DNA of 64,000 nucleotides, from assembly GCF_018603885.1 (NCBI RefSeq), contig NZ_JAHGAW010000004.1, positions 124,001 through 188,000 on the forward strand, in the 5' to 3' direction. Positions 1 to 64,000 of the stretch are shown piece after piece (position 1 is the stretch's first letter; each line of letters opens with the position of its first letter). Under the pieces are notes generated by a model that was not told the origin of the DNA, did no database searches, and worked only from the letters and a program-made list of their open reading frames with translations. The translations under genes were made by a program, and so were the position numbers. This DNA comes from Sphingobium nicotianae. Lineage in GTDB: Bacteria > Pseudomonadota > Alphaproteobacteria > Sphingomonadales > Sphingomonadaceae.

Positions 1-2
1 AT

Positions 3-56
3 GCCGAACTTGGGCGCAATAGCCTCGACGAGATCGAGCAGGGGCTTTTGGGATAA
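3..56 (+). CDS. C-terminal end of an unidentified protein (5' truncated by window edge)
   Basis: An open frame enters from the left edge and stops at TAA 54-56. The visible residues are AELGRNSLDEIEQGLLG. The GRxSLxEI pattern resembles the helix-hairpin-helix part of RNA polymerase alpha C-terminal domains, but 17 residues cannot identify a family. A good intrinsic terminator begins 28 bases after the stop, which supports a real gene end here. Confidence 0.35.
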   Translation, partial: AELGRNSLDEIEQGLLG

Positions 57-84
57 GGCGAATTGCCTTGTATGGGATCAAAGG

Positions 85-114
85 GCCCTCGCCGAAAAGC
101 GGGGGCTTCTTTTC
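85..114 (+). terminator. Rho-independent terminator
   Basis: An 8-bp stem GCCCTCGC (85-92) pairs with GCGGGGGC (99-106), one G:T wobble, around a CGAAAA loop. It is followed on the plus strand by the T-rich tract TTCTTTTCTT. It fits the end of the plus-strand gene stopping at 56 and also lies just beyond the minus-strand ORF ending at 119. Confidence 0.65.
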
Positions 115-118
115 TTAT

Positions 119-634
119 CTACCATGTAGGCTGGATGGCATATCGTGCCAAAAGCCTGTCAAGTTGCTCATCAAAAACTGGTCTATCACGTTCAAACCCT
201 AAGGCATTCCAATCTTGGGGTAGCTCCTCGTGTCTCTTGGATCGATAAAGTCCTGGCGCGGCGATTCTCGCAAGCAGGACCGCAGCATCCCATGGCATGC
301 GCCTCATCATGTTGCCCTCCACTTTTGCAAAAACCGCGCCCGCTAGCGCCAGGCCAGAAGTCAAAGTCGGAGGCGCAACACCAACAAGTTGCGAGCAAGA
401 ATTCCAAGTTTTTGGGCTGAGTTGGTAGGGCCCAAATGTAATCAAATGAACATAACCGGCCCATGAATCTGGTCCGTTCAGAGAGAGGGCGAGTGACGTG
501 TCCGGCGAGGTTGTGAGCTGCCGCTGTTTCGCTGATCTTGATTGGGAAGTGCCGCCTAATTGACGGGCTTTGAGCGTTATCGTTGTGTCTAACCAACTGA
601 ATAGTTGAGAAGCGCCGCGAATGGTATGCCGCGC
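119..634 (-). pseudogene. Start-less ORF, probably the frameshifted distal part of the PIN gene
   Basis: On the minus strand this frame is open from 634 down to the stop at 119, and its translation looks like real protein: a beta-rich stretch, then a helical tail ending FDEQLDRLLARYAIQPTW. There is no ATG or GTG in the frame and the only TTG is internal, at 445. The frame overlaps the last 46 bases of the PIN-domain ORF, one base out of register. The simplest reading is that a single indel near 590-610 split one longer gene (PIN part plus about 150 residues). The alternatives are a separate 108-aa gene starting at TTG 445, or programmed frameshifting. The function of this part is not recognised. 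Confidence 0.45.
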
Positions 635-1329
635 TCAAGAACGAATGGAAGACGAATGGGCGCACTACCGTCCCAAGGAATGTATACGAAAGCTGAAATG
701 GAACCGTCGTAGATGAGAGTGCCGAGCGAAGGGTGGAACCAAAGCGTAAATTTTGCGCGCCATGATGTTAAGTAACTAGGGTTAAAAGTTGCTTTAATAA
801 GGATATGACCGTCGGCTGCGAAGCATGTGCCGAGCGATAGTAACCACTGCTGGGTTTTTTCATCTGAAAACTCCCAAAGCTGTTCGCGAAGGGAGCGGCC
901 GTGAACGTGAGATCTATCTAATTCTAGCAAAAGAGGAGTGTCGTCAGTTAGCACGTAGCCATCAATATCGATTGCGGCGCGCGCTAAATGACGATCGCAT
1001 GGATTAACGCCGGGGAAATCATTCCCGGAGTCCAGCATCATTATCTGGCTACCTTCTATAGATTTTTTAAGGACATCAAAAATTTCCTCATAATTGTCGC
1101 GGCTTTTCTCAAGAGTCTTCCGGCATTCTTCCAAAACGGTTTTGGTAATATAGAGAGTATATCCTTCCGATATTAGCCTCCCCAAAACGTGAATCGGGCC
1201 ATCCAAAAATAAGAAGAAATAAAGAATAATATTGGCATCAAGTATCACGCGATTTGGCAATCCGGTGTTTGGTCTGTGTGTAACTATCTCAGGGGACTGA
1301 TCTCCAAAATATCGTGGATTGAAGTCCAT
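589..1329 (-). CDS. PIN-domain protein with beta-rich C-terminal region
   Basis: A 246-residue protein. Residues about 27-140 read as a PIN nuclease domain: LDANIILYFF gives the first metal-binding Asp (D31), a conserved Glu lies in the TVLEECRK helix, and VLTDDTPLL supplies the distal acidic residues. PIN domains of this type are metal-dependent RNases, often toxins or defence effectors. Residues about 160-246 are beta-rich and unrecognised. The gene has lower GC and different codon use from the flanking DNA, which suggests acquisition. No antitoxin-like small gene is adjacent. The stop at 589 may be a frameshift artefact, since protein-like sequence continues in another frame down to 119. 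The ATG at 1329 is the first in frame; 1330-1545 contains no gene. Confidence 0.6.
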   Translation of the reverse strand: MDFNPRYFGDQSPEIVTHRPNTGLPNRVILDANIILYFFLFLDGPIHVLGRLISEGYTLYITKTVLEECRKTLEKSRDNYEEIFDVLKKSIEGSQIMMLDSGNDFPGVNPCDRHLARAAIDIDGYVLTDDTPLLLELDRSHVHGRSLREQLWEFSDEKTQQWLLSLGTCFAADGHILIKATFNPSYLTSWRAKFTLWFHPSLGTLIYDGSISAFVYIPWDGSAPIRLPFVLERGIPFAALLNYSVG

Positions 1330-1545
1330 ATTTCATCTCATTAAATTATTAACAGGCAGCTCTGAGAGAATGATATACCAAACCTTCTTTGTGGCAACTC
1401 ATTGGAATGATCCTTGTTCTGGTGGTCCCGACTGCCCTTGACATCGTCACGCTGATCTGGTACAAAACAGGAACATTGCGAGTCCTGCCTCTTTGACCTG
1501 GGGCGCCGCTCGCGCTGCATTTCTCAACAGATCAGGATCATCCCC

Positions 1546-2136
1546 ATGGGCAAGGAGCTCGCGGTGCCGTCACCGCTGGCTGGTCGCGTCGTGCGTCCGG
1601 CGATTAACGGCAAGACCAAGATCATCGACACCACGGGCAAGCGCTGGTCCGAGCGGGCCGAGCGCGTGTTCCTGGAGATGCTGGCGGCGACGTGCAACGT
1701 GCGGCTGGCGGCGCGGGAGGTCGGCTTCTCGACCGTGGCGATCTACAGGCGCCGGCTGCGCTATCCGGCCTTCGCGGCGCTCTGGGCCGAGGCGATGGAG
1801 CATGGCTATGCGCGGATCGAGGCGCAGCTCGTCGAGCGGGCGACGGACAGCGTCGTGCGGCTGGAGCTGGACGGCGACTGGGAGCAGGCGGGCGAGCCGC
1901 TCAGCAATGCCGAGATGATGAACCTGCTGCGGCTGCATCGCGCCTCCGTGCGTGGCGGCAAGGCGCAGCATTATGACGCGAACCGCAAGGCGCCGACGCT
2001 GGATGCGGTGCGCGCGAGCATCCTGCGCAAGATCGAGGCGATCGAGCGCTGGGATGCGCGCGAGGCGGCGAAGCGGGCGGCGAAGGAGGCGGCTGTGGCG
2101 GTGGCGGGGGAGGAGGCCGGGGGAGCCGGGGTATAG
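1546..2136 (+). CDS. Terminase small subunit-like DNA-binding protein
   Basis: A 196-residue protein. After about 30 disordered residues, residues about 36-75 form a helix-turn-helix (AERVFLEMLAATCNVRLAA followed by VGFSTVAIYRRR) as in phage small terminases that recognise packaging sites. The C-terminal third is helical and charged (KIEAIERWDAREAAKRAAKE). It lies directly upstream of the large terminase on the same strand, separated only by an intergenic palindromic repeat, an arrangement like genes g1-g2 of RcGTA-type gene transfer agents. The family call rests on context and the helix-turn-helix; the sequence alone could also be a generic terminase-type HTH regulator. Confidence 0.65.
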   Translation: MGKELAVPSPLAGRVVRPAINGKTKIIDTTGKRWSERAERVFLEMLAATCNVRLAAREVGFSTVAIYRRRLRYPAFAALWAEAMEHGYARIEAQLVERATDSVVRLELDGDWEQAGEPLSNAEMMNLLRLHRASVRGGKAQHYDANRKAPTLDAVRASILRKIEAIERWDAREAAKRAAKEAAVAVAGEEAGGAGV

Positions 2137-2168
2137 GGAAGCGGGGCCTGCCTGCATAGGCGGGCGGT

Positions 2169-2262
2169 CCCCTCCCGCAGGCGGGAGGGGTTAGGGGTGG
2201 GGCATTGGACGGTGATGCCGCAGTGCCCACCCCCCGGCCCCCTTCCGCTTGCGGGAGGGGGA
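2169..2262. repeat. Palindromic G-rich interspersed repeat pair (copy 1)
   Basis: CCCCTCCCGC-AG-GCGGGAGGGG (2169-2190) is followed by the G-rich tail TTAGGGGTGGGG. After about 18 bp the inverted partner follows: CCCACCCCCCGGCCCCC and a second palindrome ending GCGGGAGGGGG at about 2261. It sits between the two terminase genes. Both halves match the hairpin-plus-G-tail architecture of the other copies in this window. Confidence 0.75.
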
Positions 2263-2351
2263 GCGGAAGCGTCGATTGCGGACGGCTCCGGGGAGAGGGG
2301 CCTGGGCGCGCGCTGGGGCGGTTTCGTGCTCCCGAAATCATGGAGGCAGGC

Positions 2352-3722
2352 ATGAACTTCATCCGCGAGATCTTCGCGGCGCGGCTGCGCACGGCGGAGA
2401 AGCGCGCGCGCGTGCTCGGCGGGCTGAACGACGGCGAGCGCGACGTCTGGCAGAGCGCGTGGCGGGAGTGGGCGCATGCCGGGCAGGTGCCGCCGCCGGG
2501 CGACTGGCGGACCTGGGTGCTGATGGCGGGGCGCGGCTTCGGCAAGACGCGGGCGGGGGCGCAGTGGGTCGCCGCCATGGTGCGGGCGGCGGCGGCGGCG
2601 GGCGACGGGGCGGCGGGGGCGGGCGAGCCGCTGCGCATCGCCCTGGTGGCGGCGACGGCGGACGAGGCGCGGCGCATCATGGTCGAGGGGCGCAGCGGCA
2701 TCCTGGCGATCGCGGCGGAGGCCGGGGCGGGCGCGGGGCGCGACGTGCAGGCGCGGCCGCGCTTCGAGCCGAGCCGGCAGCGGGTGATCTGGCCGTGCGG
2801 GGCGGAGGCGGCGCTCTTCTCCGGCGCCAATCCGGAGGCGCTGCGCGGGCCGGAGCATCATTATGCCTGGTGCGACGAGCTGGCGAAATGGCGGCATCCG
2901 GAGGAGACATGGGACATGCTGCAGCTCGGCCTGCGCGCCGGCGAGCGGCCGCGCGCGCTGGTGACGACGACGCCGCGGGAGGGCAGCGCGGTGCTGACGC
3001 GCATCCTGGCGATGGCGGACACGGTGAAGACCGGCGGGGCGAGCGGGGTCAATCCGCACCTGCCGGACGCCTGGCTGGCGGCGGTGACGGCCGAGTATGG
3101 CGACACGCGGCTCGGGCGGCAGGAGCTGGGCGGCGAGCTGATCGCGGATCTGCGCGGGACGCTGTGGCCGGCGGCGCTGATCGAGGCGAGCCGGGGGGCG
3201 GCGGTGGAGCCGGCGGCGCTGGTGCGCGTGGTGATCGGCGTCGATCCGCCGGCGAGCGCGGCGGGCGTGTGCGGCATCGTGGCGTGCGGGCTGGACGGGC
3301 GCGGCATCGGCCATGTGCTGGCGGACGAGACGGTGGAAGGGCGCTCGCCCGACGGCTGGGCGCGGGCGGTCGCGGCGGCGGCGGAGCGACATGGGGCGGA
3401 CCGGGTGATCGCCGAGGGCAATCAGGGCGGCGATATGGTGCGCAGCGTGCTGGCGAGCGCGGGGCTGCGCATGGCGGTGACGCTGGTCAGCGCAACGCGG
3501 AGCAAGGCGGCGCGGGCCGAGCCGGCCGCTGGCCTGTTCGAGGCTGGGCGGGCGCGCTTCGCCGGGCGCTTCCCGGTGCTCGAAGCGCAGCTCGCCGGGC
3601 TGATCGCGGGCGGCGGCTATGAGGGGCCGGGGCGATCACCCGACCGGGCCGACGCGATGGTCTGGGCGCTGCATGCGCTGATGCTGGCGCCGGGCGGGGC
3701 GCCCTCGGTGCGGGTGCCGTAG
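2352..3722 (+). CDS. Phage/GTA-type terminase large subunit (DNA-packaging ATPase-nuclease)
   Basis: A 456-residue protein, about normal length for this family. It translocates DNA into proheads with an N-terminal ATPase and cuts it with a C-terminal RNase-H-like nuclease. The segment DWRTWVLMAGRGFGKTRAG (about residues 51-69) carries the deviant Walker A and matches the style of RcGTA g2. Walker B is at YAWCDE (about 175). Nuclease acidic residues are visible in VIGVDPPAS, VIAEGNQGG and DRADAMVWAL. ATG 2352 is preceded by GGAGGCAGGC; an in-frame ATG at 2340 would add four residues. No portal, protease or capsid gene follows, since the next genes are convergent and cellular. It is therefore an orphan packaging motor, intact at every motif I could check. 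Confidence 0.85.
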   Translation: MNFIREIFAARLRTAEKRARVLGGLNDGERDVWQSAWREWAHAGQVPPPGDWRTWVLMAGRGFGKTRAGAQWVAAMVRAAAAAGDGAAGAGEPLRIALVAATADEARRIMVEGRSGILAIAAEAGAGAGRDVQARPRFEPSRQRVIWPCGAEAALFSGANPEALRGPEHHYAWCDELAKWRHPEETWDMLQLGLRAGERPRALVTTTPREGSAVLTRILAMADTVKTGGASGVNPHLPDAWLAAVTAEYGDTRLGRQELGGELIADLRGTLWPAALIEASRGAAVEPAALVRVVIGVDPPASAAGVCGIVACGLDGRGIGHVLADETVEGRSPDGWARAVAAAAERHGADRVIAEGNQGGDMVRSVLASAGLRMAVTLVSATRSKAARAEPAAGLFEAGRARFAGRFPVLEAQLAGLIAGGGYEGPGRSPDRADAMVWALHALMLAPGGAPSVRVP

Positions 3723-3782
3723 CGGCGGCCGGGCGCGTGGGGGCGCGCCCGGCCGTCCGACGCCCGTTCGACGGGCGTGCGG

Positions 3783-4127
3783 TCAGTGCGGGCGGCTGGC
3801 CTTGCCGTCCGAATAGTCGATCGGCTCGGGCGTGCGGAAATCGTTCGCGGTCGGCGGGTCGCTGGTCGGGAAGCTCTCGTCCGAAGCCTGGTCGAGCGCG
3901 TCCCAATCCTCGCCATCCTCGTCGCGGATGTGCTCGGGGCCGGCATCGCGGACCTGGACGGGGCTGTCCTTGTGAGCGCCGGTGCCGGCGAAGGCGGCGG
4001 CGGGCGCGTCCTGCGGCTGGCGGCCGCGCCACGCCCGCCAGATCAGCAGGCCCGCGCCAGCCAGCGCGCCGGCGCCCGCCAGCAATCCAAGGGCCAATCC
4101 ATTTCTCGCATAAGGGGCGGTTTTCAT
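3783..4127 (-). CDS. Small single-span membrane protein with DESFPxSDPP motif
   Basis: A 114-residue protein with one hydrophobic segment near the N-terminus (LALGLLAGAGALAGAGLLIW). An acidic tail contains DALDQASDESFPTSDPP, a motif common in small proteobacterial hypothetical proteins. Start ATG 4127 is preceded by GGAGGACCC; an upstream in-frame ATG at 4190 is less likely. A possible EcfG-type promoter lies 45-70 bases upstream. Function unknown, possibly stress-related. Confidence 0.65.
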   Translation of the reverse strand: MKTAPYARNGLALGLLAGAGALAGAGLLIWRAWRGRQPQDAPAAAFAGTGAHKDSPVQVRDAGPEHIRDEDGEDWDALDQASDESFPTSDPPTANDFRTPEPIDYSDGKASRPH

Positions 4128-4172
4128 GGGTCCTCCGGGACGGGCGCGAAGGGCGCGCCCTGTCAGAGGCAG

Positions 4173-4197
4173 AACCGCCGGGCGGGGCAATCGTTCC
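4173..4197 (-). promoter_or_regulatory. Possible EcfG (general stress) promoter for the 4127 gene
   Basis: On the minus strand this reads GGAAC, 16 bases, GGTT. The alphaproteobacterial EcfG consensus is GGAAC-N16/17-CGTT, so the -35 is perfect and the -10 keeps the GTT core with one mismatch. The -10 lies about 46 bases upstream of the ATG. Confidence 0.4.
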
Positions 4198-4250
4198 GTG
4201 GGGCGCGATGATCGTCTGGCCGGTCACGCTGCCGGAAGCGACGGCGGCGG

Positions 4251-4649
4251 TCATCCATGCTGGCCGCACAGGGCCTCGATGGCGCCTTTCAGCTGGGCGA
4301 GCGTATAGGGCTTCTGGAGAAAGGCCTCGCCCGGATAGACGACCGGCACCATCACGGGGCCATGCCCGGTCGAATAGATGACGGGGATCTTGAGGTCCGC
4401 GCAGCGCTCCGCCACGACGAGGCCGTTCTGGTCACCGAGCTGGAGATCCACGATGGCCAGGTGAAACCGCGCCTCCTCCAGGGAGGAAAGGCCCTGCTCG
4501 ACGCTCCCGGCGATCGTGACATCCTCGATTCCGAGCTCCAGCAGCATCGTCGAGATCGCCGTCGCGACGATCGGCGTGTCCTCCACGATCAGAACGTTTC
4601 CGGGCATTGCGGTTTCGGCCCGACCATCCCCCTTCGCTGTGACGGACAT
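4251..4649 (-). CDS. Single-domain response regulator (CheY-like receiver)
   Basis: A 132-residue protein that is a receiver domain only. VLIVEDTP supplies the acidic pair (E23, D24), AIVDLQLGD the phosphoacceptor D68, YSTGH the switch Ser/Thr, and LQKPYT the conserved Lys. There is no output domain, so it probably relays phosphate or acts by protein contact. In-frame M15 (MPGNVLIVEDTP) is an alternative start. No histidine kinase is adjacent. Such receivers are common among sphingomonad general-stress components, which would fit the EcfG-type promoters nearby, but that link is inference. Confidence 0.85.
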   Translation of the reverse strand: MSVTAKGDGRAETAMPGNVLIVEDTPIVATAISTMLLELGIEDVTIAGSVEQGLSSLEEARFHLAIVDLQLGDQNGLVVAERCADLKIPVIYSTGHGPVMVPVVYPGEAFLQKPYTLAQLKGAIEALCGQHG

Positions 4650-4767
4650 TATTTTCCTGTCCTGTGATGATGATGGCCAGCGAGCTGGTCAGCCCCCCGG
4701 CTCCGCAGAGGGGGTGGGCAAGTTGGGGGTGGCTCCGACTGCGCTCCCACACACCGTCGAAGCCACC

Positions 4768-4799
4768 TTTCGCCAACGCGAGGGTTAGTGTTGGCGAAA
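4768..4799. promoter_or_regulatory. Perfect 10-bp inverted repeat
   Basis: TTTCGCCAAC (4768-4777) and GTTGGCGAAA (4790-4799) are exact inverted copies around a 12-base loop. They lie in the gap between the 61-aa membrane protein gene and the receiver gene, both on the minus strand. It could be a terminator for the 61-aa gene, although only a short A/T tract flanks it, or an operator for the receiver gene. Confidence 0.45.
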
Positions 4800-4860
4800 C
4801 CGATCTGCGTCCCCTCGACCGTGTCGGCCGATTCTCCGCGCCGCCGCCCGCGTGCGTCGG

Positions 4861-5046
4861 CTATTTCTTCGCCGCGTCGCCGACGTCCTTCGCCGCGTCG
4901 CCAACGGCCTGGGCGGCGCCGGTCACGGCATTGTCCTTGTTCTGCTGGCTCTGGTAGAACATGAACCCGACGGCGGCGGCGATCAGCACGGCGATCGCGA
5001 GGACGATCAAGCCGAGGTTCGAGCTTGAACTGCTATTGTCTGCCAT
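4861..5046 (-). CDS. Small membrane-anchored protein with DAAK repeats
   Basis: A 61-residue protein. A short Ser/Asn-rich cytoplasmic start is followed by one hydrophobic span (LGLIVLAIAVLIAAAVGFMF) and a helical tail with the repeated unit VGDAAKDVGDAAKK. ATG 5046 has GAGAGAGGAGG upstream. It lies 35 bp downstream of the GlsB-family gene, probably in one stress operon. Function unknown. Confidence 0.7.
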   Translation of the reverse strand: MADNSSSSSNLGLIVLAIAVLIAAAVGFMFYQSQQNKDNAVTGAAQAVGDAAKDVGDAAKK

Positions 5047-5081
5047 GATGGCCTCCTCTCTCTGACCGATCTGCGGCGTCG

Positions 5082-5339
5082 TTAGCGCAGCGTGCCGCGG
5101 CGCAGCAGGTTGACGATGCCGAGCAACACAACGGCACCGAGCAGCGAGACCGCAAAGGTCTCGATCGTGAGGGGCGCGTTGTTGATCTCGCCACGCGCCA
5201 GGAGAAGGCCGCCCAGGAAGGCCCCGACGATCCCGACGATGATGTTGAGGAAAATGCCCTGCTGCGCGTCGGTGCGCATGATCAGGCTCGCAAGCCATCC
5301 CACCACGCCTCCGATGATCAGCCACATGATAATACCCAT
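5082..5339 (-). CDS. GlsB/YeaQ/YmgE family (transglycosylase-associated) membrane protein
   Basis: An 85-residue, Gly-rich protein with three hydrophobic segments (MWLIIGGVVGWLASLIM; FLNIIVGIVGAFLGGLL; FAVSLLGAVVLLGIVNLL), the full pattern of the YeaQ/YmgE family. These small inner-membrane proteins are usually stress-induced, and their molecular role is unclear. ATG 5339 follows AAAGGGAGTCGCGCT. A good EcfG promoter lies 30 bases upstream, so it and the downstream 61-aa gene probably belong to the general stress regulon. Confidence 0.85.
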   Translation of the reverse strand: MGIIMWLIIGGVVGWLASLIMRTDAQQGIFLNIIVGIVGAFLGGLLLARGEINNAPLTIETFAVSLLGAVVLLGIVNLLRRGTLR

Positions 5340-5813
5340 AGCGCGACTCCCTTTTGTGAGACTCAGCGAACGGGCGAACGCGCAATGAGTTCCACGCGAT
5401 GTCATGTGTAAATTGGAATACAGCCGGAATAAGATGGATGATCGCCGAAAGTCTGCGCGTTCATGCGCAAAATCATCGGGTGCTGCGAGATAAATATTAC
5501 TAAAGATATATATCCATCGGTGAAGATGCCGTTCAATAATATTTCGCGTTATACGTGCGGATATTGGCGGGATCGTCCAAAGCGCGGAAAACAGCCTGTG
5601 CGCCGCGTCGCCGCAATGCCATGATCTGCACGCCGGTTTCGCAGCGGATGGGCAGGTGGCCGTCCTCGGCCGCTTTTCCTTGACTTTGCGCGCCGAATCC
5701 GCTTTGGGGCGGCGCTTCAACCCCTTCGAGGGGCGGGCTTTTGGCGGTGGCCCTCATCACTGCCTGGTCTGGGGAACCTGATACGGCCCCTTAACGAACG
5801 AAGGAAGACACCC
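5340..5813. other. Intergenic region upstream of glsB-like gene and rplQ
   Basis: 474 bp between divergent genes. The left end holds the EcfG promoter. The middle (about 5440-5560) is AT-rich, with runs such as ATAAATATTACTAAAG, and probably contains an rplQ promoter. No rpoA sequence is visible upstream of rplQ, and the short open frames look spurious. Confidence 0.6.
5369..5393 (-). promoter_or_regulatory. EcfG-type general stress promoter
   Basis: On the minus strand the sequence reads GGAAC (5393-5389), exactly 16 bases, then CGTT (5372-5369). This is a perfect match to the alphaproteobacterial EcfG consensus. Its -10 is about 30 bases upstream of the ATG at 5339. Confidence 0.7.
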
Positions 5814-6239
5814 ATGCGTCATCGCTATGGCGGCCGCAAGCTGCAGCGCACCTCCGGCCACCGCACGGCCATGTTCCGCAATATGGCGGCCTCGCTCATC
5901 AAGCATGAGCAGATCAAGACCACCGTGCCCAAGGCGAAGGAGCTTCGCCCCTATGTCGAGAAGCTGATCACGCTGGCGAAGCGCGGCGGCCTCTCCAATC
6001 GCCGTCTGGCCCATGCCCGCCTGCTCGACGACACGCAGCTCACCAAGCTGTTCGACGTGCTGGCCGAGCGCTACAAGGACCGCGAAGGCGGCTATACCCG
6101 CATCATCAAGGCCGGCTATCGCGCCTCGGACGCCGTCCACATGGCGATCATCGAACTGGTCGATCGCGACGAGAGCGCCAAGGGCCAGGATTCGGGCCCG
6201 GTGCAGACCGCCGACGAGGACGAATACGAAGCGGCCTGA
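5814..6239 (+). CDS. rplQ: 50S ribosomal protein L17
   Basis: A 141-residue protein, normal length for alphaproteobacterial L17 with an acidic C-terminal extension. It begins [20 protein letters not shown], the L17 signature, and continues with [15 protein letters not shown]17 surrounds the peptide exit tunnel of the large subunit. The SD GAAGGAAGACACCC is good and a strong terminator follows. The gene stands alone here, whereas in most bacteria it directly follows rpoA. Confidence 0.97.
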
Positions 6240-6264
6240 TCGCGCTTCGATCTGATCGAGATAG

Positions 6265-6298
6265 AGGGCCTCGCAGCGATGCGGGGCCCTTTTTCTTT
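6265..6298 (+). terminator. Rho-independent terminator of rplQ
   Basis: AGGGCCTCGC (6265-6274) pairs with GCGGGGCCCT (6281-6290), one wobble, around a 6-base loop, followed by TTTTCTTT. It starts 26 bases after the rplQ stop. Confidence 0.85.
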
Positions 6299-6477
6299 GG
6301 CGGGCGGGCATGTCCGGTCTCGCGGAGCGGCGCGGTCCCTTGTGCGCGCGGGGTCGCGACACCATATGACATCGTGCTGGCCCGGCGCACCTGGGCTTGA
6401 TCGCAAATTGGCAGCGCTGGCTCCCCGCTTGTGAAAGCGACGATTGCGTCGCGATCCAGCCCGGGAGATCGTATCTC

Positions 6478-6687
6478 ATGACATTTCGCCCCGTTCGCGA
6501 CCGAGCGGCTCCGATGGCCCCGAATGGCGCCACGATCAGCGATGAGATCGACGCCGAGGATGCCGAACTGATGGCCCGCTATGGCATCAAGATGGTTCCG
6601 ACACCGCGCTTCCACTACAAGTCGTTTCGCTTTTCCCGGCTGGCCGATGCGCTCCGTCAGGCGCGGCTGGACGACAAATCGGCCTGA
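6478..6687 (+). CDS. Small conserved-looking hypothetical protein
   Basis: A 69-residue soluble protein. A basic N-terminus is followed by SDEIDAEDAELMARYGIKMV and an aromatic/basic patch (TPRFHYKSFRFSRL). ATG 6478 is chosen; a GTG/TTG-type start as far back as 6397 is possible but adds atypical sequence. Its codon use is typical of the region. Function not recognised. Confidence 0.45.
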   Translation: MTFRPVRDRAAPMAPNGATISDEIDAEDAELMARYGIKMVPTPRFHYKSFRFSRLADALRQARLDDKSA

Positions 6688-6737
6688 GCGCCGCGCATTT
6701 CCGCGACGCGAGTGTCGCACATCGAAAGGATAAGATC

Positions 6738-6995
6738 ATGGCTCAGACAGCAGCCTTTTGCCGGGCGCAAGCCGCCATCCAGCGGGAACGCGCCAACGGC
6801 GCGACACTCGAAAACGTCCGCTCGATCGCGGTTTCGGCCGCCGTCGCATGGAGCCGCGAGGCAGGACTTGCCGAGGAGCGCGAAGCCAAGCGCCATGTCG
6901 AGGTCAGGCTCCCCGAGCCCGTATCGGACTGCGAAGAGCAGGAAGACAGGCTGGCGAGCGAAAATCCCGATCGCGGCGTGGCCAGCGTCGCCTGA
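6738..6995 (+). CDS. Hypothetical protein
   Basis: An 85-residue predicted soluble, mostly helical protein (RAQAAIQRERANGATLENV, then AVAWSREAGLAEEREAK). Start ATG 6738 follows AAAGGATAAGATC. It is first of a close pair, with the next gene starting 6 bases after its stop. Function not recognised. Confidence 0.5.
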   Translation: MAQTAAFCRAQAAIQRERANGATLENVRSIAVSAAVAWSREAGLAEEREAKRHVEVRLPEPVSDCEEQEDRLASENPDRGVASVA

Positions 6996-7001
6996 TCGCG
7001 C

Positions 7002-7244
7002 ATGGCGATCCGCACCACCCGATCGCTCGTGACCTTCGGGGCGCCGTTTCACGTGCGGGCGCTCGACGCGACGCTGCCGGCCGGCCCCTATGAGGTCGCG
7101 ACCGAGGAAGAGGCGATCGAGGGCAATGCGCTGACCGCCTATGTGCGCGTCGCGACGTTGCTGACCGTGCGCACGGGCAGTCTGGTGCAGACCGTGACGG
7201 TGGACCCCGCCGATCTCGCCGACGGGGTCTGGCGGCCGGCGTGA
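7002..7244 (+). CDS. Hypothetical protein, small beta-rich
   Basis: An 80-residue, predominantly beta protein without signal or membrane span. It contains FHVRALDATLPAGPYEVATE, phrasing that recurs in small proteobacterial hypotheticals. It starts 6 bases after the previous stop and is probably cotranscribed with it. No function inferred. Confidence 0.55.
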   Translation: MAIRTTRSLVTFGAPFHVRALDATLPAGPYEVATEEEAIEGNALTAYVRVATLLTVRTGSLVQTVTVDPADLADGVWRPA

Positions 7245-7299
7245 GCGCCCGGCCGCACCCTGCCATCCGGGGAAGGAGGAACCCTTTCCCGCCCGCCGC

Positions 7300-8313
7300 C
7301 TATTTCGGCCGGCCCTTATAGCCGGTGCTCAGCATCCGCAGCTTGTAGACGGTCATGCCGACGTTGCGGACGCCCTTGGGGGTGGTCCAGGGCTTGCCGT
7401 CCGGCCCGACCGCGCCCATCGCGCCGACGAAGAGCGTCTGCTTGTCCGGCCCCGAGAAAGCGAGCGTGATCGGCGGGCGGGGGACGGGAATGATGCCCAG
7501 CTCCTTGCCCGCCTTGTCGAACACATAGATGCCCGCGCCGGCCGTCACATAGAGCCGCCCCTGATCGTCGACCGCCAGGCCGTCACCACCGAACGCGCCG
7601 GCCGGCTCATGATCGAGCGCGGCGAAGTCGCGGCGGTTGGACGTGGCGCCATCCTTGCCGACATCGAAAGCCATGATCTTCTGGCGGTTGGTGACGTAGA
7701 GCGTCCTGCCGTCCGGGCTCAGCACCAGCCCGTTGGTGGTGACGTCGCTGCCCTCCGCGACGACGCTCACCTTGCCGTCCGGCGCGGCGCGATAGACGCC
7801 GCCGACGGTGAAGTATGCGCCGCCCTGGCCATCGGCCATGACATCGTTGAGGCGGCCCAGAGGACGGCCATCGGCGAAGCTGTTGGCGATCAGGCGCCGC
7901 TCGGGCGCGAGCTGGACGACGCGGGTCAGCTCCGGGCAGCTCGGCATGTTGAGGCCGGGATCGGTGCAGGTGCGCTCGACGGTGAAGAGGCGGCCCTTCG
8001 CGTCGATCGACACCGCGCCCGCGCCCGCGACGCCGGAGAGGAAGACCTGCTCGCTGCCGTCCGGCGCCAGCTTGCGGATGCTGTTGCTCTGCTCCTGCGC
8101 GAACAGGAGGCCGCCATCGTCGGTGCCGACCATGCCGTCGGCGGTCATGAAGCCGGCCCAGGCCAGCTCCCATTTCGCGCCGGGGGCGACGATGCCGTCG
8201 ATCGGCGCGACCGTCGCCTCGCGCTCGCCGGCGAGGAGCTGGGCGGGCGCGGGGGCGGCAAAGGCGAGGGCGCCGGCCAAGGCCAGCAGGGCGGTCCCGA
8301 TCCTGTGTCTCAT
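7300..8313 (-). CDS. Secreted SMP-30/gluconolactonase-type beta-propeller protein
   Basis: A 337-residue protein. A Sec signal (GTALLALAGALAFAAPAPAQ) precedes repeated propeller blades with SMP-30-like phrases such as NGLVLSPDGRTLYVTN and GDGLAVDDQGRLYVTAGAGI. Members are calcium-dependent lactonases or sugar-binding propellers; the substrate here is unknown. It is the last gene of a three-gene minus-strand operon, 40 bp after the 268-aa gene, which suggests a periplasmic catabolic or sensing role for the set. Confidence 0.8.
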   Translation of the reverse strand: MRHRIGTALLALAGALAFAAPAPAQLLAGEREATVAPIDGIVAPGAKWELAWAGFMTADGMVGTDDGGLLFAQEQSNSIRKLAPDGSEQVFLSGVAGAGAVSIDAKGRLFTVERTCTDPGLNMPSCPELTRVVQLAPERRLIANSFADGRPLGRLNDVMADGQGGAYFTVGGVYRAAPDGKVSVVAEGSDVTTNGLVLSPDGRTLYVTNRQKIMAFDVGKDGATSNRRDFAALDHEPAGAFGGDGLAVDDQGRLYVTAGAGIYVFDKAGKELGIIPVPRPPITLAFSGPDKQTLFVGAMGAVGPDGKPWTTPKGVRNVGMTVYKLRMLSTGYKGRPK

Positions 8314-8353
8314 CGTCTCTCTCCTGATGGCCGCATATGATCAGGCGCGGCGT

Positions 8354-9160
8354 TTAATGCTGGGCTGGCTGCTCGTCCCTGGGCGGCGCGATCGTGTTGT
8401 TGTCGCCGTCGAAGACGGTGCGGTCATTGTCATATTCCATGTGGATCATCCGATCGAAGCCGGTGGCGCGCACGAAGGCGAGCTGGCTCTTCCACGGGCC
8501 CGTCAGCGTCGTCGGATCGGTGATCACCATCTCGACCTCGATCCGGTCCTTGCCGACCATGCGGATGCGCTCGGCATAGTCCGCATCGTCGGAGAGCGGC
8601 GGGCCGCCGTGGAAATAGACATTCGGGTTCTTGACGCTGATCGTGTCGACGACGAGCGTGTCGCCTTCCCAATGGCCGACGCTGTCGCCCCAGACGGTCG
8701 GCCAGCGATCGTCCGGCGCGGGATGCTTGCGCCCGTCCGTGTAGATATGGCGCACGTCGCGATAGCCGTTGATGATCAGCGTCTCCTCGGGCGTGATGAG
8801 GAATTCGATCGGCGCGGCGCCGTTCATCATCATCGGATAGCCCCAGCCGTCCGCCTTGCGATTGCCCTGCGTCTTGCGCACCTCGGCGAGGCGGCGCTTG
8901 CCCTCCTCGTTCCACGGGGCGAAGGGCGCGATCAGCTTCATCGGGTGGACTTTGGGTTTCTCGCCCGTCGCCTTCGCCGCCTCCTGCACTTCGGAGAGGC
9001 CGCCGATGGTGGTCTGGTCATTCTCGGTGAGCCAGAGGCCATCCCAGTAGGGGAGCTTGGCGAACTGCCTGGCGCGGGCGGCGGGAGAGGCGGGATCGGC
9101 GAGGGCCGGAGCGGCAAGGGCGCAGAGCAAGACGCCGCCGAGCAGGGCCGCGCGGATCAC
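8354..9160 (-). CDS. Secreted conserved protein paired with DUF6152
   Basis: A 268-residue protein. A signal peptide (RAALLGGVLLCALAAPALA) is followed by a globular domain with features typical of the unnamed partner of DUF6152 genes: YWDGLWLTENDQTTIGG, FLITPEETLIINGYRDVRHI and WGDSVGHWEGDTLVVDT. The start is GTG 9160, which overlaps the upstream stop as GTGA (9157-9160), so translation is coupled. Longer in-frame extensions just read into the upstream gene. The biochemical role is unknown. It is part of an exported three-gene operon with the SMP-30 protein downstream. Confidence 0.7.
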   Translation of the reverse strand: MIRAALLGGVLLCALAAPALADPASPAARARQFAKLPYWDGLWLTENDQTTIGGLSEVQEAAKATGEKPKVHPMKLIAPFAPWNEEGKRRLAEVRKTQGNRKADGWGYPMMMNGAAPIEFLITPEETLIINGYRDVRHIYTDGRKHPAPDDRWPTVWGDSVGHWEGDTLVVDTISVKNPNVYFHGGPPLSDDADYAERIRMVGKDRIEVEMVITDPTTLTGPWKSQLAFVRATGFDRMIHMEYDNDRTVFDGDNNTIAPPRDEQPAQH

Positions 9161-9540
9161 TGGATATTCTTCCCGATCGGCTTGCCGTCGGCGGTCGTCG
9201 CGTCGATCACGACGCCGCCCGGATTGCCGTTGCGCAGGGGATAGATGGACATGCTGATCTTCATGCCGGCCTTGAGCGTGCCGGGCCGCCAGCCCTTGGC
9301 ATAGAGATACATGGGCGCGCCCATCTCCATGCTCCATTCGGTGGTCTTGCCGCTGGCGTCCGGGACCATCAGCTGGATGTAGCAATGCGGATTGGTCCAC
9401 TGGAATTCGCGGACGGTGCCGGACATGGTGACCTTTTTGGTCTGGTCGAACATGGCCATGCTGTGATGAGCCTGCACCGGCACGGCGCCGAGCGATACGG
9501 CAAGCGCGAGCGCACCCGCCAGGGCAAGATGGTATCGCAT
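9157..9540 (-). CDS. DUF6152 family exported protein
   Basis: A 127-residue protein. The signal peptide ends VPVQA-HHSMAMFD. The HHSMAMFD motif right after the cleavage site and REFQWTNPHCYIQL are hallmarks of DUF6152, and the two histidines suggest metal binding. ATG 9540 is preceded by CAGGAGAGAGAGC; a longer TTG-type start at 9600 is unlikely. It is first gene of the operon 9540-7300. Function unknown. Confidence 0.8.
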   Translation of the reverse strand: MRYHLALAGALALAVSLGAVPVQAHHSMAMFDQTKKVTMSGTVREFQWTNPHCYIQLMVPDASGKTTEWSMEMGAPMYLYAKGWRPGTLKAGMKISMSIYPLRNGNPGGVVIDATTADGKPIGKNIQ

Positions 9541-9762
9541 GCTCTCTCTCCTGAGCTTATTGATTCTGTCCATCTTGGCACCGCGCAAGCCGTTCGTCAC
9601 GCAGGAAACTTAGCTTGCGACGGGTTGCGACGGGGTCGCTGCGCGCGATGCTTCACATGTTAAGCTTGCCGCCGCCAGCGCGAGCCCATAAACTTGCGCG
9701 GAGTCGCACACGCGACGCCTTTGCACCCCCTGCAAACCCAAAAAAAATCGAGAGGAGCCGTC

Positions 9763-10836
9763 ATGCGCTACAACCATCTGGGCCAGACCGGCCTGATCGT
9801 CTCCGAGCTCTGCCTGGGCGCGATGACCTTCGGCACGGTGGAAGGGCGCTTCTCCCACATTGCCGGACTCGAGCAGGAGGCCGCCAGCGCGCTGGTGCGG
9901 CAGGCGTTCGATGCGGGCGTCAATTTCATCGACACGGCCAATGTCTATTCGGACGGCCAGTCCGAGACGCTGACCGGCGCGGCGCTGCGCCAGGTCGGCA
10001 TCGCCCGGCGCGACGCGATCGTCGCCACCAAGGCCTTCGCGCGGATGGGCACCGACCCCAATCATGCCGGCAATTCGCGCAAGCATCTGATGGACGAGAT
10101 CGACGCCAGCCTGAAGCGGCTCGGCATGGACTATGTCGACCTGTATCAGGTGCACGGCTTCGACCCGCAGACGCCGATCGAGGAGACGCTGCGCGCGCTC
10201 GACGACATCGTCCGCTCGGGCCGCGCGCGCTATGTCGGCGTCTCCAACTGGGCGGGCTGGCAGGTCGCCAAGGCGCAGGGCATCGCGGGCGTGCGCGGGC
10301 TGGAGCGGATCGCGAGCATCCAGTCCTATTACACGCTGGCCGGCCGCGACCTGGAGCGCGAGATCGTGCCGATGATGCAGAGCGAGGGCGTCGGCCTGAT
10401 GGTCTGGAGCCCGCTGGCGGGCGGCCTGCTCTCGGGCAAGTATAGCCGGACCGACGCCGGTGAGGGTCGGGGCGTCGCGGGCGAAGGGCGCGTCGCCAAG
10501 AGCGGCGGGCCGGCCGACTATCTGGACATGGACAAGGTCTATGCGCTGATCGACCTGATGCGGCCGATGGCGGAGGGGCGCGGCATTGGCATCGCCTCGA
10601 TCGCTTTGGCCTGGCTGCTGCAGCGCCCGTTCGTCAGCAGCGTCATCGTCGGCGCGACGCGGCCCGAACAGCTTGCGCAGAATCTGGCGGCGAGCGATGT
10701 CGCGCTGACCCCGGCGGAGATCGCCGCGCTGGACGAGGCGAGCGCGCTCGGGCCGGAATATCCGGGCTGGATGTTCCCGGGCCAGCTCTCGCGCCGAGGT
10801 GGGGCATCGCCGAGACGGCCGGCGCCGTTGGGGTAA
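9763..10836 (+). CDS. Aldo/keto reductase
   Basis: A 357-residue NADPH-dependent (beta/alpha)8 oxidoreductase of the YajO/Tas-like branch. The catalytic tetrad is visible: D57 and Y62 in FIDTANVYSDG, Lys in IVATKAF (about 91) and His in DLYQVHGFD (about 131). The cofactor-binding end reads VIVGATRPEQLAQNL. The physiological substrate is not predictable. ATG 9763 follows GAGAGGAGCCGTC. It is transcribed divergently from the DUF6152 operon across a 222-bp gap holding an A-run just before the SD. Confidence 0.9.
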   Translation: MRYNHLGQTGLIVSELCLGAMTFGTVEGRFSHIAGLEQEAASALVRQAFDAGVNFIDTANVYSDGQSETLTGAALRQVGIARRDAIVATKAFARMGTDPNHAGNSRKHLMDEIDASLKRLGMDYVDLYQVHGFDPQTPIEETLRALDDIVRSGRARYVGVSNWAGWQVAKAQGIAGVRGLERIASIQSYYTLAGRDLEREIVPMMQSEGVGLMVWSPLAGGLLSGKYSRTDAGEGRGVAGEGRVAKSGGPADYLDMDKVYALIDLMRPMAEGRGIGIASIALAWLLQRPFVSSVIVGATRPEQLAQNLAASDVALTPAEIAALDEASALGPEYPGWMFPGQLSRRGGASPRRPAPLG

Positions 10837-10865
10837 GGGCGCAAAGGCTCCCGACCGGCGCGATG

Positions 10866-10895
10866 CATGGTGTATTGACAAGATAATACACCATG
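10866..10895. promoter_or_regulatory. 30-bp palindromic operator overlapping a -35 element
   Basis: CATGGTGTATT (10866-10876) and AATACACCATG (10885-10895) are perfect 11-bp inverted repeats around GACAAGAT. A TTGACA hexamer (10875-10880) is embedded in it. It lies 33 bases upstream of the CPBP protease start. The GTGTATT/AATACAC core resembles operators of GntR (YtrA-like) regulators of ABC/CPBP operons, but no regulator gene is nearby. Confidence 0.6.
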
Positions 10896-10928
10896 GTAGC
10901 GTGCGGCGCAGCATCGGGGGAGCGGGAT

Positions 10929-11831
10929 ATGGTGGTGATCGGATCGGCGGGAGTCCTGGCGCCGGGGAAATGGCGCTGGTTGCGCGCGCTGGGCTGGCTG
11001 GTCGTCCTGTGCGTCGGCACAGTCATCCTGTATAATGCAGTTGCCCGGGGGGGCCTGTGGCTCGCGGTCCGGGCCGGCGGGATCCGGCTGGACTCGCTGA
11101 GCGCCGCCCCCGCCGCCTACAAGCTCGTGGTGGCGATCATCGGCCTGCTCGCCGTTCTGATCGCCTACCGGGCGACGATCCGGTTCGGCGAGCGGCGGGC
11201 GACGCCGGAGCTTGGCCTGCGCCGCGCGCCCTGGGAATTGCTGGCGGGCCTCATCATCGGCGGCGCGCTGCTCGGCGCCATTGTCGGCGTGCAATGGCTG
11301 TTCGGCTGGGTGATCATCACGCCGAAACCGATCGACGGCGTCGCGCTGGCGCTGCGCGATTCCCTGCGTTCGGGCGTGCTCGAGGAGCTTGTCATGCGGC
11401 TGGTCATCTTCCGGCTGCTGTGGCGGGCCTTCGGGATCTGGCCGGCGCTGGCCGGCGCGGCGGTCGTCTTCGGGCTGCTGCATCTCGCCAATCCGGATGC
11501 GAGCCTGTTCGCGGTGGCCTGCCTGATCGCGGGCGAGGGGGCCATCATCGCGCTGTACATGATCACCGGGCGGGCCTGGGCCTCGATGGGCATGCATGCC
11601 GGCTGGAACTTCACGCAAGGCTGGCGTCTGGGCGCGGCGGTCTCGGGCACGGGCGAGATTGCCGGTGGGCCGCTCGCGTTGCGGCCGGCCGCGCATGTCT
11701 CCGAGCTGCTGAGCGGAGGCGGTTTCGGGCCGGAGGCATCCCTGTCGGCGCTGGTCCTGTCCCTGCTGGCGAGCGCGGCTCTCCTGTGGTGGGCCTGGGC
11801 GCGCGGCGATTTTGTCGCCAGCGACGCGTGA
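10929..11831 (+). CDS. CPBP-family intramembrane metalloprotease
   Basis: A 300-residue polytopic membrane protein with about eight spans. It has the three CPBP/CAAX motifs: VLEELVMRLVIF (EExxxR), FGLLHLAN (FxxxH) and MGMHAGWNF (HxxxN). These Rce1-like proteases cleave within the inner membrane; substrates in Gram-negatives are largely unknown. ATG 10929 has GGGGGAGCGGG at good spacing; ATG 10893 lies within the operator and is less likely. A palindromic operator sits just upstream, and an ABC exporter follows 131 bp downstream, so a shared role in peptide or antibiotic stress is plausible. Confidence 0.85.
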   Translation: MVVIGSAGVLAPGKWRWLRALGWLVVLCVGTVILYNAVARGGLWLAVRAGGIRLDSLSAAPAAYKLVVAIIGLLAVLIAYRATIRFGERRATPELGLRRAPWELLAGLIIGGALLGAIVGVQWLFGWVIITPKPIDGVALALRDSLRSGVLEELVMRLVIFRLLWRAFGIWPALAGAAVVFGLLHLANPDASLFAVACLIAGEGAIIALYMITGRAWASMGMHAGWNFTQGWRLGAAVSGTGEIAGGPLALRPAAHVSELLSGGGFGPEASLSALVLSLLASAALLWWAWARGDFVASDA

Positions 11832-11961
11832 CCGTCATTCGGGCGGACGGAACGGGGCGATTGCGCCGCGGCCCGGAAGGCCGCCGCTCCCGTCGCCGGA
11901 CAGGCGGATAAACGCGCCTCGCGTTGGTAAGCCATTAGGGCTTTGCCGCTAGGCAGCGGGG

Positions 11962-12945
11962 ATGCACATGGCTCCCATGACGATCGCCCCCACCTCCACC
12001 TCCACCTCCGCGCCGCTCGCCATCGATGCGCAGGGGCTGGTCAAGGATTTCGACGGTTTTCGCGCGGTCGATCATATCAGCCTGAAGGTGAAGGCCGGCA
12101 GCATCTTCGGCGTGCTCGGGCCGAACGGGGCAGGCAAGACAACGACGCTGCGCATGCTGCTCGGCATCATCGCGCCGGACGAGGGGCGCTGCCTGCTGCT
12201 CGGCGCGGACCGGCCGCTTTCGGTGGCCAAGCTGGTCGGCTATCTGCCCGAGGAGCGCGGCCTCTATCCCTCGATGAGCGCGATCGAGGCAATCGCCTTC
12301 ATGGGCGCGCTGCGCGGGCTGCCGCTGGCCGAGGGGCGGCGCCGCGCGCGCGACCTGCTGGAGGGGCATGGCCTCGCTTATGCGATGAACCGGCCGGTGC
12401 GGCAGATGTCCAAGGGCATGGCGCAGACGGTGCAGCTGCTCGGCACGATCGTCCACCGCCCGCGCCTCATCGTGCTGGACGAGCCTTTCTCGGGCCTCGA
12501 CGCGCTCAACCAGCAGAAGCTGGAGGGGCTGATCCGCGCGCAGGCGCAGGACGGCGTCACCATCATCTTCTCCACCCACGTCATCGCCCATGCCGAGCGG
12601 CTGTGCGAGGAGATCGCGATCATCGCCGGCGGCAAGGTGCCGTTCGCCGGGCGCGTGGATGAGGCGCGCAATCGCCTGGCGCCGCAGGTGCGGCTGGAGA
12701 CGCGGGCGGCCGACGGGCCCTGGCGCGCGGCGCTGCCGCCCGGCGCGCTGCAGCAGGGCCATCACTGGCAGTTCGAGCTGGCCGAGGCGGGCGTCGAGCC
12801 GCTGCTCAAGGCGCTGATCGAGGGCGATGCCGGCATCGTCTCGCTGTCGATCGAGCGGCCGGGCCTGCACGACGCCTTCGTCGCCATCGCGGGCGAGGCG
12901 GCTGCGGCCGATCTCGACCGCGCGCAGGAGGAGGACCGGGCATGA
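11962..12945 (+). CDS. ABC transporter ATP-binding protein (NatA-like)
   Basis: A 327-residue protein. Walker A is GPNGAGKTT, Walker B LIVLDEPFSGLD, and the H-loop FSTHV. The signature motif is degenerate (QMSKGMAQ rather than LSGGQ), as is common in NatA/DrrA-type ATPases. A roughly 80-residue C-terminal domain of the DUF4162 kind follows the nucleotide-binding domain. ATG 11962 or 11968/11977 could be used; the N-terminus is Thr/Ser-rich either way. It overlaps the permease gene by ATGA and powers export through it. Substrate unknown (Na+, drug or lipid-like compounds in relatives). Confidence 0.9.
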   Translation: MHMAPMTIAPTSTSTSAPLAIDAQGLVKDFDGFRAVDHISLKVKAGSIFGVLGPNGAGKTTTLRMLLGIIAPDEGRCLLLGADRPLSVAKLVGYLPEERGLYPSMSAIEAIAFMGALRGLPLAEGRRRARDLLEGHGLAYAMNRPVRQMSKGMAQTVQLLGTIVHRPRLIVLDEPFSGLDALNQQKLEGLIRAQAQDGVTIIFSTHVIAHAERLCEEIAIIAGGKVPFAGRVDEARNRLAPQVRLETRAADGPWRAALPPGALQQGHHWQFELAEAGVEPLLKALIEGDAGIVSLSIERPGLHDAFVAIAGEAAAADLDRAQEEDRA

Positions 12946-14120
12946 CCGAGGGCATGAACGAGATCGTGCGCGGGGCGCTGGTCATCGCGCGGCGCGACTT
13001 CAACGCGCTGATCCGCTCGCGGGCGTTCATCTTCTTCCTGATCACGCCGGTCATCATGCTGGGCATCGCGCTGGCGGCTGGCAATGTCGGCAGCCACATG
13101 GCGAAGCCCGACCTCGCCCGCACGATCGCGGTGGCGATGCCGGACGGCGACGTCGCGCGGCTGATCGCGGCGCAGCGGCGGCTGAAGGCGATCGTCCCCG
13201 ACTTTCCCATGCTGGAAACAGGGCGCGCGGAGAGTGCCTCCGGCGACCTGCTGCTCGCCGGCTCGCTGCGCAGCCCGGTGCTGCATGCCGACGCGCAGGA
13301 TGCGCAGGCGCTCGGCGACGAAGTCCGCCTGCTCGTCGACACCGCGCGGCAGAGCGAGGATGCGGTCGCCGCGCCGCTCGCCATCCGCCTGAAGCCGGCG
13401 CGCCCCCACCCGGCCGCGCCGGTCGACCGCAGCGCGACGGCGCAGCTCGGCCAGATGTGCCTCTTCCTCGCGACCATGCTGCTGGCGGGCATGGTGCTCT
13501 CCAACCTGGTCGAGGAGAAGGCCAACAAGATCATCGAGATCCTGACCGCCAGCATTCCGATGGAAGCGATCTTCCTCGGCAAGCTGTTCGCGATGCTCGG
13601 CATGGCGCTCATCGCGATCGCGGTGTGGACGGCGCTGGGCGGCGCGATCGCCTTGCTGGCGGGATCGGCCCTGCCGGCCGTGCCCGCGCCGGCGGTCGGC
13701 TGGCCGCTCTTCGTCGCGCTCGGCTTCGTCTATTTCTCCAGCGCCTATCTGCTGCTCGGCTCGCTCTATCTCGGCATCGGCGCGATGGCGGCGACGGTGC
13801 GCGACGTGCAGACGCTCTCCATGCCGGTCAGCATGGGGCAGGTCGGCATCTTCCTGTTCGCCAATTATGCGACCGCGCGGCCCGGCACGCTGATCGAGGG
13901 CGTTGCCTGCCTCTTCCCGTTCAGCTCGCCCTTCGCGCTGATGGCGCGGGCGGCGCAGTTCCCCGCGCTCTGGCCGCATCTCGTGCTGCTGCTCTGGCAG
14001 GCGCTGTGCACCTGGCTGATCATCCGCGCCGGCACGGCGATGTTCCGGCGGAATGTGATGAAGTCGCGGGGCATGGGGCGGCGGGCTGGGGGGCGGCGGG
14101 GGCGGGTTCAGCCGTCTTAG
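12942..14120 (+). CDS. ABC transporter permease (ABC-2 type, NatB-like)
   Basis: A 392-residue protein. One N-terminal span (FIFFLITPVIMLGIALAAG) is followed by a roughly 140-residue extracytoplasmic domain and five C-terminal spans. The segment NLVEEKANKIIEILTASIPMEAIFLGKLF is interrupted here only by name; its EEKxxKxxEIL core is typical of ABC-2 exporters of the NatB/YhaP group. The start overlaps the ATPase stop (ATGA 12942-12945), so the pair is translationally coupled. It is the last gene before a DUF559 repeat element. Confidence 0.88.
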   Translation: MTEGMNEIVRGALVIARRDFNALIRSRAFIFFLITPVIMLGIALAAGNVGSHMAKPDLARTIAVAMPDGDVARLIAAQRRLKAIVPDFPMLETGRAESASGDLLLAGSLRSPVLHADAQDAQALGDEVRLLVDTARQSEDAVAAPLAIRLKPARPHPAAPVDRSATAQLGQMCLFLATMLLAGMVLSNLVEEKANKIIEILTASIPMEAIFLGKLFAMLGMALIAIAVWTALGGAIALLAGSALPAVPAPAVGWPLFVALGFVYFSSAYLLLGSLYLGIGAMAATVRDVQTLSMPVSMGQVGIFLFANYATARPGTLIEGVACLFPFSSPFALMARAAQFPALWPHLVLLLWQALCTWLIIRAGTAMFRRNVMKSRGMGRRAGGRRGRVQPS

Positions 14121-14145
14121 ATCCTGAGGTCATGAAGCGGATTAT

Positions 14146-14601
14146 CTAGCCCTCTCCCGCTTTCGCGGGAGAGGGTTGGGTGAGGGTCTTTCTTCTTCTA
14201 GGATAAGGATCATGTATCCGGTCCGCCGTCAGATCAGTCCGCATGCGGCGTCGCTGCGCCGGACCATGACCCATGTCGAACAGCGGCTTTGGCAAGCCTT
14301 GCGGGCGCGGCAGCTGATAGGCCACAAGTTTCGGCGGCAGGCCATGGTCGGACCGTTTGTCGTCGATTTCCTGTGCATTGAGGCGAGGCTTGTCGTCGAG
14401 CTTGACGGTGGCCAGCATGATGGAGAGCGGGACGCGTCCCGCACCGCCTTTCTGGAGGCGAAGGGCTACCGCGTCCTGCGTTTCTGGAATCATGAGATCG
14501 TCGAGAATTTCGATGGCGTTGTCGAGGCCATTGCCGCTGCGCTTGGGGAAAACAGAAAGACCCTCACCCAACCCTCTCCCGCGAAAGCGGGAGAGGGCTA
14601 G
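14146..14601. mobile_element. 456-bp element: 47-bp perfect inverted repeats around a DUF559 nuclease gene
   Basis: 14146-14192 and 14555-14601 are exact reverse complements over 47 bp, starting CTAG and ending TCTTTC. Each half contains the palindrome CCCTCTCCCGC-TTTC-GCGGGAGAGGG, then a G-tail TTGGGTGAGGGTC. Between them lies one gene, which ends inside the right repeat: the repeat encodes its last 13 residues and the CTAG supplies the TAG stop. No clear target-site duplication is visible. It sits between the ends of two convergent genes. The identity of the arms suggests recent mobilisation or gene conversion. Confidence 0.75.
14212..14601 (+). CDS. DUF559 (Vsr-like fold) endonuclease-domain protein inside repeat element
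   Basis: A 129-residue protein with the full DUF559 pattern of a PD-(D/E)xK/Vsr-like nuclease: THVEQRLWQALR (Glu helix), FRRQAMVGPFVVDFLC (Asp), LVVELDGGQHDGERD (ExD), and YRVLRFWNHEIVEN. DUF559 proteins are presumed DNA endonucleases without an established role. ATG 14212 follows AGGATAAGGATC; an in-frame TTG at 14176 lies in the repeat. The final TLTQPSPAKAGEG is simply the translated inverted repeat, so the gene and repeat are physically fused. Confidence 0.85.
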   Translation: MYPVRRQISPHAASLRRTMTHVEQRLWQALRARQLIGHKFRRQAMVGPFVVDFLCIEARLVVELDGGQHDGERDASRTAFLEAKGYRVLRFWNHEIVENFDGVVEAIAAALGENRKTLTQPSPAKAGEG

Positions 14602-14617
14602 ACCGATTGTCCGCTTA

Positions 14618-15970
14618 CTAACTGCTGACCCCCGCCGGCGGCACATGGCGGTCGATGATGACGACCGCCGCCAGCACCAGCACCGAGCAGGCGCAGAGGG
14701 TCGCGAAGAAGGGGATGGTGCTGCCCTGGCCGAAATCGAGCAGCGCGCCGCCGAAGCCGCTGGCGCTGATCGCGCCGACGCGGCTCATGAAGATGCCGAA
14801 GCCGATGCCGGCCGAGCGGCACGACTGCGGGTAGCCGAAGATCATGATGACATACATGATCGCGATGCCGCCGCTGAACACCGCGGCGGCCGCGCCGATG
14901 AGCGTGACGACGGTGAGGCGCTCGGCGGCGGTGGGGGCGTCCGGCAGGGTCTCGACGACGAAGGCGAGGGCGACCAGCAGGGTCAGCAGCGTCACGCTCA
15001 TCACCGTCATGACGCGGCGCGAGCCGAAGCGGCGGGTGAGCATGCCGGCGAGGACCGAGCCGGCCATCGAGGTGATGCCGCCGACCGAGACGGCGCCGCC
15101 GGCCTGCGCGAGGGTGAAGCCGGAGGCGGTCAGGAACGTGGTCGACCAGTTGAGGATGCCGTAGGCGACGCCGGCGAAGGCGGCGAAGGCGGTGCCGACG
15201 CCGATGTTGAGGCGCAGGTTGGTGCGGTGGAGCACGCCGATCGCGGGGAGGCCGGCCGCATCGCCCTCGTGGCGCTCGGGCAGCAGGGGCACGTCCTCGG
15301 CGAGCACATGGCGGGCGGCGCGGCGGGCGGCCTCGGTCTTGCCGCGGGCGAGCAGGTAGGAGGGGCTGTCGCGCAGGGTCGCGAGGATGATGATCACGAG
15401 CAGCAAGGTCGCGATGCCGAACGCCACGAAGGCGCCGCGCCAGCCATAATCCGCCGCCAGCGTCGGCCCGAGCCAGCCGACCACCGTGCCGCCGATCGGC
15501 GTGCCGACCGAGAGGGTGCTGATCGTCACCGGGCGCAGGCGATCGGGCAGCCACTCGCTCGCCATCGCCAGCGCATTGGAATAAGCGGCGCCAAAGCCGA
15601 GGCCGCCGAGCACGCGCCACAGGGCCATGTGCCAGACGCCGTCCGCCTGGCTGGCGGCGACGGTGGCGAGGGCGAAAACCAGGGCGGCGAGGGCGAGGGT
15701 GAAGCGCCGGCCGATCCGGTCGCCCAGCCAGCCGCCGCCCCACGCGCCGAGGCCGAAGCCGACCAAAGCCGCGCTCATCGCGATGCCGAACGTGCCCTTG
15801 TCGACGCCGAAATCCTTGATCACCAGCGGCGCGACGATGCCGAGCAGCTGCATGTCGATGCCGTCGCTGACCAGCACGAGCATGCAGATGGCGACCGTTA
15901 CCCACTGGAAGGCGCGCATGGGCGCACGCGAGAGCGCTTCGCCGAAGGTGGTGGCGCCGGGCGCGGCCAT
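14618..15970 (-). CDS. MFS transporter, aromatic acid:H+ symporter-like
   Basis: A 450-residue protein with twelve predicted spans. MFS motif A is WLGDRIGRRFTLALA after span 2, and LVSDGIDMQLLG in span 1 is typical of the AAHS family (PcaK/BenK relatives), which import aromatic or other organic acids with protons. The central loop ends with HRTNLRLNIG before span 7. It is divergent from the FMN-dependent alpha-hydroxy-acid dehydrogenase gene, so the two may serve uptake and oxidation of a hydroxy acid; that link is inference. Its stop lies 17 bp from the DUF559 element. ATG 15970 is preceded by GGGAGGATCATC. Confidence 0.88.
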   Translation of the reverse strand: MAAPGATTFGEALSRAPMRAFQWVTVAICMLVLVSDGIDMQLLGIVAPLVIKDFGVDKGTFGIAMSAALVGFGLGAWGGGWLGDRIGRRFTLALAALVFALATVAASQADGVWHMALWRVLGGLGFGAAYSNALAMASEWLPDRLRPVTISTLSVGTPIGGTVVGWLGPTLAADYGWRGAFVAFGIATLLLVIIILATLRDSPSYLLARGKTEAARRAARHVLAEDVPLLPERHEGDAAGLPAIGVLHRTNLRLNIGVGTAFAAFAGVAYGILNWSTTFLTASGFTLAQAGGAVSVGGITSMAGSVLAGMLTRRFGSRRVMTVMSVTLLTLLVALAFVVETLPDAPTAAERLTVVTLIGAAAAVFSGGIAIMYVIMIFGYPQSCRSAGIGFGIFMSRVGAISASGFGGALLDFGQGSTIPFFATLCACSVLVLAAVVIIDRHVPPAGVSS

Positions 15971-16054
15971 GATGATCCTCCCTGTCTGTTTGTTCCGTCA
16001 CTTAGACGGTCGATCGGGCTTTGTCGAAGGGCTGCGTGTTGAGGATATGCTGCT

Positions 16055-16165
16055 CCCCTCCCTTTCAAGGGAGGGGCTGGGGGTGGGTAGGCCGCGCCAG
16101 CGGCTGTCGGGCTCAACCTCGCTTCGCTCGCACCCACCCCTAACCCCTCCCTTGAAAGGGAGGGG
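16055..16165. repeat. Palindromic G-rich repeat pair without cargo
   Basis: CCCCTCCCTTTCAAGGGAGG plus GG (16055-16076) is followed by tail CTGGGGGTGGGT. A 43-bp spacer separates it from the inverted partner ACCCACCCCTAACCCC with palindrome 16144-16165. It has the same layout as the DUF559 elements but no gene. Confidence 0.8.
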
Positions 16166-16193
16166 AACAAGTCGCCCCACGCCGGCCTGTGGC

Positions 16194-16221
16194 CGTCATT
16201 CCCGCGAAGGCGGGGATGACG
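16194..16221. repeat. Single CGTCATTCCCGCG palindromic repeat
   Basis: CGTCATTCCCGCG-AAG-GCGGGGATGACG is an imperfect palindrome. It belongs to the same family as the pair at 33908-33995. Confidence 0.7.
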
Positions 16222-16348
16222 AGGGAAAGTAAGCAGGCCCTCACCCTCCGCTTCCTTCCCGAAGACGGAAAAGCGATGAGTGCGGCGCTATCACGCCCTG
16301 TTCGGAAATCGCATGTACGAACCCGTCCCGCGCCGCTAAGGACCGGGC

Positions 16349-17497
16349 ATGCGCCTGACCGACTGCCACAATATCGACGATTTCCGCCGCCTCGCGAAGC
16401 ATCGCCTGCCCTGGCCGGTGTTCGACTATATCGACGGCGCGGCCGACGACGAGATCACCAAGGACCGCAATACCGCCGCCTATGCCGATTGCGACCTGGT
16501 GCCCAACGTGCTGGCCGGCGTGGCGGAGATCGACACCAGCGTCACCATCATGGGCCGCAAGAGCGCGCTGCCCCTGATCCTGTCGCCGACCGCGCTGCAG
16601 CGCGTGTTCCACTGGCAGGGCGAGCGGGCGGTGGCGAAGGCGGCCGAAAAGCTCGGCCTGTGGTTCGGCATTTCCAGCCTCGGCACGGTGAGCATCGAGG
16701 AGATTGGCGAGACCATCTCCACGCCCAAGATGTTCCAATTCTATTATCACAAGGATCGCGGGCTCAACCGATCGATGGTCGAGCGCTGCAAGGCGGCCAA
16801 GTTCGACGCGCTGGCGCTCACGGTCGACACGATCGTCTCGGGCAAGCGCGAGCGCTGCGCGCGCAGCGGCTTCACCTCGCCGCCGCGCTTCACCGCCTCC
16901 TCGCTCGCCTCCTATGCGATCAAGCCGCGCTGGGCGCTGGACTATATGCTGCGCGACAAGTTCGCGTTGCCCAATCTCGACACGCATGTGAAGGAAGGCA
17001 GCGGCGAGGCCGTCTCGATCGCCGGCTATTTCAACACCATGCTCGACACGTCGATGGACTGGAAGATGGCCGAGCAGCTGCGCGAGGACTGGGGCGGCAC
17101 CTTCTGCCTCAAGGGCATCATGAGCGTGGCCGATGCGCGCCGCGCGGTGGTGATCGGCGCGGACGCGATCATGATCTCCAACCATGGCGGGCGCCAGCTC
17201 GACGGCAGCCGGGCGCCGTTCGACCAGCTGCGCGAGATCGTCGACGCGGTCGGCGGGCAGATCGAGATCATCTGCGATGGCGGCGTGCGGCGCGGCACGC
17301 ATGTGCTCAAGGCCCTAGCTGCCGGTGCGAACTGCGCCTCGGGCGGACGGCTCTATCTCTATGCGCTCGCGGCGGCGGGGCAGCCGGGCGTGGAACGTGC
17401 GCTGGGCATCCTCAAGGACGAGATCGAACGCGGCATGCGGCTGATGGGCGTGAAGCGCGTCGACGAGCTGAACCGGGAGCGGCTGCGCTGGCGGTGA
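16349..17497 (+). CDS. lldD: FMN-dependent alpha-hydroxy-acid dehydrogenase (L-lactate dehydrogenase type)
   Basis: A 382-residue protein, normal length for LldD. It oxidises L-lactate or a related 2-hydroxy acid to the 2-oxo acid with FMN, passing electrons to quinones. FDYIDGAADDE near the start is the family entry motif. Active-site His279 lies in MISNHGGRQLDG, the FMN-phosphate region in ICDGGVRRGTHVLKAL, and substrate Arg in the same block. A membrane-binding internal segment is also present (residues about 190-220). ATG 16349 follows AAGGACCGGGC. It is divergent to the organic-acid MFS gene. The gene symbol is by family resemblance; mandelate or other hydroxy acids are possible substrates. 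Confidence 0.85.
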   Translation: MRLTDCHNIDDFRRLAKHRLPWPVFDYIDGAADDEITKDRNTAAYADCDLVPNVLAGVAEIDTSVTIMGRKSALPLILSPTALQRVFHWQGERAVAKAAEKLGLWFGISSLGTVSIEEIGETISTPKMFQFYYHKDRGLNRSMVERCKAAKFDALALTVDTIVSGKRERCARSGFTSPPRFTASSLASYAIKPRWALDYMLRDKFALPNLDTHVKEGSGEAVSIAGYFNTMLDTSMDWKMAEQLREDWGGTFCLKGIMSVADARRAVVIGADAIMISNHGGRQLDGSRAPFDQLREIVDAVGGQIEIICDGGVRRGTHVLKALAAGANCASGGRLYLYALAAAGQPGVERALGILKDEIERGMRLMGVKRVDELNRERLRWR

Positions 17498-17512
17498 GGG
17501 GCGGGCCGTGGA

Positions 17513-17908
17513 CTAGGTCTTCTTTCTCCCCTCCCTGGAAGGGAGGGGTTGGGGGTGGGTGCCGCCGAGGCACTCGGCGGTCTTTGCAAGGATTGTTTCG
17601 ACCACTCCGTCGAGATTGTTGGCAACTTCGCTGTTCCAGAAGCGCAGCACGATCCAGTCTCGCGCTTCAAGAAAAGCCGTGCGCTCTGCATCATGGAGAC
17701 TGGTCTCAAGATGCTGTGAGCCATCAAACTCGACCGCCAGCTTTGCGGCGCGACAAGCCAGATCGAGGATGTAGGGACCGACGACAAGCTGACGCGTGAA
17801 GCGCGGGCGATAGCGCGAGATGCGCTGCCAGACTTTGCGCTCCGCTTCGGTCTGATTGTTACGCAGATCGCGGGCACGGGCCGTCATATGATCGGGGATG
17901 CGGCGCAT
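17513..17908 (-). CDS. DUF559 endonuclease-domain protein inside repeat element (second copy)
   Basis: A 131-residue paralogue of the protein at 14212. Conserved points are EAERKVWQRISRYR, FTRQLVVGPYILDLAC, LAVEFDGSQHLE and WIVLRFWNSEVANN. Acidic residues match positions expected for a PD-(D/E)xK fold. The two copies are clearly diverged in sequence, so this is an older or independent insertion. ATG 17908 is preceded by the right-hand repeat about 35 bp upstream. Its C-terminal GGTHPQPLPSREGRKKT is the translated repeat. Expression would be driven toward the lldD-like gene. Confidence 0.8.
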   Translation of the reverse strand: MRRIPDHMTARARDLRNNQTEAERKVWQRISRYRPRFTRQLVVGPYILDLACRAAKLAVEFDGSQHLETSLHDAERTAFLEARDWIVLRFWNSEVANNLDGVVETILAKTAECLGGTHPQPLPSREGRKKT

Positions 17909-17976
17909 GGTGGGATCGTAGCGCGCTGCGCGTTGCGCGGCTACCCACCCCCACCCCTCCCTGGGAGGGAGGGGAG
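17513..17976. mobile_element. Second DUF559 element bracketed by palindromic G-rich repeats
   Basis: The left half, CTCCCCTCCCTGGAAGGGAG and tail TTGGGGGTGGGT (17526-17560), and the right half (17943-17976, inverted) are about 35 bp each with a few mismatches. The enclosed minus-strand DUF559 gene reads through the left half and stops in a CTAG at 17513-17516, as in the first element. It lies between the lldD-like gene and the S9 peptidase gene. Confidence 0.7.
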
Positions 17977-18072
17977 TCGGAAAGCCGCTTGGTGAGCTTG
18001 CTTCGCGCTTGGAAATCCCGCCGCGCGGACCTAGACTGATCTTCCGCCGGAGAGGTAGATAGAAGTCCGTCC

Positions 18073-20298
18073 ATGTTGCCGTTGCAAGCCCCGATGCGCG
18101 CTCTTCTGCTTGCCTTGACCCTTGTGACGATCGCGCCGGTCGCGCCGGCATGGGCGGGGGACAAGAGCGACGCGGCGATCTCCAGCAGCGGCAGCGCGCA
18201 TGTCGTCGATGCGGCCGCGAACCCGGCGCTGCCGCCCGCCTATCCCGCGACGCGGCGGCAGGACATCGTCGAGACCAGGTTCGGCGTGAGCGTCGCCGAC
18301 CCCTATCGCTGGCTCGAGGCGGACGTGCGTTCCGACAAGGATGTGCGGGACTGGGTGACGGCGGAGAATGACGCGACCTTCGCCTATCTGAAGGAGCTGC
18401 CCGGGCGCGACGCGCTGCGTTCGCGGCTGGCGCAGCTCTATGATTATGAGCGCTACGGCGTGCCGCGCAAGGCCGGCAACCGCTATTTCTACACGCGCAA
18501 CAGCGGCCTGCAGAACCAGTCGCCGCTCTATGTGCGCGAGGGGCTGAAGGGCGCGCAGCGGCTGCTGCTCGATCCCAACACATTCTCGAAGGACGAAGCG
18601 ACCGCGCTCGCCGAGTGGCTGCCCTCCGACGACGGGCGCTACCTGCTCTATTCGGTGCAGGATGGCGGCACCGACTGGCGCATCCTGCGGATCGTCGACG
18701 TGGACAGCGGCAAGACGCTCGACGATCGCATCGAGTGGGTCAAATATTCCAACCTCGCCTGGAACGGCGACGACAGCGGCTTCTATTATTCGCGCTTCGA
18801 TCCGCCGGCCAACGGCAGCAAATATCAGTCGGTCGTGACCAATCAGGAGATCTGGTTCCACAAGGTCGGCACGCCGCAATCGGCCGACAAGCGCATCTAT
18901 GCGACGCCCGACCGGCCCGGGCTGATGAACCGTGCCGAAGTGACGGACGACGGGCGCTGGCTGCTCGTCACGTCGAACGAGAGCACCGATCAGCGCTACG
19001 AGCTGACCCTCATCTCGCTGACGACGGACAAGCCGCGGCCGGTGAAGCTGATGCGGGGACTGGACTATGAGTGGCAGCTCGTCGGCAATGTCGGCGACCT
19101 GCTCTATTTCCGCACGACCGCCGGGGCGCCGCGCGGCCGGCTGGTGATGCTCGACGCGGCGCGGCCGCGCGACAAGATGCGCGAAGTGGTGGCCGAACAG
19201 CGTCAGGCGCTGGTCGGCGGATCGATGATCGGCGACCGGATCGTGCTCGCTTATCTGAGCGAGGGGCGCACGGTGGCGGAACTGGTCGACCTGGGCGGAA
19301 ATGCGCGCGGCGACGTGCCGCTGCCCGGCTTCGGATCGGCGGCGGGCTTCGGCGGCAAGGGCGGCGATCCGGAGACGTTCTTCGCCTTTTCGAGCTTCAC
19401 CACGCCCTCGACCATCTATCGGCTGAATGTCGACACCGGCGAGACGAGCGTATTCGCGCAGCCCAGGCTCGCCTTCGACCCGGCCGACTATGTGACCGAG
19501 CAGGTCTTCTTCCCGTCCCGGGACGGCACGCAGATCCCCATGTACATCGTGCGCCGCAAGGATGTCGCGCAGGCGGCCAGGCCGGCGCCGACGTTGCTCT
19601 ATGGCTATGGCGGCTTCAACGTCTCGCAGACGCAGGGTTTCGCGCCGACGCGCCTCGCCTGGCTGGAGCAGGGCGGGGTGCTCGCCATCGCCAGCCTGCG
19701 CGGCGGCGGCGAATATGGCAAGGAATGGCACGATGCGGGCCGGCTCTCGAACAAGCAGAACGTGTTCGACGATTTCATCGCGGCGGCCGAATATCTCAAG
19801 AAGAGCGGCTATACCGGCAAGGATGAGCTCGCCATCGAGGGCCGCTCGAACGGCGGCCTGCTGGTCGGCGCGGTGGTCAACCAGCGGCCGGACCTGTTCG
19901 CCGCGGCGCTGCCGGCGGTGGGCGTCATGGACATGTTGCGCTTCGACCGGTTCACCGCCGGGCGCTACTGGGTCGACGATTATGGCCGGCCGGATCATGA
20001 GGCGGATTTCCGCAATCTCCTGACCTATTCGCCCTATCACAACATCAAGGACGGCGCGGCCTATCCGGCGATCCTGGTGACCACGGCGGACACGGACGAT
20101 CGCGTCGTGCCCGGGCACAGCTTCAAATATACCGCTGCGCTGCAGCATGCCGATGTCGGTGGGAGGCCGCGGCTTATTCGCATCGAAACGCGCGCCGGCC
20201 ACGGATCGGGCAAGCCGACCGAGAAGGTCATCGAGGAATTTGCCGACATGTACAGCTTCATCGCCTATTGGACGGGATTGAAGGTGGCGGTGAAATAA
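18073..20298 (+). CDS. Prolyl oligopeptidase (S9A) family serine peptidase, exported
   Basis: A 741-residue protein of about usual POP length plus a signal (MRALLLALTLVTIAPVAPAW). The N-terminal beta-propeller (about 60-450) begins YPATRRQDIVETRFGVSVAD-PYRWLE, the S9A entry motif. The C-terminal alpha/beta hydrolase has Ser592 in EGRSNGGLL, Asp about 675 in TADTDDRVVPGHSFK and His710 in AGHGSGKP. It cleaves proline-containing peptides in the periplasm. ATG 18073 or the internal ATG 18094 could start it. The DUF559 repeat element lies just upstream. Confidence 0.93.
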   Translation: MLPLQAPMRALLLALTLVTIAPVAPAWAGDKSDAAISSSGSAHVVDAAANPALPPAYPATRRQDIVETRFGVSVADPYRWLEADVRSDKDVRDWVTAENDATFAYLKELPGRDALRSRLAQLYDYERYGVPRKAGNRYFYTRNSGLQNQSPLYVREGLKGAQRLLLDPNTFSKDEATALAEWLPSDDGRYLLYSVQDGGTDWRILRIVDVDSGKTLDDRIEWVKYSNLAWNGDDSGFYYSRFDPPANGSKYQSVVTNQEIWFHKVGTPQSADKRIYATPDRPGLMNRAEVTDDGRWLLVTSNESTDQRYELTLISLTTDKPRPVKLMRGLDYEWQLVGNVGDLLYFRTTAGAPRGRLVMLDAARPRDKMREVVAEQRQALVGGSMIGDRIVLAYLSEGRTVAELVDLGGNARGDVPLPGFGSAAGFGGKGGDPETFFAFSSFTTPSTIYRLNVDTGETSVFAQPRLAFDPADYVTEQVFFPSRDGTQIPMYIVRRKDVAQAARPAPTLLYGYGGFNVSQTQGFAPTRLAWLEQGGVLAIASLRGGGEYGKEWHDAGRLSNKQNVFDDFIAAAEYLKKSGYTGKDELAIEGRSNGGLLVGAVVNQRPDLFAAALPAVGVMDMLRFDRFTAGRYWVDDYGRPDHEADFRNLLTYSPYHNIKDGAAYPAILVTTADTDDRVVPGHSFKYTAALQHADVGGRPRLIRIETRAGHGSGKPTEKVIEEFADMYSFIAYWTGLKVAVK

Positions 20299-20341
20299 GC
20301 GGACGGGGCCGCGCCGCTGCGCGGGAATGGGGGGACGGGAT

Positions 20342-20821
20342 TTGAAGAAGAGGCTCATCGCGCTCCTGCTCGCGCTCTGCGCGAGCGCGGCACCGGCGCA
20401 GACTTTCTCCAGCGGCGATCCGGCCGCGATGGCCACGGCCTTGACCGGCATGGGCTACCAGCCCGGCGCGATCGATCCCAATGGCGGCACGCCTTTGTTC
20501 ACGGTGGCCATCAACGGGCTCGAGACGGCGATCGTGTTCGGCGGCTGCACCGACGGCAAGATGTGCAAATATTTCGTGCTGGTCGGCCGCTTCACCGACC
20601 TCAAGGACGCGCCGGCGGAGTGGACCAACGCGCGCAACGAGGACTATGATCTCGGCAAGGTCTGGGTCGGCAAGGACGACCGGACGCTCGGCTTCTCGAT
20701 GCCGGTGCCGACCGGCGGGGCGCAATTCTCCGCCGCGGAGATGCGCTTCATGCTGGATCAATGGGCGGCGTTCATCGCCGAGATTTCGCAGTCGGCGATC
20801 GCGGCGAAGCTGGTCAAGTAG
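20342..20821 (+). CDS. Exported YbjN-domain protein
   Basis: A 159-residue protein. The signal peptide KKRLIALLLALCASAAPAQ is followed by a YbjN-like alpha/beta domain (PLFTVAINGLETAIVFGGC, CKYFVLVGRFTD, MRFMLDQWAAFI). TTG 20342 is preferred because GGGGGGACGGGA is a good SD and gives a standard signal peptide. ATG 20327 lies inside that SD. Exported YbjN proteins are common in sphingomonads, function unknown. It lies 43 bp after the S9 peptidase gene and is probably cotranscribed. Confidence 0.7.
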   Translation: MKKRLIALLLALCASAAPAQTFSSGDPAAMATALTGMGYQPGAIDPNGGTPLFTVAINGLETAIVFGGCTDGKMCKYFVLVGRFTDLKDAPAEWTNARNEDYDLGKVWVGKDDRTLGFSMPVPTGGAQFSAAEMRFMLDQWAAFIAEISQSAIAAKLVK

Positions 20822-20852
20822 GAGCGGCGCGCTCTTGCGAAAGGAGGACGGG

Positions 20853-21359
20853 ATGCGGTGGACGATGATGGCGGCGTTGATGATCGCCGCGCCGGCGCGG
20901 GCCGACGTGGTCGAGGCGAGCGACAGCGGCTTCACCGTCAGCAACGCGCGCATCGTGGCCGCGAGCCCGGACGCGGTGTGGGCGGCGATCGTGACGCCCA
21001 GCCGCTGGTGGTCCGCCGCGCATAGCTGGTCGGGCAGCGCGGCCAACTTCTCGATCGACCCGGTCGCGGGCGGCTGCTTCTGCGAGCGCTGGGCGGCGGG
21101 ATCGGTCGAGCATGCGCGGGTCATCTACGCCGTCAGGGGCAAGCAATTGCGCCTGAACGGCGCGCTCGGCCCGCTGCAGGGCGAGGCGGTGACCGGCACG
21201 ATGAGCTTCACGCTGACGCCGGAGGGCAAGGGCACCAGGATCGTGATGGACTATGTCGTGGGCGGTCATGCGCGCTTCGTGCTCAAGGAGCTCGCGCCGG
21301 CCGTCGACGGGGTCATGAAAGAGCAGATCATGGGGCTGGCGAGGCTGTTCGGTGGCTGA
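20853..21359 (+). CDS. Exported SRPBCC (START-like) protein
   Basis: A 168-residue protein. The signal peptide MRWTMMAALMIAAPARA precedes an SRPBCC fold: VAASPDAVWAAIVTPSRWWS at the start, CFCERW in the beta sheet, and an amphipathic C-terminal helix (KEQIMGLARLF). Such domains bind hydrophobic ligands; an exported version is less usual. The SD AAAGGAGGACGGG is excellent. It is third of a probable operon with the S9 peptidase and YbjN genes. Confidence 0.75.
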   Translation: MRWTMMAALMIAAPARADVVEASDSGFTVSNARIVAASPDAVWAAIVTPSRWWSAAHSWSGSAANFSIDPVAGGCFCERWAAGSVEHARVIYAVRGKQLRLNGALGPLQGEAVTGTMSFTLTPEGKGTRIVMDYVVGGHARFVLKELAPAVDGVMKEQIMGLARLFGG

Positions 21360-21730
21360 GAGCAGCGGGAAAAGGTTAACGCGTCCGCGCCGGGAATGAT
21401 AAATTTTTTCGCAGTTGCAGCGTGAATTATTCGGTTCCTCTTGCTGCCATGCACCCAAGACTCCAACCAGGTGGAATTTCAATTCTCTGTTTTTGCGGTA
21501 TAAATTGGAATCCGCGCATTTCCGCCAAAAATAAAGCAGGTGCACAGCGCGCCGATGTCGCAAACGCATTCGTGCCACGATGAAACATCGTTATGGTTAT
21601 TCACGTTGCTCGCGACCGATTCATATCTTAGCAACCATTTCGTCGAGTCGATCCATGCGGTCGCCGGGGCCAAAAAACAGAGATTTTGGGTTGTAAGTTG
21701 GGAAATCGCGGCTCCGGCCGCAGTGGGAGA
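21360..21730. other. Long leader/promoter region of a PEPxxWA-CTERM gene
   Basis: 371 bp of noticeably lower GC than the neighbours (for example GATAAATTTTTTCGC and CCAAAAATAAAGC). There is no convincing ORF. No convincing sigma-54 or EcfG promoter was found. A long 5' untranslated region is possible. Confidence 0.5.
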
Positions 21731-22342
21731 ATGAATATGCGTAAGTTTATTGCAGCGGCGCTGCTCGCCGGTACCGTGTTTGCGGCACCTGCGTCGGCCA
21801 CCGTCACCTATTACTACAGCCAGGCCGCGTTCCTCGCCGCTCTCGGCGCCACGGTTCCGACCGTCGAGGACTTCAACGACACGACGCTCGTTCCGGGCCT
21901 CTCGATCCTGTCGACCGTCGGCACTGTCGACGCGGGTGACGACAATGTGTTCGACGACCGTCTGGTCCCCAACACGCAGTCGACGACCTTCCTGCTGCCC
22001 GGCTCGTTCCACGCGTTCGGCGGCTTCTGGGATCTGACCCCCGGTGGTGCGGGCCTCGGCATCGCGATCACGCCGGTTCCGGGTGCGACGCTCGGCACGG
22101 AAGTTCCGAACAGCTTCTCGGGTGGCTTCTTCGGCTTCATCAGCAGCGACGCGTTCAACTATGTCGTGCTGACCGCTGGTACGCAGGGCGGCGTTGCCGA
22201 GACCTACAAGCTCGACGACCTGACCTTCGGCAATGTCGGCCCGGCCGTTCCGGAGCCCGCCACGTGGGGCATGATGATCGTCGGTCTCGGCGTCGCTGGC
22301 ATGGCCATGCGTCGTCGCGCGACGAAGGTCAGCTTCGCCTGA
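21731..22342 (+). CDS. PEPxxWA-CTERM sorted exported protein
   Basis: A 203-residue protein. The signal peptide MRKFIAAALLAGTVFAAPASA is followed by a secreted beta-rich domain with a run of Asp residues (DAGDDNVFDDR). The C-terminal signal is VPEPATWGMMIVGLGVAGM then MRRRATK. Such tails are recognised by exosortase/archaeosortase-type systems in sphingomonads and the protein ends up on or outside the cell surface. ATG 21731 or, with better SD spacing (GTGGGAGA), ATG 21737. No sorting enzyme is encoded nearby. The ligand or role of the mature domain is not recognised. Confidence 0.85.
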   Translation: MNMRKFIAAALLAGTVFAAPASATVTYYYSQAAFLAALGATVPTVEDFNDTTLVPGLSILSTVGTVDAGDDNVFDDRLVPNTQSTTFLLPGSFHAFGGFWDLTPGGAGLGIAITPVPGATLGTEVPNSFSGGFFGFISSDAFNYVVLTAGTQGGVAETYKLDDLTFGNVGPAVPEPATWGMMIVGLGVAGMAMRRRATKVSFA

Positions 22343-22370
22343 GCCATCGCTTCGCGATGATCGAACAGAG

Positions 22371-22400
22371 GAGGGGAGGCTGCGGCTTCCCCTCTTTTTT
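22371..22400 (+). terminator. Rho-independent terminator
   Basis: GAGGGGAGGC (22371-22380) pairs with GCTTCCCCTC (22385-22394), one wobble, around a TGCG loop and followed by TTTTTT. It ends the PEPxxWA gene. Confidence 0.9.
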
Positions 22401-22444
22401 ATGCGTCGCGGCTGAGGCGATGCGCGAGCCCGGGCACGGATCGC

Positions 22445-23098
22445 TTATCCGGCCGGCTGCCGGGCGGTGAACACGGCGAGTTGCGCCGCGAACGCCCGCT
22501 GGAAGGCAGGCCGGGCCTCCGCGCGACCGATATAGGCCGAGAGGTTCGGATAGGCGTCCAGCAAGCCTGAGCCGCGCAACCGGCGCAGCACGGCCACCAT
22601 CTGAAGATCGCCGGCGCTGAAGGCGCCGTCCAGCCAGTCGCCCTCGCCAAGCCGCGCGGACAGGGGCCCCAGTCGCGCCCGGATGCGCTCCTCCACCAGC
22701 GGCAGGCGCTCCTGCGCCCAGCTCCTCTCCTGCTCGACGAGCCTCGCATTCTGAAGATCGGCGATCGGCGGCTCGATCGTGCCGAGCGCCGCGAACATCC
22801 AGGCGATCGCGCGGGCGCGGGCATCCGGCTCGTCCGGCAGCAGGCCGGCGTGGCGTTCCGCGATGTGGAAGATGATCGCGCCGGATTCGAACAGGACGAG
22901 ACCGCCCTCTTCATAGGTCGGGATCTGCCCGAACGGCTGGCGCGCAAGATGCGCCGGCTCCTTCATCGCCGCAAACGACACGAGGCGGACCTGGTAAGGC
23001 TGGCCGACTTCCTCGAGCGCCCAGCGAACCGGCATGTCGCGCGCCAGTCCCCTGCCGCGATCGGGCGCGCTTTCAAAGGCGGTGATGGTGATGGTCAT
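22445..23098 (-). CDS. Glutathione S-transferase family protein
   Basis: A 217-residue protein. The N-terminal thioredoxin-like domain ends with QIPTYEEGGLVLFESGAIIFHI (cis-Pro then the ES glutathione-binding pair), and the all-helical C-terminal domain has WLDGAFSAGDLQMVAVLRRL (N-capping box). The start of the GSH site, SAPDRGRGLARDMPVRWAL, lacks an obvious catalytic Cys; a Ser-type mechanism or non-catalytic role is possible. Start ATG 23098. It is divergent from the glycine-rich exported protein across 218 bp. Confidence 0.9.
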   Translation of the reverse strand: MTITITAFESAPDRGRGLARDMPVRWALEEVGQPYQVRLVSFAAMKEPAHLARQPFGQIPTYEEGGLVLFESGAIIFHIAERHAGLLPDEPDARARAIAWMFAALGTIEPPIADLQNARLVEQERSWAQERLPLVEERIRARLGPLSARLGEGDWLDGAFSAGDLQMVAVLRRLRGSGLLDAYPNLSAYIGRAEARPAFQRAFAAQLAVFTARQPAG

Positions 23099-23316
23099 TT
23101 CGCGACTCCGGCTCACCGGAGGATGCCCTGCCAGGCCGCGATATGACAAGAGCGATGCGCCGCGCCGTGGGCGTCGTCCTGCCACAACGCGCGCGGCCTG
23201 GCTCCGGCCCGGCGCGCTGGTCGCGGCCCTATTCAGCCCGCGCTCATCATCCGGTCGCTAAGCCGGTCTCCCTCATCGCCGGGCTCGCCGGCCGCTCAGG
23301 AAGGGCAAAGGATATT

Positions 23317-23919
23317 ATGGCGCTGCGTTCGAAACTCGCTCTGGGCCTCGCCGCCGGGGCGCTTGTCATCGGCTCGGTGAGTCCGGCCGCGGCCCATGGC
23401 TATGACCGCCACTGGCGCGGCCATCGCGACGGTGTCGATGCCGGCGCGGTGTTCGGCCTGCTGCTCGGCGTCGGCCTGATCGCGGCGATCGCTTCGGCCA
23501 ACAGCAACAAGACCAAGGCCCCGCCGCCGCCGCGCGACCATGACCCGCGCGCCGACAATGGCGGCAACGGGGGCGGCTATGGCGGCGGCTATGACGATCG
23601 GGGCGCACAGGATCAGCGCGGCTATGACGGCCGCGGTGGGGACGACCGCCGCTATGACGATGGCCGCGCCGGCTATGCCAGCGAGGACGAGGCGGTCGAT
23701 GCCTGCGCCGTGGCGGCGCGCGAAGAGGCTTCGCGCGCGGGCGGCTTCGCCGACATTCGCCGCATCACCGGCGCGCAGGCACACGGCAATGGCTGGGACG
23801 TGACCGGCACGATCGACCAGCGCACCAGCTATCGCGCGACCGAGAGCCGCCAGCGCAGCTTCCGCTGCCTCTACGAGAATGGGCAGGTCAGCGGCGTCAG
23901 CTTCAGCCAGGGCGTCTGA
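23317..23919 (+). CDS. Exported Gly/Asp/Tyr-rich protein
   Basis: A 200-residue protein. The signal peptide (SKLALGLAAGALVIGSVSPAAA) is followed by HGYDRHWRGHRDG, one hydrophobic span (AVFGLLLGVGLIAAIASA), a low-complexity linker rich in GGYGGGYDDRG, and a small C-terminal domain from SEDEAVDACAVAAREEAS to FRCLYENGQVSGVSF. The paired cysteines could form a disulphide. Proteins of this build are frequent in sphingomonads and unnamed. ATG 23317 follows AGGGCAAAGGATATT; the longer upstream frame is not protein-like. Confidence 0.7.
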   Translation: MALRSKLALGLAAGALVIGSVSPAAAHGYDRHWRGHRDGVDAGAVFGLLLGVGLIAAIASANSNKTKAPPPPRDHDPRADNGGNGGGYGGGYDDRGAQDQRGYDGRGGDDRRYDDGRAGYASEDEAVDACAVAAREEASRAGGFADIRRITGAQAHGNGWDVTGTIDQRTSYRATESRQRSFRCLYENGQVSGVSFSQGV

Positions 23920-23953
23920 GGCGGCTTGGCGGTCGGCCCCGGCGCGGCGGTGA

Positions 23954-24646
23954 TCAGTCCGCCGCCTGCGCGCTCTGCTTGACCAGCGCGAAGTCCGGAT
24001 CTGTCTCGCTCGTCCGGCAGCGCCGGTCGCCGCCCGGATAGGCCTGCGCGCCGAGATAGGCGATGACCTTGCGGCTGAACTCGCTGCCCGGCCAGATCAT
24101 CGGCTTGCCATGGATGGTCAGTCGCGCCTCCTTGCCGATATCCCGCAGGAAATCGATCTGGATCGCCGTGCAATTGCCGATCTGGCCGTTCCACCGTGCG
24201 CCCTGCCAGGCCTTGTCGCGGCGCAGATCGGTCTGGGCCTTGGTCTCGGGCGGGCGCGCCGGGCCGACCGAGAGGCCGACCTGCTGATCGTCGCGATCAT
24301 TGGACAGGCCCGAGCCGCCATAGGCGCGCGCGGAGAGGCCGCCCGGCCGCCGGGCATCGCCCGCGCCCGGCTCCTCGTAGGACAGCAGCATGGCGAGCAT
24401 GCCGTCGACGGCCTCGGGCGAGGGCGCCATGACGAGCAGCGCGCGGGGAAACTGGATCGTGCCGGCGGGATGGGTCCAGGGCACGTCGCTGGCGTCCGAG
24501 AGCGCGATCTTCACCTCGCCCGGCGCGCTGCCGATGCGCGCGAGGATGCGATCGAGCCGCTCCTGCAGCCATTTGGCGGGATCGGGCGGAGGATCGGCGG
24601 CGCCCATCGCCAGACATGCGGCGAGCACGATCGGGAGTCTGCGCAC
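23954..24646 (-). CDS. Exported hypothetical protein
   Basis: A 230-residue protein. GTG 24646 gives a short signal peptide (RRLPIVLAACLAMGAA) with GGAAGAC upstream; the open frame extends to 24700 but that part is unlike a leader. The mature part includes KWLQERLDRILARIGSAPGE, then CTAIQIDFLRDIGKEARLT and a Cys near the end (DRRCRTSE). No family recognised. Confidence 0.6.
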   Translation of the reverse strand: MRRLPIVLAACLAMGAADPPPDPAKWLQERLDRILARIGSAPGEVKIALSDASDVPWTHPAGTIQFPRALLVMAPSPEAVDGMLAMLLSYEEPGAGDARRPGGLSARAYGGSGLSNDRDDQQVGLSVGPARPPETKAQTDLRRDKAWQGARWNGQIGNCTAIQIDFLRDIGKEARLTIHGKPMIWPGSEFSRKVIAYLGAQAYPGGDRRCRTSETDPDFALVKQSAQAAD

Positions 24647-24739
24647 GTCTTCCAGCCTCTTCGCATCCGCTCTCCGGAGATGGGGCGGGGCCGCGATCAT
24701 AGCGTCATTTGCTGGTGCGTCGAGATGGGGAGTCGGGAA

Positions 24740-24823
24740 GGACGCCCGCCGCCGCGTTCGGGAGGGGGTGGCGGCGGGCGTCCGAGCGGCGGCGGGCGGC
24801 GCCTTTTTGGGGATGCCCGCCGC
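24740..24823 (-). terminator. Two tandem strong hairpins after the fasciclin operon
   Basis: GGACGCCCGCCGCC (24740-24753) and GGCGGCGGGCGTCC (24770-24783) form a perfect 14-bp stem. Immediately beyond, GCGGCGGGC (24789-24797) and GCCCGCCGC (24815-24823) form a second stem. They lie just downstream of the minus-strand fasciclin stop. U-tracts are weak, so termination is likely but not proven. Confidence 0.55.
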
Positions 24824-24829
24824 GCAACC

Positions 24830-25390
24830 TCAGGGCATCAGCACCTTGTCGATGACGTGGATGACGCCGTTCGACTGGCTGACGTCGGCAATGGTGATCT
24901 TCGCCTTGCCGCCCTTTGCGTCGGCGATCCACCAGCCGCCCATGCTGTCCCTGGTGAGCGTGACCGGCTCGCCCTCGACGGTCGTGAACATGGCCTTGCC
25001 GCCATGCTTCTTCGCCATCGCGGCGATCTCCATCGCGCCGTGCTTGCCGGGCACGACATGATAGGTCAGCACCTTGGTCAGCATCGCCTTGTTCTCTGGC
25101 TTCAGCAGCGTGTCGACCGTGCCGGCCGGGAGCATGCCGAACGCCTCGTTGGTCGGCGCGAACACCGTGAACGGGCCCTTGCCCGAGAGCGTGTCGACGA
25201 GGCCGGCCGCCTTCACGGCGGCGACGAGGGTCGTGTGGTCCTTCGAGTTGACGGCATTCTCGACGATGTTCCTGGTCGGGTACATGGCCGCGCCGCCGAC
25301 CATCGGGTTGGCGCGCGCAATGGCGATGCCGCCTGCCGATGCGAGGGTGATGGCGGCAACGATCTGAATGGCTTTGCTGGAAATATGCAT
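24830..25390 (-). CDS. Secreted fasciclin (FAS1) domain protein
   Basis: A 186-residue protein. The signal peptide ([21 protein letters not shown]) is followed by a single FAS1 domain: [20 protein letters not shown], the H1 motif [13 protein letters not shown], the central [14 protein letters not shown], and the H2 motif [15 protein letters not shown]1 proteins mediate adhesion or bind hydrophobic ligands. It is 80 bp downstream of the RskA-like anti-sigma gene and is the likely output of that sigma factor, as MPT70/MPT83 are for mycobacterial SigK. Confidence 0.9.
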
Positions 25391-25470
25391 GATGACTTCC
25401 TCTCTGATCCGTGATCCCGTGTGGGATGCAGGAGCTACGAGAGGCACCGGCGCGCGGATGCAGCCTTTAC

Positions 25471-26202
25471 TCAGATTTTGTTGATCGGTCCCGTCGCGAT
25501 GGGCGTCGAGCTCGGCGCCCTGTGCGGCGCGCCGTCCGGCTGCTCCATGGTGACGGCGAGCATCGCGCCATCGGCCATCATGTGCCGCATTGCCGGGGAG
25601 ACGGTCATGCGCATCGATCCGGTCGCCGAGACCAGGCCGAGCGAGCGCGGCACATTGTCCGCCGGGATCACCCACAGCTCGGGCGCCAGCGCGCTCTGCT
25701 GCGGCATCTTCAGGGTGCGGACGCGCAACTCGCCATTCATCGCATCATAATTGACTGCGAACTGATGCGCCCCCCCGGCATCGCCCAGATGCGCGACCGC
25801 CGGCTGCGACGCCTGCGCGACCTGTGGGCCCGGCGCGGGGGGCGTGACCGGGCGGAACAGCAGCACCGCCGCCAGCCCGGCCGCCAGCGCGCCCGCCGCC
25901 AGCGCGCTACGCCGCCAGGCCTGGAGGCGACGCTCGATCGTGCCCACCCTGTCGCCCGCGGGCCCGCTCCCTTGCGGCAGGCGCTGCTCGATCGCGTGCC
26001 ACAGGTCGGGCGCCTCGGCGTCGGGATAGCCATGCAGCAGCGGCTCGAACCGCGCCTGCCAGGCGAGCACCGCCTCGCGAAACCCGGGATCGGAGACCTG
26101 CAGCCGCAGCGCCCGCGCGCGCGCGCGCCCTTCGAGCACGCCCAGCGCGAGCTCGGCGGCGAGCAGGTCGAACTCCTCGGGCGTGAGCGGCGCGTCAGCC
26201 AT
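25471..26202 (-). CDS. rskA: Anti-sigma factor, RskA (anti-sigma-K) family
   Basis: A 243-residue protein. The N-terminal cytoplasmic sigma-binding part ([19 protein letters not shown]) is followed by AFRxxxx-like helices, a single membrane span ([18 protein letters not shown], about 116-133), and a periplasmic RskA domain containing [20 protein letters not shown] and the glycine-poor end [26 protein letters not shown]. RskA family members hold a SigK-type sigma factor until they are cleaved. ATG 26202 overlaps the sigma gene by 8 bases, so the two are coupled. The fasciclin gene follows. Confidence 0.87.
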
Positions 26203-26767
26203 CCCCGATGCAGTCCTTGAGCTGGGCAAGACCCCGGCGGACCCAGCTCTTCATCGTGCCGAGCGGCACCTTCATGCGCTCGGCAAGCTGCGCATAGGTA
26301 TAGCCGCCGAAGAAGGCGGCACGGATCGCCTCGGCCGGGCTGCCGCCCAGTTCATCAAGGCAATGCTGGATGCGCGCATCGCTCTGGCGCGTTTCGATCA
26401 TCTCCGGCGCGCTCGGGGTATCGTCGGCAATGTCGGCCGCTTCCTCGACCGGCGCGACGGCCACGCGATTGGCGCGGCACCAGTCGATCGCGCCGTTGCG
26501 CGCGATGGCGCACAGCCAGGTGATCGGGCTCGCCTTGGCCGGATCGAAACGGCCGGCCCGCTGCCAGACTTTGAGATAGCTTTCCTGCACGATGTCCGCC
26601 GCGATCTCCCGATCCTGGCAGATACGCAGGCAAACGCCGAATAGTTTCGCGCTGGTGAGGTCATGGACCAGCCGCAGCGCGGCGCGGTCACCGCGCGCGA
26701 CATCCGCCAGCGCGGCGGTCAGCCGGGCGCGGCCCGCATCGGCGGCCTGGATGGTCTGGCTGGACGT
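26195..26767 (-). CDS. ECF sigma factor (SigK-like) with apparent ACG start codon
   Basis: The frame encodes about 190 residues with a complete ECF layout. Region 2 runs from LVHDLTSAKLFGVCLRICQD through IVQESYLKVWQRAGRFDP and ITWLCAIARNGAIDWCR; region 4 includes AEAIRAAFFGGYTYAQLAER and MKSWVRRGLAQL. No ATG, GTG or TTG exists upstream of region 2. A GTG at 26590 would delete most of it. An ACG codon at 26767 lies 7 bases after GAGGAG, exactly where a start belongs, and gives a normal N-terminus (TSSQTIQAADAGRARL). Either ACG initiation, a start-codon mutation, or a sequence error. The anti-sigma gene overlaps its 3' end. Confidence 0.75.
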   Translation of the reverse strand, partial: TSSQTIQAADAGRARLTAALADVARGDRAALRLVHDLTSAKLFGVCLRICQDREIAADIVQESYLKVWQRAGRFDPAKASPITWLCAIARNGAIDWCRANRVAVAPVEEAADIADDTPSAPEMIETRQSDARIQHCLDELGGSPAEAIRAAFFGGYTYAQLAERMKVPLGTMKSWVRRGLAQLKDCIGDG

Positions 26768-26929
26768 CGCGTCTCTCCTCGCGGACGAGCATAATCGCCG
26801 GGCAGGCGCTGTATAGCCTCAATCGCGATCGGTTGATCGGCCCGCGCGTGGTGCTGGGTGTTGCGGTCGCGCGCCAGTTGCGGCAAGGCCGGAGACAATT
26901 CGGACCGAGTCAACGAAGGAGAGGGTTTC

Positions 26930-27802
26930 ATGGAGATTGCCGGCACAACCGCGTTCATCACCGGCGGCGCGAGCGGCATCGGCTTCGGCATCGCGCAGCG
27001 GCTGCTCGCCAATGGCGCCAAGCTGGTGCTCGCCGACATCCGCCAGGATCATCTCGACGAGGCGAAGCAGTTCTTCGAGGAGCGCCAGCAGGGCCGCATG
27101 GTCCACACCATCCGCCTCGACGTCTCCGATCGCGAGGCGATGGCGGAAGCCGCCAAGGAGTGCGAGGCGGTGATGGGCGGCCCCGAGATCCTCGTCAACA
27201 ATGCCGGGATCGATCCCTCCGGCCCGTTCGAGGAAGCGACCTATCAGGACTGGGACTATGGCCTGAACATCAACCTGATGGGGCCGATCAACGGCATCAT
27301 GGCCTTTTCGCCCGGCATGCGCCGGCGCGGCAAGGGCGGCCATATCGTCAACACTGCCTCGCTCGCCGGCGTCACGCCGATGATGAGCGCGATGGTCATC
27401 TATGCAGTCGCCAAGGCGGGCGTCATCACGCTCACCGAATCGATCCGCGACACGATGGAGAAGGACAATATCGGCGTCACGGTGCTGATGCCCGGCCCGA
27501 TCAAGAGCCGCATCCATGAGTCCGGCCAGAACCGCCCGGAGCGCTTCCGCACGGGCAGCGGCTTCAAGGAATATGAGGACCGGCTGGCGACGCGCGTCGT
27601 CTCGGACGACTGGATGGAGCCGACCGAGGTGGGCGACATGATCGTCGACGCGATCATCCACAACAAGCTCTATGTCTCGACCCACGGCAACTGGAAACAG
27701 CAGGTCGAGGACCGGTTCAAGGCGATCATCGCCTCGATGCCGGAGGCCAGGCCGCTCGACCTCAGCGCCTCGCTCAGCGTACCGCCCAAGAAGGCGGACT
27801 GA
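26930..27802 (+). CDS. Short-chain dehydrogenase/reductase (classical SDR)
   Basis: A 290-residue NAD(P)-dependent oxidoreductase. The Rossmann motif is TGGASGIGFG; the acidic LADIR at the end of beta-2 favours NAD. NNAG is present, catalytic Ser lies in NTASLAG, and YAVAK gives Tyr and Lys. A roughly 40-residue C-terminal extension (WKQQVEDRFKAIIASMPEAR) resembles SDRs acting on larger alcohols. ATG 26930 follows GAAGGAGAGGGTTTC. It is a single-gene unit divergent from the sigma factor operon. Substrate unknown. Confidence 0.92.
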   Translation: MEIAGTTAFITGGASGIGFGIAQRLLANGAKLVLADIRQDHLDEAKQFFEERQQGRMVHTIRLDVSDREAMAEAAKECEAVMGGPEILVNNAGIDPSGPFEEATYQDWDYGLNINLMGPINGIMAFSPGMRRRGKGGHIVNTASLAGVTPMMSAMVIYAVAKAGVITLTESIRDTMEKDNIGVTVLMPGPIKSRIHESGQNRPERFRTGSGFKEYEDRLATRVVSDDWMEPTEVGDMIVDAIIHNKLYVSTHGNWKQQVEDRFKAIIASMPEARPLDLSASLSVPPKKAD

Positions 27803-27855
27803 CGAGAAGCGCCCGCCGGTCCCAGGAGACGGATAGACATTCAGTGAATTCAGCT

Positions 27856-28007
27856 CCCCTCCCTGCTTGCAGGGAGGGGATTGGGGTGGGTGCGCGCGTC
27901 TGCGCACCTCAAGAGATGCCCGCTTTGCCCATGCAGAAGCGCCGAACGAGGCATCGAGCCCCGTTCGGCGCCGAACCCACCCCTTGCCCCTCCCTTCCAG
28001 GGAGGGG
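27856..28007. repeat. Palindromic G-rich repeat pair, 152 bp, no cargo gene
   Basis: The palindrome CCCCTCCCTGCTTGCAGGGA plus GGGG (27856-27879) has tail ATTGGGGTGGGT. The inverted partner has ACCCACCCCTTG and palindrome 27987-28007. The 95-bp interior (27892-27986) has no ORF of note. It fills most of the gap between the SDR and S41 peptidase genes. Confidence 0.8.
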
Positions 28008-28093
28008 GAAAGCAGAATGCCGATCAGCCCCAGCCCTTCCGAAGCGGATGATTTTACCTGACATGGGAGCGGGCCGGCTCTACCACTCGGGCC

Positions 28094-29557
28094 ATGAGAC
28101 GCTTCGGACGCACGGCCGCCCTTACCCTCCAGAGCCTTGCGCTGATGCTCTCCGGATGCGGGGATGGCGGCGGTTCGGGCGGTTCTTCGCCGACACCCAC
28201 GCCGACGTCGACGCCCACGCCCACGCCCTCCGCCAATGCCAGCTGCACCCTGCGTGCGCGGCAGGACTGGGCGCTGGCGCAGATGCAGGAATGGTATCTC
28301 TTCCCCGAGACGCTGCCGGGCAATCTCAATCCCGCCGCCTATGCCTCGCTGGAGGATTATGTCGATGCGCTGACCGCCACGGCGCGCGCGCAGGGGCGGG
28401 ATCGCTACTTCACCTTCGTCACCTCGATCGCGGGCGAGACCAATTACTATAACAACGGCACGACCGCCGGTTTCGGCATCCGCGTCAAGACCGATGCCGG
28501 CGCGCGCCGCGCCTGGGTGTCCGAGGCGTTCGAGGGCGCGCCGGGTCTTGCCGCCGGGCTCGATCGCGGCGTCGAGATCCTCGCCATCGGCACCGGTGCG
28601 AACACTCTCCAGAGCGTCGCGACGCTCATGGCCAATTCCGGCGAGGCCGGTGTCATCAATGCGCTCGGACCGGACACCGCCGGCGTCACCCGGACCTTGC
28701 GCATTCGCGACACCGGCGGCGATCATGTCATCACCGTTTCCAAGGCCGATTACGATCTGACGCCCGTCTCCTCGCGTTACGGCGCCAGGGTGATCGACGA
28801 CAATGGCAACAAGGTCGGCTACATCAATCTGCGCACCTTCATCAGCTCGGCCGATCCGGCGCTGCGCGCCGCCTTCGCCAGTTTCAAGGCGCAAGGCATC
28901 GATCAGGTGATCATCGACCTGCGCTACAACGGCGGCGGCCTCCTCTCGATCGCGCAGACGCTCGGCAATCTGCTCGGCGGCAACCGACAGGCGTCGGACG
29001 TGTTCGCGCAGCTCACGCTCCGCCCGGAGAAATCCTCCGAGAACGAGACGCTCAATTTCGCGCCGCAGCCGGACTCGATCAGCCCGCGCAAGATCGCCTT
29101 CATCGGCTTCGAGGGCACGGCCTCGGCCAGCGAACTCGTGATCAACGCCATGGTGCCCTATCTGCACACCAATGTCGTGCTGGTCGGCGGCAATACCTAT
29201 GGCAAGCCGGTCGGCCAGATCGCGATCGACCGCAGCGCCTGCGACGACCGCTTCCGCATCATCGCCTTCGCGACCAAGAATGCGGCGGGTAACGGCAATT
29301 ACTTCAACGGCCTCGCGACGACGATGGAAGCGACCTGCCGGGCAAGCGACGACGTCACGCGCCAGTTCGGCGACGCGCAGGAGGGCTCGACCCGCGTCGC
29401 GCTCGACTATCTCGCCGGGCGCGGCTGCTCGCCGATCTCGGCGAGCGGGGTCGTCGCGCAATCGGTGACCACGAGCGCGGGCAGCACGAGCGGCGCCCGC
29501 CTGCTCGTCCCCGATCATCCGACCACGCCGCAGCGCGAAGTGCCCGGCATTTTCTAG
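28094..29557 (+). CDS. S41 family (C-terminal processing-like) peptidase, lipoprotein
   Basis: A 487-residue protein. The signal ends in a lipobox (LALMLSGCG), followed by a Ser/Thr/Pro linker with PTPTPTSTPTPTPS. The PDZ-like region (FGIRVKTDAGARRAWV onward) precedes the S41 protease domain with IDLRYNGGG, the serine block GFEGTASASELVIN and the Lys in NTYGKPVGQ. This is a Ser-Lys dyad tail-specific-protease relative anchored in the periplasm. ATG 28094 is 86 bp past the repeat element. It has a Cys-rich end (CDDRF, CRASDD, GCSPI). Confidence 0.88.
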   Translation: MRRFGRTAALTLQSLALMLSGCGDGGGSGGSSPTPTPTSTPTPTPSANASCTLRARQDWALAQMQEWYLFPETLPGNLNPAAYASLEDYVDALTATARAQGRDRYFTFVTSIAGETNYYNNGTTAGFGIRVKTDAGARRAWVSEAFEGAPGLAAGLDRGVEILAIGTGANTLQSVATLMANSGEAGVINALGPDTAGVTRTLRIRDTGGDHVITVSKADYDLTPVSSRYGARVIDDNGNKVGYINLRTFISSADPALRAAFASFKAQGIDQVIIDLRYNGGGLLSIAQTLGNLLGGNRQASDVFAQLTLRPEKSSENETLNFAPQPDSISPRKIAFIGFEGTASASELVINAMVPYLHTNVVLVGGNTYGKPVGQIAIDRSACDDRFRIIAFATKNAAGNGNYFNGLATTMEATCRASDDVTRQFGDAQEGSTRVALDYLAGRGCSPISASGVVAQSVTTSAGSTSGARLLVPDHPTTPQREVPGIF

Positions 29558-29891
29558 GCCGGGTGACGGGCATCGATGCAGCGCATGGACCCTCTCTCGC
29601 CTGCGGGAGAGGGAGGAGCCCGCCGCGAAGCGGTGGGAGGGTGAGGGTCTTCTGGACCTCGCCCCAGAGAAAGACCCTCATCCAACTGCGCCTAATTCGC
29701 TTCGCTCATAAGGCTGCGTATCCTTCTCCCGCTTGCGGGAGAAGGTTGGCGCGACCGCAACCAGTCGTCACCGCTACACCGCTCGTCGCAGGGCGGCGAA
29801 TTTGATTAACGCTCTTTGAACCCCCGGCGGCGGCCTCGCCACTAACCCCGTGACGTCATCGTGGGATCGACGTTTCATGGGAGAGCTACAC
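29558..29891. other. Intergenic region with repeat and PEPxxWA promoter
   Basis: 334 bp. The first half is a palindromic repeat (29589-29752). The second half leads to the PEPxxWA gene and contains the 8-bp palindrome TGACGTCA (about 29850) 40 bases before the ATG, a possible operator. No gene seen. Confidence 0.5.
29589..29752. repeat. CCCTCTCCCGC-type repeat pair
   Basis: CCCTCTCTCGCCTGCGGGAG plus AGGG is followed, after a second small stem, by GTGAGGGTCTTCT. An inverted partner begins GAAAGACCCTCATCC and ends with CCTTCTCCCGCTTGCGGGAG plus AAGG. It uses the same GAGGGTCTTTC tail as the 47-bp arms of the 14146 element, so it is a cargo-less relative. Confidence 0.7.
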
Positions 29892-30521
29892 ATGCACAAA
29901 CTGCTATCGGCCGCGGCGCTCGCCGGCCTCATGCTTGCCGCGAGTCCGGCCCTTGCCGGGATCGTCACCGACGAGACCGGCTTCCTGCCCACTTACACCG
30001 GCCCGCAGCAGGCCGATCTCGACGTCACCAGGTTCAGCGTCGCGTGGGACAGCGTCAGCCAGATGTTCCAGCTCTCCTCGACGATGGCCGGCACGATCGA
30101 TCTGGGCGCGCCGGGCTTCTACATCATCGGCGTCAACACCGGCTCGGCGGGGCCGAGCCCGTTCGCGGGCATCGGCCAGCCCAACGTGATCTTCAACACG
30201 GTGATCCGGATCAACAAGGTCGGCGCGAGCACAGTCAACGGCCATAACCTGACGCCGAGCTTCGCGGGCGATACGTTCGACGTGTGGGTGCCGCTGAGCT
30301 TCCTGCCCGCCGCGGCCAACGGCTTCACGCCGATTGACTATGGCTTCAACATCTGGCCGCGCAGCGGCGCGGGCGGCACCGAAGTGATCAGCGACTTCGC
30401 GCCGAACAATGCCAATCTGACCGCCGTGCCCGAGCCGGCGAGCTGGGCGCTGATGATCGGCGGCCTGGCGCTGGCCGGCGGCATGATGCGCCGTCGCGTG
30501 GCGCGCGTCGCCTTCGCCTGA
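29892..30521 (+). CDS. PEPxxWA-CTERM sorted exported protein
   Basis: A 209-residue protein. The signal peptide LLSAAALAGLMLAASPALA is followed by a secreted beta-sandwich-like domain (YTGPQQADLDVTRFSVAWD; NTVIRINKVGASTVNGHNL). The C-terminal sorting tail is VPEPASWALMIGGLALAGGM with MRRRVAR. SD GGGAGAGCTACAC precedes ATG 29892. It lies directly upstream of the sigma / anti-sigma / subtilase operon, separated by a strong hairpin, but any functional tie is unproven. Function unknown. Confidence 0.85.
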   Translation: MHKLLSAAALAGLMLAASPALAGIVTDETGFLPTYTGPQQADLDVTRFSVAWDSVSQMFQLSSTMAGTIDLGAPGFYIIGVNTGSAGPSPFAGIGQPNVIFNTVIRINKVGASTVNGHNLTPSFAGDTFDVWVPLSFLPAAANGFTPIDYGFNIWPRSGAGGTEVISDFAPNNANLTAVPEPASWALMIGGLALAGGMMRRRVARVAFA

Positions 30522-30562
30522 CCCCCACGGGGCCAGCCAGACCTCCAAGAAGGTGGCCCCGC

Positions 30563-30598
30563 CTGTCCGGCTCCCGCGCATCGACGGGAGCCGGACAG
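30563..30598. terminator. Perfect 14-bp stem-loop between PEPxxWA gene and sigma operon
   Basis: CTGTCCGGCTCCCG (30563-30576) and CGGGAGCCGGACAG (30585-30598) pair perfectly around CGCATCGA. No U-tract follows, so it may terminate inefficiently or act as a boundary or attenuator before the sigma gene. Confidence 0.5.
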
Positions 30599-30701
30599 CG
30601 CATCCCGCTCCGCCGCATTTTCTGCACCGCGCTTGAACCAGGCGTCGGCAAGGGCGCACTAATGCGCGCAGGCGGACTCACGGGGAGGCGGAACGGACAG
30701 C

Positions 30702-31286
30702 GTGTCGGGCGATCGGCGTCGACAGATCGAAGCGGAGCGGCGGAGCGGCGAGGCGGACCTGCTCGCGCGCGTGCGGCTGCGCGATCTCGCCGCGTTCGAG
30801 GGGCTGTACCGGCTCTATCATCCGCGCCTCAGCCGCTTCGTGACCAGCCTCGTGCGCCGTCATCCGCTGGTCGAGGAAGTCGTCAACGACACGATGATGG
30901 TGCTGTGGGACAAGCCGGAGAGCTATGGCGGCCAAGCCAAGCTCTCGACCTGGCTCTATGCCATCGCCTATCGCAAGGCGATCCGCGCGCGGCTGCGCCA
31001 GGACGAGCCGGTCGAGGACGGGCACCGGCCCGAGCTGGGCGACGATGATGCACCGCCCGATCGCGACTTCGGCCGCAGGCGCGCCGCCGCGATCCTGCAA
31101 AGCGCGATCGAGGAACTTTCGCCCGATCACCGCGCCGTCGTCCATCTCACCTATTTTCAGGAGATCGGGTATCGGGAGATCGCCGATATTTTGGGCTGCC
31201 CGGTCGACACGGTGAAGACACGCATGTTTCATGCCCGCCGCCATCTGAAGCGCAAGCTCAGCGGCGAGCTGGCCGACTGGATCTAG
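30702..31286 (+). CDS. ECF-type RNA polymerase sigma factor
   Basis: A 194-residue protein. Region 2 comprises FEGLYRLYHPRLSRFVTSLV, VEEVVNDTMMVLWDKPESY and LSTWLYAIAYRKAI; region 4 comprises ELSPDHRAVVHLTYFQEIGY, REIADILGCPVDTVKTRMFH and ARRHLKRKL. The start is GTG 30702; the nearest GGAGG is 13 bases away, so translation may be weak. The anti-sigma gene starts 10 bases after its stop. It is first gene of a four-gene operon with an anti-sigma factor, a subtilase and a porin, so it probably controls an envelope response. Confidence 0.9.
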   Translation: MSGDRRRQIEAERRSGEADLLARVRLRDLAAFEGLYRLYHPRLSRFVTSLVRRHPLVEEVVNDTMMVLWDKPESYGGQAKLSTWLYAIAYRKAIRARLRQDEPVEDGHRPELGDDDAPPDRDFGRRRAAAILQSAIEELSPDHRAVVHLTYFQEIGYREIADILGCPVDTVKTRMFHARRHLKRKLSGELADWI

Positions 31287-31295
31287 GAAGCAACG

Positions 31296-31916
31296 ATGGG
31301 CAATGTCATTCCACTCCACGGCGACCCGCACGAGACCACGCAGCGGCTGATGCCCTGGTTCCTCACCGACATGCTCGATCCGGCCGAGCATGCGCTGGTC
31401 GAGGGCCATCTCGCGAGCTGCGCCGAGTGCGCGGCCGAGCTGATAAGCGAGGAGCGGCTGCGCATCGACCTGCTGGCACTGCCGGGCGCGCCGGCGGGCG
31501 ACTGGGCGGCGCTGCGCGACCGCGCTCTGGCGAGCCAGCCCCGGCCGGGCTGGTGGGCCTCGCGCGGCCTTGCCTCGCGCGTCGGCCTGATCGCGGCGGG
31601 GCAGGCGGCGATCCTGCTGCTCGGCATCGGTGTCTATGACCGGCTGCGCCCGGCGCCGCAGGCGGAGTATCATGCGCTGAGCGCGCCGCAGCCGGCGGCG
31701 CACACCGGCAACATCATCCTGATCTTCCGCCCCGACAGTCGCGAGCGGGCGATGCGCGCCGCGCTCGATGCGGTCGGCGCGCGGCTGGTCGACGGGCCGA
31801 CCGCGGCCGGCGCCTATGTGCTGGCTGTGCCGCAGGCGCGGCGCGATGCGGCGCTCGACCTGCTGCGCAAGCGGCCCGACATCGTGCTGGCCCAGCCGAT
31901 CGACGCCGCGCCGTGA
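31296..31916 (+). CDS. Zinc-finger anti-sigma factor with subtilase-prodomain-like periplasmic domain
   Basis: A 206-residue protein. The N-terminal zf-HC2 domain has H38, C42 and C45 in EGHLASCAECAAEL. A single membrane span lies at about 96-114. The periplasmic part (115-206) contains a unit from NIILIFRPDSRERAM to DIVLAQPI (about 138-202). Its strand-helix-strand-strand-helix-strand pattern, with a YVLAVP strand and final AQPI, resembles the I9/propeptide domain of subtilases. The same pattern appears in the prodomain of the S8 protease encoded next (FIMTVP and SWSEPV). SD GGAAGCAACG precedes ATG 31296. The prodomain resemblance is my inference from reading, not a search. Confidence 0.8.
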   Translation: MGNVIPLHGDPHETTQRLMPWFLTDMLDPAEHALVEGHLASCAECAAELISEERLRIDLLALPGAPAGDWAALRDRALASQPRPGWWASRGLASRVGLIAAGQAAILLLGIGVYDRLRPAPQAEYHALSAPQPAAHTGNIILIFRPDSRERAMRAALDAVGARLVDGPTAAGAYVLAVPQARRDAALDLLRKRPDIVLAQPIDAAP

Positions 31917-33124
31917 CGATCCGGGCGCTCCTTGCCGCGCTCTGCCTGCTGCTCGCGCCTTTGGCGGCGGCGCGCGCGCAGGCGCCGGCGGCGGTGGAGC
32001 GGCAGATCATGGTCATGCTGCGCCTCGCACCGCCGCATCTGCGCGCCGGGGCCGATTATGGCGGCGGCTATGGCGACGATGCCGCGCGGGGCGCGCGCGC
32101 CCGCATCGCCGCCCGTCTGGCGCGCGCCCACGGGCTGGCGCTCGTCACCAACTGGGCGATGCCGATCCTCGGCGTCGATTGCTTCATCATGACCGTGCCC
32201 GGCGGTCGCTCGGTGGATGCCGCCGCCGCCGAGATCGCGCGCGATCCACAGGTGAGCTGGTCCGAGCCGGTCGGCCTTTATTCCGCGCAGGCCCAGGCCG
32301 GCAAAGCGGGGGCGGGCCATGACGACGCCCTGTTCGCGGCCCAGCCGGCCGCCGCGATATGGCATCTGGCGGCGCTCCACGCCTGGCGCACCGGCAAGGG
32401 CGTGTCGGTCGCGGTGATCGACAGCGGCGTGGATGCGCGCCATCCCGATCTTGCCGGCCAGATCGCCTTGTCGCGCAATTTCGTGGACGGCGCCGCTGTG
32501 CCGGAAAATCACGGCACGGCGATCGCCGGCATCATCGCGGCGCGCGCCGACAACAAGGTCGGCATCGCCGGCATCGCGCCGGGCGCGCGCATCCTGGCGC
32601 TGCGGGCCTGCTGGCAGCGCGCGGCGCAGACGCTGTGCGACAGCCTCAGCCTCGCCAAGGCGATCCAGTTCGCGATCGAGCAGCGCGTGCCGATCCTCAA
32701 TCTCAGCCTGGCCGGGCCGCCGGGCCGCCTGCTCACCAGCCTGCTGCGCATCGGCCTCGATCGCGGGCTGACCGTCGTGGCCGCCTATGATCCGGCGCTG
32801 GCCGATGGCGGCTTCCCGGCCTCGATGCCCGGCGTGGTCGCGGTCAGCGATAATGCTGACAGGCTCGCCAATCGCTCTGTATACAGCGCGCCGGGGCGCG
32901 ATGTCCCGGCACCGGCTCCGGGGGGGCGATGGTCACTGGTCGATGGCAGCTCCTTCTCGGCGGCGCATGTGAGCGGCCTGTTCGCGCTGCTGCGCGAGAA
33001 GCCGGGGATGCCGCTCAGGCTGGCCGCGAGCCGCAGCGCGGGCGGCGACATCGATATCTGCGCGACATTCGCGCCGTCCGGCGCGCCTGCCGGCTGTGGT
33101 GGTCTGGCCGGGCCTGCCCGGTGA
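31913..33124 (+). CDS. Subtilisin-like serine protease (S8), exported
   Basis: A 403-residue protein. The signal peptide ends ARAQ (about 23), the I9-like prodomain spans about 28-120, and the catalytic domain follows from about 148. The triad is Asp170 in VAVIDSGVDARHPDL, His200 in ENHGTAIAGI and Ser347 in DGSSFSAAHVSG. Where most subtilases have the oxyanion Asn (AAGN), this one reads VVAAYDPALADGGFPAS, suggesting Asp instead. The C-terminus is Cys-containing (DICATF, AGCGG). GTG 31913 overlaps the anti-sigma stop as GTGA, and its own stop overlaps the next gene the same way. The likely target is the anti-sigma factor or the porin. Confidence 0.9.
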   Translation: MTIRALLAALCLLLAPLAAARAQAPAAVERQIMVMLRLAPPHLRAGADYGGGYGDDAARGARARIAARLARAHGLALVTNWAMPILGVDCFIMTVPGGRSVDAAAAEIARDPQVSWSEPVGLYSAQAQAGKAGAGHDDALFAAQPAAAIWHLAALHAWRTGKGVSVAVIDSGVDARHPDLAGQIALSRNFVDGAAVPENHGTAIAGIIAARADNKVGIAGIAPGARILALRACWQRAAQTLCDSLSLAKAIQFAIEQRVPILNLSLAGPPGRLLTSLLRIGLDRGLTVVAAYDPALADGGFPASMPGVVAVSDNADRLANRSVYSAPGRDVPAPAPGGRWSLVDGSSFSAAHVSGLFALLREKPGMPLRLAASRSAGGDIDICATFAPSGAPAGCGGLAGPAR

Positions 33125-33831
33125 GGCCTGCCAGCGCCGGCCGCCGGGCCGGTCTGTTCGTCGCGCTCGCGCTTGCCGCGCCCGCGCCGGCGCAGCTCAG
33201 CTTCGGCGCCAGTGTCGCGAGCGACTCCCGGTTGCGCGGCCATTCGCGCAGCCAGGGCCGTCCCGCCGCCAGCGCCAGCATTGGCTATGATGATGCCTCC
33301 GGCCTGTTTGCGAGCGGTAGCGGCACCGTGTTCCTCGCGCCCGGCAACGAAGGCGTGCGCTGGATGGGCGGCGTCGTCGCGCTCGGCTATGCCCAGCGTC
33401 TGCGTGATGGGCTGTCAGTCGAGCTTGGCGCTCTGCGCGCGCAATATTCGCGGGCCAGCTATGGCCGCCCCGCCGGTTACAGCGAGCTGTTCGCAGGCCT
33501 CTCCGGGCGTGTCCTGTCAGCCCGCATCGCTTTCTCGCCGGACTATCTGCGCCCCGGCGTCGCCATGCTCTATGGCCAGGTCGAGGCTGTCACCCGGCCG
33601 GCGACCGACTGGCGCCTGTTCGGTCATGTCGGCGCGCTCACCCGGCTCGGCGGCATGCCGGCCTTCCCGATCTCCGCCACCCAATATGACTGGCGCGCCG
33701 GCATCGGCCGCGTCGCGGGCAAGTTCGATCTTGAACTGAGCCTGTCGAGCGGCGGACCCGATCGCGATTATTACGGCCAGCAGATGCACACGAAGACCGC
33801 GCTGGTCGGGGCGGTGAGCGTCGCCTTCTAG
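33121..33831 (+). CDS. TorF family putative porin (Gcw_chp/TIGR02001-like)
   Basis: A 236-residue protein. The signal peptide (GLFVALALAAPAPAQ) is followed by QLSFGASVASDSRLRGHS, matching the start of TorF/Gcw_chp barrels (a short strand then a conserved SDxRxRG-type turn). Alternating beta strands run to the end, and the C-terminus VGAVSVAF ends in Phe as outer-membrane proteins do. Start GTG 33121 overlaps the protease stop (GTGA). It is the last gene of the sigma operon, so the regulated output is probably in the outer membrane. Confidence 0.75.
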   Translation: MRPASAGRRAGLFVALALAAPAPAQLSFGASVASDSRLRGHSRSQGRPAASASIGYDDASGLFASGSGTVFLAPGNEGVRWMGGVVALGYAQRLRDGLSVELGALRAQYSRASYGRPAGYSELFAGLSGRVLSARIAFSPDYLRPGVAMLYGQVEAVTRPATDWRLFGHVGALTRLGGMPAFPISATQYDWRAGIGRVAGKFDLELSLSSGGPDRDYYGQQMHTKTALVGAVSVAF

Positions 33832-33900
33832 GACGCGCGGACAAATAGGATACGGCTACCCAGAGATATCGTTCAAGAAGGCGACCGTCGGGACGCGACC
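33832..33900. repeat. About 70-bp interspersed repeat, copy A
   Basis: GCGCGGACAAATAGGATACG through AGATATCGTTCAAGAAG and GGACGCGACC. It aligns along its length with 35588-35660, sharing GGACAAAT, GGCTA and AGATATCGT. Both copies lie just after a gene end. The function is unknown. Confidence 0.55.
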
Positions 33901-33907
33901 GGTTATC

Positions 33908-33995
33908 CGTCATTCCCGCGCACGCGGGAATCCAGTTCCACGCTGCCGCTGAGCCGCAAGGTCACAGCTGGATTCCCGCGTACGCGGGAATGACG
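33908..33995. repeat. Inverted pair of CGTCATTCCCGCG palindromic repeats
   Basis: CGTCATTCCCGCGCACGCGG plus GAATCCAG (from 33908) and its inverted partner CTGGATTCCCGCGTACGCGG plus GAATGACG (to 33995) are separated by about 30 bp. This is a widespread REP-like family, different from the G-rich repeats. A single copy is at 16194. Confidence 0.75.
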
Positions 33996-34397
33996 AGGAG
34001 CGGTGGCGCAAAGGGTCCGCCGCCCACCCAGTTTCGGCCGTCCACTTCGCTCGCGCGCTGTCCCCATAGCGGCCCACCATCCCTACCGCCAATTTGGCCA
34101 TGCGCCCTGGGCGGGGGCTGGCTGGCGACTCGCCCTTGCGGTCCGGTTGCCCGATCGGGTGAAACATTCATCGCTCATATGTCCCGATCCGGGGCGGTCC
34201 GTGCGACTCGCGGGATGATGCAGGGCGGGAAGGATTTCTGCGTTCTTCCCACGGCCGTTCATATTTGGTAAATATGTCCTTAACGGCACGTCTCTCCTTC
34301 TTGGGAGGCGATGCCGCAGGGGCGCAGATCAAATAAAAAAAGATCTGTCGATCGGGATGGTCCCGGTTGATTCAGTAGTCATGTGGGAGCGACTGCA
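33996..34397. other. Intergenic region upstream of a PEPxxWA metalloprotease
   Basis: 402 bp without a convincing gene. The right part (34200-34397) is less GC-rich and contains TTTGGTAAATATGTCC and AAATAAAAAAAGATC, a plausible promoter and leader for the gene at 34398. A GGCACGTCTC near 34285 recalls half of a sigma-54 site, but the -12 part does not match. Confidence 0.45.
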
Positions 34398-35522
34398 ATG
34401 CGACACCTGAAAGCACTCGCGGCTGGCGCCGCGATGGTGGGCTTTGCGTTCACGGCAAGCACGCCGGCGAACGCCGTCAATTTCAACTTCACCTTCACGG
34501 CCGGCACCAGCGCGCAGGCGCAGGCGGCCTTCCTCCAGGCGGGCCAACTCTGGGCCGACATCTTCACCGACAATATCACCGTCGATCTGACCGTGGGCAC
34601 CGCCGCGCTCGGCCCGGGCATCCTTGGCCAGGCCGGCTCGCGCAGCTTCACCATCGACTATTCGACCTTCAAGCTGGCCATGGGCCTCGACGCGACCAGC
34701 GCCGCGGATGCGACCGCCAATGCTCACCTGCCGGGCGGATCGTCCTTCCCGCTGCTGATCAACCGCACGTCGAACAATCCCAACGGCGCCGGCTCGGCCA
34801 CGCCCTATGTCGACAATGATGGCGACGCCAACAACTCGACCATCTATTTCTCGGCGGCCAATGCCAAGGCGCTGGGCTTCACGACGCCGAACGGCACGAT
34901 CAGCGGCTGCACGGTGACGTGCGATGCGTTCATCCAGTTCAGCACCTTGTTCAACTTCGACTATGACCGCAGCAACGGCATCGACGCCAACGCCTATGAC
35001 TTCATCGGCGTCGCGGCGCACGAGATCGGCCATGCGCTGGGCTTCACCAGCGGCGTCGACGTGCTCGACAATAACAGCCCGCCGATCAACGGCCCGTTCA
35101 GCGACAATCAGTTCACCTTCGTGAAGCCGCTCGACCTGTTCCGCTACTCGGCACAGAGCGAGGCGCTTGGCGTGATCGACTGGACTGCCGACAATCGCGA
35201 CAAATATTTCTCGATCGATGGCGGCGCGACGGTCGGCCCGCTCTTCTCGACCGGCACCAATTTCGGTGACGGCCGTCAGGCGAGCCACTGGAAGGACAGC
35301 CTCAACATCGGCATCATGGACCCGACGGCCGGTCTGGGTGAGTTTCTGAGCATCACCGGCAACGACAAGCTGGCGCTGGACGTGGTCGGCTGGGATCTCA
35401 AGCAAGCCTCGCCGCCGACGCCGGGCGTGCCCGAGCCGGCGACCTGGGCGATGATGATCGGCGGCTTCGCGCTCGCCGGTGTCGCGATGCGCCGCCGCAA
35501 GGTTGCCGTCAGCTTCGTCTGA
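34398..35522 (+). CDS. Zinc metalloprotease-like protein with PEPxxWA-CTERM tail
   Basis: A 374-residue protein. The signal peptide (KALAAGAAMVGFAFTASTPANA) is followed by a large extracellular domain containing AAHEIGHALGF: H208, E209 and H212 form the zincin HExxH motif, with GF beyond as in metzincin-like NF038122 proteins. The C-terminal tail is VPEPATWAMMIGGFALAGVA with MRRRKVA. ATG 34398 follows GTGGGAGCGACTGCA. It is the only one of the three sorted proteins here with a recognisable enzyme domain. It could process surface proteins or matrix. A hairpin terminator follows. Confidence 0.85.
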   Translation: MRHLKALAAGAAMVGFAFTASTPANAVNFNFTFTAGTSAQAQAAFLQAGQLWADIFTDNITVDLTVGTAALGPGILGQAGSRSFTIDYSTFKLAMGLDATSAADATANAHLPGGSSFPLLINRTSNNPNGAGSATPYVDNDGDANNSTIYFSAANAKALGFTTPNGTISGCTVTCDAFIQFSTLFNFDYDRSNGIDANAYDFIGVAAHEIGHALGFTSGVDVLDNNSPPINGPFSDNQFTFVKPLDLFRYSAQSEALGVIDWTADNRDKYFSIDGGATVGPLFSTGTNFGDGRQASHWKDSLNIGIMDPTAGLGEFLSITGNDKLALDVVGWDLKQASPPTPGVPEPATWAMMIGGFALAGVAMRRRKVAVSFV

Positions 35523-35540
35523 TCGCGCTAAGGTGAATTG

Positions 35541-35579
35541 GGAGGCGCCGTTGCCCGGTCGGGTGGCGGCGCCTCTCAT
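35541..35579 (+). terminator. Hairpin terminator of the metalloprotease gene
   Basis: GAGGCGCCG (35542-35550) pairs perfectly with CGGCGCCTC (35567-35575), with an inner CCCG/CGGG, then TCATTTG. The U-tract is weak. Confidence 0.6.
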
Positions 35580-35587
35580 TTGCGACT

Positions 35588-35660
35588 AGGGCGCGTGGAC
35601 AAATTCGGGATGGGGGCTATCCGTAGATATCGTCCAGAAGCGGCCTGTCAGGATACAACC
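35588..35660. repeat. About 70-bp interspersed repeat, copy B
   Basis: GCGCGTGGACAAATTCGGGA then GGGGGCTATCCGTAGATATC and GTCCAGAAGCGGCC. It is the partner of 33832-33900, in the same orientation. Confidence 0.55.
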
Positions 35661-35707
35661 CGATTGCGGACATCCGAGAGATGTTCGCCTCCATCCCCGG
35701 GGATCTG

Positions 35708-36559
35708 TCAGTTTGTTAAGTTCTCATCGCCGGGAATTACGATACGTCGCCTATAGACCGCCGCAGTCGGCATTCCCCGCGCGTCCAAAGCAGGCCGAAA
35801 GCGTGCCCTCTCTATCAACAGCGCGCAGATGAGGGTATTAAGCTGCGGGCGATCATAGGGACCATTGGTTATTTTGCATTGGTTAGCTTGCCCATTTGAC
35901 CCTACTTGGAGTGCAAAGGACACATAAGTAGTGGGCTTGTTGGCTACCATGTCGTCCGGGATGTCTTCTCGGACTATCCATGGTGCTCCAATCGGCTCAA
36001 CGGTCCGCCAGCGGCTGATGGCTGGAGCCGGCGGGACCTGACTGACCCCGACAGGACTCGGCTCGCCATTGCGCGCTGATGCTTCAATTATCGTGCACCG
36101 ACGTAGGACCAAAAAATACGCATTCTTGGTATATTGCCAAGCGGTACGGTCATTCCGAACGGCTGCCGCCAAGCCACGTGGATCGGTCCCGGGCGAAATC
36201 AAAGTTACGAATTTTGAAGCGACCTGGGCCACTTTGACATTGTCAGCACAGTTGCTGCCTTCAAGCTCAAGCTCGAGCGTGATTTTCCAGACCTTGCCCA
36301 AACGATCATGAAAAATTCTCGCCTTTCTGGAGGGGGGCGGATCATTCACCCGGCCTTCGGTGACGACATCCTCTCGCCGCTGACCCCCGATAAGTACCAT
36401 CTGCCAGCGACCTCCCAATGATGAGATCATCTGCTTGGCACGCTGTACGGTAAAACCAAAGTCCGGGTGACCGTTAAAGCGGCCATCAGCCACCCTGAAT
36501 GGCGTCGCTTGATCGTTGGGACTGATCATGCTCAACAAGAGTGCTACAGCGAAAATCAT
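35708..36559 (-). CDS. Exported protein with TonB C-terminal-like end
   Basis: A 283-residue protein. ATG 36559 gives a signal (MIFAVALLLSMISP). The middle contains single cysteines (SNCADN, RRCTIIE). The final 80 residues, YVSFALQVGSNGQANQCKIT then LICALLIERARFRPALDARG and YRRRIVIPG, follow the TonB/energy-transducer C-terminal pattern but without the proline-rich linker. Similar stand-alone proteins are frequent in sphingomonads. Base composition is lower in GC than its neighbours, hinting at transfer. Role not known. Confidence 0.65.
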   Translation of the reverse strand: MIFAVALLLSMISPNDQATPFRVADGRFNGHPDFGFTVQRAKQMISSLGGRWQMVLIGGQRREDVVTEGRVNDPPPSRKARIFHDRLGKVWKITLELELEGSNCADNVKVAQVASKFVTLISPGTDPRGLAAAVRNDRTAWQYTKNAYFLVLRRCTIIEASARNGEPSPVGVSQVPPAPAISRWRTVEPIGAPWIVREDIPDDMVANKPTTYVSFALQVGSNGQANQCKITNGPYDRPQLNTLICALLIERARFRPALDARGMPTAAVYRRRIVIPGDENLTN

Positions 36560-36816
36560 GATCGCCTTTGGGGTGGGAATTGATCCAGATTGTCGAAAGA
36601 AGATTGTCGGTTCGTTAAACCGGCGAGGAGTTTCCGCGAACCTGCGATAGCGGGGTCGGAAATGCGGCAACCCGTGCGTCTGCAATCCACCCCAAACTCG
36701 CCATTTAGGCCCAACGGACTGTCACCTGAAACCGGGCGTTCGTTCAGCGTCGGAATTTGTCCACGCGGCCTGGATGGAAACATATTCATGGGGACTCAAT
36801 CTGTGCAGGATAATCG

Positions 36817-37323
36817 CTATTCCGCAGCGGCCGCCGCCCGCGCATCCTCGCCCCAGGCGCGCTTTTCGCCCTGCCAGGGCACCTGCCCATTGATCCACAG
36901 GTCGACATAGACGCTCTTGAAGCGCCACTCGCCGTCCGTGTCCTTCACCGCCAGCGTGTCCCAGGTGCCCATGCCGAACACGCGATTCTCGAAGGTGACG
37001 ACGTCATGCTGCAGGATCGACCAGAAGCATTTGATGCGCACGCCGGGCGTTCCGTCCTCGGCCGTGTCCGGGTTCATCAGCACCTGGCTCATGCGATGCT
37101 GGCGGCCGAGATAATGGTTGGGCCGTTCGTACCAGAGCGAGTCCGTCGCGCGCTTGAGGCCTTCGCGGCCATGGCAGCGCCCCTGCGGCCAATGCTCCAG
37201 CCAGCCATCCTCGGTGAAGCACATCGCATAGCCCTCGAAGTCGCCCGTATCGAGCGCCCAGGCGTAGCGCGCCATCAGCTCCTCGATCTCGACCCGGTCT
37301 TCCAGCGGCACCTTGAGCGCCAT
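36817..37323 (-). CDS. SnoaL-like (NTF2 fold) protein
   Basis: A 168-residue, single-domain NTF2-like protein: DRVEIEELMARYAWALDTGD with FEGYAMCFTEDGWLEHWPQG is the usual start of SnoaL_4/BaiE-type dehydratase or isomerase proteins, and HRMSQVLMNPD with FKSVYVDLWI completes the cone. His and Asp positions for a hydratase are plausible (Y20, D25, H81-like), but activity cannot be assigned. ATG 37323 has AGGAGAGGCGCG; ATG 37338 adds five residues. Confidence 0.85.
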   Translation of the reverse strand: MALKVPLEDRVEIEELMARYAWALDTGDFEGYAMCFTEDGWLEHWPQGRCHGREGLKRATDSLWYERPNHYLGRQHRMSQVLMNPDTAEDGTPGVRIKCFWSILQHDVVTFENRVFGMGTWDTLAVKDTDGEWRFKSVYVDLWINGQVPWQGEKRAWGEDARAAAAAE

Positions 37324-37459
37324 CGCGCCTCTCCTCATTGTCTCTCCTGATAGGTATCTTCCGCCGCGGCGTGGCGCCGGTCAAGGGCGCTCGCATCGGC
37401 CGGTTAAGCTCTTGCTCATCCTTCTTGCGATAGTCTTGCCGCATTGGAGGAATGGACTC

Positions 37460-37576
37460 GTGATTGCACGGATGTTCAGTGGACAGCGCGGCGCCAGGGC
37501 GCTCGAATATGGGTTGGTGACGGCGCTGGTCGGCGCGGCCGGGCTGGTCGCGCTGGCCTCGGTCACGCTCGCCTGA
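37460..37576 (+). CDS. Very small Flp-type pilin-like protein
   Basis: 38 residues from GTG 37460, which has GGAGG at 9 bases. RMFSGQRGARALEYGLVTAL matches the Flp/Fap prepilin motif: a short basic leader, cleavage after Gly, and Glu at position 5 followed by Tyr, then a hydrophobic helix (LVTALVGAAGLVALASVTLA). Most Flp pilins are about 50-60 residues, so this is an unusually short member. No prepilin peptidase or tad genes are near. Confidence 0.6.
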   Translation: MIARMFSGQRGARALEYGLVTALVGAAGLVALASVTLA

Positions 37577-37823
37577 CCGTTACGGCCGCGCGGCTCTGCC
37601 GCCCGGGAAGGACCATGCCGCGCGCGCGGCGTTCGCGCCTTCGCCCTCATCGTCCCGGCCGGTTTCGAACCTGCCGATCCGCTCATCGGGCGGTCTCGCG
37701 CGCGGTCATTCCAGATGGCGCGGAAGGAGCGTATATAATTTCTTCGCCCGCCCGATCGGCAAGCCTGATTGACTGTCCGGCCGGTTCGTGAAATCGGGCC
37801 TCGCGAGGACTAGGAGACCTGCA

Positions 37824-38951
37824 ATGCCCGCCCTGCGCCCAGATATCGATCCCGACGGCCTGCTCGAATATTCGGTCGTCTTCACCGACCGCTCGCTCAA
37901 TCATATGAGCCAGTCCTTCCAGGGCGTGATGCGCGACATCCACGCCATCCTGTGCGAGGTGTACGCAGCGGATCGCGCGGTCGTCGTGCCCGGCGGCGGC
38001 ACCTATGCGATGGAAGCCGTCGCCCGCCAGTTCGCCACCGACGCGAATGTCATGGTCATCCGCAACGGCTTCTTCTCCTATCGCTGGACGCAGATCTTCG
38101 AGGCCGGCTCGATCCCCGCGTCCGAGACGGTGATGATGGCGCGCCGCACCGGCAACGGCGCGGCCGACGCGCCCTTTGCGCCCGCGCCGATCGACGAGGT
38201 CGTCGCGCGCATCAAGGCCGACAAGCCCGATCTGGTCTTCGCGCCGCATGTCGAGACCGCCTCGGGCATGATCCTGCCGGACGATTATCTGCGCGCCGTC
38301 GCGGACGCCATCCACGAGGTGGGCGGCCTGTTCGTGCTGGATTGCATCGCGTCGGGCTGCGTCTGGGTCGACATGAAGGCGACCGGCGTCGACGTGCTGA
38401 TCTCCGCGCCGCAGAAGGGCTGGTCCGCGCCGCCCTCGGCCGGTCTCGTCATGCTCAACGAGCGGGCGCTGAAGCGGCTGCGCGCGACCAGGTCGACCAG
38501 CTTCGCGATCGATCTGGGCAAGTGGAACGGCATCATGGAGGCCTATCTGAACGGCGGCCATGCCTATCACGCGACCATGCCGACGGACTCGCTGCGCACG
38601 CTGCGCGGCGCGATGCTGGAGACGAAGGAGATCGGCTTCGCCAAGCTCGCCGCCGCGCAATGGGAGCAGGGCAATGCCGTGCGCAAGATGCTGGCCGATC
38701 GCGGCTTCAAGTCCGTCGCGGCCGAGGGCTTCGGCGCGCCGGGCGTCGTCGTCTCGTTCACCGACGATCCCGAGATCCAGACCGGCAAGAAATTCCTCGG
38801 CCTCGGCCTTCAGATCGCCGCCGGCGTGCCGCTGATGGTGGAGGAAGGCCCGGACTATAAGAGCTTCCGCCTCGGCCTGTTCGGTCTCGACAAGCTCAAG
38901 GACGTACCGGCCAGCGTCGCGCGCCTGGAGGCCGCGTTCGACGCGCTGTAG
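37824..38951 (+). CDS. Class V aminotransferase (PLP-dependent)
   Basis: A 375-residue fold-type I enzyme of the serine-glyoxylate/alanine-glyoxylate aminotransferase group. PGGGTYAMEAVARQF binds PLP phosphate, FVLDCIASGCVWVDM carries the PLP-contacting Asp, and SAPQKGWSAPPSAG the Schiff-base Lys. ATG 37824 follows TAGGAGACCTGCA. The donor and acceptor are not predictable; the usual candidates are serine, alanine and glyoxylate. A single-gene unit. Confidence 0.9.
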   Translation: MPALRPDIDPDGLLEYSVVFTDRSLNHMSQSFQGVMRDIHAILCEVYAADRAVVVPGGGTYAMEAVARQFATDANVMVIRNGFFSYRWTQIFEAGSIPASETVMMARRTGNGAADAPFAPAPIDEVVARIKADKPDLVFAPHVETASGMILPDDYLRAVADAIHEVGGLFVLDCIASGCVWVDMKATGVDVLISAPQKGWSAPPSAGLVMLNERALKRLRATRSTSFAIDLGKWNGIMEAYLNGGHAYHATMPTDSLRTLRGAMLETKEIGFAKLAAAQWEQGNAVRKMLADRGFKSVAAEGFGAPGVVVSFTDDPEIQTGKKFLGLGLQIAAGVPLMVEEGPDYKSFRLGLFGLDKLKDVPASVARLEAAFDAL

Positions 38952-39021
38952 GGCGCGCATCCAGGGCTGGCGGAATCGCGCAAAACGACTAGGCTCCTGC
39001 CAAACAGCAGGAGACGATGCC

Positions 39022-39210
39022 ATGTTCGTGAAGTTCACCAGTCCCGACAGACTGCCCGTGGCCGTCAATGCCACGCAGATTTCCTTCATCTCGCCGGTCG
39101 AGGACGGCACCCGCATCCGCTTCGGCGAGGGGCGCAGCGTGACCGTGATCGAGCCGATCGACGAGATCATGGACCGGCTCAACCGGACGAACCAGCTGCC
39201 CGAAGGCTAG
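39022..39210 (+). CDS. Small beta-rich hypothetical protein
   Basis: A 62-residue protein, FlbD-like in pattern only: MFVKFTSPDRLPVAVNATQI, then SVTVIEPIDEIMDRLNR. FlbD-like proteins typically read INP..I..IE; here there is no flagellar context. SD AGGAGACGATGCC. Function unknown. Confidence 0.55.
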   Translation: MFVKFTSPDRLPVAVNATQISFISPVEDGTRIRFGEGRSVTVIEPIDEIMDRLNRTNQLPEG

Positions 39211-39344
39211 GCGCCGCCTCCCACCCATATCCGTCGCCTGCGCGCGCAGGCGGCGTCCGCGCCATGGATTTCTCCAAGACGGGTTGAGTGTTGGCGCGCG
39301 CCGGGGCATATCCGATTCGTTAACATGTTAAGGGAGAGGCTTGC

Positions 39345-40772
39345 ATGCTCGCCAATTATATCGACGGTCGTTTCGTTGAGGCGCAGGGCGCCACCCCGAT
39401 CCCGGTGCTCAATCCGGCGCGCGGCACCGTGATCACGCACATCCCGGATTCGCCCCGCGCCGTGGTCGACGAGGCGATCGACGCCGCCCGCCGCGCCCAG
39501 CCCGGCTGGGGCAAGCTCACCAACAGCGAGCGCGCCGTCTATCTGCGCCGCATCGCCGCCAGGCTGCGCGACAATGAAGATGCGCTGTCGCACACGCTCA
39601 CCGAGGAGATCGGCAAGCTGCGCGATCTGGCGCGGGGCGAGGTGGCGACCACCGCCAACTTCCTCGACTATATGGCCGAGTGGGCGCTGCGCATCGAGGG
39701 CGAAATCCTGCCCAGCGAGCGGCGCGGCGAGACCATCCTGATGCAGCGAAAGCCGATGGGCGTGGTCGGCGGCATCCTGCCGTGGAACTTCCCCTTCTTC
39801 CTGATCGCGCGCAAGGCCGGACCGGCGCTGCTGACGGGCAACACGATCGTCATCAAGCCGAGCGAGGAGACGCCCGGCAATGCCGACTTCTTCGCCCGCC
39901 TGCTCGACGAATGCGACCTGCCGCCCGGCGTGTTTAACATCGTCCACGGCACCGGCAAGACGGTGGGCGAGGGGATCTCCAGCCACAAGGGGATCGACAT
40001 GGTGAGCTTCACCGGCAGCGTGCCCACCGGCATCGAGATCATGAAGCAGGCCGCCGCCAACGTCACCAAGGTCAATCTCGAGCTGGGCGGCAAGGCGCCG
40101 GCGATCGTCATGAACGATGCCGATCTCGACATCGCCATCCCCGCCATCCGCATCTCGCGCATCCTCAACAACGGCCAGGTCTGCAACTGCGCCGAGCGCG
40201 TCTATGTCCAGCGCGGCATCGCCGACGAGTTCACCGACCGGCTGGTGAAGGCGATGCGCGACGTGACCTATGGCGATCCGCTCGGCAACGCCCCGGTCGA
40301 CATGGGCCCGATGATCCACGAGAAGGCCGCGCTGCGCATCGCCGGCATGATCGAGACATCGGTGGGCGAGGGCGCCACGCTGCTGACCGGCGGCAAGCAT
40401 GTCGAGCAGGGCGGCGGCCATTATATCGAGCCGACCGTGCTCACCGGCTGCGCGCAGGACAGCGACATGATCCAGAAGGAGATTTTTGGGCCCGTCATGC
40501 CGATCCACGTCGTCGACGAGCTGGACGAGGCGATCGCCAAGGCCAATGACAGCGAGTTCGGCCTGACCTCCTCCATCTACACCCGCTCGCTCTCCAACAT
40601 CCTCAAGACCACCGCCGAGCTCAACTTCGGCGAGACCTATGTGAACCGCGAGAATATGGAGGCGATGCAGGGCTACCACGCCGGCATGCGCAAATCCGGC
40701 ATCGGCGGCGCGGACGGCAAGCACGGCCTGCTCGAATATACCCAGACGCAGATGGTCTATCTGCAGAATTGA
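39345..40772 (+). CDS. aldA: Lactaldehyde/glycolaldehyde dehydrogenase (NAD-dependent ALDH)
   Basis: A 475-residue protein, family-typical length. VNLELGGKAPAIV holds the catalytic Glu, ILNNGQVCNCAERVYVQRG the nucleophile Cys280, and VGGILPWNFPFFLIARK plus the SFTGSVPTG segment the NAD site. The NNGQVCNCAERVYV block is characteristic of AldA-type lactaldehyde dehydrogenases, which make L-lactate for an LldD-type enzyme such as that at 16349. SD AAGGGAGAGGCTTGC. Other aldehydes (betaine, succinate semialdehyde) are less likely. Confidence 0.88.
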   Translation: MLANYIDGRFVEAQGATPIPVLNPARGTVITHIPDSPRAVVDEAIDAARRAQPGWGKLTNSERAVYLRRIAARLRDNEDALSHTLTEEIGKLRDLARGEVATTANFLDYMAEWALRIEGEILPSERRGETILMQRKPMGVVGGILPWNFPFFLIARKAGPALLTGNTIVIKPSEETPGNADFFARLLDECDLPPGVFNIVHGTGKTVGEGISSHKGIDMVSFTGSVPTGIEIMKQAAANVTKVNLELGGKAPAIVMNDADLDIAIPAIRISRILNNGQVCNCAERVYVQRGIADEFTDRLVKAMRDVTYGDPLGNAPVDMGPMIHEKAALRIAGMIETSVGEGATLLTGGKHVEQGGGHYIEPTVLTGCAQDSDMIQKEIFGPVMPIHVVDELDEAIAKANDSEFGLTSSIYTRSLSNILKTTAELNFGETYVNRENMEAMQGYHAGMRKSGIGGADGKHGLLEYTQTQMVYLQN

Positions 40773-40972
40773 GGGGCAGGCAGGCCACGTCGGACTGGTC
40801 CCACCCCGTCCTGCCCCGCGCGGGAGAGGGTGGGGGGGTTGGCCTCGGAGCCACGCGTCTTCTGAAGGCCGTCGCATGTCATCGTCCCGGTCGTGTCGAA
40901 CGAAGGCGAGACCCCTGAGGCTGCGCACCGGCCGCGCGTCGAGGCCGGCGTCCATCCGCCGCCCTTCCGGCG

Positions 40973-41575
40973 CTAACGCAGTCTCGCCGACGTCACCAAG
41001 GCACGGAAGTCGTTTTCGCTCCTGGCGAAATAGCCAAGGCGCGGCGCCTCGAACGTCATCATGAAGAGCTTGCCGTCGATGATGGCGGCATGCGCTTCGC
41101 CCCTGCGGGTCAGCTGGTCCTCGTCCGTGAATTCATAGGTGAAGAAGACGCCGTCGCGTCCGAGAAACGTCGCAGCCTGCGTCGAGAGCAGCTTGAAGGC
41201 ACCGCTGTTCTTGTAGGTGCGATGCGTACCCTCCAGCAATTCCGGCACCTCCACCAGCAGTGTCGTGCGGGTGAATTTAGGCAGCGGTGCGTGCTTCTTG
41301 CTTCTTTCCTTCACCAGCGGATTGCCGGGCGCAATGCCGGCGAAGAAGGTCACATCGTTGAGTTGCTCGCCGTCCAGCGTCCATGTCTCGGTATTCTTCC
41401 CGATCTTCTTGCCAAGACTGTTCCAGTCGCGCGAGGGCGTGACGGTCACGGACGACCCGGCGACCGTGACCGCCGCGCCCTGAACGCGCAGCTTGTGGGC
41501 CCGGGCCATCGTCGAAAGGGCCAGCAAGGAGAGCGTGGCGATCGCCAGCGCGAATCCGGAGCGACGGAGCATCAT
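40973..41575 (-). CDS. Exported hypothetical protein of an M48 protease operon
   Basis: A 200-residue protein. The signal peptide (FALAIATLSLLALSTMARA) is followed by a beta-rich domain with LLVEVPELLEGTHRTYKNSG and a C-terminal GKLFMMTFEAPRLGYFARS. The start shares one base with the protease stop (TAATG), so they are coupled. No family recognised. It is third in the minus-strand operon 43523-40973. Confidence 0.65.
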   Translation of the reverse strand: MMLRRSGFALAIATLSLLALSTMARAHKLRVQGAAVTVAGSSVTVTPSRDWNSLGKKIGKNTETWTLDGEQLNDVTFFAGIAPGNPLVKERSKKHAPLPKFTRTTLLVEVPELLEGTHRTYKNSGAFKLLSTQAATFLGRDGVFFTYEFTDEDQLTRRGEAHAAIIDGKLFMMTFEAPRLGYFARSENDFRALVTSARLR

Positions 41576-42774
41576 TATTCGGTCCCCTTCCCGGGCAGCA
41601 TCATGCGGATCATGCCGGCATCCGATGCGTCCGGCTTCAGGGCGAGATAGGTGCGCAGGGCCTTCTGTCCTGTGGTGGGTTGACCCGTCTTCATCAGCGC
41701 CAGTCCCAATCCGCGATAGGCTTCCGGCCTCGCCGGACCGATCTCGATCGCCTTGGCGTAGAAGTCGGCGGCATTAGCCAGGTCGCGCTGGTTGCCTCGG
41801 GTGCGATAGAGTTCGGCGCGGGCAAACCAAAGGTCGGCTGTCCACCCGCCCGTCGCGAGCGACTGAATGATATATTCGCTCGCGCCGAAGTCATTCAGCT
41901 TGATCTGGTCGTCCAGGAACAGCGGGAGCCAGGGCGCAAGGGCGGCGCGATAGCGCGCGGCCCCATCGTCCCGCACAGCACCCTCCGGTACGGCCAGGTC
42001 GGCGAGATAAGCGGCACGCTCGCCCTCCGGCGGGTGGGACGCCGTGAAGGCGATCTTGTTGAAGTCGGGCTTCTTCAGCCCTTTCGCCCGAGCCGACGCC
42101 TCGATCTCGGCCATGAGGTTCTGCCAGACCAGCGCCGCAGCCTGTGGCCGCAGGTGGCTCTCGTTCAGATAGCCGATGCCAAGCCTGTCGGCTTCTCGTT
42201 CCTGATTTCTCTGATAGCGGAAGAGGTTGCCATAGATCGACAGTTCGAGATCCCCATACGCCCTGCGCGTATGGTAGGTCGGGGCGAAGCTGGCGAGCAC
42301 GGCCGCCCAGGCCAGCACGTCGGTCCCGCCCCGTTGCGCCTTGAAGCCTTCCAGGAAATGTCGCCGCTCGAAATGGCCGAATTCATGGCCGAGCACCGCC
42401 GCCAACTCGGCTTCGTTGTGAACCCTCAGAAGCAAGCCGCTCAGGACACGCATCGTGCCATTGGGTGACATGGACGCGTTGAATGTGGGCTCCCGCATGA
42501 TGTAGACGCGAACGGACCGGCATCGTTCTTCCCCGATCGCGTCACAGAGCACGTGCTTCACGTAGCCTGTCAGCGTTTCGTCGTGGATAACGAGATTCGA
42601 GGCTGCGAGCTTTCGCTCGCTTTCGTCATCCTCGCGCCACCAGCCGATCTCATCGACGCCTTGAGGCTGGTAAGCGCCCGCATAGGGCGGGGGCACCGGC
42701 GCGGTCGCCGCGCCGGCCTGCTGCGCCAGAAGCAGGCCCAGCGTCATTGCGAGCCTTGCCATGCGGGCGCTCAC
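41575..42774 (-). CDS. Exported M48 family zinc metalloprotease with helical repeats
   Basis: A 399-residue protein. A signal peptide is followed by an M48 domain: LAAVLGHEFGHFERRH (HExxH at about 128-132) with the third-ligand Glu in NQEREADRLG. C-terminal TPR-like helices (YAKAIEIGPARPEAYRGLGL) follow, as in BepA/YfgC-type periplasmic proteases that assist outer-membrane assembly. It overlaps the upstream gene by ATGA and is joined to the downstream one by TAATG. The operon pairs it with two unknown exported proteins that may be cofactors or substrates. Confidence 0.88.
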   Translation of the reverse strand: MSARMARLAMTLGLLLAQQAGAATAPVPPPYAGAYQPQGVDEIGWWREDDESERKLAASNLVIHDETLTGYVKHVLCDAIGEERCRSVRVYIMREPTFNASMSPNGTMRVLSGLLLRVHNEAELAAVLGHEFGHFERRHFLEGFKAQRGGTDVLAWAAVLASFAPTYHTRRAYGDLELSIYGNLFRYQRNQEREADRLGIGYLNESHLRPQAAALVWQNLMAEIEASARAKGLKKPDFNKIAFTASHPPEGERAAYLADLAVPEGAVRDDGAARYRAALAPWLPLFLDDQIKLNDFGASEYIIQSLATGGWTADLWFARAELYRTRGNQRDLANAADFYAKAIEIGPARPEAYRGLGLALMKTGQPTTGQKALRTYLALKPDASDAGMIRMMLPGKGTE

Positions 42775-43523
42775 GGGGCGTCTGTCTTGCCGATGTCGCT
42801 CCCCGGAAAGTCCTCGAGCAACTGACGCACGCGCTTTTCCGAGCCGTCCTTCTCGCGAACGTCCCCGCCCATCTCGGCATCGGCGTTGAGCCAGAGCAGG
42901 TCGCCGGTCCTGAGGTCGACAAGTCCCGCATATCCCAGATGTTCGCCGGAGGTCACGGCGACACCGCCAAGCATCGCAAAGACCTGCAGCACCTTGCGGC
43001 CGGTCGAGCCGTAGGCGTCCTTGTTGTAGATGAAGAGGCCATAGTCGGCGTTTCGCGCGCCGGGGAGGGCGGCGACGCCCTCGCCGAGCGACCAGTCGAA
43101 CATGTCTGCCTTGTTGTCCCGCTTCTTCGTGGGCAGCCGGTTCCCGACGAAGAACTGATATTCGATCACGGACCGGGAGACCGCGGCAAACAGCGCCATA
43201 TGCTCCTCAAGATTGCGGGCCTCGTCGCCATAGGCCTCGGGCGCGACGACCACCGCATTGCCAAGCCGTGCCTGGAACCGATCGAGCGCAGCCTGAATGT
43301 TCGCCTTCGCCTGCTCGGTCCATGCCGCATTGGGCTCGAACAGTCCTCCCATCGACTGCTCACCGACGCTCACCGACGGGCGGAAGAGCAGGATCGTCTT
43401 GTTGGTCTTCGCAGCGAGCTTGAAGCCCTGTTTGACGGCCGACCGCTCCTGCGCACTGACCGGAGCAGTCACGAGCAAAGCCAGGCCGGCCGCGCAGGCG
43501 AGCCAGAACGCAGAATATCTCAA
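42771..43523 (-). CDS. Exported hypothetical protein, first gene of M48 operon
   Basis: A 250-residue protein. The signal peptide (FWLACAAGLALLVTAPVSAQ) is followed by a domain with NKTILLFRPSVSVGEQSMGG, ANIQAALDRFQARLGN and YAGLVDLRTGDLLWLNADAE. The last phrases recall lipoprotein GNA1162-like folds, but the match is weak. ATG 43523 follows GGAGGGGGCTCCTTTGAG. A palindromic operator lies 21 bases upstream. It is translationally coupled to the M48 gene (ATGA). Confidence 0.7.
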   Translation of the reverse strand: MRYSAFWLACAAGLALLVTAPVSAQERSAVKQGFKLAAKTNKTILLFRPSVSVGEQSMGGLFEPNAAWTEQAKANIQAALDRFQARLGNAVVVAPEAYGDEARNLEEHMALFAAVSRSVIEYQFFVGNRLPTKKRDNKADMFDWSLGEGVAALPGARNADYGLFIYNKDAYGSTGRKVLQVFAMLGGVAVTSGEHLGYAGLVDLRTGDLLWLNADAEMGGDVREKDGSEKRVRQLLEDFPGSDIGKTDAP

Positions 43524-43543
43524 AGGAGCCCCCTCCCTCCATC

Positions 43544-43567
43544 ATCTCTCATGGGACCATGAGAGAT
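43544..43567. promoter_or_regulatory. 24-bp perfect palindrome upstream of the M48 operon
   Basis: ATCTCTCATGG-GA-CCATGAGAGAT: 11-bp arms with no mismatch and a 2-base centre. At 21 bases upstream of the first gene of the operon, it looks like a dimeric-repressor operator rather than a terminator. Confidence 0.55.
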
Positions 43568-43693
43568 ATAGCAGCTTAGCTATAGAGGCGAGCTGGCCGC
43601 AAGATGTCTTAGTCCACCAGGAAGATAACACCGACCGTTATGGATCGTTTTCCATGACGGGCCGTGTCCGAACCAGCAGCCGCCGCTCCGACC

Positions 43694-45499
<1,806 letters not shown>

Positions 45500-45594
45500 C
45501 CGCGCCCGATAGCAGCGGGCCGCGACAAAGCAAAGTGGAGCGCGACTGGACGCGCCGCTTGACAAGGCTGGCGAGGCGCGCAGACCCGGCAATC

Positions 45595-47370
45595 ATGTCG
45601 ATCCCCGCCCAGACCGACCGGCTCATCGCCACCGGCCGCGCCCATCTGCGCGCCGGGCGGCTGAGCGAGGCGGTGCAGGCATTGTTCGAGGCGACGCGGC
45701 AGGCGCCGCAGTCGGTCGCCGCGTGGAGCAGCCTCGCCCATGCGCTGCGCCGGGGCGGCAAGGGTGCGGAGAGCATCGCTGCGCATATGCGGGCGCTGCA
45801 GGCCTCGGCGAGCGATCCGGCGCTGGCGCCTGCCGCACAGGCGATGGCGGCGGGCGACCTTGCAGCGGCGCACCGCATCCTCGCCGCGCGCCTCACCGCC
45901 GAGCCGGACGACGTGCCGACATTGCATCTCTTCGCGCAGGTCGCCGGGCGGATCGGCAAGCAGGATCAGGGCTTCGCGCTGCTGGCGCGCGCCATCGAGC
46001 TGGCGCCGCCGTTCGAGCCGGCGCTGGCGCTGGCGCGGCGCTTCCTGGATGCGATGGCCCCGGCCGAGGCTCTCGCCGTGGTCGAGGCGCAGCTGGCGCG
46101 CCAGCCCGGGCATCCGGGCTATCGCAGCTTCAAGGCCGGGCTGCTGGAGCGGGCGGGCGATTATGACGGGGCGATCGCGCTGCACCGGGCATTGCTCGCC
46201 GACGCGCCGCAGAGCCCGGGCGGATGGACGGCGCTCGGCCATGTGCTGGAGATGACCGGGCGCACGCAGGAGGCGATCGCCGCCTATCGCCGCGCGCTGG
46301 CGATCGCGCCGGCCCATGGCGAGGCCTGGTGGTCGCTGGCCAACATCAAGGCCAATCGCTTCGCCCCGGATGATGTGGCGGCGATGCGCGCGCTGCTTGC
46401 CCGGCCGGACCTGCCGCCGCAGGCGCGGATGCTGACCGACTTCGCGCTCGGCAAGGCGCTGGAGGATGCGGGCGAGCCGGACGCTGCCTTCGTGCACTAT
46501 GCGCAGGGCAATGCGCTGCGACGCCAGCAGCGGCCCTATGATCATGCGGTGACGCTCGATCAGCTGGACCGCGCGCGGCGTCTGTTCAGGGCGGATTTTT
46601 TCGCGGCGCGGGAGGGGCAGGGCGATCGCGCGCCCGATCCGATCTTCATCGTCGGCCTGCCGCGCTCGGGCTCGACCCTGGTGGAGCAGATCCTCGCGTC
46701 CCATCCGGCAGTGGAGGGGACGATGGAACTGCCGCATCTGCCGCGCATCGCCGGGCGGATCGGGCGCTATCCCGAGGGGCTGGCCGATCTGGACGGGGAG
46801 GCGCTCAGCGGGATCGGCCGGGATTATCTGGCGCAGAGCGCGGCCCATCGCCATGACGGCAAGCCGCATTTCATCGACAAACTTCCGGCCAATTTCCGCC
46901 ATGTCGGCTTGATCCGTGCGGCGCTGCCCCACGCGAAGATCATCGACGTGCGCCGCCATCCGCTGGCCTGCGGCTTCTCCTGCTTCCGGCAATATTTCGC
47001 CAGCGGCTTCGACTTCGCCAACGACCTCACCGACCTTGGCGAATATTATCGCGCCTATGTCGCGCTGATGGTGCATTGGGACGCGGTGCTGCCGGGCCAT
47101 GTCCACCGCATCTTCTATGAGGAGCTGGTCGCCGACATGCCGGGCGAGGTCGAGCGCCTGCTCGCTTATGTCGGCCTGCCGTTCGACGCAGCCTGTCTGC
47201 GCCCGCACGAGACGGCCCGCGCCGTCCGCACGCCGAGCGCGAGCCAGGTGCGCCAGCCGCTGTATCGCGAAGGTTTGGAGAGCTGGCGCGCGTTCGCGCC
47301 ATGGCTGGGGCCGCTCGAGGCGGCTCTGGGCGATGTGCTGGCCCGTTACCCCGCCGCGCCGCAGGCATAG
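45595..47370 (+). CDS. TPR-repeat sulfotransferase
   Basis: A 591-residue protein. Residues about 1-320 are TPR-like helical repeats (LSEAVQALFEATRQAPQSVA; TQEAIAAYRRALAIAPAHGE). The C-terminal domain carries the PAPS 5'-phosphosulfate loop IVGLPRSGSTLVEQILASHP, and VDVRR-like IIDVRRHPLACGFSCFRQYF provides the 3'-phosphate site. Such fusions are common in sphingomonads; the acceptor is unknown. ATG 45595; the short frame from 45535 lies in the lepA promoter region. Confidence 0.9.
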   Translation: MSIPAQTDRLIATGRAHLRAGRLSEAVQALFEATRQAPQSVAAWSSLAHALRRGGKGAESIAAHMRALQASASDPALAPAAQAMAAGDLAAAHRILAARLTAEPDDVPTLHLFAQVAGRIGKQDQGFALLARAIELAPPFEPALALARRFLDAMAPAEALAVVEAQLARQPGHPGYRSFKAGLLERAGDYDGAIALHRALLADAPQSPGGWTALGHVLEMTGRTQEAIAAYRRALAIAPAHGEAWWSLANIKANRFAPDDVAAMRALLARPDLPPQARMLTDFALGKALEDAGEPDAAFVHYAQGNALRRQQRPYDHAVTLDQLDRARRLFRADFFAAREGQGDRAPDPIFIVGLPRSGSTLVEQILASHPAVEGTMELPHLPRIAGRIGRYPEGLADLDGEALSGIGRDYLAQSAAHRHDGKPHFIDKLPANFRHVGLIRAALPHAKIIDVRRHPLACGFSCFRQYFASGFDFANDLTDLGEYYRAYVALMVHWDAVLPGHVHRIFYEELVADMPGEVERLLAYVGLPFDAACLRPHETARAVRTPSASQVRQPLYREGLESWRAFAPWLGPLEAALGDVLARYPAAPQA

Positions 47371-47544
47371 GTAAGCCTTTTGCGGGACGTCCATTTCATC
47401 CAAGACGCGCCGCGACGGGCATGACAATGGCGCGTCGTCACATAGTGTTGAGCTTGTGTGCGAAGACCGCTGTGATAAACATGATTCTTGGGTTTCTGGG
47501 GTGAGCCGAGACCGGCTCAACGTCTTTGTGGGTGAGGTGGAAAA

Positions 47545-48513
47545 ATGAGGGGTTTTGGCAGAGTCGTTCTCGGCGTCGCGGCATTCGCGGTCGCCGGCCA
47601 GCCGGTCCTTGCGGAACCGAAGCAGGCCAAGCCGTCCAATGCGCAGAAGCTGCAGACCAAAGCGGCGCAGGACGTGCCCCATTGCGATCGCAAGCTCGGC
47701 ACCATCTCGATCACCGATGGCGACGATCCCTATGGCTGGCGCCAGTATAATCTGGCCTCGCCGCAGAAGCTGCTGCGCGTGCTCGTGCAGCGCTCCGGCT
47801 GCTTCAATCTGGTCGATCGTGGTGCCGGCCTCAACGCAGCGCAGACCGAGCGTGGCATCGGCAGCAATCTCGGCCTGCAGCGCGGCTCGAATGTCGGCCA
47901 GAACCAGATCAAGGCGGCCGACTATGTGCTGGTCGCCGAAGTGCAGGCGGCCAACAGCAATGCGCAGGGCAGCGGCGCGGCCGGTGCCGTCGGCGGCATG
48001 CTCGGCGGCGTCGCCGGCGGCATCCTCGGCGGCATCCGCAGCAAGAAGCTGGAAGCCAATACGGTGCTGAGCGTCACCAATGTCCGCACCACCGAGACGG
48101 TCGCGGTGACCGAGGGCTATGCGGCCAAGAACGACATCAGCTTCGGGGCGGGCGGCGGCTTCTTCGGCGGTGTCGCGGCGGGGGCGGTCGGCGGCGGCTA
48201 TGACAATACCGATATCGGCCGCGTCGTGACGCTGGCGTTCATCGATGCCTATTCCAAGCTGGTGACCGAGCTGGGCGGGGTCAGCTCCAGCTCATTCGGC
48301 GCGGCCGAGGCAAGCCCGCGCCAGAGCTTCCAGGCGCAGGTGAAAGCGAACATGCGCAAGACCCCGTCGGCGCAAGGCGCCGTCATCCGGGCGCTGCCGC
48401 CGGGCTCGATCGTCTTCCCGACCGGCAGCAAGAACGGCCTGTGGTGGGAAGTCGCCGACGAGAACGACAATGTCGGCTGGGTGCTGAACACCAATCTCGC
48501 GCCGGCGCGCTGA
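47545..48513 (+). CDS. Exported CsgG/HfaB-like protein with C-terminal SH3 domain
   Basis: A 322-residue protein. The signal peptide (LGVAAFAVAGQPVLAE) is followed by a CsgG-type domain: LLRVLVQRSGCFNLVDRGAG, ADYVLVAEVQAANSNAQGSG and VTLAFIDAYSKLVTEL. Glycine-rich segments (GGMLGGVAGGILGGIR; GAGGGFFGGVAAGAVGGGY) could line a pore or membrane. The C-terminal 60 residues (QVKANMRKTPSAQGAVIRAL through WVLNTNL) form a bacterial SH3 domain. There is no lipobox Cys at the signal cleavage site, unlike CsgG. SD GGTGAGGTGGAAAA. Terminator follows. Confidence 0.8.
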   Translation: MRGFGRVVLGVAAFAVAGQPVLAEPKQAKPSNAQKLQTKAAQDVPHCDRKLGTISITDGDDPYGWRQYNLASPQKLLRVLVQRSGCFNLVDRGAGLNAAQTERGIGSNLGLQRGSNVGQNQIKAADYVLVAEVQAANSNAQGSGAAGAVGGMLGGVAGGILGGIRSKKLEANTVLSVTNVRTTETVAVTEGYAAKNDISFGAGGGFFGGVAAGAVGGGYDNTDIGRVVTLAFIDAYSKLVTELGGVSSSSFGAAEASPRQSFQAQVKANMRKTPSAQGAVIRALPPGSIVFPTGSKNGLWWEVADENDNVGWVLNTNLAPAR

Positions 48514-48532
48514 GCCGAGGCATTGCGGTATG

Positions 48533-48562
48533 AAAGGGGCGGGCTGCGGGTCCGCCCTTTTT
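48533..48562 (+). terminator. Rho-independent terminator
   Basis: AAAGGGGCGG (48533-48542) pairs with CCGCCCTTT (48552-48560) with one bulged G, followed by TT. It ends the CsgG-like gene and is close to the convergent gene stopping at 48583. Confidence 0.8.
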
Positions 48563-48582
48563 CGTTGGGGCGCGTGAAACGC

Positions 48583-48816
48583 TCAGGGATTGATGATCAG
48601 GCCAGGCGGTTCGGGCGGCAGATCGTGGCGGCCCCAGGGCATGATCGAACGGGAGCCGATCACGCCTTCCCGCGCCATCCGTGCGACCAGCCGGGCCGCG
48701 CTGTTATAACCGAGGCGCAGTTCCCGCTGCAGTCGGCTGACCGACGCGCTCTGGCTGGCGCGAACCAGAGCGCAGGCGCGCCGATAGAGCTCGTCGTCGT
48801 CGTGGGGACTCGGCAT
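48583..48816 (-). CDS. Stand-alone FtsK gamma-like winged-helix protein
   Basis: A 77-residue protein. DDELYRRACALVRASQSASV followed by SRLQRELRLGYNSAARLVAR closely follows the FtsK/SpoIIIE gamma domain (DxLYxxAxxxVxxxxxASxSxLQRxxxIGYNRAARLxxxME), the winged helix that reads KOPS. There is no motor attached and the Trp/Pro-rich tail (MPWGRHDLPPEPPG) is short. ATG 48816. It may bind KOPS-like DNA or regulate; role unknown. Confidence 0.75.
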   Translation of the reverse strand: MPSPHDDDELYRRACALVRASQSASVSRLQRELRLGYNSAARLVARMAREGVIGSRSIMPWGRHDLPPEPPGLIINP

Positions 48817-48849
48817 GGCGCCATTTTGCCATGTCTCGCGCAGGCCGTC

Positions 48850-49389
48850 TCAGGAAATCCCGGGGTTCGGCGCGAGGCCGGCGCGCTTGATCGTATCGCA
48901 CGCGCCGGCGAACCGCTCCGCCTCGCCGCCGGAGATCAGGACGTAAGGAAGATGCCGCCGGTCGAGCTCGGCCCGACATAGCGCGAAGAAGCGTTCCTGA
49001 TCGCCGCGGTCCGGGAACATGCGGACGTCATCGCCGATCCAGGGCAGGTCGATGTCCATCAGCAGGTAGAGCTGGCCGACCTCGGCAAAGGCGTCCAGCG
49101 CCGCGATGCGATGGCCGAACAGCATCATGCTCCAGGCTGCGGTCATCACCGGGTCGGTATCCTGGATGAGCAGGCCATGCGCCTGCGGCTCCAGCGCACG
49201 CCGAGCTGCGACATGGCCGTCCATGATCGCGATCAGATCGGCGGGGCCGAGGTCCGTGCCATGCTCCTCGCAATAGGTGCGGCCATATTCGGGCAGCCAG
49301 ACGGTGCCATAATGCGCCGCGAGGCGCGCGCAGAGCGTGGACTTGCCCGTGCTTTCCGGGCCGTGGAGAACGACGCTGGGCAGGCTCAT
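48850..49389 (-). CDS. nadR: NadR-like nicotinamide riboside kinase/ATPase
   Basis: A 179-residue protein comprising only the C-terminal kinase part of enterobacterial NadR. The P-loop is VVLHGPESTGKSTLCARLA, a lid/substrate region reads VWLPEYGRTYCEEHG, and the Walker-B-like LIQDTDPVMTAAW follows. It phosphorylates nicotinamide riboside imported by PnuC. Start ATG 49389 overlaps the pnuC stop by ATGA. There is no adenylyltransferase or HTH domain, so a separate NadD must finish NAD synthesis. Confidence 0.87.
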   Translation of the reverse strand: MSLPSVVLHGPESTGKSTLCARLAAHYGTVWLPEYGRTYCEEHGTDLGPADLIAIMDGHVAARRALEPQAHGLLIQDTDPVMTAAWSMMLFGHRIAALDAFAEVGQLYLLMDIDLPWIGDDVRMFPDRGDQERFFALCRAELDRRHLPYVLISGGEAERFAGACDTIKRAGLAPNPGIS

Positions 49390-49955
49390 GCCGCCGCGAT
49401 CCGGCGCCGGGTGCGGATCCATTCGATGAGGCCCGCGACCGAGATCAGCAGGAAGACGCCGTAGAGGCCAGAGGTCAGCTGCAGTCCCTTCTGCCAGTAA
49501 AGCGGAATGGCGAGCGCATCCACGATGATCCACCAGATCCAGTTGTCGATGTAACGCCGCGCCAGCAGGAGCTGCGCAAGGACGCTGCACATCGCGACAC
49601 TGGCATCCCAATAGGGGAAGGCCGCATCGGTCTGCTTGTGCATGAGCAGGCCCCAGCCGAGGCTCGCCGCGATGGCCCCGCTCGCCCAGATCAGAAATCC
49701 GCGCCGCCCGAGCCAGCGCACCGGTACGCCCGCATCCTGCGTGCGCGCATTGTTCCAGTTGAGCCAGCCATAGACGTTGAGCGCGAGGAAGAAGAGCTGC
49801 AGCAGCATGTCGCTGTAGAGCTTGGCCTCGAGGAAGATGAGAAAATAGAGCGACACCATCGCGATGCCGAGCGGATAGTTCCAGAGGCTTCGCCGGACGA
49901 TCAGGAGGATGTTCGCCAATCCCAGGATGACGGCGATGATCTCCAGATTGCTCAC
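49386..49955 (-). CDS. pnuC: Nicotinamide riboside transporter
   Basis: A 189-residue protein with seven short hydrophobic spans. Key PnuC phrases are RRSLWNYPLGIAMVSLYFLI, LNVYGWLNWN and YIDNWIWWIIVDALAIPLYW, the tryptophans that stack the nicotinamide ring. It is a facilitative SWEET-like transporter. Coupled to nadR through ATGA, together forming a riboside salvage unit. ATG 49955; only 60 bp separate it from the GGDEF-EAL gene, and no riboswitch was seen. Confidence 0.92.
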   Translation of the reverse strand: MSNLEIIAVILGLANILLIVRRSLWNYPLGIAMVSLYFLIFLEAKLYSDMLLQLFFLALNVYGWLNWNNARTQDAGVPVRWLGRRGFLIWASGAIAASLGWGLLMHKQTDAAFPYWDASVAMCSVLAQLLLARRYIDNWIWWIIVDALAIPLYWQKGLQLTSGLYGVFLLISVAGLIEWIRTRRRIAAA

Positions 49956-50015
49956 ACCGACGAGCCATATCGGGCGCGCGTCACTCTGTCGATATGGGCA
50001 GGTCAGGCAGCGACG

Positions 50016-52703
50016 TCAGCTCGCTTCTTTCCATTTGTCGCGGTAGAAATCGACCGCATCGACCGCGGCGGCGCGCTTCTGCTCGACATCCTTGTCGCGC
50101 TCGACGGGCGCACGGACGCGCTCGATGTCGATCGCCATCTCGAACTCGATGCCCATCCGGTCGCCCTGCGACCAGCGGCACGTGCCGCTCACGACATAGT
50201 CCTTGCCCAGTTCGATCAGGAAGACCGTCCCCGGTGGAACGTCCAGCAGGCCCTCGATCATCGCGCCGTTCGGCGAGACGTTGCGGATGCGTCCGGGATA
50301 GGCATGGCCGTCATGCCCGAGCATGACCGAGCGCAACATGGTCATGCGCGGCTTGCGGCTCGCCTTGTGGCCGGCGGCCTGGGCACGGCCCGTGCCGTTG
50401 TCGAGCAGGGCCATCGTCTCTTCCACGCTGGCCGGACGGCCATAGACATAGCCCTGGACGTGGCTGCAGCCGAGCGAGCGGATCAGCGCCAGCTCGTCGA
50501 GGGTCTCGGCCCCCTCGGCCGTCGTCTCCATGCCGAGCGCCTCGGCCAGGCTGACGATCGACTTCACGATCGCGGCATTGCGGCTGCCCTTGATCGCGGC
50601 GCCGCGCACGAAGCTCTGGTCGATCTTGATCTTGTCGAACGGCGCGGTCTTGAGATAGCCCAGCGCGGAATAGCCGGTGCCAAAATCGTCGAGCGCAAGG
50701 CGCACGCCGATGCTCTTGAGCGCCGCGAACATGCCATCGGTGTTCGAGCCGTCGGCCAGGAACACGCCTTCGGTGATCTCCAGCTCGAGCCGGCTCGCCG
50801 ACAGGCCGGCATTGGCGAGTGCGCTCATGACCAGCGAGGGCAGCGCCGGGTTGGCGAACTGGATCGGCGAGACATTCACCGCGACGCGCGTACCGTCCGG
50901 CCAACGCGTGGCCTCGCTGCAGGCGGTGCGCAGCACCCACTCGCCCAGCGCGCCGATGAGACCCGCCTCTTCGGCGATCGGGATGAAGATCGAGGGCGAG
51001 ATCGGCCCCCTCGACGGGTGGTGCCAGCGGACCAGCGCCTCGAAGCCGGTGATGCGCTCCGTGCTCGCGCAGACGACCGGTTGATATTCCAGATACAGTC
51101 CGCCGACGACCAGGGCATGGCGCAGATCCTGCTCCAGCTGGCGGCGATCCTCGGCGTCGGCATGCATGGCCGATGCGTAGAAGCGGAAGGCGCCGCGACC
51201 GTCCGCCTTGGCGGCATAGAGGGCGAGATCGGCGTTGCGGGTCAGCGTCTCGGTGTTGGTGCCGTCGGTCGGCGCGATGGCGATGCCGATCGAGACGCCG
51301 ATGATGACCTGGCTGCCGTCGATCGAATAAGGCTGCGAGACGGTGTGGATGATCGACTGGGCGAGCTTGGTGAGCTCCATCTGGTCGGACATGCTCGGCA
51401 GCACGATCTTGAACTCGTCGCCGCCCAGGCGGCCGACCTTGCCGCTGGTGCCGATCAGGCGCAGCAGCCGTTGCGCGACCTGGCGCAGCAGCGCGTCGCC
51501 GGCCGGGTGGCCCATCGTGTCATTCACTTCCTTGAAGCGATCGAGATCGAGCAGGAGCAGCGCACACTCATTGTACATGCCGCGCTTGCCATTGACCGCC
51601 TGCTCCAGCGTGTTGAGCATCTGGACGCGATTGGCGAGGCCGGTGAGGGAATCGAAGCTGGCAAGCCGCGCGATTTCGGCCTGCGAGCGGCGCATCTCCG
51701 TGAGGTCCGCGCCGCTGCCGCGGAAGCCGAGGAACTGGCCAAACGGGGTCACCACCGGCTGGCCGGAGATCGACCACCAGAGCTCCTCGCGGCTGTCCGC
51801 CGCCTCGACCTGCAGTTCGGTGAAGCTGGTGCGTGCGGAGAAATGGAAGCCGAGCGTGCGCTGCCCCTCGCTGGGCGCGTCGGGCTTGGGCTGCGCGATG
51901 AGGCTGGAGAAGGGCAAGCCGATCACGTCCTGCGCCTTGCGGCCGATCTGCGCCGCGAGCGTGTCCGACACATAGCTCACATGGCCCATGCGGTCGGTCT
52001 CCCAGAACCAGCTGCGCCCCGATTGCTCGAGATCGACGAGGAACGCCTTGGCCTGATCTCCGGTCAGGCCGCTCTGGCGGACATGGGCCGTCGCGCGGCG
52101 GCTGATCCGATATTCCACCGCCATGATGATCAGGACGCCCGCCGCGAAGATGAGGAGCGGGGTGACCAGCGCGATGACGGGGATATTGCCGATGAAGGCG
52201 ATGATGCCGCCCAGCCCGTACGCCATGCTGAGGATGCGCTGGCGCCCGAAGATGGCGACGGCGAGCAAGGCGGGCGTCAGGGTCACGACCATGAGCTTGA
52301 ACGCGATGCTGCCCAATATGGCAGCGGCGGAGGTTGTGAACAGGGCGCTCGACAAGCCGATGAACGGCGCGGCGATGATGAGCTGCTGATTGGGCGACAA
52401 TCGTGCGAAGGCGGGCAGGCGCGGTACCGTCAGGATCGCCGCGTCGATGAACGTCAAGGCGCCCAGAAAGACGAGGAAATCCCGCTCCGGTATCATGGAG
52501 CTGATCTGGGACCAGCCGATCGCCTGACAGAGCAGAACGGCGCGGGCGACCATGAGCAGCGGCCAGCTCGTCGAGATGAGGCGGATGGCGCGTGCCAGGG
52601 CCTCGAGCGCGTCGCCGTCCCGCTCGTCGGCGGCACCGATCATGGCATACCAATCCGGTCGATTGTCCGGTTTCGATGGCGTCTTGGGACGGACGATGCT
52701 CAT
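50016..52703 (-). CDS. Membrane GGDEF-EAL protein with PAS and C-terminal PilZ domain
   Basis: An 895-residue protein. Order: N-terminal membrane block (about 40-190, six spans), PAS (about 205-330; WFWETDRMGHVSYVSDTLA), GGDEF (about 350-515) with intact GRLGGDEF near 424, EAL (about 525-770) with EALVRWHHP near 556, DDFGTGYSALGYL and KIDQSFV, and a C-terminal PilZ (about 788-870) reading YPGRIRNVSPNGAMIEG. Both cyclase and phosphodiesterase signatures are complete, so the enzyme could be bifunctional, with PilZ providing feedback. ATG 52703. The PilZ Arg motif is weak (RMTMLR), so c-di-GMP binding there is uncertain. Confidence 0.92.
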   Translation of the reverse strand: MSIVRPKTPSKPDNRPDWYAMIGAADERDGDALEALARAIRLISTSWPLLMVARAVLLCQAIGWSQISSMIPERDFLVFLGALTFIDAAILTVPRLPAFARLSPNQQLIIAAPFIGLSSALFTTSAAAILGSIAFKLMVVTLTPALLAVAIFGRQRILSMAYGLGGIIAFIGNIPVIALVTPLLIFAAGVLIIMAVEYRISRRATAHVRQSGLTGDQAKAFLVDLEQSGRSWFWETDRMGHVSYVSDTLAAQIGRKAQDVIGLPFSSLIAQPKPDAPSEGQRTLGFHFSARTSFTELQVEAADSREELWWSISGQPVVTPFGQFLGFRGSGADLTEMRRSQAEIARLASFDSLTGLANRVQMLNTLEQAVNGKRGMYNECALLLLDLDRFKEVNDTMGHPAGDALLRQVAQRLLRLIGTSGKVGRLGGDEFKIVLPSMSDQMELTKLAQSIIHTVSQPYSIDGSQVIIGVSIGIAIAPTDGTNTETLTRNADLALYAAKADGRGAFRFYASAMHADAEDRRQLEQDLRHALVVGGLYLEYQPVVCASTERITGFEALVRWHHPSRGPISPSIFIPIAEEAGLIGALGEWVLRTACSEATRWPDGTRVAVNVSPIQFANPALPSLVMSALANAGLSASRLELEITEGVFLADGSNTDGMFAALKSIGVRLALDDFGTGYSALGYLKTAPFDKIKIDQSFVRGAAIKGSRNAAIVKSIVSLAEALGMETTAEGAETLDELALIRSLGCSHVQGYVYGRPASVEETMALLDNGTGRAQAAGHKASRKPRMTMLRSVMLGHDGHAYPGRIRNVSPNGAMIEGLLDVPPGTVFLIELGKDYVVSGTCRWSQGDRMGIEFEMAIDIERVRAPVERDKDVEQKRAAAVDAVDFYRDKWKEAS

Positions 52704-52893
52704 GCCGCGCCGATGCCACGGCACCCCTTGCAGAAGCGTTACCGGTCGCCCGCGAGCGGATGATTTTACATGCGCGCGACGAGATCCGGCCGACGCCCGT
52801 GCGCCAATTCCGCTCTTGCGCGGGGCGCATGCCGGACTAGGCTGGCGGTGCCGGAACGATGGCACAGCGCCCGAGTCCGCAGGAGAGCCCGCC

Positions 52894-54192
52894 ATGCGCC
52901 ATATCGCCATCATCGGGTCCGGACCGGCCGGCTACTACACGGCCGAAGCCTGCCAGAAGGAATTTGGCGAGGCGGTCCAGATCGACATCATCGACCGGCT
53001 GCCGGTGCCCTTCGGCCTCATCCGTTCGGGCGTCGCGCCGGACCATCAGTCGATCAAGGCGGTCTCGCGGCGTTATGAAGCCGTGGCGCTGACCGACAAT
53101 GTCCGCTTCGTCGGCAAGCTCGGCATCGGCCAGGATGTCAGCATTCCGGAGCTGCTTGCGCTGTATGACGCGGTCGTGCTGGCGACCGGCGCGCCGTCGG
53201 ACAAGCCGCTCGGCGTTCCCGGCGATGACCTGCCGGGCGTGATCGGCAGCGCTGCCTTCGTCGGCTGGTACAATGGCCATCCCGATTTCGCGGAGCTCGC
53301 GCCGGCGATCGATGGCGCGGATGTCGTCATCATCGGCAACGGCAATGTCGCGCTGGATTGCGCGCGCATCCTCGCCAAGAGCGCGGCCGAGTTCGAGGGC
53401 AGCGACATTGTCGGCCATGCCCATGCGGCGCTGACCGGCGCGCAGCCGCGCTCCATCAGCATCCTTGGCCGGCGCGGGCCGCAGCAGATCGCGATGACGC
53501 CCAAGGAGCTGGGCGAGCTCGGGCATCTCGAGCGCGCCTCGGTCCATGTCGATCCGGCCGACCTACCGCCGCCCGAAAGCGACGCCGTGCTGGAGCCGGG
53601 GCAGCGCAAGTCGGTCGCGCTGCTGCGCGAGTTCGCGCGGACGGAGGAGGCCAAGGCATTGCCGGTCCGCTTCACCTTCTTCGTCCAGTCGGTGCGGGTG
53701 GAGGGGAACGGCCATGCCGAGCGACTTATCGTCGAGCGGACGCAACTGGGTGCCAATGGCGAGGCGGTCGGTACTGGCGAGATTCGGGCGATCCCGGCGG
53801 ACATGATCATCAGTTGCATCGGCTATCGCACCTCGCCGATCCCGGACGTGCCCTATGACGAGCAGCGTGGCCGCTTCGCCAATGTCGACGGCCGCATCCA
53901 GCCCGGCCTCTATTGCGTCGGCTGGGCGCGACGCGGGCCGACCGGCACGATCGGCACCAACAAGCCCGATGGCTTCCTGATCGCGGAGGAAATCGCCAGG
54001 GACCAGCCGCAAGCGGCCGGCAAGCAGGGCCGCGCGGGACTCGACGCGCTGATCGCCGCGCGCGGGCTCGCCATCGTCACGTTCCGCGAGTGGCAGAAGA
54101 TCGACCTCGCCGAGATTGAGCGCGCACGGGCCGGCTCGCCGCGCGAGAAATTCGTGCGGGTCGAGGATATGGTGACGGCGAGCAGGGGTTAG
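52894..54192 (+). CDS. Ferredoxin/adrenodoxin-NADP reductase (FprA-like)
   Basis: A 432-residue protein. FAD site IIGSGPAGYYTAEAC, FGLIRSGVAPDHQSIKAV typical of adrenodoxin reductases, NADP site VIIGNGNVALDCARIL, and the C-terminal FAD contact GLYCVGWARRGPTGTIGTNK. It transfers electrons from NADPH to a ferredoxin or 2Fe-2S protein, often feeding P450s or Fe-S biogenesis. SD AGGAGAGCCCGCC. Divergent from the GGDEF-EAL gene by 190 bp; the long upstream frame to 52552 is antisense shadow. Confidence 0.93.
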   Translation: MRHIAIIGSGPAGYYTAEACQKEFGEAVQIDIIDRLPVPFGLIRSGVAPDHQSIKAVSRRYEAVALTDNVRFVGKLGIGQDVSIPELLALYDAVVLATGAPSDKPLGVPGDDLPGVIGSAAFVGWYNGHPDFAELAPAIDGADVVIIGNGNVALDCARILAKSAAEFEGSDIVGHAHAALTGAQPRSISILGRRGPQQIAMTPKELGELGHLERASVHVDPADLPPPESDAVLEPGQRKSVALLREFARTEEAKALPVRFTFFVQSVRVEGNGHAERLIVERTQLGANGEAVGTGEIRAIPADMIISCIGYRTSPIPDVPYDEQRGRFANVDGRIQPGLYCVGWARRGPTGTIGTNKPDGFLIAEEIARDQPQAAGKQGRAGLDALIAARGLAIVTFREWQKIDLAEIERARAGSPREKFVRVEDMVTASRG

Positions 54193-54271
54193 GCTCGGCG
54201 AAGAGCCAGTCGATGAACTTCCGGAATTTGCTGCCGTCCGCTCGCCGCTCTCCGTGGCCGGCGGCCGCAAC

Positions 54272-54742
54272 CTACGGGCTGCGGCCGCGATCGGGAAGGG
54301 AGGCGAAAGCGGGCGCCGAGACCGGGCGGTTGATGAAATCGCGAATACCCTCTTCGTCCAGGAAGATGTCCGAGAGAATTTCAGGCAGTGGCGTGTGCGG
54401 ATCGGACCATGCAGGCCGCTCGCGCCCTTCGCGGCGCGGGGTGGGGAAGCAGTTGGCGCGGACGACTGACAATGCATTGATCCGACGCGTCAGCAGGACG
54501 CCGCAGCCATGGCGTGTCCGCCACATCACCCGACCGCGCTCGTCGAGGTTCCTTGCGCCGATCCGGACAATGCTGCCGACAGCTGGCAGTTCGTTGCCGA
54601 TGAACCGTATACCGCCGTCCGAGATATCCGCGATCTCGACAGCAGCGAACTCGTCGTCCCAATGAAGCACTGCCCTGAAATCGGTAGGGAAGCGGATATA
54701 GCGGCGAATGTCGTGAAAGGATTTTGGGCTTGAATAACCCAT
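54272..54742 (-). CDS. PilZ-domain protein
   Basis: A 156-residue protein. RRYIRFPTDFRAVLHWDDEF gives the RxxxR-type arginines, and EIADISDGGIRFIGNELPAV the DxSxxG motif, so c-di-GMP binding is likely. A C-terminal extension (SDPHTPLPEILSDIFLDEEG) is unique. ATG 54742 follows GGGGAGAGATC. Its promoter lies in a strikingly AT-rich tract. It is 1.6 kb from the GGDEF-EAL-PilZ gene, so a local c-di-GMP theme is possible. Confidence 0.85.
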   Translation of the reverse strand: MGYSSPKSFHDIRRYIRFPTDFRAVLHWDDEFAAVEIADISDGGIRFIGNELPAVGSIVRIGARNLDERGRVMWRTRHGCGVLLTRRINALSVVRANCFPTPRREGRERPAWSDPHTPLPEILSDIFLDEEGIRDFINRPVSAPAFASLPDRGRSP

Positions 54743-55316
54743 GATCTCTCCCCTGTTTAAAGACACTTCCCGCAAGTATTTTTATTGTAACAATCCAATA
54801 TCGGATATGTTCCATCAATTGATCTTGTTTTTAGATTTGCAGAAAAGAATTCGTTAGAATTTATGGTATAAAAACTATTAACTATATTTGAGATATTTAG
54901 AATATCACAGCAGTACATAGAGTTTTATGAAATTCCCGACTGGGCAAGAGGCGACCCATCATGCATGCGGATTCTTTCGTCCGATCGCTGTTTCTGAATT
55001 GCGTCAGTTAAGCGATGCACGCCCGCAAACGGTTTGACGATCCGGGCGAGCTCGCAGACCGCACCATGTCCGCTTCGATGAAGGCGGATCTGGCCGTTGG
55101 AACGCCGGATTGGGCGGGAAAAGGCCGTTGAAGCATGACGAGTCGAGGGCATGCGATCCCCCGGCTCTTTCTCATCTTGCCTATAGCGGCATGCGGGCGG
55201 GCGCACGGCATGTGCCGTCGCTCATCGTGTGACCCTGTCGTGACCTTTGGGCGATCCGGACTGCCGGTTTGGCAAGATGGCTTGCCAGGATCGACCGTTC
55301 GAATCCGTCCAGCCTC
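54743..55316. other. AT-rich intergenic tract with tRNA-like 3' fragment
   Basis: 574 bp. About 54770-54935 is far richer in A/T than anything else in the window (for example TATGGTATAAAAACTATTAA) and probably holds the PilZ gene promoter. The right part returns to high GC. Near 55290-55318 GTTCGAATCC followed by CAGCCTCTC resembles the T-arm and acceptor of a serine tRNA, but the 5' half is missing. Small ORFs here look spurious. Confidence 0.5.
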
Positions 55317-56429
55317 TCAGACCCGCATCGGCATCAGCACGTAGAGCGCCGTCGCCTTCTCACCCTCGCGGATCAGGGTCGGCGCGGCGGCATCGGCGAG
55401 ATGCACCTCGACCGAATCCCCCTCGATCTGGCCGAGAATGTCGAGCAGATAGCGCGCGTTGAAGCCGATCTCGATCGGCGCCGAGCTATAGTCGCCCGGC
55501 ACTTCCTCGGCTGCCGTGCCATTCTCGGGGCTGGTCACGGAGAGCGTGATCTTGTCCTTCTCGACCGCCATCTTGACGGCACGGGTCTTCTCGGTCGCGA
55601 TGGTCGCAACGCGGTCCACGCCTTCCTCGAAGCTGCGCGGATCGATCTTGAGCAGCTTGTCGTTCCCGGTCGGGATGACGCGGCTGTAATCGGGGAAGGT
55701 GCCGTCGATCAGCTTGCTGGTCAGCACGGCATTGCCAAGGTCGAAGCGGATCTTGCTCGGCGAGAGGTCGATGTGCACGCTGCCGTCGACCTCGTCGAGC
55801 AGCTTGCGCAACTCCGCGATGCATTTGCGCGGAATGATGATGTCCGGCATGCCCTCGGCGCCATCCGGGCGCGCGACGGTGACGCGGGCGAGGCGGTGGC
55901 CGTCGGTCGCGGCAGCCTTCAGCACCGGCGCCGGATCCTCGGCAACGTGCAGGAAGATGCCGTTCAGATAATAGCGCGTCTCTTCGGTCGAGATGGCGAA
56001 GCGCGTCTTGTCGATGATCTGGACGAGCGCCGTGGCGGGCAGCTCGAAGCTGGTCGGCAGCGGCCCTTCGGCGATCACCGGGAAGTCATCGCGCGGCAGT
56101 GTCTGCAAGTTGAAGCGCGCGCGGCCCGCCTGGACCAGCATCTTGCCGTCGGCGGCCTCGATGCGCACCTGGCTTCCCTCGGGCAGCTTGCGGGCAATGT
56201 CGAACAGGGTATGGGCCGAGACGGTCGTGGCGCCGGCCACCTCCACCTGCGCCTGGACATTCTCGACGATCTGGAGATCGAGATCGGTCGCCATCAGGCG
56301 GATCGTACCGTCCGCGGAAGCGTCGATCAGCACGTTGGACAGGATCGGGATGGTATTGCGCCGTTCGACGACTGACTGGACATGGCCCAGGCTCTTGAGC
56401 AGCGTCGCACGTTCGATTGTGGCCTTCAT
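55317..56429 (-). CDS. dnaN: DNA polymerase III beta subunit (sliding clamp)
   Basis: A 370-residue protein, three repeats of the clamp fold. It starts MKATIERATLLKSLGHVQSV then VERRNTIPILSNVLI, the universal DnaN opening, and ends YVLMPMRV, the C-terminal clamp residues (MPMRL-like). It tethers Pol III to DNA. No dnaA, recF or gyrB is adjacent, as is usual for sphingomonads, where dnaN is separated. ATG 56429. Confidence 0.97.
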   Translation of the reverse strand: MKATIERATLLKSLGHVQSVVERRNTIPILSNVLIDASADGTIRLMATDLDLQIVENVQAQVEVAGATTVSAHTLFDIARKLPEGSQVRIEAADGKMLVQAGRARFNLQTLPRDDFPVIAEGPLPTSFELPATALVQIIDKTRFAISTEETRYYLNGIFLHVAEDPAPVLKAAATDGHRLARVTVARPDGAEGMPDIIIPRKCIAELRKLLDEVDGSVHIDLSPSKIRFDLGNAVLTSKLIDGTFPDYSRVIPTGNDKLLKIDPRSFEEGVDRVATIATEKTRAVKMAVEKDKITLSVTSPENGTAAEEVPGDYSSAPIEIGFNARYLLDILGQIEGDSVEVHLADAAAPTLIREGEKATALYVLMPMRV

Positions 56430-56599
56430 CCCTCTGGATTCCGTTCTCTACCCGGTTGTTGGAGTCGGATCAGGCATCCGCTCGTGGAACATCTTTCCAT
56501 ATCGAAATTGCCGGAGGGGGCAAGTGCTGTGGCCAAAAAGGCGGGCCCGCGTGGCGCCGCTCTTGTGTTGCGCGGGGAGTTGCGCTTTGTCGGGCGCGC

Positions 56600-57103
56600 A
56601 TGATCCGGTCTGGCCCGACAATCCTTCTCGCGAGCATCGCCCTGCTCCTGCCGGCGGCGGCCGATGCGCGTGACGTGCTTGGCATCTTCCAGCGCTGGGG
56701 GGCGTTTCGCGACATGGATCAGGGGCGCTGCTTCGCCATCGCGCAGCCGCTCGCCGGCGGATGGGAGGCCTCGCCCTGGCGGCCCTTCGCCGCAATCGGC
56801 TACTGGCCGCGCGGGGGGCTGCGCGGGCAGGTCAATATTCGCCTCAGCCATCAACTCGCCGCGGGCCAGGGTGCGACCCTGACGATCGGCGATCAGCGCT
56901 TCCCCCTGCGTGGCGGCGGCGCCGACGTCTGGTCGGCGGACCGCCGGGCGGACGCCGCGATCCTCGCCGCGATGCGATCGGGCCGGCTGATGGGCGTGTC
57001 CGGTCAGGCCAGGACCGGCGGCACCTTCACCGACCACTACGACCTGCGCGGCGCAGCCACGGCCATCGACGCGGCGGCGCTGGGCTGTGCGCGGATCAAA
57101 TGA
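56600..57103 (+). CDS. Exported hypothetical protein (IalB-like pattern)
   Basis: A 167-residue protein. The signal peptide (TILLASIALLLPAAADA) is followed by RDVLGIFQRWGAFRDMDQGR then CFAIAQPLAGG, a pattern like the start of invasion-associated locus B proteins (W..f.d....C), with LRGQVNIRLSHQLAAGQGAT next. A second Cys sits at the end (LGCARIK) and probably pairs with the first. ATG 56600; no strong SD. It ends 10 bases before the racemase gene and is likely cotranscribed. Confidence 0.6.
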   Translation: MIRSGPTILLASIALLLPAAADARDVLGIFQRWGAFRDMDQGRCFAIAQPLAGGWEASPWRPFAAIGYWPRGGLRGQVNIRLSHQLAAGQGATLTIGDQRFPLRGGGADVWSADRRADAAILAAMRSGRLMGVSGQARTGGTFTDHYDLRGAATAIDAAALGCARIK

Positions 57104-57113
57104 GGACAATCCC

Positions 57114-57815
57114 ATGAAACGCATCGGCCTCATCGGCGGCATGAGCTGGGAAAGCACCACGCTCTATTATCAGCTGATCAATACCGGCATTCGCGCGCGG
57201 CTGGGCGGCCATTCCTCGGCGGATCTGGTGCTGCGCTCGGTGGATTTCGGGCCGGTCGAGGCGCTACAGCGCGCCGGCGACTGGATCGGGCTCGATGCGA
57301 TGATGGCGCAGGCGGCGCAGGACGTCGAAGCGGCGGGCGCGGAGATCATCCTGCTCTGCACCAACACCATGCATCGCTGCGCCGACGCGATCGAGGCGGC
57401 GGTCGACATCCCGCTGCTGCACATCGCCGATCCGCTGGAGATTGCGCTCGCCGAGCTGGAGATCGAGACGATCGGCCTGCTCGGCACGCGCTACACGATG
57501 GAGCAGGGCTTCTATCGGGAGCGGTTGGAAGCGGCTGGCATCGAGGTGCTGGTGCCGGAGGAGCCGGACCGCAGTGACGTCCACCGGATCATCTATGAGG
57601 AGCTGGTCGTCGGGCGCGTCGAGGAAGCTTCGCGCGAGCGCTACAAGGAGATCATGGAGACGTTGGCCGGCGACGGCGCCGACGCGATCGTGCTGGCCTG
57701 CACCGAGATCGGTCTGCTGGTTGGCGAAGGCGATGCGCTGGTGCCTGTGCTGGACACGACGCTGCTGCACGCGAAAGCGGCGGTGGAATGGGCGCTGGGA
57801 GATCTGGAGGGCTGA
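57114..57815 (+). CDS. Aspartate/glutamate racemase family protein
   Basis: A 233-residue protein. IGLIGGMSWESTTLYYQLIN is the family opening, and the two catalytic cysteines are in ILLCTNTMHRCAD and VLACTEIGLL. It interconverts L- and D-aspartate (YgeA/RacD-like) or a related amino acid, cofactor-free. SD TGAGGACAATCCC precedes ATG 57114. The closest subgroup has SWESTxxYYxxIN, typical of broad amino-acid racemases. Confidence 0.92.
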   Translation: MKRIGLIGGMSWESTTLYYQLINTGIRARLGGHSSADLVLRSVDFGPVEALQRAGDWIGLDAMMAQAAQDVEAAGAEIILLCTNTMHRCADAIEAAVDIPLLHIADPLEIALAELEIETIGLLGTRYTMEQGFYRERLEAAGIEVLVPEEPDRSDVHRIIYEELVVGRVEEASRERYKEIMETLAGDGADAIVLACTEIGLLVGEGDALVPVLDTTLLHAKAAVEWALGDLEG

Positions 57816-58140
57816 GCCTCGGCGTGCTGTGTCCATCGCTCGTGTCAGGGCGAAGCCGAGACGGGCAATGTATGAGTGCTACCTATAGCCCCTCCCTTTC
57901 AAGGGAGGGGAAGGGGGTGGGTGTCGCGCAGCGATCAGCGCGATGTTCCAACCCCACCCCAACCCCTCCCCTGAAGGGGAGGGGCTAAGAAACCCTGCGA
58001 TCTGTCGAATGGCCCGACAAATGCGGCCACATTCGCTGCCTGCCCAGGATGATCGCCTTATACGACAAATGGGTAGCGGCGGTTGACTCCCGCGCCGGCC
58101 GGGCCGCAGCATCTCGGCTCAATCAGCCTGGGGGTGCCGC
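57816..58140. other. Intergenic region with repeat pair
   Basis: 325 bp: the G-rich repeat pair (57886-57987) and then about 150 bp leading to the M28 peptidase gene, including GGCTCAATCAGCCTGGGGG just before the start. No gene seen. Confidence 0.55.
57886..57987. repeat. Palindromic G-rich repeat pair
   Basis: TAGCCCCTCCCTTTCAAGGG plus AGGGG with tail AAGGGGGTGGGT (to about 57922), then a 27-bp spacer. The inverted partner AACCCCACCCCAACCCCTCC has palindrome 57963-57984 and ends GGCTAAG. It is homologous in reverse orientation to 61209-61308, sharing GCGCGACACCCACCCCCTTC. Confidence 0.82.
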
Positions 58141-59736
58141 ATGACTCGAACGACCTTGCGCCGCTGCGCGCTCGCCGCGCTGGCGCTTGCGCAACCTGCC
58201 TTCGCCGGTCCGCCCGAGCCGAGCCAGGCGAAGATCGATGCCTGGTGGGGGCATGTCGAGGCGATCTCCAACGATGGGAACGAAGGGCGGCTCAACGGGT
58301 CGCCCGGCTATTTCCGCGCCGCCGACTACGTGATCGCACAACTCAGGAAGATCGGCGTCAAGCCTGCGGGCACGGACGGCTATCTTCAGCCGATGGATTT
58401 CGTCGAGCAGCGGTTCGACCAGAAAGCGAGCAGCGCGACGCTCAAGCTGCCGACCGGTGACGTGCCGTTCGCCGTGCCGAGCGAGCTCTTCTACCGCGGC
58501 AGCACGGCGATGCCGCCGACGATCGAGGCGCCGTTGGTGTTCGCCGGCTATGGCCTCTCCATTCCCGAAGCGGGGCACGACGATTTCGCGGGGCTGGATG
58601 TCAAGGGCAAGATCGTCGTCGTCCTCTCGGGCGGCCCGGCCAGCATCTCCGGTGCGCTCAAGTCGGATGCGCGCGCCGACCGCGCCAAGCTGCTGGCCGA
58701 GCGGGGCGCGCTCGGCATCATCTCGCTGACGACGCCCAAGCAGGTCGAGATCGTCTGGGAGCGGCAGGTGAGCAACAGCTACCAGTCCTCCATGTATCTC
58801 GCCGACCCGGCGATGCGCGAGGTATCGACGCCCTTCCTGTCGGCGACGCTCTCGCCCGCACGAGCCGAGGCGCTGTTCGCCGGATCGGGCCATACATTCG
58901 CCGAGGTGGCGGCGCTGTCCGATGCCTCGCAGCCGGTGCCGGTCTTTCCGCTCATCGGGCGTTTCGCCGCGAGGATCACGACGCAGACCAAGCCGGTGCA
59001 CGGCGCCAACGTCATCGGGCTGATCCCCGGCAGCGACCGCAAGCTCAAGGGCGAGTATGTCGTGCTCTCCGCCCATCTCGACGGGCTCGGTGTCGGCGAG
59101 CCGATCAAGGGCGACACCATCTATAACGGCACCTTCGACAACGCGATCGGCGTCGCCAGCGTCCTTGAGGCGGCCAAGGTGCTGGTCAAGGGCAAGCATC
59201 CCAGGCGCTCGGTCATCCTCGCCATCGTGACGGCGGAAGAGAAGGGCCTTCTGGGCTCGCGCTATTTCGCGCGGCGGCCGACGGTGCCGGCCGGATCGAT
59301 CGTCGCCGACGTCAATCTCGATATGCCGCTGCCGATCTTCGCGCTGACCAGCGTCTCGCCGCTCGGTTTCGAGGAAAGCTCGCTCGGCGCGGACGCGAAG
59401 GCTGTGGCGGAGAGCATGGGTCTCGGTGTGCTTCCCGATCCGCTGCCCGACCGCAACGCCTTCACGCGCTCGGACCAGTACAGCTTCATCCGCCAGGGCA
59501 TCCCGGCGCTCTTTCCCAAATATGGCTTCACGCGCGGCACGCCGGAAGAAATCACCGAGAGAGCGTGGCGAGCGAACATCTATCATTCGCCGCAGGACCA
59601 GCTCGACCAGCCGGTGCTGAAGGCGGAGGGCGTCAGGATGGCGGATTATGTGACGGCGCTGGTCCGCCACATCGCCGACAATCCGGTGCGGCCGAGCTGG
59701 AACGAGAGCAGTTATTTCAAGCGGTTCACCAAGTAG
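58141..59736 (+). CDS. Exported M28 family zinc aminopeptidase
   Basis: A 531-residue protein. The signal peptide ([15 protein letters not shown]) is followed by a PA-domain insertion (about 120-260, [18 protein letters not shown]) inside an M28 catalytic domain: His in [11 protein letters not shown], bridging Asp in [14 protein letters not shown], Glu pair in [12 protein letters not shown], and a later Asp in [10 protein letters not shown]. It is a periplasmic peptidase with two zinc ions. ATG 58141 follows CTGGGGGTGCCGC. Confidence 0.9.
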
Positions 59737-59741
59737 CTGTT

Positions 59742-59877
59742 TCTTTCCTCCCCAAGCTTGCTTGGGGAGGGGGACCAGCGAAGCTGGTGGAGGGGAAATG
59801 GAGCGCCATCGCCCGTCGGCGACTCCCCTCCACCGCCTTCGGCGGTCCCCCTCCCCATCTGCGATGGGGAGGAAAGA
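59742..59877. repeat. TCTTTCCTCCCC-type inverted repeat pair (second G-rich subfamily)
   Basis: Terminal TCTTTCCTCCCC (59742-59753) and GGGGAGGAAAGA (59866-59877) are inverted. Each half also has two stem-loops: CCCCAAGCTTGCTTGGGG then ACCAGCGAAGCTGGT on the left, ACCGCCTTCGGCGGT then CCCCATCTGCGATGGGG on the right. It sits between the M28 and rlmN genes. No cargo. Confidence 0.78.
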
Positions 59878-59923
59878 GGCGGCCACCTTCCAAACCGGCC
59901 CGTCTTCCCCTATATGCGCCGCC

Positions 59924-61204
59924 ATGCCTGAAGCTGCGAATCTGATGCCGATCCCCGGCCACATCGACCCCGTGCCCGTGCCGCGCGCGATCACGCCGCG
60001 CGAAGATGGGCGCGTCGACCTGCTCGGGCTTTCGCGCGTGCAGATCCGCGCCGAGCTTTCCGCCGCCGGGCTTGACGACAAGCAGGCCAAGCTGCGCTCC
60101 AAGCAGCTGTTCCATTGGCTCTATCATCGCGGCGTCACCGATTTCGAGGTGATGACCGATCTCGCCAAGCCGATGCGGGCGTGGATGGCCGAGCGCTTCA
60201 TCGTCGGCCGGCCCAATGTCGTGGAGGCGCAGGTCTCCTCGGACGGCACGCGCAAATGGCTGCTCCGTTCGGACGACGGGCAGGACTATGAGATGGTCTT
60301 CATCCCGGACGCGGATCGGGGAACGCTCTGCGTCTCCTCGCAGGTGGGTTGCACGCTCAATTGCCGCTTCTGCCACACCGGCACGATGCGCCTCGTGCGC
60401 AACCTGACGCCGGGCGAGATTGTCGGCCAGGTCATGCTCGCGCGCGACGCCCTGGGCGAGTGGCCCAAGGGTAATATGGGCATTGCGGGCGCGCCCGCCG
60501 ATGCCGACGAATTTGGGGATGAGGACGACGACGCGCCCCAATATACCAGCGACGGGCGCCTGCTCACCAACATCGTCATGATGGGCATGGGCGAGCCGCT
60601 CTATAATTTCGACAATGTCCGCGATGCGCTCAAGGTCGTGATGGATGGCGACGGCCTCGCCCTCTCCAAGCGCCGCATCACCCTCTCGACCAGCGGCGTC
60701 GTGCCGATGATGGCGCGGGCGGCCGAGGAGATCGGCGTCAATCTCGCCGTCTCGCTGCACGCGGTGACCAAGGAAATTCGCGACGAGATCGTGCCGCTCA
60801 ACCGCAAATATGGGCTCGAGGAGCTGCTCCAGGCCTGCGCCGATTATCCCAAGGCGAACAATGCCCGGCGCATCACCTTCGAATATGTGATGCTCAAGGA
60901 CAAGAATGACAGCGACGCGGATGCCCGCGAGCTGGTCCGGCTGATCAAGCACTACAAGCTGCCTGCCAAAGTGAACCTGATCCCGTTCAATCCCTGGCCC
61001 GGTGCCATCTATGAATGCTCTGATCCGGCGCGGATCAAGCGTTTCTCGGAGATCGTGTTCGAAGCCGGCATCTCCGCGCCGGTGCGCACGCCGCGCGGCC
61101 GCGACATCATGGCGGCCTGCGGCCAGCTTAAATCCGCGAGCGAGAAGAAGAGCCGGGCGGAGCTGGACCGGCTGGCGGAGGAGAAGCAGGCGGCGCTGGG
61201 TTAA
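59924..61204 (+). CDS. rlmN: 23S rRNA (adenine2503-C2)/tRNA methyltransferase
   Basis: A 426-residue radical-SAM enzyme. The cluster motif is [11 protein letters not shown] (CxxxCxxC), SAM-binding motifs include [14 protein letters not shown], and the second catalytic Cys lies in [12 protein letters not shown] near the end. It methylates A2503 of 23S rRNA and A37 of some tRNAs. An Asp/Glu-rich insertion ([14 protein letters not shown]) is typical of sphingomonad versions. ATG 59924 has no strong SD. Confidence 0.96.
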
Positions 61205-61208
61205 TTTC

Positions 61209-61308
61209 TTAGCCCCTCCCCTTCAGCGGAGGGGTTGGGGTGGGGCGGGAGGGTTGCAGATCGGTGCGCGACACCCACCCCCTTCCCCTCCCTTGAAAGG
61301 GAGGGGCT
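61209..61308. repeat. Palindromic G-rich repeat pair
   Basis: TTAGCCCCTCCCCTTCAGCG plus GAGGGG with tail TTGGGGTGGGG, a spacer, then GCGCGACACCCACCCCCTTC and palindrome 61285-61306 ending GGCT. It is the reverse-orientation relative of 57886-57987. Confidence 0.82.
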
Positions 61309-61602
61309 CTACAAAGGTAGAGGACGGCCGTGCCCGACCGCCCTCCTTTGGTGGGGCAGTGGCCGCCCCTCTTCCGTTTCCTCCTCGGGAACGGAAGCCC
61401 AGGCCGACCAGACCCGCATCGTGGCCGCCGACATTCTGCTCATATTTGGTGCGCTGATATTCCGCCGAGATGCAGATTTGGGGCGTGAGCGCATGTTCGA
61501 GGCGAATGGCATCGCCGACCTGGACATACCGCGAAACATTTCCGCCAGTTTCCGCGTCGCGGCTTTGCTCGACAAGTGCAAGTGCCGCGCTAAGGGGGAG
61601 AG
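61309..61602. other. Intergenic region before the TauE gene
   Basis: About 290 bp. GAGGACGGCCGTGCCCGACC then GCCCTCCTTTGG could form a weak terminator for rlmN (about 61320-61350). The rest contains short open frames without coding character; the GGGGGAGAG before 61603 is the SD of the next gene. Confidence 0.4.
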
Positions 61603-62361
61603 GTGGTGGACTTTTCGACTCTTGCCCTCGCCGCCGGTGCCGGCCTGCTTGGCGGCACGATGAATGCGCTGGCGGGCGGCGGCACTTTCGCGACCCTGCC
61701 CGCACTGATCGCCCTCGGCCTGCCCGCCAACATCGCCAACGCGACCTCCAACGTCGCGCTGCTGCCCGGCGCGGCGGCGAGCAGCTGGGCCTATCGGGAC
61801 GAGGTCGGCCCGGTCGCGGGCATCGACTGGCGGGTGCTGCTGGTCATCACCTTCGTCGCGGGGCTGGTGGGCAGCCTGCTGCTCGTGCTGACGCCCAGCA
61901 AGGCGTTCGACGTCATCATCCCCTGGCTGCTGCTCTTCGCCTTCCTGGTCATGGCGTTCGGGCGGCGCGCGGCGGACTGGCTGCATGCGCGGGTGACCAT
62001 CGGGCGAGGCACACTGTTCACCGCGCAGGCGATCCTTGGCATTTATGGCGGCTATTTCGGTGGCGGCGCCGGCCTGATGGCGACCGCGACCTACGGCCTG
62101 CTCGCCAATATCGCCCCGCGTGAAGTGTTCGCGATGCGCACGCTCATGCTTGCCGTCGCCAATCTCGCCGCCGCGTTGATCTTCATGATGTTCGGCCTGG
62201 TCGCCTGGAGCGCCTGCCTGCCGATGCTGATCGGCGCTATCGCCGGGGGCTGGCTCGGCGCGCTGGTGGGGCGCAGGCTCAAAAGCGCGATGGTGCGCTG
62301 GTGGACGTTGATCGTCACCGGCGCGACGACTCTGGTCTTCTTCCTGCGCGTCTACGGCTGA
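61603..62361 (+). CDS. TauE/SafE family membrane transporter
   Basis: A 252-residue protein with seven or eight hydrophobic spans. The internal-duplication motifs GGTMNALAGGGTFATLPAL and GIYGGYFGGGAGLMATATY are the hallmark of TauE/SafE (sulfite/organosulfonate exporter) proteins. Substrate unproven; relatives export sulfite, sulfoacetate or thiosulfate. Start GTG 61603 follows AAGGGGGAGAG. A cytochrome b / molybdoenzyme pair, possibly of sulfite-oxidase type, starts 740 bp downstream, which would fit sulfur handling, but this is inference. Confidence 0.88.
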   Translation: MVDFSTLALAAGAGLLGGTMNALAGGGTFATLPALIALGLPANIANATSNVALLPGAAASSWAYRDEVGPVAGIDWRVLLVITFVAGLVGSLLLVLTPSKAFDVIIPWLLLFAFLVMAFGRRAADWLHARVTIGRGTLFTAQAILGIYGGYFGGGAGLMATATYGLLANIAPREVFAMRTLMLAVANLAAALIFMMFGLVAWSACLPMLIGAIAGGWLGALVGRRLKSAMVRWWTLIVTGATTLVFFLRVYG

Positions 62362-62367
62362 GGCGCG

Positions 62368-62991
62368 TCAGCGCGGCCGGGTCATGTGGAACAGCGTATC
62401 CGGGCCGATCTCGAAATAGTCCGCCGTGCCGCCGCCGCGCGCCACTGGCGCCGCGCTGATCGTCCGATAGGTGCCCTCGACGATATGCGCGGGGTCGATA
62501 TGGATGCGCACGACTTCGCCGAACACCATGACGTTGCTGCTGTCCGTCCCCGCCAGCGTCTTCAGATAGCGGATCTCGGTGACCTTGCATTCGAACTGGA
62601 CCGGCGCGGCCGCCACGCGCGGCGCACGCACATCGACGCCGGGCAGCATGTCGAGTCCGGCAAGATCGAATTCGTCGACCTCCGGCCCGACGCTGGCCGA
62701 GCTGGCGTTCATCGCCTCGGCGAGGTCGCGGCTGACGAGGTTCCAGGTGAATTCGCCGGTGTCACGCGCATTCACCACACTGTCCTTCTCGCCGCCCGAG
62801 GAGAAGCCGACGATCGGCGGGCGATAGCAGAACAGGTTGAAGAAGCTGTAAGGCGCGAGATTCGGCACGCCCGCGCCGCTGATACTGCCGATCCAGCCGA
62901 TCGGACGCGGTGCGACCAGGCTGTTGAGCGGATCGTGGGCGAGGCCATGGCCCTCGGCCGGGCGGTAACTGTGGAACAGGCGCTCGTTCAC
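62368..62991 (-). CDS. Flavin reductase family protein (FMN-binding split barrel)
   Basis: A 207-residue protein. LVAPRPIGWIGSISGAGVPN then LAPYSFFNLFCYRPPIVGFS is the standard opening of DIM6/NTAB flavin reductases, with KDSVVNARDTGEFTWNLVS next and a terminal YRTISAAPVARGGG. It uses NAD(P)H to reduce FMN or supplies a partner oxygenase; the latter is absent here. GTG 62991 has AAGGAGGAACGA and is preferred over ATG 63024. Divergent from the cytochrome b gene. Confidence 0.88.
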   Translation of the reverse strand: MNERLFHSYRPAEGHGLAHDPLNSLVAPRPIGWIGSISGAGVPNLAPYSFFNLFCYRPPIVGFSSGGEKDSVVNARDTGEFTWNLVSRDLAEAMNASSASVGPEVDEFDLAGLDMLPGVDVRAPRVAAAPVQFECKVTEIRYLKTLAGTDSSNVMVFGEVVRIHIDPAHIVEGTYRTISAAPVARGGGTADYFEIGPDTLFHMTRPR

Positions 62992-63103
62992 TCGTTCCTC
63001 CTTCACGCGCAGCCCTGCATCCAAAGGCTGGCCGCTTGCGTAGCTATGGGGTAATCACCGCTTCAGGACAGGCGCATAGCAGACATGGAAAACAAGGACA
63101 GCC

Positions 63104-63841
63104 ATGGCCAGCGATAAGAATGCCCCGACGTCGCTGGTCAAGCGCCACCGGCTCTCGACGCGGCTGTGGCACTGGACCAATGCGCTGTGCCTCTATGTGC
63201 TGTTCACCAGTGGCCTCGGCATCTTCAATGCGCATCCCCGGCTCTATTGGGGGCACTATGGCGCTAATTTCGACAAGCCCTGGCTGGAGCTGAGCCGCTT
63301 CGGCGCGCGCTGGACCTTGCCGGGGCATTATGACCTGGCTTTCTCGCGCCACTGGCATCTCGCCTTCGCCTTGCTCTTCGCCTTCGCCCTGCTCGCCTAC
63401 ATGCTCTGGAGCCTGGTCAACCGCCACATCGCGCGCGATCTGGCGTTTCGCAAGGGCGAGCTCAAGCCCGCGCATGTCTGGCACGACATCAAGGCGCATG
63501 CGCGGCTGCGTTTCCCGACGGGGGAGGCGGCGCTGCGCTACAATGTGCTGCAGAAGGCGAGCTATATCGGCGTCATCTTCGTCGCGCTGCCGCTGATCAT
63601 CCTGACCGGCCTCACCATGTCGCCGGGCATGGACGCGGCGTGGCCCTGGCTGGTCGATCTGTTCGGCGGGCGGCAGTCGGCGCGGTCGATCCATTTCATC
63701 ACCGCCTGGGCGCTGGTCGCCTTCTTCCTTGTCCATATCCTGATGGTCGTTCTGGCCGGGCCGGTCAACGAGCTGCGCTCGATGATTACCGGCTGGTATC
63801 GCCTGCCGCCCGAGCGGCGCGAACCGGAGCGCGAGGCATGA
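63104..63841 (+). CDS. Cytochrome b561-type membrane subunit
   Basis: A 245-residue protein with four spans. Haem-ligand histidines are in STRLWHWTNALCLYVLF, SRHWHLAFALLFAF, the span near IHFITAWALVAFFLVHIL and HIARDLAF. It resembles the di-haem cytochrome b that passes electrons from a periplasmic molybdoenzyme to quinone. It overlaps the next gene by ATGA. SD GGACAGCC is weak. Confidence 0.85.
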   Translation: MASDKNAPTSLVKRHRLSTRLWHWTNALCLYVLFTSGLGIFNAHPRLYWGHYGANFDKPWLELSRFGARWTLPGHYDLAFSRHWHLAFALLFAFALLAYMLWSLVNRHIARDLAFRKGELKPAHVWHDIKAHARLRFPTGEAALRYNVLQKASYIGVIFVALPLIILTGLTMSPGMDAAWPWLVDLFGGRQSARSIHFITAWALVAFFLVHILMVVLAGPVNELRSMITGWYRLPPERREPEREA

Positions 63842-64000
63842 GCGATCCTCGCGACAAGGCGCCCAACAGCCCCATCGTCAGTCGCCGCGCCCTGCTCACC
63901 GGGCTGACCGCCAGCGCCGCGACTTTGCTCGCGGCCTGCGACAAGCTCGGCAATGACGAGCGCTTCCGCAAGGCGCTTTTCTCAGCGGAGAATATGCACA
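63838..64000 (+). CDS. Molybdopterin-type oxidoreductase, 5' part (runs off the window)
   Basis: 54 residues visible: MSDPRDKAPNSPIVSRRALL then TGLTASAATLLAACDKLGND. The twin-arginine motif SRRALL and the lipobox LAAC mean a Tat-exported lipoprotein. Being coupled by ATGA to a cytochrome b gene strongly suggests a molybdopterin oxidoreductase of the sulfite-oxidase/MsrP group; the catalytic domain is beyond the window, so the call depends on context. Confidence 0.6.
   Translation, partial: MSDPRDKAPNSPIVSRRALLTGLTASAATLLAACDKLGNDERFRKALFSAENMH

What the first reader, a model, noticed from the sequence alone, without database searches (positions are those of the whole stretch)
30702..33831. 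Sigma / anti-sigma / subtilase / porin operon where the anti-sigma ectodomain mimics the protease prodomain
Seen: four genes with a 10-base gap and then two GTGA overlaps. The anti-sigma factor has a zf-HC2 domain, one membrane span and a periplasmic unit (about residues 138-202). That unit has the strand-helix-strand-strand-helix-strand order of subtilase I9 prodomains, including YVLAVP followed by a helix and IVLAQPI. The next gene's own prodomain (about 28-120) shows the matching FIMTVP, helix, VSWSEPV. Known: prodomains bind their cognate protease's active site; anti-sigma factors are released by site-1 proteolysis. Inference: the anti-sigma ectodomain is a docked pseudo-prodomain, so protease occupancy or cleavage would set sigma activity and porin output. 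I know of no described circuit with this layout.
Basis: partly seen in the sequence, partly recalled or inferred. Interest (0 to 1): 0.85.

Follow-up and report, generated by a model that had tools for sequence, protein, structure and literature searches.

The report
Anti-sigma factor carrying protease-prodomain-like sensor
A bacterial gene switch is wired to a secreted protease through a membrane protein whose outer part looks like that protease's own folding and inhibitor segment, and the same pairing recurs in many bacteria, which suggests a built-in way for cells to sense the state of a secreted enzyme.

Summary
The operon is real: ECF sigma 30702-31286, anti-sigma 31296-31916, exported S8 subtilase 31913-33124, TorF-like porin 33121-33831. 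The anti-sigma ectodomain (about 139-202) is predicted as beta-alpha-beta-beta-alpha-beta. Its only Pfam match is the fervidolysin prodomain family PF22148 (borderline score). It aligns in register with the prodomains of the linked subtilases (hhalign score 32; 100 column-permuted controls reach at most 14.8).

Ectodomain and subtilase genes are linked in 96 of 102 loci across Pseudomonadota, although the home genome holds only four S8 places. Of six exceptions, one has its S8 elsewhere in the genome and four have a C14 caspase gene nearby instead. In two genomes sigma and the anti-sigma's cytoplasmic part are so different that replacement is likely, while ectodomain, subtilase and porin are kept. 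The sigma operon and an adjacent PEP-CTERM gene share an ECF-type promoter-like site with no third match in the genome.

So the pseudo-prodomain anatomy is supported. Docking, cleavage and the sign of regulation are untested; fine-scale coevolution and the caspase loci do not favour it. Best reading: an anti-sigma that reads its own exported protease, working like RsiV with lysozyme but with an unrelated domain.

The parts
29816..29844 (+). ECF-type promoter-like site TTGAACC-N17-CACTA before the PEP-CTERM gene
   Evidence: Exact match; one of only two matches (up to 1 mismatch) in the 4.43 Mb genome
29850..30521 (+). Exported PEP-CTERM protein; predicted target of the sigma factor
   Evidence: Pfam PEP-CTERM 6.3e-6; homologues near the operon in 11 distinct other loci
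30633..30661 (+). ECF-type promoter-like site before the sigma gene (predicted autoregulation)
   Evidence: the spaced pair TGAAC-N18-CACT is upstream of sigma in 22 of 46 close loci, ten shuffles at most 5
30702..31286 (+). ECF sigma factor, 194 aa, GTG start
   Evidence: Sigma70 r2 and r4; TIGR02937 sigma70-ECF 3.5e-26
31296..31916 (+). Anti-sigma factor, 206 aa: zf-HC2 domain, one predicted membrane helix (about 92-117), periplasmic ectodomain
   Evidence: zf-HC2 1.7e-7; AF2 helix 92-117; membrane insertion read from sequence
31710..31901 (+). Prodomain-like ectodomain (residues 139-202) of the anti-sigma factor
   Evidence: PF22148; AF2 fold; subtilisin propeptides head the VIA list at Z 8.1-8.5, tied with unrelated chains at 8.1; hhalign to the S8 prodomains
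31913..33124 (+). S8 subtilase with signal peptide (read from sequence), own prodomain (about 30-119) and catalytic domain; D170, H200, S347 and N263
   Evidence: PF00082 7.9e-26; these residues invariant in the 11 aligned sequences
33121..33831 (+). TorF/Gcw_chp family outer-membrane porin-like protein
   Evidence: PF09694 3.8e-9, TIGR02001 1.2e-10, below its cutoff

Best explanation
This is an autoregulated ECF sigma circuit whose anti-sigma factor reads the exported protease of its own operon. The anti-sigma ectodomain is a subtilase-prodomain-like domain used as a docking receptor: it should sit on the surface of the mature S8 enzyme where the enzyme's own prodomain sat while it folded. 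Docking then changes anti-sigma stability. I favour the docked protease making, or enabling, the first cut in the loose juxtamembrane linker (about residues 118-138), so that sigma is freed and switches on two promoters: its own operon (sigma, anti-sigma, protease, porin) and the adjacent PEP-CTERM gene. Shown: the fold prediction and profile similarity, the genetic linkage, the mismatch between sigma-side and protease-side histories in two loci, the two promoter-like sites, and the intact catalytic residues. Inferred: docking, the cut, its place, sigma's action at the two sites, and the sign of regulation. The opposite sign, in which bound protease shields the anti-sigma as negative feedback, stays open.
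For: (1) Prodomain likeness: the main Pfam family of the ectodomain set (PF22148 in 8 of 12 at E 1 or better, best 8.1e-6; 15 of 27, best 1.7e-6, every other family in one member only and none below 0.02); AF2 fold; subtilisin propeptides 1spb_P, 1scj_B, 3cnq_P and 3whi_B at Z 8.5-8.1 and the propeptide-like inhibitor POIA1 at 8.0; register-true hhalign to the S8 prodomains, 0 of 100 permutations as good. (2) Linkage: S8 beside the ectodomain in 96 of 102 loci, against 4 S8 places in the 4.43 Mb home genome. Reciprocally, every close S8 relative found lies in a genome with the ectodomain: 11 of 11 and 9 of 9 (two genomes are in both sets). In Caulobacter sp. S45 the S8 is unlinked but present. 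(3) Linkage survives rearrangement: 7 of 95 linked loci have the anti-sigma on the strand opposite to sigma and S8. (4) L023 and L024: sigma 18 and 17% and anti-sigma cytoplasmic part 12 and 15% identical to the window, yet S8 49 and 53% and ectodomain 42 and 39%. (5) Over 67 loci, ectodomain-S8 tree distances correlate at r 0.87 (0.80 with sigma held constant), against 0.20 for cytoplasmic part-S8 with the ectodomain held constant. (6) RsiV sets a precedent for an anti-sigma that binds an enzyme's active-site pocket, binding being required for its site-1 cleavage (PMC5014341, abstract read).
Against: No complex was modelled. Ferredoxin-like folds are common: unrelated chains reach Z 8.1 in the same list; Foldseek gave nothing at E 0.001 or better and ranks ribosomal protein S6 (5e-3) above the first propeptide (0.02). 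With small alignments the hhalign probability is only 6.5 (E 0.0056). Four loci have a C14 caspase gene instead of an S8. L093 has no S8 nearby. Inside the close set the coevolution result goes against a special ectodomain-S8 tie: with the two odd loci removed (46 loci) ectodomain-S8 is 0.635 while cytoplasmic part-S8 is 0.82 and sigma-S8 0.814; the partial ectodomain-S8 values are 0.234 and 0.083, and cytoplasmic part-S8 with the ectodomain held constant is 0.675. With them kept (48 loci) the last value is 0.463 and ectodomain-S8 with the cytoplasmic part held constant 0.365. The C-terminal tail of the domain is too short in most distant loci (0-4 residues past the P201 column in 38 of 47) to fill the active-site cleft as a true propeptide does. 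No cleavage site was identified.
Confidence: 0.55

Rival explanations
1. Occupancy sensor with negative feedback: the pseudo-prodomain binds free mature protease, which shields the anti-sigma. When the protease is drawn off by substrates, or is scarce, the bare ectodomain is cut by a general site-1 protease, and sigma replenishes protease and porin.
For: The same anatomy and linkage data; a promoter-like site suggests that sigma drives the protease gene itself, which suits homeostasis; the tail in the window and its close relatives (4-8 residues past P201 in 49 of 49) could partly enter the cleft as inhibitors do.
Against: No direct evidence; the short tails of distant members argue against active-site occupancy.
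Confidence: 0.22
2. The ectodomain is a membrane-anchored inhibitor or folding helper for the exported protease, a second prodomain supplied in trans, and carries little or no signal to sigma.
For: Prodomains are known as inhibitors and folding chaperones (established knowledge); POIA1, a stand-alone propeptide-like inhibitor, is among the best structural matches.
Against: The S8 proteins read here keep their own prodomains (close set by profile; distant ones by eye), so a second helper is not obviously needed, and fusion to an anti-sigma would be odd without signalling.
Confidence: 0.08
3. The ectodomain senses something else (an envelope ligand or another protein); the proteases are only outputs of the regulon, and the fold resemblance reflects a common ferredoxin-like scaffold or distant ancestry without docking.
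For: Four loci have a C14 caspase gene instead of the subtilase; ferredoxin-like folds are widespread; in the close set S8 follows the cytoplasmic part and sigma at least as well as the ectodomain.
Against: Linkage in 96 of 102 loci, presence of the S8 when unlinked, and ectodomain with S8 kept together in the two loci with another sigma side fit a physical partner better than a mere output. Porin and PEP-CTERM neighbours vary more than the S8.
Confidence: 0.15

Closest known systems
RsiV - sigma V - lysozyme (Bacillus subtilis)
   Same: An anti-sigma factor that acts as receptor for an enzyme; it binds the enzyme's active-site pocket, binding is required for site-1 cleavage, and it also inhibits the enzyme (PMC5014341, abstract read).
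   Different: There the enzyme is lysozyme, an outside signal; here the presumed partner is the operon's own protease and the domain is prodomain-like. No RsiV-type family was hit here. Binding is untested here.
Stand-alone subtilisin propeptide-like inhibitors (POIA1; MEROPS I9, recalled)
   Same: Same fold (1v5i_B Z 8.0) and presumed target class.
   Different: Here the domain is fused behind a membrane helix to an anti-sigma domain, and its tail is short in many members.
RseA/DegS and other regulated intramembrane proteolysis of anti-sigma factors (recalled)
   Same: Anti-sigma domain, one membrane helix, periplasmic domain; a periplasmic serine protease is implicated.
   Different: DegS is a PDZ protease activated by porin C-termini and is not bound through a prodomain mimic (recalled knowledge).
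ECF54 group with subtilase, carboxypeptidase and CHAT proteins in its context
   Same: ECF sigma genes with subtilase genes in their context (PMC8999054, two passages read).
   Different: [quoted passage not shown] here an anti-sigma factor is present.

Membership tests
Class I (ASDI / zf-HC2) anti-sigma factor | zf-HC2 / Hx3Cx2C zinc-finger anti-sigma domain | tested here: met
   PF13490 1.7e-7 at residues 15-46, above its cutoff; sequence reads HLASCAEC; L023 and L024 score below the cutoff
Class I (ASDI / zf-HC2) anti-sigma factor | Encoded next to its cognate ECF sigma gene | tested here: met
   9-base gap; a sigma gene was found in 93 of the 95 S8-linked loci besides the window, on the same strand in 86
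Subtilase prodomain (PF22148 Fervidolysin_NPro-like / I9 fold) | Sequence match to the family model above its cutoff | tested here: inconclusive
   18.7 bits for the whole protein (cutoff 21), 21.2 for the isolated domain; 15 of 27 diverse members match at E 1 or better; Inhibitor_I9 was not listed
Subtilase prodomain (PF22148 Fervidolysin_NPro-like / I9 fold) | Beta-alpha-beta-beta-alpha-beta fold | tested here: met
   AF2 model, block pLDDT 92-97 for 141-200; subtilisin propeptides head the VIA list, Z 8.1-8.5, rmsd 2.1-2.7, 60-64 aligned, tied with other ferredoxin-like chains
Subtilase prodomain (PF22148 Fervidolysin_NPro-like / I9 fold) | Lies N-terminal to a subtilase domain in the same chain | tested here: not met
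   The domain ends the anti-sigma chain; the S8 has its own separate prodomain
Subtilase prodomain (PF22148 Fervidolysin_NPro-like / I9 fold) | Binds and inhibits the cognate protease | not testable with these tools
   No complex was predicted here; needs a binding assay
RsiV-type lysozyme receptor anti-sigma | RsiV ectodomain family | tested here: not met
   Only zf-HC2 and PF22148 were hit at E 1 or better
Active S8 subtilase | Asp-His-Ser triad and oxyanion Asn | tested here: met
   D170, H200, S347 and N263 invariant in the 11 aligned sequences; activity itself not tested
ECF54 protease-controlled sigma factors | No anti-sigma factor | tested here: not met
   An anti-sigma gene is present

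The most novel reading that the evidence does not exclude
A widespread signalling class in Pseudomonadota in which the anti-sigma factor carries a captured protease prodomain, so that the sigma factor reports the amount, maturation state or occupancy of one dedicated exported protease. The protease partner can be exchanged (subtilase, in some lineages perhaps a caspase-like enzyme), and the sigma plus cytoplasmic half can be exchanged independently of the sensor plus protease half.
Probability: 0.45. Interest if true: 0.85.

Novelty: new variant of a known kind. Interest (0 to 1): 0.7.

Why it matters
The signals that release most ECF anti-sigma factors are unknown (general knowledge). Here the sensor domain itself names a candidate ligand: the protease encoded next door. 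If true, it is a compact circuit by which a cell measures its own secreted protease. A profile of the domain hits 38 of 398 sampled Pseudomonadota genomes at E 0.001 or better (at least one of these, L203, looks false). The loci in which sigma side and sensor-protease side have different histories give a natural experiment, and the binding test is simple.

Tried and rejected
Sequence search of PDB chains with the anti-sigma gave nothing at E 10 or better; the ectodomain profile gave six rows at E 0.23-1.1 (dehydrogenases, imine reductases, cysteine synthases), taken as chance. A weak match in the home genome (L002/L027, E 0.05, one stop inside) lies antisense to a long ORF (L027 6485-7933) and was dropped. 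L025 (G101) matched only at query residues 21-112 and has no S8 hit; I read it as an ordinary anti-sigma. Set aside before the count, by reading the sequence and without a family search: L084 (looks like a membrane protein, 44-residue match), L085, L102 and L203 (look like unrelated enzymes). Of the 41 places, five were already in hand and two (G1122, G1054) were not fetched. The count of 96 of 102 mixes samples and related genomes; it is not a probability. In L201 and L202 no sigma gene was detected, so calling their ectodomain proteins anti-sigma factors is uncertain. AF2 of the S8 was poor (mean pLDDT 56.9) and was used only for the element order of its prodomain. Fold listings cannot exclude other ferredoxin-like families.

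A porin-centred reading was rejected because no porin gene was seen by the S8 in L094 and L101 (gene listing by eye) nor hit at E below 1 in L021. A fusion of ectodomain and subtilase in one chain was not noticed among the loci read, but was not searched for systematically.

Papers: the listings showed no paper that appears to describe this layout (searches returned no paper at all). The library lacks most subscription journals and the main ECF reclassification paper (not held), so an earlier mention in its tables is possible.
Full report
WHAT IS THERE. The window carries four same-strand genes: an ECF sigma factor (30702-31286), an anti-sigma factor (31296-31916), an exported S8 subtilase (31913-33124) and a TorF/Gcw_chp porin-like protein (33121-33831). 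The first gap is 9 bases; the other two junctions are GTGA overlaps. The subtilase starts with a typical signal peptide (read from sequence). D170, H200, S347 and the oxyanion N263 are invariant in the 11 aligned sequences. The anti-sigma has a zf-HC2 domain (PF13490, 1.7e-7), a helix at 92-117 of membrane type and a C-terminal domain that should be periplasmic.

THE ECTODOMAIN IS PRODOMAIN-LIKE. The only other Pfam family hit by the window protein at E 1 or better is PF22148, the fervidolysin-type subtilase prodomain, at residues 137-201: E 0.0024 and 18.7 bits for the whole protein (cutoff 21), 21.2 bits for the domain alone. Among 12 relatives 8 match at E 1 or better, best 8.1e-6. Among 27 diverse members 15 match, best 1.7e-6; every other family is hit by one member only and none is below 0.02. 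It is the only PF22148 place found in the home genome at E 10 or better, below the family's cutoff. AF2 gives beta-alpha-beta-beta-alpha-beta at 140-201 with block pLDDT 92-97 for 141-200. In the structural comparison subtilisin propeptides come first (1spb_P 8.5, 1scj_B 8.4, 3cnq_P 8.2, 3whi_B 8.1; rmsd 2.1-2.7, 60-64 residues), with the inhibitor POIA1 at 8.0. Unrelated chains reach 8.1 in the same list, so these rows are tied and the fold alone is not decisive. Foldseek has no match at E 0.001 or better; ribosomal protein S6 (5e-3) ranks above the first propeptide (0.02). The subtilases' own prodomains, which Pfam barely recognises (2 of 11, best 0.0073), align with the ectodomains by hhalign: E 0.0056 but probability only 6.5 with 12 against 11 sequences; E 5.2e-5, probability 67, score 32.05, 70 columns with 96 against 96, where 100 column-permuted controls gave mean 7.4 and maximum 14.8.

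LINKAGE. In 198 relatives the anti-sigma query hits 13 genomes and the S8 query 11; all 11 S8 genomes are among the 13. Of the other two, G101 matched only at query residues 21-112 and has no S8 hit, and G157 has a rearranged system with a remote S8. In 396 genomes of the order, the nine close S8 relatives (E 7e-99 or better, then a gap to generic subtilases at 1.3e-25) are all in ectodomain-positive genomes; the 13 genomes with only a generic subtilase match are not ectodomain-positive; of the 16 ectodomain-positive genomes seven have no close S8 (five of them a remote S8 beside the domain, two are the false matches L084 and L085). Profiles of the ectodomain hit 16 of 396 genomes of the order, 17 of 385 of the class and 38 of 398 of the phylum. 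Named relatives include Sphingomonas, Sphingobium, Caulobacter, Pseudoduganella, Rhodanobacter, Dyella and Rudaea. After removing seven duplicates and four places that do not look like anti-sigma factors, an S8 gene lies beside the ectodomain in 96 of 102 loci, with at most 1.5 kb between the open frames. The home genome has only four S8 places at E 0.001 or better, so chance neighbourhood within 3 kb would be under 1 percent per locus there (own arithmetic). In 7 of the 95 linked loci besides the window the anti-sigma is on the strand opposite to sigma and S8, so simple operon inheritance is not the whole story.

EXCEPTIONS. L119 (Caulobacter sp. S45) has its S8 elsewhere in the genome, 53% identical, E 8e-113. 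L093 has none nearby; the other copy in that genome (L089) has an S8. L195, L200, L201 and L202 have a C14 caspase gene in the neighbourhood (PF00656, 1.8e-39 to 1.6e-8); it overlaps the ectodomain gene in L195 and L201 and lies 1.5 kb or more away in L202 and L200. A sigma gene was detected in L195 and L200 only. L195 also has a CHAT protein. So the domain may serve with another protease, or it senses something that both systems share.

A CHANGED SIGMA SIDE. In L023 and L024 the sigma factors (18 and 17% identical to the window) and the cytoplasmic anti-sigma parts (12 and 15%) are of another kind (best NCBIfam model PRK12511 instead of PRK12515; neither model's cutoff is reached). Their S8s (49 and 53%) and ectodomains (42 and 39%) lie within the range of the other 15 sphingomonad loci (S8 47-74%, ectodomain 32-72%, sigma 50-81%). 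The simplest reading is replacement of the sigma side with a joint inside the anti-sigma gene, so that the ectodomain stayed with the protease (inference). Tree distances over 67 loci agree (ectodomain-S8 r 0.873; 0.803 with sigma held constant, 0.756 with the cytoplasmic part held constant; cytoplasmic part-S8 with the ectodomain held constant 0.201). Inside the close set they do not: with the two odd loci removed (46 loci) ectodomain-S8 is 0.635, cytoplasmic part-S8 0.82 and sigma-S8 0.814; partial ectodomain-S8 values are 0.234 and 0.083, and cytoplasmic part-S8 with the ectodomain held constant 0.675. The domain is short and noisy, but fine-scale coevolution is not shown.

REGULON. The spaced pair TGAAC-N18-CACT is found upstream of sigma in 22 of 46 close loci; ten shuffles gave at most 5 for any pair. 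The window has two exact TTGAACC-N17-CACTA sites, 29816-29844 and 30633-30661. Allowing two mismatches, 17 of 100 shuffled windows had two or more matches. In the whole genome these are the only two matches with up to one mismatch; the reversed-pattern control gave 19, so the count is not what speaks but the exactness and placement. The first site fronts a PEP-CTERM gene (29850-30521) whose homologues sit near the operon in 11 other distinct loci, with a second site before them in several, for example L073, L104, L114, L117, L123, L130 and L136. In L018, L019, L020 and L022 the second site fronts a small exported protein that looks cupredoxin-like (my reading, no family search).

MECHANISM. 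Shown: similarity, linkage, the changed sigma side, the promoter-like pair, intact catalytic residues. Inferred: the ectodomain docks where the subtilase's own prodomain sat. In this fold the start of strand 1 lies next to the end of strand 4 (established topology, recalled), so the flexible linker (AF2 pLDDT below 50 at 124-133) would emerge near the active site of a docked protease. With the short tails of most distant members (0-4 residues past the P201 column in 38 of 47; 4-8 in 49 of 49 close ones) this fits docking without a plugged cleft, and hence a docked protease that can still cut. That is why I prefer the docked-cutter model over the pure inhibitor model; the sign remains open. RsiV, whose binding of lysozyme at the active-site pocket is required for its own site-1 cleavage, shows that this kind of coupling exists (PMC5014341, abstract read).

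NOVELTY. The listings of eight searches of an open-access library showed no paper that appears to describe this layout; the central ECF reclassification paper is not held. [quoted passage not shown] The survey of class I anti-sigma domains says that their extra domains are conserved within groups and likely sense cues, without naming this one in the part read (PMC7406223, passages and part 1 of 2 of section 6). I rate it a new variant of a known kind.

Noticed in passing
L195:4953-5756, L200:1879-3240, L201:6227-8242, L202:2653-4170: C14 caspase genes stand near genes with the same kind of ectodomain; L195 also has a CHAT-domain protein and a further caspase-looking ORF nearby.
   Followed up: partly
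window 29850-30521 and 34383-35522: Two PEP-CTERM genes flank the operon; the second also weakly matches matrixin-type metalloproteases (below cutoff).
   Followed up: partly
window 28094-29557: S41 peptidase gene just upstream of the PEP-CTERM gene; no promoter site of the sigma type stands before it in the window.
   Followed up: no
window about 33910-33996 and about 29590-29750: Palindromic intergenic repeats seen by eye (TCATTCCCGCG...CGCGGGAATGA and CTCTCGCCTGCGGGAGAG-like), perhaps dispersed repeats or terminators.
   Followed up: no
L084:280-1080: A protein that looks like an unrelated membrane protein contains a 44-residue stretch resembling the middle of the ectodomain; no S8 or sigma hit in the 8 kb fetched.
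   Followed up: no
L026, L079, L086: In some distant systems the linked S8 has a lipobox-like signal (by eye), so it may be membrane-tethered.
   Followed up: no
   Followed up: partly
G080, G045, G036 (same genus as the home genome): Their contigs equal in length named Sphingobium contigs, so the window probably comes from a Sphingobium-type genome.
   Followed up: no
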